From NCBI RefSeq assembly GCF_012843875.1, contig NZ_JABAFY010000027.1, positions 1 through 34,781 of the forward strand: a stretch of DNA of 34,781 nt, read 5' to 3'. The notes below the pieces were generated by a model. The model was not told where the DNA came from, made no database searches, and worked only from the letters and a program-made list of their open reading frames with translations. This DNA is from Desulfovibrio piger (GTDB lineage Bacteria > Desulfobacterota > Desulfovibrionia > Desulfovibrionales > Desulfovibrionaceae). Made by a program: the position numbers and the translations under genes. How positions within the stretch are numbered: position 1 is the first letter of the stretch; each line of letters opens with the position of its first letter. This document shows positions 1 to 34,781 of this stretch, piece by piece.

Positions 1-94
1 ATGTGCATCTTTTCTTGCCGCCGTTCAAATCAGATGCATATCTTTGTGGGCAAACATAATTTGACGACACTATCTAGCGGGAAATTTTCCGGGA

Positions 95-445
95 TCACCG
101 GCAGCCCCTCAAGGGGGGGCGGAGCTGCCGGGGGGTATCAGGAGGAGGAAGGTCGGTATGTTCCCGGCCGGCTCCGAAGGAGGGACGAGCCGGCCGGGGA
201 GGGACTTTTTCAGGAGGAAGGAGGTTGCTGTTTTCAGTCCCGGCCGGTCCTGGGGGGGGACAGGCCGACCGGGGGAAGGAGGTCTCAGAAGAAGCGGAGG
301 ATGTTCGTTTCAGGTTCGAAGGAGGTCCGTCAGGCTGTCCACGCTACCGCGGTCTGTCGCGGGCCGAGGCAGCAAAGAGGCCATGCGGCTGCCGCGGTAG
401 CGCGGACGGTAAGAAATTTGTGGTGTTCCATGACGGACCTCCAAA
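95..445 (+). ncRNA. Candidate structured RNA of tandem hairpin/GGAGG modules
   Basis: No convincing protein is encoded here, but the DNA is unusually structured. Hairpin 1 has arms CCGGCAGC 98-105 / GCTGCCGG 124-131. Hairpin 2 has arms CCCGGCCGGCTC 163-174 / 187-198, and its 12-nt loop shows AAGGAGGG. Hairpin 3 has arms 239-249 / 263-273 with one mismatch and one wobble. They are separated by near-repeats CAGGAGGAGGAAGG (139-152) and CAGGAGGAAGGAGG (211-224). I count about 17 GGA trinucleotides between 121 and 323. A perfect 12-bp helix, 321-332 with 431-442, encloses a second helix, 337-352 with 392-407 (one mismatch). A TTGACG at 61-66 with a weak -10 at 83-88 would start a transcript just before hairpin 1. 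GGA motifs in and between hairpin loops recall CsrA-titrating RNAs (CsrB/RsmZ), but that is inference. Strand, 3' end and function are unproven, and no intrinsic terminator is seen. Confidence 0.33.
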
Positions 446-791
446 AAGGAAGAAGATGGTATGGCATGTATATCTGTTCGGCGCTGTCCCCGTAGTGGTG
501 GCGGACCGGAGGGCCCGTCCCGGACGATGCCGTTGTTGTACGGGATACAGCAATCGCCGTGCCAAAGTATATTTTCATAATAAAAACAATAAATTACAAA
601 ATAAGGTTTAAAAAAGGCGTTTCCCTAGCCCCGGCACCTGTACAGAAATTGAACATTTTTTCCCGCCATTCCGGCAGGTTGTAAAAAAATTGGACGCTTT
701 GCCCCGCAGCAGGCGGCCTATGTGCTTTTTTTATACAGTCCGCGGCCGCCGTTCCGGCAAAGGGTCCTGCGCCGGGGCGCCAGCACGCTCT
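446..791. other. Non-coding stretch before the peptidase gene
   Basis: This AT-rich-to-mixed sequence holds no ORF I would support. Several weak pairings exist around 488-545 (for example CCCGT 515-519 with ACGGG 540-544) and may belong to the structured element upstream. I see no tRNA, riboswitch or insertion-sequence signature. Confidence 0.5.
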
Positions 792-820
792 TTGCAAAGC
801 GGCAGGCTCCATAGTATAGC
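792..820 (+). promoter_or_regulatory. Candidate sigma70 promoter for the M16C peptidase
   Basis: TTGCAA (792-797) and TATAGC (815-820) are separated by 17 bases, 48 bases upstream of the chosen start codon. The boxes are only moderate matches to consensus, so this is a plausible rather than a firm call. Confidence 0.35.
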
Positions 821-867
821 CGAACCATATGAATCTTACCAACGAACCTTCCCTGAAAGGATCCCTC

Positions 868-3783
868 ATGAACAGTCATGGTTTCGAACTCGTCACCGAG
901 CGCCGCCTGCACGAAGTGGGCGGTACGGCCCGGCTCTGGAAACACGGCGTCACCGGCGCGCAGCTGCTCTCCGTCAGCAATGCCGACGAGAACAAGTGCT
1001 TCGGCGTGAGCTTCCGCACCCCGCCCACGGACTCCACGGGCGTGGCCCACATCCTGGAACATTCCGTGCTCTGCGGCTCGGACAAATATCCGGTCAAGGA
1101 ACCCTTCGTGGAGCTGCTCAAGGGCTCGCTCCAGACCTTCCTCAACGCCTTCACCTTCCCGGACAAGACCTGCTATCCCGTGGCCAGCGCCAACCTGCAG
1201 GACTTCTACAACCTCATCGACGTCTACATCGACGCCGTCTTCCATCCCCGCATCAGCGAGGACATCTTCCGGCAGGAAGGCTGGCACGTGGAGGCCGAGG
1301 ACACCAAGGGCCCCTGGACCTACAAGGGCGTGGTCTACAATGAGATGAAGGGCGCCTACTCCTCGCCCGATTCCGTGCTGGCCGAACAGAGCCAGCAGGC
1401 CATCTTCCCGGACATGCTCTACAGCCTGGACTCCGGCGGCAACCCGGAAGTCATCCCGGACCTGACCTACGAGGCCTTCCGCGATTTCCACAGCCGCTAC
1501 TACCATCCCTCCAACGCGCGTTTCTTCTTCTGGGGCGATGACCCGGAAGAAAAGCGTCTGGAGATCGTGGCCGAGGCCCTGCAGGGCTATACCGCCCGCG
1601 CGGTGGACTCCGCCGTGCCCCTGCAGCCCCGCCGCGACACGCCCCGGCAGGTGGAAGTGCCCTACGCCGCCACCGACGGCCAGAAAACGGCCCTGTTCAC
1701 GGTCAACTGGCTGCTGGGCGAACGCGGCGACGTGCATCAGGCCCTGCTCATGGAGATGCTGGAGCACATCCTCGAAGGCCTGCCGGGCTCTCCCCTGCGC
1801 AAGGCCCTCATCAGCTCCGGCCTGGGCGAGGACACCACCGGCTGCGGCCTGGAGACCGACCTGCGCCAGATGTACTATTCCACCGGTCTCAAGGGCGTGG
1901 ACCCGCGCAAGGTGCAGGACGCCGAGATGCTCATCTTCGAGACCCTCGCCGACCTTGCCGAGGACGGCATCGACCCCGCCGCCGTGGAAGCCGCCGTCAA
2001 CAGCGTGGAATTCTCCTACCGCGAGAACAATTCCGGCCGCTTCCCGCGCGGCCTCTCGGCCATGATCCAGGCCCTGTCCACCTGGCTCTACGACGGCGAC
2101 CCGCTGGCCCCGCTGGCCTGGGAAGGCCCGCTGGCCGAAATCAAGGCCCGTCTGGCCGCCGGGGAGAAGGTCTTCGAGAACGCCATCCGCGACCACTTCC
2201 TCAACAACGAACACCGCGCCACCGTGGTGCTGCTGCCTGACGCCCGGCTGGCCAAGGCCCGTGAGGACCGCGAGGCCGCCCGCCTGGCCGCCGTGTACGA
2301 GGCCTGCTCCGACGCCGAGCGGCAGGAGCTGGTGGAGGCCACCAGCCGTCTGCAGGCCGCCCAGTCCGCTCCGGACAGCCCCGAGGCCCTGGCCACCATC
2401 CCCAGCCTGGGCATGGATGCCCTGCCCCTGCGCAACACGCCCGTGCCCTGCGTGCGGGAGGCCCTGAGCGGCGGCCAGACCTGGCTGGCCCACGACCTGC
2501 CCACCAGCGGCATCGCCTATACGGCCCTGCTCCTGCCCCTGAACGCCGTCCCGGCCCGCCTGGAGCCCCTGCTGCCCCTCTTTGCCCGCAGCCTCACCGA
2601 AGTGGGCACCGCCCGCCGCGATTTCAGCGAACTGGGCGCGCGCATGGCCGCCAAGACCGGCGGTGTGGGCGCCGATCCCCTGCTGGCCACCACCCGCGGG
2701 GAGCGCGGCCTGGTCAAATATCTGAGCGTGGCCGGCAAGGCCGTCTACGACAAGGTGCCCGACCTGTTCGACATCTTCCGCGAGATCCTGCTGGCGCCCC
2801 TGACCGACCGCGCCGTGCGTCTGGAGCGCCTGCGCCAGATGCTGCTGGAAGACAAGGCCCGTCTGGAGCACGGTCTGGTGGCGGCCGGTCATTCGGCCGT
2901 GGGTTCCCGCCTGCGCGCCCACTTCACGTCCTCCGGCCTGCTGGCCGAGCGCCTGTCGGGCATCAGCCAGCTCATGGCCGTACGCGAGCACCTGCAGCGT
3001 CTGGACAGCGATCCCGACAGCCTGCTGGCCGATCTGGACAAGCTGCGCCGCCTCATCGTGGTCAGCCCCGACGTGCTGGTGGACTGCACGGCCGAGACCG
3101 CCGGTCTGGATGCCGTGCAGCGGCAGGCCGCCGACCTGCTGGCCGCCCTGCCCGCCGGCCGTGACGCGGCCCTGGTCCTGCCGCCCTTCAGCGACGGTCT
3201 GCCCGCCGCCGAGGCCTTCCTGGCCCCGGCCCAGATCAACTATGTGGGCAAGGCGGCCAACCTCTACGACCTGGGCTACACCTACCACGGCTCGGCCAGC
3301 GTCATCCTGCGTTACATGCGCATGGGCTATCTGTGGGAACGCGTGCGCGTGCGCGGCGGTGCCTACGGCGCCTTCTGCATGCTGGACCGCATGGGCGGCA
3401 CCCTGGTCTGCGCCTCGTACCGCGACCCCAACGTGGACGAGACCCTGACCGCCTATGACCAGATGGCCGACTACCTGCGCTCCTTCCGTCCCGACAAGGA
3501 GCAGCTCACCAGCGCCATCGTGGGCGCCATCGGCGACCTGGACAGCTACCTGCTGCCCGACGCCCGCGGTGCGCAGGGCCTGGCCCGCCATCTGGCCGGG
3601 GACGACGAGGACGCCCGCCAGCAGATGCGTGACGAGATCCTCGGCACCACGGCCCGGCACTTCCGCGACTTCGCCGACGTGCTGGCCGAAGCCGCCGGTC
3701 ACGGCGTGACCTGCGTACTGGGCGGTGCCCAGACCCGCGCCGCCGCCGAGGCCCACGGCTGGCAGACGCAGGAACTGCTGTAG
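868..3783 (+). CDS. PreP-like zinc metallopeptidase, family M16C
   Basis: This 971-residue protein matches the presequence-protease / Cym1 class of single-chain M16C peptidases, which enclose and degrade short unfolded peptides in a two-half chamber. The inverted zinc motif HILEH is at residues 61-65 (HxxEH, with Glu64 the catalytic base). A candidate third ligand, Glu159, lies in the segment YNEMKGAYS. The length agrees with the family (about 970 residues), including the M16C-associated middle domain and the catalytically inactive C-terminal half. No signal peptide is visible, so it is probably cytoplasmic. I chose ATG 868 over the in-frame ATG 829 because AAAGGA (856-861) sits 6 bases before it and family homology begins right after. 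It stands alone and ends at a strong terminator. The substrate in bacteria is not evident from the sequence. Confidence 0.93.
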   Translation: MNSHGFELVTERRLHEVGGTARLWKHGVTGAQLLSVSNADENKCFGVSFRTPPTDSTGVAHILEHSVLCGSDKYPVKEPFVELLKGSLQTFLNAFTFPDKTCYPVASANLQDFYNLIDVYIDAVFHPRISEDIFRQEGWHVEAEDTKGPWTYKGVVYNEMKGAYSSPDSVLAEQSQQAIFPDMLYSLDSGGNPEVIPDLTYEAFRDFHSRYYHPSNARFFFWGDDPEEKRLEIVAEALQGYTARAVDSAVPLQPRRDTPRQVEVPYAATDGQKTALFTVNWLLGERGDVHQALLMEMLEHILEGLPGSPLRKALISSGLGEDTTGCGLETDLRQMYYSTGLKGVDPRKVQDAEMLIFETLADLAEDGIDPAAVEAAVNSVEFSYRENNSGRFPRGLSAMIQALSTWLYDGDPLAPLAWEGPLAEIKARLAAGEKVFENAIRDHFLNNEHRATVVLLPDARLAKAREDREAARLAAVYEACSDAERQELVEATSRLQAAQSAPDSPEALATIPSLGMDALPLRNTPVPCVREALSGGQTWLAHDLPTSGIAYTALLLPLNAVPARLEPLLPLFARSLTEVGTARRDFSELGARMAAKTGGVGADPLLATTRGERGLVKYLSVAGKAVYDKVPDLFDIFREILLAPLTDRAVRLERLRQMLLEDKARLEHGLVAAGHSAVGSRLRAHFTSSGLLAERLSGISQLMAVREHLQRLDSDPDSLLADLDKLRRLIVVSPDVLVDCTAETAGLDAVQRQAADLLAALPAGRDAALVLPPFSDGLPAAEAFLAPAQINYVGKAANLYDLGYTYHGSASVILRYMRMGYLWERVRVRGGAYGAFCMLDRMGGTLVCASYRDPNVDETLTAYDQMADYLRSFRPDKEQLTSAIVGAIGDLDSYLLPDARGAQGLARHLAGDDEDARQQMRDEILGTTARHFRDFADVLAEAAGHGVTCVLGGAQTRAAAEAHGWQTQELL

Positions 3784-3820
3784 TCCCGGCCCTGAGGCCT
3801 GGATGCGTACATGACCATCC

Positions 3821-3871
3821 GGGGAAGGGGGACAGCTTGCGCCGCGGCGAAGGCTTTCCCCTTCCCCTTTT
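3821..3871 (+). terminator. Intrinsic terminator after the M16C peptidase gene
   Basis: GGGGAAGGGG (3821-3830) pairs perfectly with CCCCTTCCCC (3858-3867) and is followed by TTTT. The loop contains a further GC-rich pairing. It lies about 40 bases after the stop codon. Confidence 0.75.
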
Positions 3872-4326
3872 CCGTTCCTCCCGCCCGAGCTCACCGGCCC
3901 GGCAGCTCCACCAGGGCGGATACGGCAAGGGCGCTGCCTCTCCGGCATCCCGGCCCGCAGGGACAGGGACCGGTACGCCCTTCCCGATCCATGTCGCCGC
4001 GGACGGAGCCGGGACGGCCCCTGACGCAGGACACGGCCTGTGGCACGGGAGGCCCTCAGCTCTCCCGCCCGTAGCGGCAGCAATGCCTGGTATTGCCTTT
4101 TCCCTCTGGAATACCTACCTTTTCAGGAAACCGTCAGGCAGGGCCCCGCACGGGCTTTGCTGCCCGGATGCCGTCTTGCCGCGCTGCAGCCGGTCTGCTG
4201 CCGGTCCGGGATGCCTTCGATCTTCCGCATCCCCGGACGCCATGGCTTCAGGCAACGGCCATCCCCGCCCGTATTCGGGAGCCCTTCCCCCAAGGCGTTC
4301 CCCTTCCCTGCTCCCAAGGAGGATCC
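3872..4326. other. Intergenic region upstream of cbiR
   Basis: This is about 450 bases without a credible gene. A possible promoter is TTGCCT (4093-4098), 17 bases, TACCTT (4116-4121). An imperfect hairpin lies around 4216-4250 (arms TCCGGGATGC / GCATCCCCGGA). Because the next gene is cobamide-related, I looked for a cobalamin riboswitch, but no convincing B12-box was found. Confidence 0.4.
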
Positions 4327-5133
4327 ATGAAGCAGACCCCCGGCCCCGTCATCGGCGCTCCTTCTTTTGTCATGCCCGCCAATGTGGCCGACAATGCCCG
4401 CTTTCTGGCCGGGCGCGTCGATGAAGTGGCCCTGTGCCTTTTTGAAGCCCGTTCCTGCCTTGCCTATGACGACGAAGACCTGCCCCCCGCGCTGGCGGAC
4501 CTGCCCCTGAGCTGGCATGTCCACCTGCCCGTGGATCTGCCCTGGCCGCGCAAGAAGGATGCCGAAGCCGTGCGCGTGGCCGTGGAGCTGGCCCTGCGCG
4601 TCTTTGACCGGGTGGCCTGGCTCAAGCCCTGGGGCGCCGTGCTCCATGCCCCCAAGGGCAGCCCCGTGCTGCAGCGTTTCATCCTGCGTCAGGCCGCCGC
4701 CTGCTGGCAGCGCCGCAGCAAGATCCCCCTGCTGCTGGAGAACACCGACATCTGCGACATCGCCGGCCTGGGACGCGGCTTTCCGGCCGATCACGGCCTG
4801 GGCTTCTGTCTGGACGTCGGCCACCTCATGAGCTATGCTCAAAACGCACTTTGGGCATCTCCCCTGCCCGAGACAGCGGCCCTGGTCCACTGGAGCGCCC
4901 CCGGCACCCAGGACCAGCATCTGGCCCTGCACCGGTTCACGGCAGCCCAGCAGCATCTGGCACGGCAACTGGCCGGCCGTCTGCCCGGGAACTGCCGTCA
5001 TCTGCTGGAGATCTTCCGCTGGCAGGGGGTGGAGGAATCCCTGCCCCTCCTGCGCGACCTGCTGGCCAGCCAGCCGGATACCGTGTCCCCCGGCTGCCCG
5101 CACGGCCCCAACAACGCCAAAACAGCGGAGTAA
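4327..5133 (+). CDS. cbiR: Cobamide-remodelling phosphodiesterase CbiR
   Basis: This 268-residue protein resembles CbiR, an AP-endonuclease-2/TIM-barrel-type enzyme. CbiR hydrolyses the phosphoribosyl bond of cobamides so that the lower ligand can be exchanged. Recognisable features are the opening IGAPSFVMPANVADNARFLAG, then DEVALCLFEARSCLAYDD, the HVHLPVDLPW strand with its two histidines, LHAPKG, LLLENTD and FCLDVGHLM. The last three are barrel-strand metal-site segments of the superfamily. ATG 4327 is preceded by AAGGAGG (4315-4321), an excellent ribosome site, whereas in-frame extensions upstream are not family-like. The stop is 7 bases before the DHH gene, so the two are probably co-transcribed. 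This organism would need cobamides for corrinoid enzymes. The assignment rests on remembered family similarity and a more general sugar-phosphate isomerase/epimerase role cannot be excluded. Confidence 0.8.
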   Translation: MKQTPGPVIGAPSFVMPANVADNARFLAGRVDEVALCLFEARSCLAYDDEDLPPALADLPLSWHVHLPVDLPWPRKKDAEAVRVAVELALRVFDRVAWLKPWGAVLHAPKGSPVLQRFILRQAAACWQRRSKIPLLLENTDICDIAGLGRGFPADHGLGFCLDVGHLMSYAQNALWASPLPETAALVHWSAPGTQDQHLALHRFTAAQQHLARQLAGRLPGNCRHLLEIFRWQGVEESLPLLRDLLASQPDTVSPGCPHGPNNAKTAE

Positions 5134-5140
5134 AGCGGTC

Positions 5141-6220
5141 ATGACCAATCCCTATGTAGCGCAGATGCGACAGTGGCGGCAGACACTGACCAAGGATCAG
5201 CGCTGGGCCATCCTCATCTCGGCGGACCCGGACGCCCTGGCCTCGGCGCTGGCGCTCAAGCGCATCATGGCGCATCGTGTGCGCGGTGTGGACATCTTCC
5301 GCATCAACGAAGTCACCCGGCCCGACAACCTGGCCATGATCCGCTACCTGCGCATCCCGGCCAAGCTCTGGCAGCCCGAAAAGGCCGATCTCTACACCAA
5401 TTTCGCCATGGTGGACTCCCAGCCCCACCACAACCCGGCGTTCCAGGGCATCACTTTCGACCTCATCATCGACCATCATCCCCTCACGGCAGGCCAGCTG
5501 CCGCAGGCGCCCTTCTGCGACATCCGCCCCGGTTTCGGTGCCACCAGCACCATGATGACCCGCTACCTGCAGGGTCTGCGCATCAAGCCCGGGCCGCTGC
5601 TCTCCACGGCGCTGCTCTACGGCATCCGCACGGATACCGCCACTTTCGAGCGTTCCGGCGGCGAGGACGACCTGCGCGCCTACCAGTGGCTCATCAAGCA
5701 TGCCGACGCCACCCTGCTGCGCCGCATCATCCGCAGCGAATACCTGCGCGCCTGGCTGCCCCTTTTCTCCCGCGCGTTCCGCTCCCTGCGCGACTGCCGG
5801 GGCGGGGCCATGGTCTGGCTCAACGAGGTGGACAGCGCCGACCTGCTGGTGGCCGTGGCCGACTTCTTCACCCGTGTGCACGGCCTCAAGTGGATCGCCG
5901 TCTGCGGCGTGGTGGAAAAGACCGTGGTGGTCATCTTCCGCGGTGACGGCAGCCGCGACATCGGCCGTCTGGCCGACGCCTGCTTCTACGACGTGGGCTC
6001 CGCCGGCGGCCACCGCAACCTGGGCCGCGCGGAATTCCCCCTTGCCGCCATCCCGGCGGGCACCAAGCCTGCGGATTTCATCTTCCAGCGTCTGCACAGC
6101 CGCAAGCTGCGCCCGGTCACGGCCAGCGCCGCGCCCCTGGCCGAGAACGCCGGGCAGCAGGCCGTGCACAGCGAAACGCTGGAGCCCGCTCCCGTCCAGG
6201 CCCTGGCCCACGGGGCGTAA
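5141..6220 (+). CDS. DHH-family phosphoesterase (NrnA-like)
   Basis: This 359-residue protein has the DHH/DHHA1 architecture of NrnA-type phosphodiesterases, which use two Mn ions to degrade nanoRNA or 3'-phosphoadenosine 5'-phosphate. Visible motifs are ILISADPDALASALAL (DxD motif), a mid-domain Asp in FAMVDSQPHHN, the namesake motif LIIDHHPL, GATSTMMTRYL, and TALLYGIRTDTATF. The C-terminal DHHA1 nucleic-acid-binding part includes the glycine-rich DVGSAGGHRNLGRAEF. Start ATG 5141 follows GGAG (5127-5130). The gene is 7 bases after cbiR and closed by a strong terminator. Whether the substrate is an oligonucleotide, pAp or a cyclic dinucleotide product is not decided by sequence. The cbiR neighbourhood suggests shared transcription but not necessarily shared chemistry. 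Confidence 0.87.
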   Translation: MTNPYVAQMRQWRQTLTKDQRWAILISADPDALASALALKRIMAHRVRGVDIFRINEVTRPDNLAMIRYLRIPAKLWQPEKADLYTNFAMVDSQPHHNPAFQGITFDLIIDHHPLTAGQLPQAPFCDIRPGFGATSTMMTRYLQGLRIKPGPLLSTALLYGIRTDTATFERSGGEDDLRAYQWLIKHADATLLRRIIRSEYLRAWLPLFSRAFRSLRDCRGGAMVWLNEVDSADLLVAVADFFTRVHGLKWIAVCGVVEKTVVVIFRGDGSRDIGRLADACFYDVGSAGGHRNLGRAEFPLAAIPAGTKPADFIFQRLHSRKLRPVTASAAPLAENAGQQAVHSETLEPAPVQALAHGA

Positions 6221-6239
6221 AAAAGCCGTCTTCTTATCA

Positions 6240-6267
6240 GGAGGGGTAGCCCGCCCCTCCTTTTTTT
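6240..6267 (+). terminator. Intrinsic terminator after the DHH gene
   Basis: GGAGGGG (6240-6246) pairs with CCCCTCC (6254-6260) and is followed immediately by seven T residues. Confidence 0.9.
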
Positions 6268-6283
6268 ATGGTTATTTTTCCTT

Positions 6284-6316
6284 ATATCGAATAATATATT
6301 TTGATTTTTTCGATAT
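6284..6316. promoter_or_regulatory. Inverted repeat in the promoter region of the restriction gene
   Basis: ATATCGAA (6284-6291) and TTCGATAT (6309-6316) form a perfect 8-bp dyad separated by 17 very AT-rich bases that include TATATT. It lies between the preceding terminator and the ribosome site (CAGGAGA, 6327-6333) of the DUF262 gene. It is a candidate operator or 5'-leader hairpin. No dedicated regulator gene is adjacent, so what binds it is unknown. Confidence 0.35.
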
Positions 6317-6339
6317 GATGATTCATCAGGAGAGCAAAC

Positions 6340-8154
6340 ATGGCTGGTAGCTATGCAGAACCTATCACGATTGAAGATGCTGTACGCCATATCATAAAAA
6401 ATGAATATCTTTTGCCAGCCATACAGCGCAAATTCATATGGCGGCCTGAGCAAATATGCTCTCTCTTTGACTCCATCATGCGGGGCTACCCCATCAACTC
6501 CTTTATGTTCTGGGAAGTAACTACCCCCCGGATAGCAAATGATTTTCGTTTTTTTCAATTCCTTAAAAATTACTGTGAACGCTTCGGCGAAGATAATCCC
6601 GATCTGGATACCAAAGGTCTGGAACACTTCTGGGCTGTCATCGACGGACAGCAGCGGCTCACCTCTCTCTATATCGGGCTCAAAGGGACGTATGCTTATA
6701 AACTCCCCAGAAAATGGTGGCCATCATCCAAGAATTCTGAAATCTTGCCAGAACGTAAGCTTTATTTGAATATTGCATCTCCTCTTGAAGATGAACAGGC
6801 CGAGGACAAAATACAATATGAATTCAGATTTCTTGCGGGGGAAATATCAGAAAAAATTTGGTTCAAGGTGGGTGATATCTTCTGTATCGACACGAAATGT
6901 ATTGGGAAGAAAGCGACGAGCACACAAGAAATCCATGAATCCATCCTGCATTATCTTAAAGATAATGACTTGGAAACAAATAGCTATGCCTTCAAAACGC
7001 TCTATAGATTATACACAAGCATCCGCACTGAAAAAATAATCAATTATTACAATGAAACAAGTACAGAAATTGATGATATCGTCAGTATTTTTATTCGTAC
7101 CAATCACGGAGGTAGCCCCCTCTCTTTTTCGGATCTGCTGATATCCATTGCTATTGCAAATTTTCAAGACAAAGATATCGATATTAGAAAAGATATCGAT
7201 AATATCGTCTCTGAGGCAGGATCCAAAGGCTTCCACATAACACGTGATTTTGTTCTCAAAACAGCTCTTGCTGTCTCTGGAAACGATATCCAGTTCAAAG
7301 TAAAAAACTTCAACAGAGACAAGGTTGAATCCATAGTAAGAATATGGAAAAATCTTCAACTATGCTTCAATAATACATTTGAACTCATAAAATCCTTTGG
7401 CCTGACAGATGCAGCCCTCAGAGCCAAGAATGCCTTAATTCCTATCGTATACTATGTTTTTCATAAGGCAGACACTTCTCATGAACCGTTGTACAAAACG
7501 ATAAACAATCCGGCAAAGAACAAAGATGAACGCAAAAAGATCTGCCAGTGGCTCCATATGTCCCTGCTGAAAGGAACGTTTGGTGGGCATAGCGATACGA
7601 CACTGGCGACGCTTCGTCGCATCCTGCGCTCAAACCTCTCTGATACAAAACTCTTTCCTCTCGAAAATATCATAGAGCATTTTCGTGGGACATCGAAGGA
7701 CATGACCTTCACTGATGACTTCATCGACAGGCTGCTAAAGACACAAAAAGAGCATCCTTCCTGTTTCTCGATCCTTGCCTTGCTGTATCCTGACCTTGAT
7801 TTCAGCCAGGCGCTCGATATCGACCATATCCATCCTGCGGCAGGCTTCAGAAAAGCCGTCCTTGCCAAGCATGACTGGGGCAACAATCCTGAACGGCGGA
7901 CTTTTTATGAAGCCCCAGAGAACTGGAACGGGATCGCCAACCTGCAGTTGCTGAACGCCTCGGAAAACAAAGCAAAGCAGGACATGGACCTTTCACAATG
8001 GATCCAGAAAAATCCTTCCAGGTTTCCTATGCTGTATGTATCTGAGGACACGGATCTAGGATTCGATGCTTTTGAAAAATTTATCGCCACCCGGCGCCGG
8101 TGCCTGAAACAAAAACTGCAACAGCTCGTCATCTCCGAAGACAGACGGGCCTGA
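6340..8154 (+). CDS. DUF262/DUF1524 GmrSD-type type IV restriction nuclease
   Basis: This 604-residue single-chain protein couples an N-terminal DUF262 domain to a C-terminal DUF1524 His-Me/HNH nuclease, the layout of GmrSD-type enzymes that attack modified phage DNA. DUF262 (ParB/sulfiredoxin-like nucleotidase) shows PAIQRKFIW at 26-34 and the signature DGQQRLTSLY at 102-111. The nuclease shows DIDHIHP at about 493-499, then NLQLLNASENKAK at 534-546. ATG 6340 follows CAGGAGA. The gene is conspicuously AT-rich next to its neighbours and uses A/T-ending codons, which points to horizontal transfer. It is isolated by a terminator before it and another after it, with no methylase or partner, as expected for a modification-dependent system. 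The exact target modification cannot be read from sequence. Confidence 0.9.
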   Translation: MAGSYAEPITIEDAVRHIIKNEYLLPAIQRKFIWRPEQICSLFDSIMRGYPINSFMFWEVTTPRIANDFRFFQFLKNYCERFGEDNPDLDTKGLEHFWAVIDGQQRLTSLYIGLKGTYAYKLPRKWWPSSKNSEILPERKLYLNIASPLEDEQAEDKIQYEFRFLAGEISEKIWFKVGDIFCIDTKCIGKKATSTQEIHESILHYLKDNDLETNSYAFKTLYRLYTSIRTEKIINYYNETSTEIDDIVSIFIRTNHGGSPLSFSDLLISIAIANFQDKDIDIRKDIDNIVSEAGSKGFHITRDFVLKTALAVSGNDIQFKVKNFNRDKVESIVRIWKNLQLCFNNTFELIKSFGLTDAALRAKNALIPIVYYVFHKADTSHEPLYKTINNPAKNKDERKKICQWLHMSLLKGTFGGHSDTTLATLRRILRSNLSDTKLFPLENIIEHFRGTSKDMTFTDDFIDRLLKTQKEHPSCFSILALLYPDLDFSQALDIDHIHPAAGFRKAVLAKHDWGNNPERRTFYEAPENWNGIANLQLLNASENKAKQDMDLSQWIQKNPSRFPMLYVSEDTDLGFDAFEKFIATRRRCLKQKLQQLVISEDRRA

Positions 8155-8253
8155 CAGCCCCATTCCCGGGACGCCGCCACTGCGGCCATCCTTCACCAAT
8201 TCCATACGGACAATCATTTTTTAAACAAATAAAAACAATATGATACAGAAATA

Positions 8254-8287
8254 GCCCCCGCTATTTTCCGGCGGGAGGCATTTTTTT
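8254..8287 (+). terminator. Intrinsic terminator after the restriction gene
   Basis: GCCCCCGC (8254-8261) pairs with GCGGGAGGC (8271-8279), leaving one bulged A, and is followed by A and seven T residues. It isolates the acquired gene from the aromatic operon promoter that starts 13 bases later. Confidence 0.8.
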
Positions 8288-8299
8288 CACGAGCGACTC

Positions 8300-8328
8300 T
8301 TGACAAGCCCCGGGCTGCGGCGTAGCGT
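8300..8328 (+). promoter_or_regulatory. Sigma70 promoter of the aromatic amino-acid operon
   Basis: A perfect TTGACA (8300-8305), a 17-base spacer and TAGCGT (8323-8328) predict a transcription start near 8335. This places the leader peptide start codon about 20 bases into the transcript. Confidence 0.8.
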
Positions 8329-8354
8329 TCATGGAAACTGTTGGAGTTTTGAAG

Positions 8355-8462
8355 ATGTCCCGTTTCGTTCCTGCCACCTCCTGCTACGCTGCTACCGGCT
8401 TTTGCTTTAGCTGGTTTTATTTTGCGTACTTTAGCGGAGCCTGTGGTCAGGAGCTTTGCTGA
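8355..8462 (+). CDS. Aromatic leader peptide (35 aa), attenuator sensor
   Basis: This 35-codon reading frame has a strong ribosome site, TTGGAG at 8341-8346, 8 bases before ATG 8355. It contains six Phe, three Tyr and one Trp codons, eight of them within the 11-codon block FCFSWFYFAYF (codons 16-26). It ends at TGA 8460-8462, just ahead of the attenuator structures. By analogy with the enterobacterial pheL/trpL leaders, ribosome stalling on uncharged tRNA-Phe, -Tyr or -Trp would select the antiterminator and let the downstream aro/phe/tyr genes be transcribed. An in-frame ATG at 8331 lies upstream of the predicted transcription start, so 8355 is preferred. Three Cys codons (10, 17, 30) are also present. 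The composition, position and partner structures make coincidence unlikely, although no homologue was checked. Confidence 0.85.
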   Translation: MSRFVPATSCYAATGFCFSWFYFAYFSGACGQELC

Positions 8463-8495
8463 CATCTTCTGTCAGAGAGTTTCGGGGCCGCAGGC
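8439..8495 (+). promoter_or_regulatory. Candidate antiterminator of the aromatic attenuator
   Basis: GCCTGTGGTC (8439-8448), within the last codons of the leader peptide, can pair over 10 bp (two G-U wobbles) with GGCCGCAGGC (8486-8495). That segment is the ascending arm of the terminator, so the two structures exclude each other. Competing short hairpins GTCAG 8446-8450 / CTGAC 8459-8463 and CTGACA 8459-8464 / TGTCAG 8470-8475 could serve as the default fold. A ribosome at the stop codon would cover 8439-8448 and permit termination. One stalled near codons 16-20 would leave it free. Confidence 0.7.
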
Positions 8496-8517
8496 ATTAG
8501 CCGGCGGCCCTTTTTTT
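8485..8517 (+). terminator. Attenuator terminator before the aromatic operon
   Basis: GGGCCGC (8485-8491) pairs with GCGGCCC (8504-8510). An inner GGC/GCC pair closes an ATTA loop after one A-G mismatch, and seven T residues follow. It stands 23 bases after the leader stop codon and 46 bases before the first structural gene. Confidence 0.9.
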
Positions 8518-8563
8518 GTATCCAGCGCCGCCGGAACGGCTCCATTCCACAAGGAGAGATCCC

Positions 8564-9361
8564 ATGTACCTTGGCAAACAGGTTCGTCTGGAACGCATCA
8601 TCAATCGTGAAACCGGCCGCACTATCATCGTTCCCATGGATCACGGCGTGACCATCGGTGCCGTCGACGGCCTCATCGACATGCGCGAGACCGTCAACGA
8701 CATGGCCGTGGGCGGCGCTGACGCCGTGCTCATGCACAAGGGCCTGGTCCGCTGCTCGCACCGCAACGCCGGCAAGGACGTGGGCCTCATCGTCCACCTG
8801 TCCGCCTCCACCATGCTCTCTCCCCAGGGCAACACCAAGACCCTGGTGGGCACCGTGGAAGAAGGCATCAAGCACGGCGCCGACTGCGTCTCCGTGCATG
8901 TGAACCTGGGCGATCCCAACGAGCGCCTGATGCTGGCCGACCTGGGCCGCGTGGCCGCCGCCTGTGACGACTGGCACATGCCCCTGCTGGCCATGATGTA
9001 CGCCCGCGGCCCGGCCATCAAGAACGGCTTCGCCCCCGACGTGGTGGCCCACTGTGCCCGCGTGGGCGTGGAACTGGGCGCGGACATCGTCAAGGTGCCC
9101 TACACCGGCGACATGGAAAGCTTCTCCGACGTGGTCTCCTCCTGCTGCGTGCCCGTGGTCATCGCCGGCGGCGAACGCATGGATTCCACCCGCGACGTGC
9201 TCCAGATGGTGCACGATGCCATCAAGGCCGGCGGCGCGGGCATCTCCATGGGCCGCAACGTGTTCCAGCATCCCAACCGCATCCAGCTCGTGCGTGCCCT
9301 GCGCGCCATCGTGCATGAGAACGCCACGGTGGAAGAAGCCCTGGCCATCGTGGGAGAATAG
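8564..9361 (+). CDS. ADTH synthase (2-amino-3,7-dideoxy-D-threo-hept-6-ulosonate synthase)
   Basis: This 265-residue class I aldolase-like TIM barrel performs the first step of the alternative (archaeal-type) shikimate entry. It condenses a 6-deoxy-5-ketofructose 1-phosphate-derived unit with L-aspartate semialdehyde. Diagnostic segments are IIVPMDHGVTIGAVDGL (residues 21-37, Asp26), LSPQGNTKTLVGTVEEGI, LLAMMYARGP (Tyr146) and DIVKVPYTGD, where Lys177 is the expected Schiff-base lysine, then VIAGGER. ATG 8564 follows AAGGAGAG (8551-8558). It differs from glycolytic FbaB-type aldolase by its operon: the next gene, two bases after the opening of the overlap region (1-base gap), is 3-dehydroquinate synthase II, its obligate pathway partner. 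Expression is under the leader-peptide attenuator. Confidence 0.9.
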   Translation: MYLGKQVRLERIINRETGRTIIVPMDHGVTIGAVDGLIDMRETVNDMAVGGADAVLMHKGLVRCSHRNAGKDVGLIVHLSASTMLSPQGNTKTLVGTVEEGIKHGADCVSVHVNLGDPNERLMLADLGRVAAACDDWHMPLLAMMYARGPAIKNGFAPDVVAHCARVGVELGADIVKVPYTGDMESFSDVVSSCCVPVVIAGGERMDSTRDVLQMVHDAIKAGGAGISMGRNVFQHPNRIQLVRALRAIVHENATVEEALAIVGE

Positions 9362-9362
9362 C

Positions 9363-10346
9363 ATGGCCCGCATCTACTACCGTTGCGAACCGTTCAGCAA
9401 GGCTGACGTGACCCTGGCCCTGGAATCCGGTGTGGACGGGGTCATCGTGCCCCGCGCCCAGGTGGAGAAGGTGGCCGCCCTTTCCCGCTGCACCGTCTGG
9501 GCCTGCGAGGACGTGGCCAGCGTGCCGCTGAACGTCAAGGCCGACGAGGAGGCCCTGGTGGCCCGCCTCAAGGCCGGTGAGACCGCCTGCCTGGCCCGCG
9601 GCTGGGAGATCATCCCCGTGGAGAACCTGCTGGCCCAGGCCGACAACGTGCTGGCCGAGGCGGGCAGCCTGGAAGAGGCCCGTCTGGCCGCCGGCATCCT
9701 GGAACGCGGCGTGGACGGCATCGTGGTCCTGCCCGAGGCTCTGGCCGAACTCAAGGCCATCGTGGCCCAGTGCAAGATCTCGCAGGGACGCGAGGAATTG
9801 CAGAAAGCCGTCATCACCCGCGTGGAACCCGTGGGCCTGGGGCACCGCGTCTGCGCCGATACCCTTTCGCTGCTCAAGCGTGGCCAGGGTATGCTGGTGG
9901 GCAATTCCAGCGCCTTCACCTTCCTTGTCCATGCCGAGACCGAACACAACGAATATGTGGCCGCCCGTCCCTTCAGGGTCAATGCCGGGGCCGTGCATGC
10001 CTATGCCCGCCTGCCCCATGACAAGACCTGCTACCTGGGCGAACTGGCCGCAGGGCAGGAAGTGCTCATCGTAGGCGCCGACGGCCAGACCAGCGTGGCC
10101 ACGGTGGGCCGGGTCAAGATCGAAGTGCGCCCCATGCTGTTGGTGGAAGCCGAGGCCGAGACCCCCGAAGGCCCCAAGCGCGGCGCCGTGTTCCTGCAGA
10201 ACGCCGAGACCATCCGCCTGACCGCCCCTGACGGCACGCCCCTGAGCGTGGTCAGCCTCAAGCCCGGCGATACGGTGCTCTGCCGTCTGGATCAGGCAGG
10301 CCGCCACTTCGGCATGCGCATCCAGGAAGAGATCCGCGAGGTGTAG
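9363..10346 (+). CDS. 3-Dehydroquinate synthase II (AroB')
   Basis: This 327-residue protein belongs to the archaeal-type NAD-dependent 3-dehydroquinate synthase family. That family oxidatively deaminates and cyclises ADTH to 3-dehydroquinate and replaces the usual DAHP synthase/AroB route. The C-terminal half carries the family-typical run VITRVEPVGLGHRVCADT, LLKRGQGMLVGNSSAFTFLVHAETE, YVAARPFRVNAGAVHAY and YLGELAAGQEVLIV. The N-terminal domain is less conserved. ATG 9363 begins one base after the TAG of the aldolase gene and pheA follows with a one-base gap, indicating tight translational coupling. The presence of both enzymes fits Desulfovibrio-type sulfate reducers, which use this route. 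Confidence 0.9.
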   Translation: MARIYYRCEPFSKADVTLALESGVDGVIVPRAQVEKVAALSRCTVWACEDVASVPLNVKADEEALVARLKAGETACLARGWEIIPVENLLAQADNVLAEAGSLEEARLAAGILERGVDGIVVLPEALAELKAIVAQCKISQGREELQKAVITRVEPVGLGHRVCADTLSLLKRGQGMLVGNSSAFTFLVHAETEHNEYVAARPFRVNAGAVHAYARLPHDKTCYLGELAAGQEVLIVGADGQTSVATVGRVKIEVRPMLLVEAEAETPEGPKRGAVFLQNAETIRLTAPDGTPLSVVSLKPGDTVLCRLDQAGRHFGMRIQEEIREV

Positions 10347-10347
10347 C

Positions 10348-11529
10348 ATGGCCGACGCACATTCCCCCTCCGACGCCCCCCAGCGCCTGACCGCCATCCG
10401 CGGCGAGATCGACAGCGTGGACCAGGAACTGCTGGCCCTGTTCAACCGCCGCGCCGCCCTGAGCCTGGAAGTGGGCCGCATCAAGGCCGGTGACCCCGGC
10501 ATCGTGTTCAAGCCCCTGCGCGAGCGCGAAGTGCTGGACGGCCTGGCCCGCAAGAACGACGGCCCCCTGCCCGAAGAGCACCTGCGTGCCATCTGGCGCG
10601 AGATCTTCTCCTCGTCGCGCGCCCTGCAGCGCCCGCAGAACGTGGCCTATCTGGGCCCGGAAGGCACCTTCTCCTATTTTGCCGGTGTGGAGTATCTGGG
10701 CCATGCCGCCAGCTTCCACCCCTGCAACGACCTGCCGCAGGTCTTCGCCGACGTGCACTCCGGCCGCTGCGAGCTGGGCGTGGTGCCGCTGGAGAATTCC
10801 CTGCAGGGCACCGTGGGCGTCAGCTTCGACCTGTTCCTCAAGTATGACGTGCATATCCAGGCCGAGCTCTTCTCGCCCATCTCGCACTGTCTGCTGAGCC
10901 ACGCCGCCAGCCTGGCCGAGATCACCACGGTCTACTCGCACCCCCAGCCCCTGGCCCAGTGCGGCGGCTGGCTGCGCAGCCATCTGCCCCAGGCCGGTCT
11001 CATCCCCGTGGAGTCCACCGCCGCCGCAGCCCGCATGGCCGCCGCCAATCCGCAGTCTGCGGCCATCGGCAACGGCAAGCTGGCCGACATGACCGGCCTT
11101 TCCATCCTGGCCCGCCGCATCGAGGACGAGCCCGGCAACTGGACGCGCTTCGTCATCATCGGCCCCAAGCCCGTGGGACAGCTGGACAAGCTGCCGCGCA
11201 CCGCGCCCGTGCCCGGCCATACCGGCGCGGACAAGACCTCCATGCTCTTCACCCTGCCGGACAAGTCCGGCACGCTCTCCGGCGTGCTCTCCCTGCTGGC
11301 CGAGCACAAGATCAACATGCGCAAGCTGGAGTCCCGCCCCCTGCGCGGCCAGTGCTGGAAGTACGTCTTCTTCACGGACGTGGAATGCGACCTGACCGCC
11401 CCCCAGTATGAGGATCTGCTCCGGAAGCTGGCCGAGACCTGCACCAGCTTCCGCATCCTGGGCAGCTACGCCACCGGCCCGCAGCTGGACCGCATCGGCC
11501 TGGACGACGTGGAGGACAGCCATGCCTAG
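10348..11529 (+). CDS. pheA: Bifunctional chorismate mutase / prephenate dehydratase
   Basis: This 393-residue P-protein converts chorismate to prephenate and then to phenylpyruvate for phenylalanine synthesis. Residues about 13-95 form an AroQ-type chorismate mutase (AIRGEIDSVDQELLALFNRRAALSLEVG). Residues about 98-280 form the dehydratase, with YLGPEGTFSYFA, GVVPLENSLQGTVGVSFDLF, ESTAAAARMA and the catalytic Thr-Arg-Phe in NWTRFVIIG. Residues about 298-375 form an ACT domain, with DKSGTLSGVLSLLAEHKINMRKLESRP. The ACT GALV-like and ESRP motifs bind Phe, so feedback inhibition by phenylalanine is expected on top of the attenuator. ATG 10348 sits one base after the preceding TAG, and its 3' end overlaps the EPSP synthase start by 8 bases. 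Confidence 0.96.
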   Translation: MADAHSPSDAPQRLTAIRGEIDSVDQELLALFNRRAALSLEVGRIKAGDPGIVFKPLREREVLDGLARKNDGPLPEEHLRAIWREIFSSSRALQRPQNVAYLGPEGTFSYFAGVEYLGHAASFHPCNDLPQVFADVHSGRCELGVVPLENSLQGTVGVSFDLFLKYDVHIQAELFSPISHCLLSHAASLAEITTVYSHPQPLAQCGGWLRSHLPQAGLIPVESTAAAARMAAANPQSAAIGNGKLADMTGLSILARRIEDEPGNWTRFVIIGPKPVGQLDKLPRTAPVPGHTGADKTSMLFTLPDKSGTLSGVLSLLAEHKINMRKLESRPLRGQCWKYVFFTDVECDLTAPQYEDLLRKLAETCTSFRILGSYATGPQLDRIGLDDVEDSHA

Positions 11530-12892
11530 TCCCGATACCGCCTGCGTGCGGGCCCCGGCCTCCAAATCCATCTCGCACCGCTACTGCATCGGCGCGGCCC
11601 TGGCCCACGGCACGTCCGAGCTGCACCATGTGCTGGACAGCCGCGACCTGGAATGCACCCGCGCCATCCTCTGCGCCGCCGGTGCCCGTATGGAAGCCCT
11701 GCCCGGCGAGGAAGGCGGCTGGCGCGTCACCGGCATGGACGGCCGTCCCCGGGGCGGCACGGGCACGCCCCTGAGCTGCGACGTGCACGAATCCGGCACC
11801 ACCTGCCGCCTGCTGACCGCCGTGCTGGCCGCCGGTCACGGCCTGTTCCGCATCCACGGCGCGCCGCGCATGCACGAGCGGCCCATCGACGAGCTGACCC
11901 GCGCCCTGGAGGCCCTGGGCACGGACGTGCGCTTCGAGCAGCGTCCCGACTGTCCGCCCCTGCTGCTGCGGGCCGCAGGCCTCGATCCCGCCCGCAACGG
12001 CGGCCGCGTGCGCCTGGGCATGGATGCCTCCAGCCAGTATTTCTCCGGCCTGCTGCTGGCAGCGCCGCTGGCCCCGGCACCCCTGTGCGTGGAACTGGGC
12101 GGGCAAAAGGCCGTGTCCTGGCCCTATGTGGGCCTGACCCTGCATTGCCTGGAAGATTTCGGCATCCGCTTCAGCGTGGAGACCCGCGAGCCCGACGGCC
12201 CGTGGCAGCTCCTGCCCGACGGCGGCTGGCGCGCCCTGCGCACCGCCCGCCCCGACGGCCTGCGTATCACCGTGCAGCCCGGCACCTACCGTGCGGGCAG
12301 CTATCAGGTGGAAGGCGACTGGTCCGGGGCCTCCTACCTGCTGGCCGCCGGTGCCCTGGGCAGCCGCCCCGTGCGTGTGGACGGCCTGAGGGCCGATTCC
12401 CTGCAGGGCGACCGCGCCATGCTGGACATCCTGCGCGCCATGGGCGCCCGCGCCGAGGTGGAGGGCACGTCCATCACCGTGCATCCTTCGGCCCTGCACG
12501 GCGTGGACGTGGACATGGGCCATTGCCCGGATCTGGTGCCCACGGTGGCCGTGCTGGCCGCCTTTGCCCAGGGGCCCACCCGGGTGCGCAACGTGGCCCA
12601 TCTGCGCATCAAGGAATCCGACCGCATCACCGCCCCGGCCACCGAGCTGGCCCGTCTGGGCGTGCGTGTGGACGAGCATGACGACGGCCTGACCGTCCAC
12701 GGTACGGGCCCCGACGGCCCGGCCTGGGACGAGGCCGCGCGCTTCTCGGCCCACAACGACCACCGCATCGCCATGTCCCTGGCCCTGCTGGGCCTGCCCC
12801 ACGGCAAGCGTATGGACGCCCTGCTGGACGATCCGCTGGTGGTGCGCAAGTCCTTCCCCACCTTCTGGAAGGTCTGGGAGCGGCTGCTGTGA
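11522..12892 (+). CDS. aroA: 3-Phosphoshikimate 1-carboxyvinyltransferase (EPSP synthase)
   Basis: This 456-residue enzyme transfers the enolpyruvyl group of PEP to shikimate 3-phosphate. Seen motifs are APASKSISHRY (Lys15, Arg20), SGTTCRLL (91-98), HERPIDELTRALEALG, the SSQYFSG substrate-binding loop, GDWSGASYLLAA, DLVPTVAVLAAFA, LRIKESDRI, NDHRIAMSLALLG and KSFPTFW. ATG 11522 lies inside the last codons of pheA (ATGCCTAG arrangement), so translation is coupled. The position equivalent to E. coli Pro101, after the GTxxR arginine, is Leu97 here. Substitutions at that site are known to affect glyphosate binding in class I enzymes, and the surrounding ESGTTCR is not the classic NAGTAMRP. The consequence for this enzyme is inference. 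Confidence 0.96.
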   Translation: MPSPDTACVRAPASKSISHRYCIGAALAHGTSELHHVLDSRDLECTRAILCAAGARMEALPGEEGGWRVTGMDGRPRGGTGTPLSCDVHESGTTCRLLTAVLAAGHGLFRIHGAPRMHERPIDELTRALEALGTDVRFEQRPDCPPLLLRAAGLDPARNGGRVRLGMDASSQYFSGLLLAAPLAPAPLCVELGGQKAVSWPYVGLTLHCLEDFGIRFSVETREPDGPWQLLPDGGWRALRTARPDGLRITVQPGTYRAGSYQVEGDWSGASYLLAAGALGSRPVRVDGLRADSLQGDRAMLDILRAMGARAEVEGTSITVHPSALHGVDVDMGHCPDLVPTVAVLAAFAQGPTRVRNVAHLRIKESDRITAPATELARLGVRVDEHDDGLTVHGTGPDGPAWDEAARFSAHNDHRIAMSLALLGLPHGKRMDALLDDPLVVRKSFPTFWKVWERLL

Positions 12893-13719
12893 GCCCGGAC
12901 AGCTCGACGACGCCCAGGGCGGACGGAGACGGCACCGGCCCCGTGCCCGCGAAAGCCGCAGCCTCCCTGCGGGGATGCGCAGTGCTGGTCGTTGGCTGCC
13001 GGGGCCGCATGGGCGCCATGCTCTGCCGCCGCGGCAAGGCCGCCGGTCTGGACATGCGGGGCGTGGACGTGCCCCTGACGGATGCGGTGCTGGCCCCGGC
13101 CTGCAAGGATGCGGCCCTGGCGCTGCTCTGCGTGCCCGCGGCCGTCTTTGCCGACGTGGCCGCCACGGTCTGCGCCCATCTGCCCGCCACGGCCATCCTG
13201 GCCGACATCACGTCGGTGAAGGTGCGGCCCCTGCAGCAGATGGAAGCCATCTGGCCCGGCCCGGTGGTGGGCACGCACCCGCTCTTTGGCCCGGCCACGC
13301 CCGACGAGGACGGCCTGCCCGTGACCGTCACGCCCGGCCGCACGGCCCGCGAGGAAGACACGGCCCTGGTGGAGGCCTTTTTCCGGGCCCTGGGGTGCAG
13401 CACCTTCCGGGCCACGGCCGACGAGCACGACCGCGCCATGGCCCGCGTCCAGAACATGAACTTCATCACCAACCTGGCCTACTTTGCCCTGCTGGCAGGG
13501 CAGGAAGACCTGTTGCCCTATATCACCCCCTCCTTCCGCCGCCGCCTGCACGCGGCAGAGAAGATGCTCACCGAGGACGGCACCATGTTCACCGGCCTCT
13601 TCGAGGCCAATCCGTACAGCCACGAGGCCGTGCGCCAGTATCGCAAGATGCTCAACGTGGCCGCTGCCGGTGATATCGAACTGCTCTGCCGCCGCGCGCA
13701 GTGGTGGTGGAAAAAATGA
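12889..13719 (+). CDS. tyrA: Prephenate dehydrogenase
   Basis: This 276-residue NAD(P)-dependent enzyme oxidises and decarboxylates prephenate to 4-hydroxyphenylpyruvate for tyrosine synthesis. A Rossmann motif VLVVGCRGRMGAML (residues 32-45) follows a non-conserved N-terminal extension of about 27 residues. ILADITSVKV and VVGTHPLFGP carry the catalytic-site Ser and His, and an all-helical dimerisation domain follows (HDRAMARVQNMNFITNLAYFALL). The GTG start at 12889 overlaps the aroA stop (GTGA) and is preceded by GGGAG at suitable spacing. No ACT or fused mutase domain is present, so the mutase activity comes from pheA. It is the last gene of the attenuator-controlled operon, closed by the terminator at 13724. 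Confidence 0.93.
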   Translation: MSPDSSTTPRADGDGTGPVPAKAAASLRGCAVLVVGCRGRMGAMLCRRGKAAGLDMRGVDVPLTDAVLAPACKDAALALLCVPAAVFADVAATVCAHLPATAILADITSVKVRPLQQMEAIWPGPVVGTHPLFGPATPDEDGLPVTVTPGRTAREEDTALVEAFFRALGCSTFRATADEHDRAMARVQNMNFITNLAYFALLAGQEDLLPYITPSFRRRLHAAEKMLTEDGTMFTGLFEANPYSHEAVRQYRKMLNVAAAGDIELLCRRAQWWWKK

Positions 13720-13723
13720 CAGC

Positions 13724-13765
13724 GGGGAAGGGAGCGCCCTGGACAAGCGCTTTCCTTCCCCTTTT
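13724..13765 (+). terminator. Intrinsic terminator ending the aromatic operon
   Basis: GGGGAAGGGAGCGC (13724-13737) pairs with GCGCTTTCCTTCCCC (13747-13761), leaving one bulge, and is followed by TTTT. It begins four bases after the tyrA stop. Its GGGGAAGG arm resembles the terminator at 3821. Confidence 0.88.
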
Positions 13766-13971
13766 CCCTGCTTTGTCCGGCGGTGACCTGTGACCGCCCT
13801 CCTCCGCCCAAGCGCCATCACCCCCTGCTCCACCATTCCATCCCTCGCCCTTCCCCATGGCGGCGTCATGCCGCTCCCGGCGACCCCGAAAAATCGTTGC
13901 CGGCGCAACCTTGACCGCCGCGACCCTGTTGCCGCATCATGGTCCCCTCTCTTGCAACCCATGGAGGACCC

Positions 13972-14475
13972 ATGACGACCTTCCTGCTCCTCATCGCCTG
14001 CGGCATCGTGGGCGGCCTGCTGTTCTTCTTCCTGCATATCCCCGGCGGTGCCATGCTGGGGGCCGTAGTGGCCGTGCTGGCCGTCAAGATGCTGGGACAT
14101 GTGGAGACCGATACGCCCCATCTGTTCCAGCTGGGGGCCCAGATCGCCATCGGCGTCATGGTCGGCAACATGATGACCGGCGGCACCCTGCTGGAGATCC
14201 GCGCCATGGCCCCCCTGATGTTCGGCTCCACGGCCCTGCTCGTCGTGGCCGGTGCCCTGGGGGCCTGGTTCATCTGCCGCTCGGCCGGGCTGGACGCGGG
14301 CAGCGCCATCCTGGCCACCAGCCCCGGCGGCCTGCAGGCCGTGGTGGGCATGGCCTCCGACCTGGGCACCAACGCCCCTGCCGTGCTGGCCTTCCATCTG
14401 GTGCGCCTGTACACCGTCCTGCTGCTGGCGCCGTTCCTGGGCTGGCTGCTGCACCGTCTGCTGCCGCACAGCTGA
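13972..14475 (+). CDS. AbrB-family membrane protein, single-repeat form
   Basis: This 167-residue integral membrane protein is of the AbrB (ammonia monooxygenase / 'AbrB duplication') family, whose function is poorly defined. About five hydrophobic segments are visible. The family-typical HIPGGAMLGAVVAV, LGAQIAIGVMVGNMM and ATSPGGLQAVVGMASDLGTNAPAVLAFHLVRLYTVL are all present. The full-length family has two copies of the domain (about 350 residues), whereas this one has a single copy and may act as a dimer. I chose ATG 13972 because GGAGG (13963-13967) precedes it and the hydrophobic N-terminus starts there. The gene stands alone between the aromatic operon terminator and a convergent minus-strand operon. 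The substrate is unknown. Confidence 0.78.
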   Translation: MTTFLLLIACGIVGGLLFFFLHIPGGAMLGAVVAVLAVKMLGHVETDTPHLFQLGAQIAIGVMVGNMMTGGTLLEIRAMAPLMFGSTALLVVAGALGAWFICRSAGLDAGSAILATSPGGLQAVVGMASDLGTNAPAVLAFHLVRLYTVLLLAPFLGWLLHRLLPHS

Positions 14476-14485
14476 TACCGGCCAT

Positions 14486-14522
14486 AAAAAACGGCCGGGG
14501 AAGGAGCGTCCCCTCCCGGGCC
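14486..14522 (-). terminator. GC-rich stem in the convergent intergenic region
   Basis: A stem of about 30 bases (GGCCGGGGAAGG... / ...CCCTCCCGGGCC) lies between the abrB stop and the minus-strand operon. Read on the minus strand it is followed by six T residues (A-run 14486-14491 on plus). Read on the plus strand it has no U-run, so it may be only a back-up terminator for the minus-strand genes. Confidence 0.45.
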
Positions 14523-14609
14523 GGATAGCCACAGTCCTGCGGCAACGGCGGGCCGCATATCATCAAAACAGTGCGGACACATCCCCGCCGCTCCCTTACC
14601 GGATGCCAT

Positions 14610-14636
14610 AAAAAAAGCTCCGGCTGCTGCCGGAGC
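14610..14636 (-). terminator. Intrinsic terminator of the minus-strand operon
   Basis: On the minus strand GCTCCGGC (14636-14629), loop AGCA and GCCGGAGC (14624-14617) are followed by seven T residues. It lies 70 bases beyond the stop codon of the PHP gene. Confidence 0.9.
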
Positions 14637-14705
14637 CATGATGCCTCAGTGTGTCCTCGCCCGCATACCGTCGGGGACCGGACAGAGGATGCCTTTCCCG
14701 AAAAA

Positions 14706-15590
14706 CTACAGCGAAAAACGCAGGCGCGGCAGCGGGCCGTCCAGATAGTCCAGGGCCTGCGCCAGCACGGCGGGCCGGGTGGCGATGTCGTCCGGCCGCA
14801 GGGGCAAGGTGTCGAAACGAAAGCCGAAGGAGCGCGCGTAGCGGGCCACGTCAGCGAGCCCCGCCCCCACATCGGCCTTGTCGTGGGCATCGGAGGCCAG
14901 ACAGACGTCCACGCCGAAGTCGGCGGCCAGGCGCATGATGGCCGGGCAGGGATAGGGCTCGGCAAAGGGCTGGCGCAATCCGGCCGACGAGACTTCCATG
15001 ATGACCCCGTTATCGGCCATGGCCTGCACGGCGCCGGCCACCACGTCCAGACTGCCCTCTTCGCGCAGCCACGCATGGAACAGATCATAGGAGGCCCGCT
15101 TGATGAAGTCGGGATGCGAGGCCACATTCACCAGCCCGCTGGCCGCCATGCGCGCCATCTCTTCATAATATTCCCGGTAGCGGGCATAGGCGGCCTCCCG
15201 GCCGTCGGTCCAGGTGTTGGGACGCGCCACCGGGAAGAGCCCCACATAATGCAGGGAGCCGATCACATAGCTGAACGGCCAGCAGGAAAGGAAACGGCAC
15301 ATATGCCTGGGGTAGTCGGGCAGCCAGTCCAGCTCCACCCCCAGCAGGGGCAGCGGCCGGTCTTCCCGCTCCAGCTCCCGTTGCCGCAAGGCCTGCACAT
15401 CCTGGACGAACTGGCGGAAATTGCCGGGGAACGCCGCTACATACAGCTTGCAGGCATATTCCTCCGGCAGGGGGGAATGCTCGCTCAGGCCGAAGAGGTC
15501 CAGCCCGGCCGCGGCGGCGCCCTCGTACATCTCGGCGGCGCTGTGGTGTCCGTGGGACGTGTTGGTATGGGTATGCAGGTCTGCCAGCAT
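14706..15590 (-). CDS. PHP-family histidinol-phosphatase-like phosphoesterase
   Basis: This 294-residue PHP-domain protein matches the HisK/HisJ histidinol-phosphate phosphatase type, which removes phosphate in the penultimate step of histidine synthesis using a trinuclear metal site. Metal-binding motifs are seen in order: ADLHTHTNTSHGHHS (residues 3-17), FGLSEHSPL, LGVELDWLP, VIGSLHYVG, VASHPDFIKR and LASDAHDKADVG. I chose ATG 15590 because GGAGG lies 7 bases upstream on the minus strand and the PHP domain begins immediately. It starts 44 bases after the Crp/Fnr regulator stop and ends before a strong terminator, so it is probably the last gene of that operon. A histidine role is supported by family only. 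Other PHP phosphoesterase substrates are possible. Confidence 0.82.
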   Translation of the reverse strand: MLADLHTHTNTSHGHHSAAEMYEGAAAAGLDLFGLSEHSPLPEEYACKLYVAAFPGNFRQFVQDVQALRQRELEREDRPLPLLGVELDWLPDYPRHMCRFLSCWPFSYVIGSLHYVGLFPVARPNTWTDGREAAYARYREYYEEMARMAASGLVNVASHPDFIKRASYDLFHAWLREEGSLDVVAGAVQAMADNGVIMEVSSAGLRQPFAEPYPCPAIMRLAADFGVDVCLASDAHDKADVGAGLADVARYARSFGFRFDTLPLRPDDIATRPAVLAQALDYLDGPLPRLRFSL

Positions 15591-15634
15591 CGTGATACCT
15601 CCGGCGGACACCTTATGCCGGAGCGCGGCAGGAC

Positions 15635-16336
15635 TCAAGCGCGATCCGCAGGAGATTCCAGGGCCGCCAGCAGGGCCTGCGGCCTTCTGATGACGATGCC
15701 CCGGCCGCGGATGTCGATGAGGCCCTCGTCCTGCAGCTGGTGCAGGGTCTCGCTGACCGTGGGCTGCGTGGAACAGACCATGGCCGCCATCTGGCCCTGG
15801 GAAAGGCTTACCGGCAGGGCCAGCGGCTGTTCCCAGGCGGCCGGGTCGCGCAGGCTCTCGTGCGCCAGCGAGAGCAGCAGACGGCCGACCCTGTGGTGGA
15901 CATCGCAGGTCTGGGCGCTGAGGCTGTCGCCCAGATAGCGCAGACGGCTGCCCATGACGGTGATGACCCGCCGTGCCAGGGCGTAATTGCGGGACAGCAG
16001 ATCGTCGAACGCCTGCCTGTCCAGCCGGAAGATGACGGAAGCGGCCAGGGCCTGGGCATTGACCTTACGGGGCAGGTCCTGCAGGACCTCCGACAGGCCG
16101 AAGATCTCACCCGCGGTGCGCAGGAAAAAAGTGGATTCCTTTCCGGCCTCGGTCACGCAAAAGATGCGCAGCAGCCCGGACGCCACATAAAAACAGGCCC
16201 CGCCCGCGTCGCCTTCAAAAAAAACGATGTCGTTCTTTTTCAGTTCGATGCGCTGGGCACTGCGCAGAAAGTGTTCCTTGCACTCTTCTATGCCGTCGAA
16301 GAAATCCCCTTTTTCCAGATGCCAGAAACTGCGCAT
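15635..16336 (-). CDS. Crp/Fnr-family transcriptional regulator
   Basis: This 233-residue regulator has an N-terminal cyclic-nucleotide-binding-type barrel (residues about 20-120: LKKNDIVFFEGDAGGACFYVASGLLRIF, ESTFFLRTAGEIFGLSEVL). A long dimerisation helix and a C-terminal winged HTH follow (LSQGQMAAMVCSTQPTVSETLHQLQDEGLI). The barrel lacks an obvious cysteine cluster for Fe-S binding and the full cAMP pocket, so the effector is unknown. The recognition helix TQPTVSETL lacks the SRETV-type Arg/Glu of classical Crp/Fnr, suggesting a different DNA site. ATG 16336 follows GGGAGG at short spacing. It lies 135 bases downstream of the AprB-like gene on the same strand and probably controls the AprA/AprB/DASS genes, which is inference. 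Confidence 0.88.
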   Translation of the reverse strand: MRSFWHLEKGDFFDGIEECKEHFLRSAQRIELKKNDIVFFEGDAGGACFYVASGLLRIFCVTEAGKESTFFLRTAGEIFGLSEVLQDLPRKVNAQALAASVIFRLDRQAFDDLLSRNYALARRVITVMGSRLRYLGDSLSAQTCDVHHRVGRLLLSLAHESLRDPAAWEQPLALPVSLSQGQMAAMVCSTQPTVSETLHQLQDEGLIDIRGRGIVIRRPQALLAALESPADRA

Positions 16337-16398
16337 GCCGCCTCCCGTGCACCAGGCCCGTGAAGAGGCGTTCCCTGTCTGCCGTACAGACGCCGGAA

Positions 16399-16433
16399 CC
16401 GGTGCGCCGCAACCAGACATTGCGGCGCACCGG
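16399..16433. repeat. Perfect 14-bp inverted repeat between ferredoxin and regulator genes
   Basis: CCGGTGCGCCGCAA (16399-16412) and TTGCGGCGCACCGG (16420-16433) are perfect complements around a 7-base loop. No T-run follows on either strand, so it is not a classical terminator. It could be an RNA-processing or stabilising hairpin within the operon, a REP-like element, or an operator. Confidence 0.6.
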
Positions 16434-16471
16434 CAGCGCGTTCCCGGACCCGGCCTTAGCCGTGTCGTGTT

Positions 16472-16798
16472 CTAGTGACGTATCCGGTTGACATACTTAT
16501 ATGTATATTCATTTCCGTCAATATCACGGCATTTCCAGGTGATGCAGTCCTTGCCCATGATGGGGCGCAGGCTGGCCTTGTAGTAGCCCAGCTGGTAAGG
16601 CATGCGCGTCTGCAGGGCACCGGTGGGACAGACCTTGATGCAGGACATGCAGTCCCAGCATTCGCCGGTGGCCCGGCAGCGGGCCTTGCCCGTCTCGAGG
16701 TCCAGCATCATGAGGTCGCCGGGGCAGACCATCTCGCAGGCGGTCTCGGGCTTGCCGCCGCAGCCGTTGCACTTGTTCAGATCTATTCTCGGGGGCAT
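16472..16798 (-). CDS. AprB-like 2[4Fe-4S] ferredoxin subunit
   Basis: This 108-residue ferredoxin resembles the beta subunit of APS reductase. Eight cysteines form two cluster motifs: C10-x2-C13-x7-C21-x3-C25 and C47-x2-C50-x2-C53-x3-C57. Trp48, next to C47, matches the tryptophan thought to relay electrons to FAD in canonical AprB (ECWDCMSCIKVCP). It is shorter than respiratory AprB (about 150-165 residues): the long C-terminal tail that wraps around AprA is missing. AAGGAG precedes ATG 16798, and the gap to the AprA-like gene is 14 bases. Gene order is A then B, unlike the usual aprBA. It very likely passes electrons to the flavoprotein. The electron donor is unknown because no Qmo-type genes are nearby. 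Confidence 0.87.
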   Translation of the reverse strand: MPPRIDLNKCNGCGGKPETACEMVCPGDLMMLDLETGKARCRATGECWDCMSCIKVCPTGALQTRMPYQLGYYKASLRPIMGKDCITWKCRDIDGNEYTYKYVNRIRH

Positions 16799-16812
16799 GG
16801 TTGGCTCCTTGC

Positions 16813-18585
16813 TTACGCGGTATAACGGTCACCGGGGATCAGCTGCTCGTACGGACGGGTGAAGGTCTCCACCTTGCCCGTGGCGGGATCGCGCCGGGAT
16901 TCGATGAAACAGTCGAAATTGGCATCGTCGCGTTCCGGATAGTCGGAACGGGTCTGCCAGCCGGCCCAGCGGGTCTCCTTGCGGGCCTTGAGGTGATGGA
17001 CCACAGCCTCGGCCACATCGACCCTGTCCATGGTCTCGTGGGCCTGCATGAGCTCGTGCAGGTCGCGGGCACGCAGGTAGCCGAACTGGGACTGCAGCAT
17101 GGCGATGTGCTTCAGGGCGTAGTCCAGACGCTCCTCGTTGGTGCGGTAGAACTGCGACACGCCGCCGGCGTATTCGTCCATCAGGCGCTGCAGGCGTTCC
17201 TTCATCTCCACGGGGCGCACGCCGTCTTCGTCCCGGGCCAGCAGGGGCGCGTAGACGCGGGCCTTTTCCTGCTCCACGGCCGCCATGTCCAGGGGCGGCA
17301 GCTCCAGATCCTTCATGTAGGCGATGGCCCCGCGGGCCGCCAGCTTGCCTTCGGCACAGCAGCCGCCCACGAACTTGTTGGGGTTGCCGCCTGCGGTCTC
17401 GCCCGCGGCGAACAGGCCGGGGATGGTGGTCATGCGCTGCATGTCCACCCAGAAACCGCCGCCGGTATGGCCGCCCAGGATGTAGGGGTCGGAACCGTAG
17501 ATCTCGATGGGCTCGCGGGTGACGTCCTGGCCGCGGCTGGCCAGGAAGAGCACGAAGGAAGGCCGCTCGTTGAGGTAGTCCTCCATCATGGCCTTGGCCG
17601 TTTCGGGGGTCAGGTGGGTGGTGTCGCAATAGCAGGGGCCGCGACCGGCCAGCCATTCTTCCATGGGCGCATTGGCGCGGATGTAGCGCGGCGCGGCGTC
17701 CCCGCCCAGATGTTCGTAGCGGCTCATGACGCGCTCACCGTGCGCGTTGATGATGGGCGCGCCGTAGCCCACGGAGATGGTGTCCACCGGACCGCAGAAG
17801 TCCTTGGTGCGCGTGGCCACCCAGCGCTGTTCCAGGCTGGTGAGCTCGGCGCCCTGACGGAAGCCGATGGCGTAGCCCGTGCCCACGCAGTAGGGGCACA
17901 TCCAGATCTGCGCGCCGCTGTCGGTGCTGTCGGCGGTATAGGACTTGTACAGGGTACCGGCCCCGCCGGTGCTGACCACCGTGGCCTTGGCGCGGAAGAT
18001 GTAGAACTTGCCGTCACGCACGCCGAAGCCCATGGCGCCGGTGCAGCGGCCTTCGTGCATGATGAGGGCCGTGGCCGTCACGCGGTTGTAGACGTCCGCG
18101 CCGCTCTCCAGGGCTTTCTCGGCCATGATGGGCTTGAGCTGCTCGCCGTGGATGGAGATGTCCCACTTGCCGCGGTAGCGGATGCGGCCCTGCTCGTCGC
18201 GCAGGATGGGCAGGCCCCAGCGTTCCAGATCGTCCACGGACTCGTTGAGCTCGCGGGCATTGGAAAGGGCCAGATCCTCACGCAGGGGGCCGCCGCCCAC
18301 CTGGGCACGGCTCCAGCGCACCAGGTCTTCGGGGGTCTTGCCTTCGGGGATGTAGGTATTGATGGCGTCCATACCGGCGGAACAGGCACCGGAGCGCATG
18401 ATCTCGGCCTTTTCCATGATGGTGACGCGGACGTTGGGGTCCACCAGGGCGGCTTCCGTGGCCACGAAGCAGCCGGCATTGCCGCCGCCGATGATGAGCA
18501 GGTCGGTCTCGACGACGACGGTCTCGATATCGTCCAGGTTTTCAGGGGTGAACTGGCGCATGTGCGCCGCAGGGATGTTGGCCAT
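16813..18585 (-). CDS. AprA-like FAD-dependent reductase (APS reductase alpha family)
   Basis: This 590-residue flavoprotein of the fumarate reductase/APS reductase superfamily is closest in pattern to AprA. The FAD motif LLIIGGGNAGCF lies at 29-40. The segment RWVATRTKDFCGPVD (254-268) parallels the AprA segment carrying a substrate-binding Arg. GGHTGGGFW (371-379) holds a candidate active-site His373, GLFAAGETAGG is at 390-400, and the C-terminal YAGGVSQFYRTN and RARDLHELMQ are AprA-like. It is shorter than dissimilatory AprA (about 660). It is followed by its AprB-like partner and preceded 63 bases upstream by a DASS anion carrier. Candidate roles are an alternative or assimilatory-type APS reductase, or a reductase for another imported anion. 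No sat, qmo or dsr gene is in the window, so respiratory sulfate reduction is not shown. AGGAGA precedes ATG 18585. Confidence 0.85.
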   Translation of the reverse strand: MANIPAAHMRQFTPENLDDIETVVVETDLLIIGGGNAGCFVATEAALVDPNVRVTIMEKAEIMRSGACSAGMDAINTYIPEGKTPEDLVRWSRAQVGGGPLREDLALSNARELNESVDDLERWGLPILRDEQGRIRYRGKWDISIHGEQLKPIMAEKALESGADVYNRVTATALIMHEGRCTGAMGFGVRDGKFYIFRAKATVVSTGGAGTLYKSYTADSTDSGAQIWMCPYCVGTGYAIGFRQGAELTSLEQRWVATRTKDFCGPVDTISVGYGAPIINAHGERVMSRYEHLGGDAAPRYIRANAPMEEWLAGRGPCYCDTTHLTPETAKAMMEDYLNERPSFVLFLASRGQDVTREPIEIYGSDPYILGGHTGGGFWVDMQRMTTIPGLFAAGETAGGNPNKFVGGCCAEGKLAARGAIAYMKDLELPPLDMAAVEQEKARVYAPLLARDEDGVRPVEMKERLQRLMDEYAGGVSQFYRTNEERLDYALKHIAMLQSQFGYLRARDLHELMQAHETMDRVDVAEAVVHHLKARKETRWAGWQTRSDYPERDDANFDCFIESRRDPATGKVETFTRPYEQLIPGDRYTA

Positions 18586-18648
18586 GATGTTCTCCTGTAA
18601 AAAGCTGTTGGAGCCGGGGCCATACCGCCCCGGCAGGTCGGCAAAGGG

Positions 18649-20196
18649 CTAGAAGGGCCAGGGGGCGCTGGCGTCCCAGACGGGCATGCCCCACAGGGCG
18701 TACCAGGGAGCCATGACCAGCAGGCCATAGGCGATGGCGATACAGACGGAGACCCAGCCGGCACGGGCGTAGTCCGTGGAAGAGAAGGTATCCGTGCCGT
18801 GTGCGATGACGGCCGCGGTGATCTGGGTGGGCAGGATGTAGGCGAAGGTATCCGTGTCACAGACCAGCATGGTGAAGGCCACGGGATGCAGGCCCAGCTT
18901 GGGCGCCATGGCAAAGACCACCGGCGCCAGCATGGCCACGGCCGCCACGTTGGAAAGCATGCCCAGGCGGATGATGTGCGTGCCCACCATCATGGTCAGG
19001 ATGGCCTGCCACCAGCTCATGCCCACCACCCAGGCGTGGATGTGGTCGGCCAGCCACTGGGCCAGACCGGACTGGGTCATGGCCGTGGTCATGGTCATGG
19101 CGCCGCCCAGCAGCAGGAAGGTGCCCCAGATGGTCTTTTCCTGCACGGACTTCCAGGAACAGGGCATGAGGCCGGGCGCGAAGAGCACCAGCATGCCCAG
19201 CAGGCCGATGACGCCCAGAGGCTGGTGGTGCAGCTCGGCGATGAAGCTGCCCTTGCCGGTCATGAACATGATGCCCGCCAGGGCAAAGATGCCCAGCAGC
19301 ACCTTTTCGGGCATGGTCATGGGACCGAGGTCGTCGTATTTCTTCTGCAGGGCCTCCACTCCGCCGGCGATATGCACCTTGCGCGTGCCGAAGTGCCAGC
19401 GGATCCAGGCCTGCGTCAGGGCGAACATGCCCAGGTAGGGGGCCTGCAGCAGCATCCAGTTGAGGTAGTTGAGGTTGCTGAAGCCCGCCTTGTCGAAGAT
19501 ACCCACCATGATCATGTTGGGCAGGTGGGCGGTCATGATGAACATACCGCAGATCATGGAGCCGTAGACCAGGGACTGGATGACGATGGCCTTCTTGGCG
19601 GCGCGTTCTTCCGGCGTATCACCGAGCAGGCGGCAGATGCCCTGCACCACGGGCAGCAGGGTGGCGGCGCGGGCGTTGGCCGCGGGCACCAGGAAGCCCA
19701 GCACGATGTTCACGAAGAACATGCCCCAGATGACGCGGCCCACACTGGAGGCCTTGAGCCGGGCAAGGATGCCCAGGGCGATGCGCTTGTCCAGGCCCAC
19801 CAGCTGCATGACGGCCCCCACCAGGAAGGCGAACAGGCACAGCCAGATGACGTGGTTGGTGAACCCGGCGAAGATGATGGACATGGGCGGTTTGCCGCCC
19901 TGCCAGGGGATGGCCTGGGTGATGAGCAGCAGCGTGGGGATGGAGATACCGGTGATGCCCGTGGGCATGGCCTCGCTGACCCACATGACGCTGGCCCAGA
20001 GCACGATGCCCAGCACGGCCATGCCGTTGTGGGTCAGGCCCGGGAAGGGCGGCAGCACGGTCCAGAAAAGGAAAAAGAGCGCCCAGGCGATGACGAAGCC
20101 CGTGTAGACACGCACGGGGCTGCGTCCGTTGCGGCGCAGGTTCCCGGCCAGGTACTGCAAAAACGAACCGGAACCGGCAGAGGTTTGCTCAGGCAT
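18649..20196 (-). CDS. DASS/SLC13-family anion:sodium symporter
   Basis: This 515-residue carrier has a dozen or so hydrophobic segments and belongs to the divalent anion:Na+ symporter family, which imports dicarboxylates or sulfate. Family landmarks are EAMPTGITGISIPTLLLI, the first substrate/Na-site hairpin region PAANARAATLLPVV, TAHLPNMIMVGIF, and the second repeat's RLGMLSNVAAVAML followed by DTDTFAYILPTQITAAV. The SNT-type motifs are diverged (ANARAAT and SNVAAV), so substrate prediction is unsafe. GGAG precedes ATG 20196 at 8 bases. It is the first gene of a same-strand set with AprA-like, AprB-like and Crp/Fnr genes, suggesting that it imports the anion reduced by that flavoprotein, or exchanges it for the product. 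Confidence 0.9.
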   Translation of the reverse strand: MPEQTSAGSGSFLQYLAGNLRRNGRSPVRVYTGFVIAWALFFLFWTVLPPFPGLTHNGMAVLGIVLWASVMWVSEAMPTGITGISIPTLLLITQAIPWQGGKPPMSIIFAGFTNHVIWLCLFAFLVGAVMQLVGLDKRIALGILARLKASSVGRVIWGMFFVNIVLGFLVPAANARAATLLPVVQGICRLLGDTPEERAAKKAIVIQSLVYGSMICGMFIMTAHLPNMIMVGIFDKAGFSNLNYLNWMLLQAPYLGMFALTQAWIRWHFGTRKVHIAGGVEALQKKYDDLGPMTMPEKVLLGIFALAGIMFMTGKGSFIAELHHQPLGVIGLLGMLVLFAPGLMPCSWKSVQEKTIWGTFLLLGGAMTMTTAMTQSGLAQWLADHIHAWVVGMSWWQAILTMMVGTHIIRLGMLSNVAAVAMLAPVVFAMAPKLGLHPVAFTMLVCDTDTFAYILPTQITAAVIAHGTDTFSSTDYARAGWVSVCIAIAYGLLVMAPWYALWGMPVWDASAPWPF

Positions 20197-20264
20197 GGCA
20201 GACTCCTTTTTTCATGACAAAACGGAACATCTGCCTGCAACCTATCTGGGAAAAAATTCTCAAT

Positions 20265-20282
20265 CTATCAGCCCGCCGATAG
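20265..20282. promoter_or_regulatory. Dyad upstream of the DASS carrier
   Basis: CTATC (20265-20269) and GATAG (20278-20282) form an inverted repeat with an 8-base spacer, 69 bases upstream of the carrier start. A further CTATC lies at 20242-20246. The geometry is compatible with a dimeric Crp/Fnr-type regulator whose half-site differs from TGTGA/TTGAT, as its recognition helix also suggests. This is speculative. Confidence 0.25.
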
Positions 20283-20309
20283 TTCGTGAAAAAAAGACCA
20301 GGGCTTACC

Positions 20310-20348
20310 CAAAATGAGAGACCACCCAAGATGCGGGTGGTCTCTCAT
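20310..20348 (-). terminator. Hairpin terminator of mcrBC
   Basis: ATGAGAGACCACCC (20314-20327) and GGGTGGTCTCTCAT (20335-20348) are perfect 14-base complements around a 7-base loop. On the minus strand TTTT (20313-20310) follows. It sits between the mcrC stop and the DASS start, separating the two minus-strand units. The short U-run lowers certainty. Confidence 0.6.
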
Positions 20349-20482
20349 CTAACCGAAAGGCATTGGCCTCAACAGCCTGACAGAAAAAATTTTTCAATTT
20401 AAGCGGAATCAAAACGGACTACGGGCGGCTTGATGCAGGTAGGATAAGCTGTGCCCGTACAATCTCCGCTTTTCAGCAGAGG

Positions 20483-21769
20483 CTAAGCAGTATGTAACCA
20501 AGGGCACCAATCGCCCGCTGTGTTATGACACGACAAGCTATCTGTGGACAGGTCGAAGCTGGCCACTAGCAAACGCAGGGCCGGCGCATTGGGCAATGAC
20601 AGTGGCGGACGGAAAAGGAAGGGCGGCTGATGCGGGAAATGCGCATGCCAAGGGTAGACAAGCACGACATCTCCCCGCCCGCCCAACCACTGCCAGCCGT
20701 AGGCATAGAGCTGGTGCACATCCTGGACACTGATGCCGTCCTCCCCGCTACCCTGTCCGAGACGCTTCCACTTGGTGTCCAGTACCCAGGCCTCCTGTCC
20801 GTAGCGGATGACCATGTCAGGCCGAAGGATAAAGGCCGCGCGACCTTCCTGCGAGCAAAGGGCCCTTCCCGATGCCTGTATCTCCATGCGGGCCCCGGGC
20901 ATGAGCCGATTCCGTAAAGCCTGAGCCACATAGCGTTCAAAAAGCTCATGCATGGAAAACAAAAGGCTGATGCCGCGCTGATGGTCGGCAATGCCCCTGG
21001 GCATGTATTTACCCAGCACCAGCTCGCACCACGGCCGTACAGCTGCATAATCGGCCATGAGCCTGTCCTGTTGCCAGCGGGCGAAGTCTGCCCGGATATT
21101 CTGGCTGGGAGGCACGGCAGACAGCAGAGGACGCAGAGACGCGGCCAGACGCCAGTTTTCCGGTGCCCGTACATTGGCCACTACCACGTCCAACGCGCTA
21201 CGCAGAAGGCGGTTTTCGGGCCTGTCCGCGCTGAACACGTCATACCGGATGTGAAACAGATGCCGCCGGTGCGGCAACTGCCCGATCTGGCGTCGCACGT
21301 CCAGCTGGCCACGCAGGTAAGGTTCTTCCTCTTCCACCCGCTGATAGTCGAAACGCAGTCCTCGCCGGACAAGGACATGCGCATGCCTCAAGAACTGTCT
21401 TGCCACCCACTCCGTCAGCGGCAGGGCCAACAGGCTGATGTCGGCCTCGCCCGTCTCGCGACAGGTCACATCCAGCACTTTGGACAGCATACGCACCAGA
21501 TGCGCACGGCAGGCCGCCGCGTCATCCACCTCAGAGTACGTCTTGGGCAGTATCTCCAACTCCAGCCCGCAGGGCGTGCGCAGGACACCCACGAAACTTT
21601 TCCACTGCAAGGTCTGCCTTGTCCGCAGGGTGGCCACATCCTTTTCCTGCTCGCCAAAACGGCAGAGCCAGTCAAAGGCCGAGGGCGTGACCTGGGCCCT
21701 GTCCAGCGTAGGGACGGGGACAGGAGCAGTGGTCAAACAGCCGTATTCACGGATGGTGATGAAGGTCAT
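20483..21769 (-). CDS. mcrC: McrC-type nuclease subunit of a type IV restriction system
   Basis: This 428-residue protein is the endonuclease partner of McrB. The N-terminal beta-rich region (TIREYGCL, then FGEQEKDVATLRTRQTLQWKSFVGVL) is the part that contacts and stimulates the McrB ring in the characterised family. The C-terminal PD-(D/E)xK nuclease shows Asp in FILRPDMVIRY (about 313) and the DxK pair in WVLDTKWK (about 331-333), followed by DVHQLYAYG. ATG 21769 overlaps the mcrB stop (ATGA), the standard coupling, and the protein proper begins MTFITIREYG, so a longer upstream ATG is rejected. It is expected to cleave DNA carrying modified cytosines or other marks recognised by McrB, as an anti-phage defence. 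Confidence 0.92.
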   Translation of the reverse strand: MTFITIREYGCLTTAPVPVPTLDRAQVTPSAFDWLCRFGEQEKDVATLRTRQTLQWKSFVGVLRTPCGLELEILPKTYSEVDDAAACRAHLVRMLSKVLDVTCRETGEADISLLALPLTEWVARQFLRHAHVLVRRGLRFDYQRVEEEEPYLRGQLDVRRQIGQLPHRRHLFHIRYDVFSADRPENRLLRSALDVVVANVRAPENWRLAASLRPLLSAVPPSQNIRADFARWQQDRLMADYAAVRPWCELVLGKYMPRGIADHQRGISLLFSMHELFERYVAQALRNRLMPGARMEIQASGRALCSQEGRAAFILRPDMVIRYGQEAWVLDTKWKRLGQGSGEDGISVQDVHQLYAYGWQWLGGRGDVVLVYPWHAHFPHQPPFLFRPPLSLPNAPALRLLVASFDLSTDSLSCHNTAGDWCPWLHTA

Positions 21770-23733
21770 GCCTGTTCTTTCAAAGATTGCCACGTTTTGA
21801 GGATAGTTGTTACAAAGTCATATGTCCGTGCATTATGTGCAAGATCAATACCTAGCTTCTTAGCAATAGGACGTAGTTCATGTTTCAATTTACGTTCCTC
21901 AGGAGGTATTACTCTACCATTTATAATTAATATATATCTGGGAGGGTCTGTATATTCTCTTATCCTATAAATATCATATGAATATTCTTTTTTGAATGAT
22001 TTTTCATGTTCGCTATCAAATTTAAAAAAATTATCTTCCTCATCAATTTTTTCCGACTTGTATCCCACATTAATGATCTGGACATAAGTATCCATATTTT
22101 CAAAGGCGTCCTCATTCCAGTGCCAGACCTGTCCTATGTCCGGCAACTGGACATTCTCTCCGAATAGCTCAAGCGGATCGCCCTCATCCTGCCGCAACAA
22201 ACGGTTTTCCAGCTCCTTGCGGTGGTCATTGAGGACCCACCGGATCTTTTCCCAGTCCTCGAAGAAGTATTCTTCCAGCAGGGGCAGGATATGGTTACGG
22301 AACACGATCGCCAGCGCCTCCGCCGTCACCACCGTTCCAAGCCCCATGAACCAAGCGTGACCAAGACGATGTTCCTTATCCAGCAGCACGGTGATACGGC
22401 GGTTTATGCGGTCCAGCAAGTCAGCCAAGGAAAACTCCGTCCCCTGCAGACGGCTGCCCTCCAGTAGTTCAGGGCGAGGCGGCATCTCCATAAAGGAGAA
22501 ACGCCGCCGCAGGGCCGCATCCAGCCCGGTAAGGGAGCGGTCCGCCGTGTTCATGGTACCGATGATGTAGACATTCTCCGGCACTGAAAAGAGGTCACGA
22601 GAATACGGCAGGCGCACGCTGATGCTGTCCCGCGTGTGCGGACTGTTGGGCAGGCAGGCCCGGTGCGACGCTTCCACCAGAGTGATGAGTTCGCCGAAGA
22701 TACGGGAGATGTTGCCCCGGTTGATTTCATCAATGATGAGCACATAGGGCGTCGTCTTGCCGGTCTTCGCGGCCTCGTGCGCTTCCCGGCACAATTCCTT
22801 GAAGATGCCGTCCTCTACCTGATAGCTGATCCTGCCCTCGTCATCGGTGGAAGCCCGGATGCCTTCCACAAAATCCTCGTAACTGAAACTCTGGTGGAAG
22901 GTCACGAAACGGATATGGCCGTCAGCGACCAGCTCGTCAAAGCGCTGCCTCTTCTTTTCCCGAGTAGCGCCTACATCCCGCATACCCGCAGCGGCAAATA
23001 TTTCCAGTGCTTTTTCCACTGTGGCGTAGGTCTTGCCCGTACCGGGAGGGCCGTAGAGTATCTGGTTCAGGGGGATGGGATGCTCTGACGCTGTCGGCTG
23101 CGGCATGCCCGTAGTCTCTTCTCTGCTATCACCGGCTTTCGGGGATGTCATATTCCAGATCTCCTCGCTGTACTCGTGCAGATTTTTGCCGTTACGCCGG
23201 GCCATGAGGCGGCGATACAACTCCGCCGTACTCAATCTGACAGCATCATCACCCAAGGCTGCGATGAGCTTCGCACGCTTATAGACAGATAACACCTGCG
23301 GATCATTCCTGTCCTGATAGAGGAAGGCTATCTTCCAGGCTATCATGGGCCATAAGGCATCATGGGACACCGCATCCAAATCGCGATTCTGCATCGCTTC
23401 GATGATGCTGAGGATATTTTCTTTGACAGCCGCGAAAGCTTCTTCGGGAGAGCCTCCCAGACTTGGCCGCCAGGCATAGGTATCAGAATAGGCGTAATGG
23501 CTGGTATCTTCTTTAGGAACATCTTTATCGTTACGTTCATAAATACCAAACTTAATAGCACTTTTTCCGCGTATAGAGCCCAACATCCCTGCCATGCTTT
23601 CCAGACAGCGCTGGAAACAGGCAGGATCATTAAGGGAGTGGTACTGTTCCAGCGTCATGGCTCGCACTTTTTCCACAGGCCAGAGTTCAAGGAATTTTGT
23701 CCAGATGCCATCAAGGTGTACGATGTCGGCCAT
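21766..23733 (-). CDS. mcrB: McrB-type AAA+ GTPase of a type IV restriction system
   Basis: This 655-residue motor and recognition subunit has Walker A ILYGPPGTGKT at 225-235, Walker B YVLIIDEINRGNISRIFGEL at 330-349, and the McrB signature GTMNTADRS at 392-400 followed by the arginine-finger region ALRRRF. The N-terminal 200 residues (WTKFLELWPVEKVRAMTLEQY, SIRGKSAIKFGIYER, LWPMIAWKIAFLYQDR, SVYKRAKLIAAL) are not the E. coli DUF3578-type domain. I do not recognise a named fold for them, and they presumably read the DNA mark. The last 100 codons are noticeably AT-rich, suggesting mosaic or transferred origin. GAGGT precedes ATG 23733. It is coupled to mcrC by a 4-base overlap. About 260 bases upstream hold no further gene. 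Confidence 0.93.
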   Translation of the reverse strand: MADIVHLDGIWTKFLELWPVEKVRAMTLEQYHSLNDPACFQRCLESMAGMLGSIRGKSAIKFGIYERNDKDVPKEDTSHYAYSDTYAWRPSLGGSPEEAFAAVKENILSIIEAMQNRDLDAVSHDALWPMIAWKIAFLYQDRNDPQVLSVYKRAKLIAALGDDAVRLSTAELYRRLMARRNGKNLHEYSEEIWNMTSPKAGDSREETTGMPQPTASEHPIPLNQILYGPPGTGKTYATVEKALEIFAAAGMRDVGATREKKRQRFDELVADGHIRFVTFHQSFSYEDFVEGIRASTDDEGRISYQVEDGIFKELCREAHEAAKTGKTTPYVLIIDEINRGNISRIFGELITLVEASHRACLPNSPHTRDSISVRLPYSRDLFSVPENVYIIGTMNTADRSLTGLDAALRRRFSFMEMPPRPELLEGSRLQGTEFSLADLLDRINRRITVLLDKEHRLGHAWFMGLGTVVTAEALAIVFRNHILPLLEEYFFEDWEKIRWVLNDHRKELENRLLRQDEGDPLELFGENVQLPDIGQVWHWNEDAFENMDTYVQIINVGYKSEKIDEEDNFFKFDSEHEKSFKKEYSYDIYRIREYTDPPRYILIINGRVIPPEERKLKHELRPIAKKLGIDLAHNARTYDFVTTILKTWQSLKEQA

Positions 23734-23990
23734 AGATTACCTCATGGTCAGCGCTGCTGGTATCACAGAAAAAAGATGCTACCACTCAAGCACAAAAACT
23801 GCCTGCGAGCAACAGCACGACCAGTGTCAGTGTTCTCCGATATCGTACAGGCCACAATCCACCTGCCGAAACGGGATGTTAGCGTCCTTCGACAGTCTGT
23901 TGCCACGCACCGGCAACCAAGCCTCTGATGGCCGCTCCGTATCGGGCAACCCTTACCTCGCAGCAGTCCCGCAATACATCCTTTCCCAAA

Positions 23991-24029
23991 TAAAAACCGG
24001 CGCATGACGCTCTCTCGTCACACGCCGGT
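23991..24029 (-). terminator. Intrinsic terminator after ribF
   Basis: On the minus strand ACCGGCG...TGACG (24029-24016) pairs with CGTCA..CGCCGGT (24009-23996) with a two-base mismatch, followed by TTTTTA. It lies 74 bases after the ribF stop and separates that operon from mcrBC. Confidence 0.85.
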
Positions 24030-24102
24030 CTCACTGGCATGAGGATACCGCCCCGCAGGGCAGCCCCGCCATTTCAGGTGCGCTATACCATCGCCGTCTG
24101 TT

Positions 24103-25014
24103 CTAAAAATACATGGTCAGCAGATCGCGGGCCCGGGCCACGTCGGTGCGGATCTGGGCCACCAGGGCATCGGCGGAGTCGAAACGCTTCTCGTCGCGCA
24201 GGCGGGCCACGAAGTCCAGGCGCAGCTCGCTGCCGTAGAGGTTCAGATCCGTATCCAGCAGGAAGCTCTCGATGCTCAGGCCGTAATCCCCGAAGGTGGG
24301 TTTGCGGCCGATGTTGGTCACGGCCTGCAGGGTCTTGCCCAGGTGCGGCACCACCACGCGGGTGGCGTAGACGCCCGGTGCGGGCAGCATGGTGTCCGGG
24401 ATGGCGATGTTGGCCGTGGGGAAGCCCAGGCCGGTGCCGCGGCCTTCGCCGTGCACCACCAGGCCCTCGCAGCCGTAGGCATGGCCCAGCAGGCTGGCGG
24501 CCGTGGCCACATCGCCCTTGCCGATGAGCTCACGCAGGCAGGTGGAGCTGACCACATGCCCGCCCACTTCCACCGGCGGCAGCTGGTCCACGTCAAAGCC
24601 GTACTTCTCGCCCAGGGCACGCAGCACATCGGGCTGGCCGCTGCGGCCGCGCCCCAGCGTGAAATCATGCCCGATGACCAGATGTTTGAGCCGCAGCGGC
24701 AGCAGGTGCTGCCGGACGAACTCCTCGGGCGACAGCGCGGCCAGCTCGTGGGTGAAGGGCAGCTCCAGCACACGCAGATCGCCCAGGCCCTGCAGCAGGC
24801 GCATGCGGGCGGCCCGGCTGGTCAGGGGCTGATGCGGCCTGCCGAAAAGCACGCGCGGATGCGGCCAGAAGGTGATGACCACGCAATCCAGGCCGAACTG
24901 CTGGCTGTAGGTCAGCGCACGGCGAATGAGGACCTGATGGCCCTGGTGTACGCCGTCGAAATTGCCGATGGTGACGGCCGTGGCGCGGGGAGACGCGGAA
25001 GGGGAAGTTTCCAT
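24103..25014 (-). CDS. ribF: Bifunctional riboflavin kinase / FAD synthetase
   Basis: This 303-residue enzyme makes FMN and then FAD. The N-terminal FAD synthetase (nucleotidyltransferase) shows VTIGNFDGVHQGHQVLI, VVITFWPHPRVLF, LVIGHDFTLGRGRSG and SSTCLRELI. The C-terminal riboflavin kinase shows GRGTGLGFPTANI, PAPGVYATRV, TNIGRKPTFG, ESFLLDTDLNLYG and LRDEKRFDSADALVAQI. ATG 25014 is favoured because the domain begins directly after it, although no strong Shine-Dalgarno is visible. It begins 15 bases after the stop of the small upstream gene, so translational coupling is likely. The protein supplies FAD for the many flavoenzymes of such an anaerobe. Confidence 0.95.
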   Translation of the reverse strand: METSPSASPRATAVTIGNFDGVHQGHQVLIRRALTYSQQFGLDCVVITFWPHPRVLFGRPHQPLTSRAARMRLLQGLGDLRVLELPFTHELAALSPEEFVRQHLLPLRLKHLVIGHDFTLGRGRSGQPDVLRALGEKYGFDVDQLPPVEVGGHVVSSTCLRELIGKGDVATAASLLGHAYGCEGLVVHGEGRGTGLGFPTANIAIPDTMLPAPGVYATRVVVPHLGKTLQAVTNIGRKPTFGDYGLSIESFLLDTDLNLYGSELRLDFVARLRDEKRFDSADALVAQIRTDVARARDLLTMYF

Positions 25015-25028
25015 GATGGTCCAGTTGC

Positions 25029-25356
25029 TCAGATAAGACGGTCGAAAATGGATTGATAGGTTTGCCGCACATGCAGCATCAGGCGCAGGGCCATGGCCTG
25101 TGCGCGGGCCTCGTCCTCGAAAAAGACAGCGGCCAGAAAACGGGACACGGGACGAAAGTCCGCATCGCCCCGCTCGGCCAGCACCTCCCAGTAGGCCGCG
25201 CCACTCCGCCAGCAGCCGGGCACGACGCCGGAACTGCAGACGGCCGATACCGAGGATGTGCAGGGCCCGTCCCGCATCCAGATCGAGGAGCAGGACGGGG
25301 AAATTGTCCAGGGCCTCCCGTACCGCATCGGCACGGACGGCCATCAGACTGCTCAT
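25029..25356 (-). pseudogene. Small conserved-looking gene split by a frameshift
   Basis: Two frames together read as one compact protein of about 109 residues. The first frame starts at ATG 25356 (MSSLMAVRADAVREALDN, then PVLLLDLDAGRALHILGIG, RRRARLLAEW). The second continues as GAAYWEVLAERGDADFRPV, FFEDEARAQAMALRLMLH and TYQSIFDRLI, ending at 25029. The switch falls near 25195-25203 on the minus strand, around TGGCGCGGCC, where losing one base or gaining two restores a single frame. Either a true frameshift mutation or a sequencing error in this GC-rich stretch would explain it. The start overlaps the helicase stop (ATGA) and ribF begins 15 bases after the end, so it occupies a normal operon slot. 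I do not recognise the family. Confidence 0.6.
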
Positions 25357-27071
25357 GCTTCTGCCTGACCTTCAGCCGCAGGCTTGCGACGACGGCGACG
25401 ACGGCGGCGCTTGGCCGTGCCCTCCCCTTCGGCAGGGGCGGGAGCATCCCCGCCATCCGCCGCGGGCGCGGCGTCCGCGACGGCCTCGACGGCGGGAGCG
25501 GCGGCCTCGGCGGCCTTGTCCCCGCGATCACGGCGACGACGGGAGGAACGCTTGCGGCCCCGGCCCTCGCCGTCACCACGGCGGGAAGATTCGCTGCGGC
25601 CTTCGGGCAGCTGCTGCACATGGCCCAGGCTCTCCTGATAGGCGGCATCCACCAGCATGGCCAGCAGCAGACCGTTCTCGTCGTCCTCGGCCTGGCTGGC
25701 CAGTTCGCGCACCAGCGGCGCATAACGAGCCACGCGCATCTTCTCCAGACCGGTCAGCTTGCGGAAACGGCTCTCCAGCAGGGTGGTCACGCGCGCACCG
25801 GCCACCACGGCCACGTCCTCGTCCGTGGGAGCGGGGATCTCGCGCAGGGCGATCTTGTAATGGCGGGCGATGCGCTCCAGTTCCATGCGCTGCATGATGT
25901 CCACCAGCGAGATGACCGTACCGGCGGCCCCGGCACGGCCCGTGCGGCCGGCACGATGGATGTAGCTCTCATGGTCTTCCGGGGGCTCGTAGAGGAAAAC
26001 GTGGGACAGGGCCGGGATGTCGATACCGCGCGCGGCCACGTCCGTGGCCACCAGATACTGCAGGCTGCCCTGGCGGATCTTGTCCAGTACGGCCTCGCGA
26101 CGGGCCTGGGAAAGGTCGGCCGACAGCTCGTCGGCGTTGTAGCCGAAGCCCTGCAGCACGCCGGTGATGTAATGGACGTTGGCCTTGGTGTTGCAAAAGA
26201 TGATGGCCGATGCCGGGTTCTCGGTCTCCAGCAGGCGCACCAGCACGCGGTCCTTGTCCATGGGACGGCTCTGGCAGAACAGATGCTGCACTTCGGCCAC
26301 ATGCACTTCCTTCTGCGAGAGGGAGAGCATGGAAGGCTCGGTCAGGAATTCCCCGGCCAGCTTGAGCACGTGCGGCGGATAGGTGGCCGAGAACATGCTG
26401 GTGTGGATGCGGCGGCGCGGCAGGTAGCGCTGCACTTCCTTCATGTCGGGGTAGAAGCCGATGGACAGCATGCGGTCGGCTTCGTCGAAGACCAGGGCGT
26501 CCAGATCGTCCAGCGAAAGGGTGCGGCGCAGCAGATGGTCCAGCACGCGGCCGGGCGTGCCCACCACCAGCTGGGCCCCGTCGCGCAGGGCGTCCATCTG
26601 CTTTTTGTAGCCCACGCCGCCATAGACGGCCACGGGACGGATGCCCGTGCCTTCGAACAGGGTGCGCGCCTCGTGCTCCACCTGCACGGCCAGCTCGCGG
26701 GTGGGCACCAGGATCAGGGCCTGGGCGGCGTGCAGTTCGGGATCCAGACGCGGCACCAGGGGCAGCAGGTAGCAGCCGGTCTTGCCGCTGCCGGTACGGG
26801 ACTGCACCATGATGTCGCGGCCTTCCAGCAGGTACGGCAGGGCCAGGGACTGCACGGGCATCAGGGACGTCCAGCCCGCACGGCCGCAGGCGGCGGCGAT
26901 GGTCTCGGGCAGGGTCTCCAGCGTGGCGCGCGGCAGGGCGTTCTCGGGCTCGGCCACGGAAAAATTCTCAAGGGAAGCGCCGGGGGTGGAAAGTTCGGCC
27001 GCAGGGGCGGCCTGTTCCTGCGCGGCCTCTCCGGCGGAGGCGGGGCAGGTAGGATCGGTGATGTCGGACAT
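25353..27071 (-). CDS. DEAD-box ATP-dependent RNA helicase
   Basis: This 572-residue RNA helicase contains the ordered SF2 motifs: Q-motif region around TSLMPVQSLALPYL, Walker A SRTGSGKT, PTRELAVQ, GTPGRVLDHL, VFDEADRML, FSATYPP, IIFCNTKANV, VATDVAARGIDIP and HRAGRTGRAG. It unwinds or remodels RNA, for example in ribosome assembly or mRNA decay. The first 60 residues are an Ala/Glu-rich leader. The last 90 or so form a disordered Arg/Ala/Glu tail ending in a run of arginines, a typical RNA-binding extension. ATG 27071 was chosen because an upstream in-frame ATG at 27389 would add about 106 residues of no family character. Its stop overlaps the next small gene by four bases. DeaD/CsdA and RhlE subfamilies cannot be separated confidently. 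Confidence 0.93.
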   Translation of the reverse strand: MSDITDPTCPASAGEAAQEQAAPAAELSTPGASLENFSVAEPENALPRATLETLPETIAAACGRAGWTSLMPVQSLALPYLLEGRDIMVQSRTGSGKTGCYLLPLVPRLDPELHAAQALILVPTRELAVQVEHEARTLFEGTGIRPVAVYGGVGYKKQMDALRDGAQLVVGTPGRVLDHLLRRTLSLDDLDALVFDEADRMLSIGFYPDMKEVQRYLPRRRIHTSMFSATYPPHVLKLAGEFLTEPSMLSLSQKEVHVAEVQHLFCQSRPMDKDRVLVRLLETENPASAIIFCNTKANVHYITGVLQGFGYNADELSADLSQARREAVLDKIRQGSLQYLVATDVAARGIDIPALSHVFLYEPPEDHESYIHRAGRTGRAGAAGTVISLVDIMQRMELERIARHYKIALREIPAPTDEDVAVVAGARVTTLLESRFRKLTGLEKMRVARYAPLVRELASQAEDDENGLLLAMLVDAAYQESLGHVQQLPEGRSESSRRGDGEGRGRKRSSRRRRDRGDKAAEAAAPAVEAVADAAPAADGGDAPAPAEGEGTAKRRRRRRRRKPAAEGQAEA

Positions 27072-27458
27072 GATGGCTCTCTGACGCACGGCGGCCGGGG
27101 GGATCCCGTCTGCCGCCGATGCGGATGGGTTATTCTTTTGATGTCGGAAACGTACTAACCTGCCACAAGCGGCGCCCATGCGCAAGGCGCCGCCGGGGCC
27201 CTCCCGCGGCGGGCACGGGCGCGGCCTGCAAAGGCCTTCGCGATGGCGTCGGCCGGACAGGGGCGCCCCCTTTGCCGGGTGCAGGGCGGGCCCCGTTGTT
27301 GAAAGCCCGCCCACCTTTCCGTCAGGCAGCGCCCGAGGCGTCCCCGTACGCAGGGGCGGCAAAAAGGCGCGGGGCACGGCTCTTGTCACCCTGGCGTCGC
27401 CAGGCTGTCACCGGCAGCGGACAGGCTGTGAAAAAAGGCCGCCGGATGCGGGCGCCGC
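27072..27458. other. Divergent intergenic region between helicase and hisI
   Basis: About 390 bases separate the divergent helicase and his genes before the hisI promoter. Reading frames in it have no recognisable product. I see no riboswitch, tRNA or repeat. Confidence 0.5.
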
Positions 27459-27487
27459 TTGCGTCCGGGCAAGAATGCGGCTAGCCT
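27459..27487 (+). promoter_or_regulatory. Candidate promoter for hisI-hisG
   Basis: TTGCGT (27459-27464), a 17-base spacer and TAGCCT (27482-27487) lie 73 bases before the hisI start. The leader then holds a short GC-rich fold and seven T residues (27539-27545) ahead of the ribosome site CGGAGGGAGCC. No histidine-rich leader peptide was found. Confidence 0.45.
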
Positions 27488-27559
27488 GAAAGGCCTCACC
27501 GGCGCACCCGCCGTACGGACAGGGGCACCGGAGCATGTTTTTTTGATTCGGAGGGAGCC

Positions 27560-27952
27560 ATGGCGCAACTACAGCCGGATTTCGGTCCCGATTTTTCCAA
27601 GGGACTGGTCCCCGCCATCGCGCAGGACGCGGCCACGGGCGAAGTGCTCATGCTGGCCTATATGAATGAAGAAGCCTGGAAACGTACCCTGGAAACCGGC
27701 GAGGCCCATTACTGGAGCCGCAGCCGCAAGGAACTCTGGCACAAGGGCGGCACGTCCGGGAACGTACAGAAAGTGCTTTCCATCCGCCTGGACTGCGACA
27801 GCGACACCGTGCTGCTCAAGATCGAGCAGATCGGCGGCGCGGCCTGCCATACGGGACGGCGTTCCTGCTTCTACCGGGAATGGGACAACGGCGTGGTGCG
27901 CGAGTGCTCCCCCGTGGTCTTCGATCCCCGGAAGGTCTACGGCACCAAGTAG
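27560..27952 (+). CDS. hisI: Phosphoribosyl-AMP cyclohydrolase
   Basis: This 130-residue monofunctional HisI opens the adenine ring of phosphoribosyl-AMP, the third step of histidine synthesis. Family motifs are [29 protein letters not shown] and [22 protein letters not shown]. The zinc/magnesium-binding cysteines are seen in LDCDSD and the [11 protein letters not shown] segment. The length matches the stand-alone enzyme, with no fused HisE domain. ATG 27560 follows GGAGGGAGCC. hisG lies 114 bases downstream on the same strand with a mini-ORF between, so a two-gene his operon is likely. Confidence 0.96.
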
Positions 27953-28007
27953 CCGGGACCACACGATGCTTTCTTCGGGCCCTCGGGCCCGTCTCTGGGA
28001 AGGAGCC

Positions 28008-28061
28008 ATGCGGCGCATGGCCCAAACAACACAGCAGCAGGCCTTTCGCCTGCCGGAGTAG
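28008..28061 (+). CDS. 17-codon mini-ORF between hisI and hisG
   Basis: A 17-residue reading frame (MRRMAQTTQQQAFRLPE) starts at ATG 28008 directly behind a near-ideal ribosome site GGGAAGGAGCC (27997-28007). It ends with TAG 28059-28061, five bases before the hisG start. Its 3' part forms the hairpin GCAGGC-CTTTC-GCCTGC and its last codons contain the hisG ribosome site CCGGAG. It could couple or gate hisG translation. It is not His-rich, so it is not a classical his attenuator. Translation is inferred only from the ribosome site. Confidence 0.4.
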   Translation: MRRMAQTTQQQAFRLPE

Positions 28062-28066
28062 ACACG

Positions 28067-28960
28067 ATGAGCGAAGAATCGCAGGCCATCCTCAAACTGG
28101 GCGTGCCCAAGGGCTCGCTGGAAGACGCCACCATCAACCTTTTCGAGCGCGCCGGCTGGAAGATCCGCAAGCATACGCGCAACTATTTCCCGGACATCAA
28201 TGACCCCGAGATCACGGCCTCGCTGTGCCGCGTGCAGGAGATCGGCGGCTACATCGCCGCGGGCATCCTGGACGTGGGCATCACCGGCCTGGACTGGCTC
28301 ACGGAAGGCGGTCATGAAGACAAGGTGGTGCACGTGGCGGATCTGGTCTACTCCAAGACGTCCAACCGCCCCTGCCGCTGGGTGCTGGCCGTGGCCGGTG
28401 ACTCCCCCTACCAGTGCCCGCAGGACCTGGCCGGCAAGCGCATCGCCACCGAGCTGGAAGGCCTGACCCGCAATTACTTCAAGCGCGTGGGCGTGGACGT
28501 GAACGTCTTCTATTCCTGGGGCGCTACGGAAGCCAAGGTCGTGGAAGGCCTAGCCGACGGTATCGTGGAAGTGACCGAGACCGGCACCACCATCCGGGCC
28601 CACGGCCTGCGCATCATCGACGAAGTGATGTGCTCCTACCCGGTCATCATCGCCAACAAGGAAGCCTGGGCCGACCCGTGCAAGCGCGCCAAGATCGACC
28701 AGCTGACCCTGCTCCTGCAGGGCGCCCTGCGCGCCGAAAGCCTGGTGGCCATCAAGATGAACGCCCCGGCCTCCAACCTGGACGCCATCCTCGAGATGCT
28801 GCCCTCCCTGAACTCGCCCACGGTCTCGCCCCTGCGCGACGAAGCCTGGCTCTCGGTGGAAACCGTGGTCAACATCGACGTGGTGCGCGACCTCATCCCC
28901 CGTCTGCGCGACGCCGGGGCCGAAGGCATCATCGAATACGCCCTGAACAAGGTCATCTAG
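28067..28960 (+). CDS. hisG: ATP phosphoribosyltransferase, long form
   Basis: This 297-residue HisG catalyses the first, committed step of histidine synthesis, joining ATP and PRPP. Motifs seen are LGVPKGSLEDATINLFERAGW, GILDVGITGLDWL, ATELEGLTRNYFKRVGV, the PRPP-binding segment GIVEVTETGTTIRAHGLRIID, and a C-terminal ACT-like regulatory domain (about 220-297). That domain marks the HisZ-independent, histidine-inhibited long form. ATG 28067 follows CCGGAG. The gene is downstream of hisI and, with the PHP phosphatase gene at 14.7 kb, shows that the his genes are scattered rather than in one cluster. Confidence 0.96.
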   Translation: MSEESQAILKLGVPKGSLEDATINLFERAGWKIRKHTRNYFPDINDPEITASLCRVQEIGGYIAAGILDVGITGLDWLTEGGHEDKVVHVADLVYSKTSNRPCRWVLAVAGDSPYQCPQDLAGKRIATELEGLTRNYFKRVGVDVNVFYSWGATEAKVVEGLADGIVEVTETGTTIRAHGLRIIDEVMCSYPVIIANKEAWADPCKRAKIDQLTLLLQGALRAESLVAIKMNAPASNLDAILEMLPSLNSPTVSPLRDEAWLSVETVVNIDVVRDLIPRLRDAGAEGIIEYALNKVI

Positions 28961-29164
28961 CAGGGCCTGACGAAAAAATGTCTGTGGGGGAGGGCCCCCT
29001 TATCTCTGCTGTCGATGCCCGTAGCTTCCTTCGTCGCAACGGGCACGGCCCTTGCAGGCCGCCTTCGGTCGCTTGCTCGCGGCAAAAAGGGGCTCCCTCC
29101 CCCGCACCCCCTCCCTCCCCACAACCCGCCATTCGGGGCTGGGGGATATGGGAAAGGACAGGCA
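28961..29164. other. Intergenic region after hisG
   Basis: A GC-rich stretch between the hisG stop and the terminator. Small pairings exist (GGGCC/GGCCC types), but no gene or named RNA is recognisable. Confidence 0.4.
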
Positions 29165-29197
29165 GCGGCATCTCCTGCGGGAGAGGGGCGCTTTTTT
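29165..29197 (+). terminator. Terminator downstream of hisG
   Basis: An imperfect stem (GCG.C.TCTCC, loop, GGAGA....CGC) between 29165 and 29191 is followed by six T residues. A second weak candidate, AAAGGCC 29208-29214 with GGCCTTT 29246-29252 and a following T-run, lies just downstream. Confidence 0.55.
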
Positions 29198-29339
29198 GTT
29201 ATCGGGGAAAGGCCATGATCATGTCGTCTCGTCCGGTGGTTTCCGGCCTTTTTTTCAAAAGCCGGATGCCCAGACACGGGGCGCCCCCTCAAGATGGCTG
29301 TTTTCTCTCCCCTTCTGTCCCCCGCCACGAGGTCCCGTC

Positions 29340-29663
29340 ATGTATCGCCAGCCTCTCCGCCTGCTGACCGTCCTCTGCCTTTTGGGCATCGCTCCCGCCT
29401 TCGCCGCGCAGGTGTCCGCAGAAAGCGGCCCTCTCCCGTCCTCCGTCACCAGCGTGGCCGCCGCGACCGGCTCTGTCCGGCAGCCTTCGTCCTCCGTCCG
29501 GTCTTCCGCCCGTCCCGTCCAGCGGCAATGGCAGGGCAATCCCGCACGCAAGGGCTACGACGACTTCCGCAACAAGCACCATCTGCGTCCCGAAGGCCAG
29601 CACCGTCTGCCCCGGCCCCGCATCCAGCGGGACGGCTCCTGGCGTCCGGGCCGTCGCGACTGA
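29340..29663 (+). CDS. Small exported protein of unknown function
   Basis: This 107-residue protein has a clear signal peptide: a basic start (MYRQPLRLL), a hydrophobic core (TVLCLLGIAPAF) and a likely signal peptidase site after AFA (about residue 22). The mature part is Ser/Val-rich at first, then strongly basic and Pro/Arg-rich (GYDDFRNKHHLRPEGQHRL, PRPRIQRDGSWRPGRRD), without cysteines. It is therefore a soluble, cationic periplasmic protein. GAGG precedes ATG 29340 at suitable spacing, and an upstream in-frame extension is rejected because it would bury the signal peptide. It stands alone. I recognise no family. Confidence 0.6.
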   Translation: MYRQPLRLLTVLCLLGIAPAFAAQVSAESGPLPSSVTSVAAATGSVRQPSSSVRSSARPVQRQWQGNPARKGYDDFRNKHHLRPEGQHRLPRPRIQRDGSWRPGRRD

Positions 29664-30053
29664 GGACCCCGCCCTGCAGCCCCCTGCGCAGGTCTCCGCA
29701 GTCCCGGCGCTGCATCATGTTGGGGACACTCGTTCTCCCCAACAGGGGTCCGGGCACACGCTGCATGGCCGCTCCCTCCGCATAAAAGGGACGGCATGGC
29801 CCTCCCGCGGAACCGGCCAAGGGGGGAAGCTCCTGCTCCGCTACGGCAGAAGCGCACGCGATGTCTGCACCGCAGCGGACATGCCCTGCCAAGAGGCTGC
29901 GACGCGTCCCCCGGCACCGCAGCCCGTCTTCCGGAACGAAAAAGTTTGCAGCAAACCCCGGAAGAGGATACAAGCAAGCAGGACAGCGTGCGTTAGGGAA
30001 ATTTTTCCCAAGCACTGTCCCGCTCCCACAACCTTCCAACAAGAGAACGCATC
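29664..30053. other. Intergenic region before the YkgJ-like gene
   Basis: About 390 bases without a supported gene. It holds a perfect hairpin, GTTGGGG (29719-29725) with CCCCAAC (29737-29743), lacking a T-run. A possible -10 GATACA (29970-29975 region) lies ahead of the next gene. No tRNA fold was recognised. Confidence 0.4.
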
Positions 30054-30818
30054 ATGGAAAAAGACGCCAGCCGCGAATTCATGGAAAACCTGCCCGAGCT
30101 GGAACCGGGCAAGACCTTCTGCTTTGCCTGCCATCCCGAAGTTCCCTGCTTCAACCGCTGCTGTGCGGAACTGACCCTGCCCCTGACCCCCTATGACGTG
30201 CTGCGCCTGCGCCGCCATATGAACAACATGCCCAGCGAGGCCTTCCTCAACGACTTCACCCGCATGCGCACCTTCCCCGACACGGGCTTCCCCCTGCCTC
30301 TGCTGCGCATGCTGGAAGGCCCCGGCGAGCCCTGTCCCTTCGTGACGCCCGGCGGCTGTTCCGTGTACGAGAACCGCCCCGGCGCCTGCCGCTTCTACCC
30401 CCTGGGCCGCGGCACCAAGATGGGCCACGAGGGCGTGGACGAACGCTTCTTCCTGGTGCGTGAGCCCCACTGCCACGGCTTTGACGAAGGCAAGGAATGG
30501 ACGGCCCAGACCTGGCTGGCCAGCCAGGAACTGGACGAGTACAATGCCGCCAATGACCGCTACATGCGCCTGATGGCCATGGTCAAGGCCACGGAAAAGC
30601 CGCTGGAACCGCGCATGGCCACCATGGTCATCCTTTGCCTCTACCAGCTGGACAAGTTCCGCGAACTCATCGAAAAAATGGGCATCTTCCGCCGCGTGGA
30701 GATCACCGAAGAGCGCCAGAAGGCCGTCATGGAATCCGACGAAGCCACGCTGGACTTTGCTCTGGACTGGCTGGAACTGGTCATCTTCGGACAGAGCGAA
30801 GGTTTGAACAAAAAGTAG
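30054..30818 (+). CDS. YkgJ-family cysteine-cluster protein
   Basis: This 254-residue protein has the YkgJ/Fe-S or zinc cysteine-cluster arrangement: C23-x2-C26, C32 and C36-C37 near the N-terminus (FCFACHPEVPCFNRCC). Further cysteines follow in GEPCPF, GGCSVYENRPGACRFYPLG and EPHCHGF. This is the pattern of a small metal-binding domain of unknown biochemical role. The remaining helical C-terminal part carries no known motif. ATG 30054 follows AAGAG. It is followed by hairpins and a strong terminator, so it forms its own transcription unit ahead of the TauE gene. A redox or metal-delivery function is possible, but nothing here decides it. Confidence 0.82.
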   Translation: MEKDASREFMENLPELEPGKTFCFACHPEVPCFNRCCAELTLPLTPYDVLRLRRHMNNMPSEAFLNDFTRMRTFPDTGFPLPLLRMLEGPGEPCPFVTPGGCSVYENRPGACRFYPLGRGTKMGHEGVDERFFLVREPHCHGFDEGKEWTAQTWLASQELDEYNAANDRYMRLMAMVKATEKPLEPRMATMVILCLYQLDKFRELIEKMGIFRRVEITEERQKAVMESDEATLDFALDWLELVIFGQSEGLNKK

Positions 30819-30857
30819 CTTTTTTTTGCAACTGTAAAAAAAGCTGACATCTGACAG

Positions 30858-30892
30858 CCTGCTTCCCATCAGGGGAGCAGGGTGTTTTTGTT
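30858..30892 (+). terminator. Intrinsic terminator after the YkgJ-like gene
   Basis: CCTGCTTCCC (30858-30867), loop ATCA, GGGGAGCAGG (30872-30881, one G-T wobble-compatible mismatch), then GTGTTTTTGTTTTT. A T8/A7 pairing hairpin (30817-30843) directly precedes it. Confidence 0.85.
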
Positions 30893-30996
30893 TTTCGTAT
30901 CTCTTTTGGTTACGGCATGTTAGCTGGCGATTGGGATTTTTTGCACAAATGGCATGTTTTTTGCTGTTTTTGACGGCAAACATACCGGGAGGAGTT

Positions 30997-32259
30997 ATGA
31001 GTTTTGGCAGATCACTGTATCAATTTCTGTTAAGCAGCTCGCAGGCCTACGCCAAATGGGACCTGGAAGTCTCCACGTCCATCATCAAGAACCGCAAAAA
31101 GATGCTGTTCCTGCTGGCCCTGGCCGCGCCCATCCTGCTTGTGTGCGGTGCCGAAGCCTATGAAGCCCACGAAATGCTGGGCGGCAAAAGCGCGTATGCG
31201 CCGGCCTTCTACACCACCACCATTTTCCTGGCCTCCATCGCCGTCGGTCTGGCGGCCGGCCTCATCACCGGCTGCATCGGCGCCGGTGGCGGCTTCATCA
31301 TCACCCCGGCCCTGATGGCCGCGGGCGTCAAGGGCATCCTGGCCGTCGGTACGGACCTGTTCCACATCTTCGCCAAGGCCATCATGGGCACCACCGTCCA
31401 CAAAAAGCTCGGTAACGTGTCCGTCAAACTGGCCATCGCGTTCCTGGTAGGCTCCGGTGCCGGTACCTTCGTGGGCGGCGCCATCAACAAGGGCCTGTAC
31501 AATGCCGACCCGCTGCTGTCCGAAATGTTCATCAGCACCATCTACGCCGTGCTGCTGGGCTTCCTGGGCTTCTACGCCCTGTTCGACTTCCTGAAAGCCA
31601 CCCGCGGCACCCAGGCCGACAGCGGCGACGCTCACGGCGGCAGCGCCGGCATGACCGGCCTTTCCGTCAAGCTGCAGAGCCTGAACGTGCCCCCCATGAT
31701 CACCTTTGACGAAGACCTGGTGCCTGGTGGCCGTCGCATCTCCGGCTGGATCGTCGCCGCCGGTGGCGTGGTCGTGGGCATGCTGGCCGCCATCATGGGT
31801 GTGGGCGGCGGTTTCGTGACCTTCCCCATGTTCGTGTACATCTTCGGTGTGTCCTCCATGACCACCGTGGGTACCGACATCCTGCAGATCATCTTCACCG
31901 CCGGTCTGGCTTCCGTGGGCCAGTACGCCATTTACGGTTACGTGTTCTACACCCTGGCCGTGGGCATGCTGCTGGGTTCCCTGCTGGGCATCCAGGTGGG
32001 CGCTCTGACCACCAAGGTCGTCAAGGGCGTGCACATCCGCGGTTTCTACGCCGTGTCCATCATCTCCGGTTTCATCAACCGCGCCGCTACCCTGCCCAAG
32101 AAGCTGGTCGAAATGGAATACCTCGACTGGTCCATGTCCGTGGTGAACACCATCGAAAGCGTGGGCAACGTGATCTTCTGGGCTGTGGTGGCCTTCTTCG
32201 GCCTCTGGGTGTTCAGCAAGTTCTTCCTTAATCTCGGCAAGCTCAGAGGGGAGGCCTAA
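30997..32259 (+). CDS. TauE/SafE (TSUP) family anion permease
   Basis: This 420-residue membrane protein has the two-repeat TSUP fold. The glycine-rich loops GLITGCIGAGGGFIITPALMAAG and AAIMGVGGGFVTFPMFVYIFGV mark the two halves, each followed by GTD (AVGTDLFHIF, TVGTDILQIIF). Roughly eight membrane segments are visible. An N-terminal cytoplasmic-looking stretch and a first TM (MLFLLALAAPILLVCG) precede the repeats. The family moves sulfite, sulfonates, thiosulfate or other small organosulfur or organic anions; the substrate here is not predictable. ATG 30997 follows GGGAGGAG, and the upstream in-frame ATG (30931) lies inside the leader. It is coupled to the next gene (2-base gap), suggesting a two-component permease. 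Confidence 0.88.
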   Translation: MSFGRSLYQFLLSSSQAYAKWDLEVSTSIIKNRKKMLFLLALAAPILLVCGAEAYEAHEMLGGKSAYAPAFYTTTIFLASIAVGLAAGLITGCIGAGGGFIITPALMAAGVKGILAVGTDLFHIFAKAIMGTTVHKKLGNVSVKLAIAFLVGSGAGTFVGGAINKGLYNADPLLSEMFISTIYAVLLGFLGFYALFDFLKATRGTQADSGDAHGGSAGMTGLSVKLQSLNVPPMITFDEDLVPGGRRISGWIVAAGGVVVGMLAAIMGVGGGFVTFPMFVYIFGVSSMTTVGTDILQIIFTAGLASVGQYAIYGYVFYTLAVGMLLGSLLGIQVGALTTKVVKGVHIRGFYAVSIISGFINRAATLPKKLVEMEYLDWSMSVVNTIESVGNVIFWAVVAFFGLWVFSKFFLNLGKLRGEA

Positions 32260-32261
32260 TT

Positions 32262-32990
32262 ATGCTTATTCATGAAAAAGGCCCCTTTGTCCGGGGTTCC
32301 ATCCTGCTGGTCTCGTTCCTGGTCCTGTTCTGTGTGCTGCTCACTCCCATCATGAAGGATGAAAAGGGCAACCACCTGACCGGTCTGCAGTACGCCGACA
32401 ACGTGTTCAACGAACTCTCCAAGGGTTCTTCCTACTTCATCCCCAGCGTGCGTGAACATGTGAAGACCGTGGAAAAGGTCAACGTCAAGGTCACCGTGAC
32501 CATGAAGAAGGCCGAACTGGCCGAGACCGCCGTGCAGGTGCTGACCAAGGCCGGCATGACCGCCAGCGCTGACGGCGCCAAGGTCTCCTACGAAGGCAAC
32601 CTGGCCGCCATGCTGAACGCCGCCACCACCGACGCCGACAGCCTGTACCACAACGACGCCGCCACCGTGAGCGCCCGTTACGACGGCACCCATGCCCTCA
32701 AGGCCGCCGCGGCCTGGTGGTATGTGCTGAGCCCCTCCATCAAGGAACTGCAGAAGCAGCGCCTGATCGCCGAGGCCCAGGTCGTTGACCAGGTCCTGCG
32801 CCGCGCCGTGGAACCCGGCAACAACTTCTACAGCGTGGAACCCGTGAAGGTGTCGGATCACATCTGGCTCATGAGCGGCATGCTGATCTTCTACGTCATC
32901 TACACGCTCTGGTATGGCTTCGCTATCTTCGAGCTGTTTGAAGGCGTTGGCCTTGCCATGACCAAGTCCAAGGTCAAGCAGGAAGGCTAG
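32262..32990 (+). CDS. Two-TM protein paired with the TauE/SafE permease
   Basis: This 242-residue protein of unrecognised family has a membrane helix at about residues 11-31 ([21 protein letters not shown]) and another at about 205-227 ([24 protein letters not shown]). They flank a 170-residue soluble, probably periplasmic domain rich in Ala/Lys/Val ([27 protein letters not shown]). GGGGAGG lies in the end of the permease gene and ATG 32262 is two bases after its stop, so the two proteins are almost certainly made together. A role as accessory or substrate-capturing subunit of the permease is inference from pairing only. A strong terminator follows. Confidence 0.75.
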
Positions 32991-33024
32991 TTCCCGGTCT
33001 GGCCTTTCCAGGCGGGCAACGTCA

Positions 33025-33055
33025 GGCGCCGACGGGCAACCGTCGGCGCCTTTTT
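33025..33055 (+). terminator. Intrinsic terminator after the permease pair
   Basis: GGCGCCGACGG (33025-33035), tetraloop GCAA, CCGTCGGCGCC (33040-33050), then five T residues: a perfect 11-bp stem. Confidence 0.95.
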
Positions 33056-33408
33056 CATTCCCGTCCCCGGGCATGCCGAAGAGATACCTTTGTCGCTTCC
33101 CTCGTCTCTTCCCTTTCGAGCGTCATCCGTCCCTGCGGGCGCTCCTTGTTTCTGCCCTCTCCTTGCCCGCCGCCCGCCTGCCGCGGCGTCCCTGCCTGCC
33201 CGCGTCCCTCCCCAAAAAACGACGCTGGCTGTCCTCCTTCCCCACGGGCCCTGCCCGCGACGGAGCTGAAGCCGCGCGGGACGCCTGTTCCCCGTTCCCG
33301 CCATCCCTTGCGCACCACCGGTCCGCAGCCTTCCCTGCCGCCCGGGGGCACGGCCTTTCCCTCCCTTGGAGCATGCCTCCCTTTTTCGTCCTTTTCCCCT
33401 GCGGGACA
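33056..33408. other. Pyrimidine-rich intergenic region before tyrS
   Basis: About 350 bases between the terminator and the tyrS promoter, with long C/T-rich runs on the plus strand. Reading frames here, including the in-frame extension of tyrS, have no recognisable domain. No T-box or other riboswitch element was seen. Confidence 0.5.
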
Positions 33409-33438
33409 TTGACACCCCCGCTTTGCCGAGGCTATCCT
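33409..33438 (+). promoter_or_regulatory. Sigma70 promoter of tyrS
   Basis: A perfect TTGACA (33409-33414), 18-base spacer and TATCCT (33433-33438) give a short leader of about 42 bases containing the small palindrome GCCCGT-A-ACGGGC. Confidence 0.85.
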
Positions 33439-33486
33439 GCCGGGATAACGCCCGTAACGGGCCAACTCCACGCAAGGACAAGTTCG

Positions 33487-34686
33487 ATGATGGATATTGA
33501 TCGCCAAATGGCCGTGATCAAGCGCGGCGTGGCGGAACTGATTGACGAGAAGGAACTGCGCAAGAAACTGGAACGCGGCACGCCCCTGCGCGTGAAGGTG
33601 GGCTTTGACCCCACCGCTCCCGACCTGCATCTGGGCCACACCGTGGTCATGCACAAGATGCGCCACTTTCAGGAACTGGGCCACCAGATCATCTTCCTGA
33701 TCGGTGACTTCACCGGCCGCATCGGCGACCCCACCGGCCGCTCCGAGACCCGTCCCCCCCTGACCGAGGAACAGGTCATCGCCAATGCCGAGACCTACAA
33801 GAAGCAGGTCTTCAAGATCCTCGACCCCGAAAAGACCATCGTGGAATTCAACTCCCACTGGCTGGGCAAGATGGACGCCTCGGACTTCATCCGTCTGGCC
33901 TCCAGCTATACCGTGGCCCGCATGATGGAACGCGACGACTTTGAAAAGCGCTTCCGCGAGCAGCGCCCCATCTCCATCCACGAATTCATCTATCCCCTCT
34001 GCCAGGGCTATGACTCCGTGGCCCTCAAGGCCGACGTGGAAATGGGCGGCACCGACCAGAAGTTCAACCTGCTGGTGGGCCGCAACCTCCAGGCCCACTA
34101 CGGCATGGAAAGCCAGTGCATCCTGACCATGCCCCTGCTGGAAGGCCTGGACGGCGTGCGCAAGATGTCCAAGTCCTACGGCAACTACATCGGCATCGAC
34201 GAAGCTCCCTCCGAGATCTTCGGCAAGGTCATGGCCATCTCCGACGAGCTCATGTGGCGCTATTACGAGCTGCTGTCCTTCAAGTCTCTGGAAGAGATCG
34301 CCACCCTCAAGGAAGACGTGGCCCAGGGCCGCGTGCATCCCAAGGCCGCCAAGGAAATGCTGGCCCACGAAATGGTCAGCCGCTACCACAGCGAAAAGGA
34401 CGCCGACGAGGCCCGCCAGGGCTTCAATGCCGTCTTTGCCAGCGGCGGCGTGCCGGACGACGCCCCCTGCCACACCTGCGCCCAGGGCGACGACAGCACC
34501 CCGCCCGCCTTCCTGGAAGCCGCCGGTCTGGTCAAGAGCCGCGGCGAAGCCAAGCGCCTCATCAAGGAAGGCGCCCTGTCCGTGGACGGCCAGCGCTGCG
34601 ACGACGCCATGTCGCCCCTGGCTGCCGGTGAATACGTCATCAAGCTGGGCAAGAAGCGCTTCCTGCGCCTGACCGTCACGGCCTAG
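33487..34686 (+). CDS. tyrS: Tyrosyl-tRNA synthetase
   Basis: This 399-residue class Ic synthetase charges tRNA-Tyr. It has the HIGH-equivalent HLGHT in [26 protein letters not shown] (residues about 40-65). [33 protein letters not shown] forms the tyrosine site, [12 protein letters not shown] is the second signature, and a C-terminal S4 RNA-binding domain ends in [19 protein letters not shown]. The length fits the TyrZ-like shorter bacterial class. The first of two adjacent ATGs (33487) follows AAGGAC at 8 bases and matches the promoter at 33409. Its product feeds back on the same tRNA pool that the aromatic leader peptide at 8355 would sense. Confidence 0.96.
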
Positions 34687-34705
34687 CCTGCCGCAGCTGT
34701 TTTTT

Positions 34706-34781
<76 letters not shown>

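Follow-up and report, generated by a model that had tools for sequence, protein, structure and literature searches.

A putative leader-peptide attenuator coded for phenylalanine, tyrosine and tryptophan ahead of the ADTH synthase operon of Desulfovibrio piger, and its apparent re-coding in related genera

The DNA upstream of the gene for ADTH synthase (ADTHS) in a Desulfovibrio piger contig of 34,781 nucleotides (NZ_JABAFY010000027.1; this whole stretch is referred to as the window) very probably constitutes a classical ribosome-mediated transcription attenuator: a short leader ORF with a dense block of Phe, Tyr and Trp codons is followed by an intrinsic terminator and a competing antiterminator. 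This class of mechanism is known; the window appears to hold a triple-coded variant of it, which is conserved through a family and stands among re-coded copies. Such a leader would provide a testable control circuit for aromatic synthesis via the ADTH/DHQ II route in a family of anaerobes that includes the human-gut species D. piger, and the set of re-coded copies makes the codon logic itself testable.

The elements can be read directly in the window (Table 1). An initial annotation of this DNA had described an ORF of 35 codons with a ribosome site and eight aromatic residues among eleven codons, and this ORF was confirmed. Its predicted product is MSRFVPATSCYAATGFCFSWFYFAYFSGACGQELC (translation of 8355-8462), and the aromatic residues of codons 16-26 are five Phe, two Tyr and one Trp. 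When the 300 nt upstream of ADTHS were shuffled with preserved dinucleotides, an equal aromatic density (7 in 10) occurred in 3 of 1000 cases. A second in-frame ATG lies upstream, at 8331. Since the ORF of D. piger ATCC 29098 (L001), whose ADTHS is 100% identical to that of the window and represents the closest record, begins with GTG at this site, 8355 is the likelier start. Being a short ORF with a ribosome site ahead of an operon, 8355-8462 can be regarded as a putative translated leader.

All ten pairs of the antiterminator core proposed in the initial annotation (8439-8448 with 8486-8495) form, eight of them as Watson-Crick and two as U-G pairs; moreover, the helix is prolonged by pairing of 8450-8457 with 8476-8483. 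The terminator with its run of seven T was likewise found as proposed: its stem consists of 8484-8491/8504-8511 plus 8493-8495/8500-8502. As strand 3 is common to both structures, terminator and antiterminator are mutually exclusive. The RNA 8331-8520 has a folding energy of -84.6 kcal/mol (z = -6.75), which was equalled by none of 200 shuffles. A search of 7800-9200 against 4227 Rfam families (E up to 1) gave three sub-threshold matches and no leader family; T-box or riboswitch models were not among the matches.

Table 1. Coordinates of the attenuator elements and of the operon genes in the window
Feature	Coordinates	Strand	Details and basis
Promoter	8300..8328	+	-35 TTGACA 8300-8305, 17-nt spacer, weak -10 TAGCGT 8323-8328
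Ribosome-binding site GGAG of leader ORF	8343..8346	+	Sequence; 8 nt before ATG
Leader peptide ORF (putative)	8355..8462	+	35 codons; ATG 8355, stop TGA 8460-8462
Strand 1 (5' part of leader ORF pairing with strand 2)	8367..8389 (limits approximate)	+	MFE fold
Control codons FCFSWFYFAYF (codons 16-26)	8400..8432	+	Sequence, shuffle test
Strand 2, antiterminator 5' arm	8439..8457	+	Core 8439-8448, extension 8450-8457
Strand 3, antiterminator 3' arm	8476..8495	+	Extension 8476-8483, core 8486-8495; common to terminator
Intrinsic terminator	8484..8517	+	T-run 8511-8517; between leader ORF and ADTHS
ADTHS (2-amino-3,7-dideoxy-D-threo-hept-6-ulosonate synthase)	8564..9361	+	TIGR01949, 394 bits (cut-off 299)
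3-Dehydroquinate synthase II (DHQS II)	9375..10346	+	NF002628, 551 bits (cut-off 508)
pheA, chorismate mutase/prephenate dehydratase	10348..11529	+	NF008865, 249 bits (cut-off 219)
aroA, EPSP synthase	11408..12892 (ORF limits)	+	TIGR01356, 361 bits (cut-off 287)
tyrA, prephenate dehydrogenase family	12889..13719	+	Prephenate dehydrogenase models, all below curated cut-offs
Terminator-like hairpin after tyrA	about 13724..13764	+	By eye

The five genes behind the leader could all be named with NCBIfam models, as expected for the operon that had been postulated; the assignment is least firm for tyrA, owing to its scores below the curated cut-offs. The chorismate mutase domain of pheA scores just below the cut-off of TIGR01807, and the true start of aroA probably lies further inside its ORF. 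The hairpin that follows tyrA probably closes a five-gene unit.

For a comparison of upstream regions, 80 ADTHS relatives were fetched; two of these (L029 and L077) stop at a contig edge, which leaves 78 loci with upstream sequence. An aromatic leader (5 or more aromatic residues in 10) was found ahead of ADTHS in 77 of them, and in 72 of these 77 leaders the density reaches 6 or more in 10. L012, the only locus of the 78 without an aromatic leader, is an orphan ADTHS copy that is not followed by DHQS II; in L072, the leader sits before a tandem ADTHS copy. Within 300 nt upstream, 63 of 77 loci possess 6 or more aromatic residues in 10, compared with 23 of 1540 shuffles; among control stretches located 3-6 kb upstream, 1 of 172 reached this value. 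In a scan confined to 300 nt, loci of Nitratidesulfovibrio, Halodesulfovibrio and Desulfohalobiaceae seemed leaderless; their leader in fact lies further upstream.

The promoter described in the initial annotation was corroborated in its -35 part. TTGACA at 8300 is an exact match and is kept in the relatives: 66 of 74 loci (the 78 minus L001, L004, L039 and L073) have TTGAC at a distance of 95-200 nt ahead of strand 2, the shuffle mean being 6.9 and the maximum 14. The -10 element TAGCGT agrees with the consensus in 3 of 6 positions, and a strict promoter scan of 8155-8700 found no promoter; for both reasons we judge it weak. In the same 74 loci, the distance from the last aromatic codon to the strand 2 core has a median of 7 nt (range 4-13), and the stop codon is located at a median of 20 nt (15-30) past the start of this core. 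The reading frame of strand 2 is frame 1 in 69 loci, frame 0 in three and frame 2 in two; differing frames are also used in the leaders of symporter genes described below. As each of the frames is used, it is the bases of strand 2 that are kept and not the peptide.

A highly aromatic peptide that always sits at the same position ahead of the hairpins would also suit a ligand-sensing arrest peptide, for which TnaC, sensing free Trp, is an example, instead of a counter of charged tRNA. We consider this highly improbable, as the sequence is not kept beyond its aromatic density: among 32 leaders ending in AYF there are 22 distinct 8-residue blocks, and the leader of L135 contains a run of nine Phe. 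The tail read in three frames argues against an arrest peptide as well, and so does a codon content which tracks the downstream gene (see below). A point against the attenuator reading is that the control block shows little codon-position bias, with majority-base fractions of 0.88, 0.82 and 0.79 at positions 1-3.

The attenuator reading could have failed on a test set beforehand, namely the comparison of ORF and folds among relatives: the ORF and both folds are kept, with covariation, which strongly supports this reading. The alignment started from 73 rows (L001 and L044 were left out; L039, which has no strand 2 core, and the duplicates L004 and L073 were lost), 59 of which, thinned by hand-picked choice, form alignment A1. 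In these 59 sequences, 95.8% of the terminator cells are paired; seven of the eleven pairs have changed on both sides, with 64 such cells versus a shuffle mean of 16.7. For the antiterminator, 94.6% of the cells are paired versus 37-42% for slid versions of the helix. Since both helices draw on strand 3, the terminator might account for most of the changes in this strand. One antiterminator pair (columns 14/90), however, covaries where the terminator leaves it unpaired. Column 90 lies opposite a terminator mismatch in 39 of the 59 sequences, and its antiterminator pairs there are 32 U-A, 5 C-G, 1 U-G and 1 A.G; U-A has been exchanged for C-G in 6 of 59 sequences, in five of which column 90 is unpaired in the terminator. 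By two of the five shuffle measures, namely pairs with a double change and further pair types, the antiterminator does not exceed chance, and double changes are as many in its slid versions (5-15 cells) as in the real one (9). When all 78 loci, near-copies included, were shuffled individually, antiterminator pairing was equalled by more than 5 of 100 shuffles in nine loci.

Strand 1 was analyzed in 70 loci (without L039, L044, L001, L004, L062, L065, L067 and L073). It contains a CCAC motif in 49 of 70 cases, versus a shuffle mean of 21.6, and strands 1 and 2 of the same locus pair better than exchanged partners, a result reached by 0 of 2000 permutations with relatedness not removed. The corresponding single-locus test is weak: at most 5 of 100 shuffles match the pairing in only 15 of 76 loci (all except L039 and L044). 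All conservation tests on the folds leave relatedness among the loci in place.

A conserved ORF with a ribosome site and a strong terminator could alternatively represent a functional aromatic microprotein with a terminator of its own, ADTHS being transcribed from a promoter downstream of 8517. For such a protein, length and sequence of the peptide are too variable, and the antiterminator would be roleless, yet it is kept; we therefore regard this explanation as extremely improbable. The promoter scan is neutral on a start after 8517, because no promoter was found anywhere in 8155-8700.

In the attenuator reading, transcription would start after the TTGACA promoter, and the leader ORF would be translated while it is made. 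With Phe-, Tyr- and Trp-tRNA all charged, the ribosome would pass the codon block and cover strand 2 (8439-8457), allowing strand 3 (8486-8495) to pair with strand 4, and transcription would end near 8517. With any one aromatic amino acid in short supply, the ribosome would stall in codons 16-26 and leave strand 2 bare; strand 2 would then pair with strand 3, no terminator would form, and the five genes would be transcribed. A ribosome halted at the final codons of the block may itself hide part of strand 2. Since Phe, Tyr and Trp codons share one block, the lack of any one of the three should suffice; we infer that the block would act as an OR gate for starvation, responding to "any aromatic missing". 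If translation does not take place, strand 1 would pair with strand 2 and termination would win; a following ribosome could cover strand 1 and keep this helix from forming. Masking of strand 1 by the stalled ribosome itself, the arrangement in E. coli trpL, would not simply apply here, since this strand precedes the codon block.

The window leader shares with trpL and pheL of E. coli an ORF with regulatory codons, a terminator and a competing antiterminator. In contrast to these leaders, each of which is devoted to one amino acid, it combines Phe, Tyr and Trp in one block; moreover, its ORF runs through strand 2, strand 1 precedes the codon block, and no Rfam leader family matches it. The enterobacterial ilvGMEDA and thr leaders likewise count several amino acids for a branched pathway with one leader; the amino acids are others, and the comparison concerns what the leaders count.

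A covariance model built from the leader alignment, with rough E-values, has matches at E up to 0.001 in 134 of the family's 149 genomes, and in many of them more than one; ADTHS was found in 140 of the 149. The genome of the window (G000) contains one match to this model and one match to the 3' half of the leader. Among 20 inspected matches, which were taken from genomes with several, 12 precede ADTHS and 7 precede a sodium:solute symporter, identified by PF00474 for L097 and by likeness to L097 for the other six; L102, a secondary match of the model, looked like chance. Leaders were found at 24 of 30 symporter loci, at all 30 ADTHS loci L144-L173 and at 14 of 20 further ADTHS copies. The terminator scan found none for L157, L158, L167, L178 and L192.

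For the comparison of codon content, only copies with a leader were counted and near-copies were kept; L046, L065 and L068 were left out as undetermined, and the orphan leaders L187, L188 and L190-L193, for which no sequence behind the leader had been retrieved, stayed outside the classes. Leaders of operons with DHQS II are mixed, and all 81 contain Tyr. Symporter leaders are Phe-led (at least 80% Phe among F, Y and W) in 19 of 24 cases; the five Tyr-rich ones all belong to genus g22, which has tandem symporters. The leaders of orphan ADTHS genes are Phe-led in 18 and Tyr-led in 2 of 27 cases. As judged from these codons, the scaffold recurs in other genera of the Desulfovibrionaceae in a form apparently re-coded to suit the downstream gene.

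Seven genomes whose surroundings were read contain an F/Y/W leader that heads ADTHS-DHQS II-pheA-aroA-tyrA-trpE-trpGD-trpC-trpF-trpB-trpA (the contig of L211 stops short of trpB and trpA). In four of the seven (G141, G063, G066, G074), a second ADTHS that is not accompanied by DHQS II lies behind a Phe leader; in G171 and G183, both of genus g26, the second ADTHS lies behind a Tyr-rich leader, and in G095 behind a Phe/Tyr leader. A third ADTHS copy, present in four of the seven genomes, had no detectable leader (L196, L199, L204, L207). In E. coli, the DAHP synthases AroF, AroG and AroH are, according to the description in PMC5343134, subject to feedback by Tyr, Phe and Trp, respectively, and to control by TyrR and TrpR. 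The ADTHS copies would resemble them in that entry-step isozymes are each tied to one aromatic end product; the E. coli enzymes, as described there, use feedback inhibition and repressors, whereas the ADTHS copies would use separately coded leaders. By analogy, the re-coded leaders thus resemble an RNA-level counterpart of the DAHP-synthase isozyme logic. We consider it likely that the Desulfovibrionaceae possess a codon-programmed attenuation regulon replacing the TyrR/TrpR logic of enterobacteria. A single RNA scaffold would occur several times per genome and be coded so that every ADTHS isozyme and every presumed aromatic transporter is governed by Phe, by Tyr or by any of Phe, Tyr and Trp; its codons would predict the substrate (e.g. 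of a Phe symporter) and change with the loss of a branch (e.g. trp). Leader codons would then offer a handle on the substrates of unassigned transporters and, perhaps, on auxotrophy.

The initial suggestion that the window leader responds to Phe, Tyr and Trp together draws its support from comparison: 65 of 78 leaders, that of the window among them, have all three residues within their final 40 positions, and single-amino-acid leaders stand before single-purpose genes. In our view it is rather unlikely that the attenuator, though real, in effect responds just to Phe, or just to Phe and Tyr, the Trp codon being incidental. Such restricted sensing would agree with the single Trp codon of the window, compared with five Phe and two Tyr, and with a separate trp operon (trpE, trpG-trpD fusion, trpC, trpF, trpB, trpA; some genes score below curated cut-offs) on another contig of the same genome, which is preceded by its own short ORF MSCTFSNICFRTFWWRASQCTGDVQA with two consecutive Trp codons and a terminator-like hairpin. 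In addition, Trp is absent from 12 of the 78 leaders, and four of the ten W-less leaders that were searched sit in genomes keeping trpC and trpA. Against this restricted sensing speaks the distribution of Trp among leader classes: it occurs within the densest 12 residues of 67 of 81 main-operon leaders, but in 5 of 27 orphan-ADTHS and 0 of 24 symporter leaders. Furthermore, Trp is missing in three of four lineages without trp.

This last relation was assessed at 50 loci, comprising 10 of the 12 W-less leaders (not L039 and L044) and 40 selected others. Both trpC and trpA are missing for 6 of 10 W-less leaders versus 1 of 40 leaders with W (Fisher p = 8.5e-5), and trpC alone for 6 of 10 versus 3 of 40 (p = 8.7e-4). 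On a quick tree, which has 22 of 47 inner branches starred and gives changes without direction, the presence of trp has changed at least four times and that of W seven times; four W-less lineages retain trp. The link gives p values above 0.05 in sign tests over independent pairs, and the absence of trp genes is no proof, because many of these genomes are metagenome bins. The tendency of leader Trp codons to go with trp genes is suggestive and not significant once relatedness is counted.

The statement of the initial annotation that it knew of no earlier report for a sulfate reducer using the alternative shikimate entry proved too strong. Table 7 of Song et al. 2005 (PMC1173090) lists a putative attenuator in front of the supraoperon aroA'-aroB'-aroQ-pheA-aroF-tyrA-[trp] of D. 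vulgaris, an entry drawn from Merino's database of predicted attenuators; the organism is related, and the head of its operon is as in the window. Because an attenuator has thus already been predicted here, the claim of novelty has to be trimmed. The parts of that article concerned with this entry describe no leader peptide, codon content, antiterminator, family-wide conservation or re-coded copies. Among the open-licence literature matches listed, there was no description of the leader peptide, its codon content, its conservation or the re-coded copies; prior art may be fuller. In D. hydrothermalis, the run of genes from ADTHS up to trpD or beyond is jointly lowered at 26 MPa relative to 0.1 MPa (log2 -2.9 to -3.9 in eight rows of the data given in PMC4162548); this joint fall fits a single transcript and is no test of attenuation.

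An Rfam-based survey (PMC3766115) in which the Desulfovibrionales are represented as a group (its table gives 10, apparently genomes) has, as far as its account of leaders goes, only models for His, Trp, Thr and Leu leaders and takes the view that amino acid attenuators may have originated in gamma-proteobacteria. Leader-like ORFs were also observed in some other Desulfobacterota. From these and from the leaders described here it would follow that attenuation is wider and can escape family models. Outside the family, our covariance model matches 26 genomes of the phylum sample, mostly weakly; among 12 such matches inspected, L212 is the only one that precedes an ADTHS.

Because leaders dominated by phenylalanine (at least 80% Phe among their F/Y/W codons) precede a sodium:solute symporter gene in several genera, their codon content suggests that this symporter may be a phenylalanine transporter. 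The loci concerned are listed below, together with tyrosine-rich leaders of tandem symporters and the leaders found ahead of additional copies of the ADTH synthase gene (ADTHS).

Leaders and hairpins by position or fetched locus (L numbers); G000:C63 is a contig of the window's own genome, g22 and g26 are genera of Desulfovibrionaceae
Feature	Location	Setting
Phe-led leaders	L097, L114-L128, L130, L133, L135, L136	Ahead of sodium:solute symporter; several genera
Tyr-rich leaders	L134, L137, L140-L142	Ahead of tandem symporters; g22
Tyr-rich leaders, e.g. FFGPYYYYGLRARGLAGG (g26)	L186-L191	Ahead of additional ADTHS copy
Phe/Tyr leaders	L185, L193	Ahead of additional ADTHS copy
trp-operon leader ORF MSCTFSNICFRTFWWRASQCTGDVQA	G000:C63, L081:713-793; also L083	Adjacent Trp codons in ORF
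Further terminator-like hairpin	Window 8257-8275	Directly 5' of the leader's promoter

The trp operon of the window's genome has a leader ORF of its own, which is accompanied by a terminator-like hairpin. The hairpin preceding the promoter of the window's attenuator is probably the terminator of the upstream gene. In five loci from Nitratidesulfovibrio and from records named Desulfovibrio (L062, L064, L065, L067, L073), a GC-rich stretch of about 230 nt lies between attenuator and ADTHS; it is similar from locus to locus and does not belong to the leader.

Leader-like ORFs were also seen among covariance-model matches in genomes of the phylum outside Desulfovibrionaceae. Tyrosine-rich short ORFs precede genes that, judged by eye, resemble DAHP synthase (L218, L219; with terminator) or ADP-forming acyl-CoA synthetase (L215, L223; YYYYYYYY in L223). 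At L214, L217 and L222, large ORFs are preceded by alanine-rich short ORFs (AAAAAAW in L217 and L222) and a similar hairpin; these short ORFs are possible alanine leaders. At L216, a tryptophan-rich short ORF (INLWWRAW) with a terminator precedes a trpE homologue (tblastn 40%).
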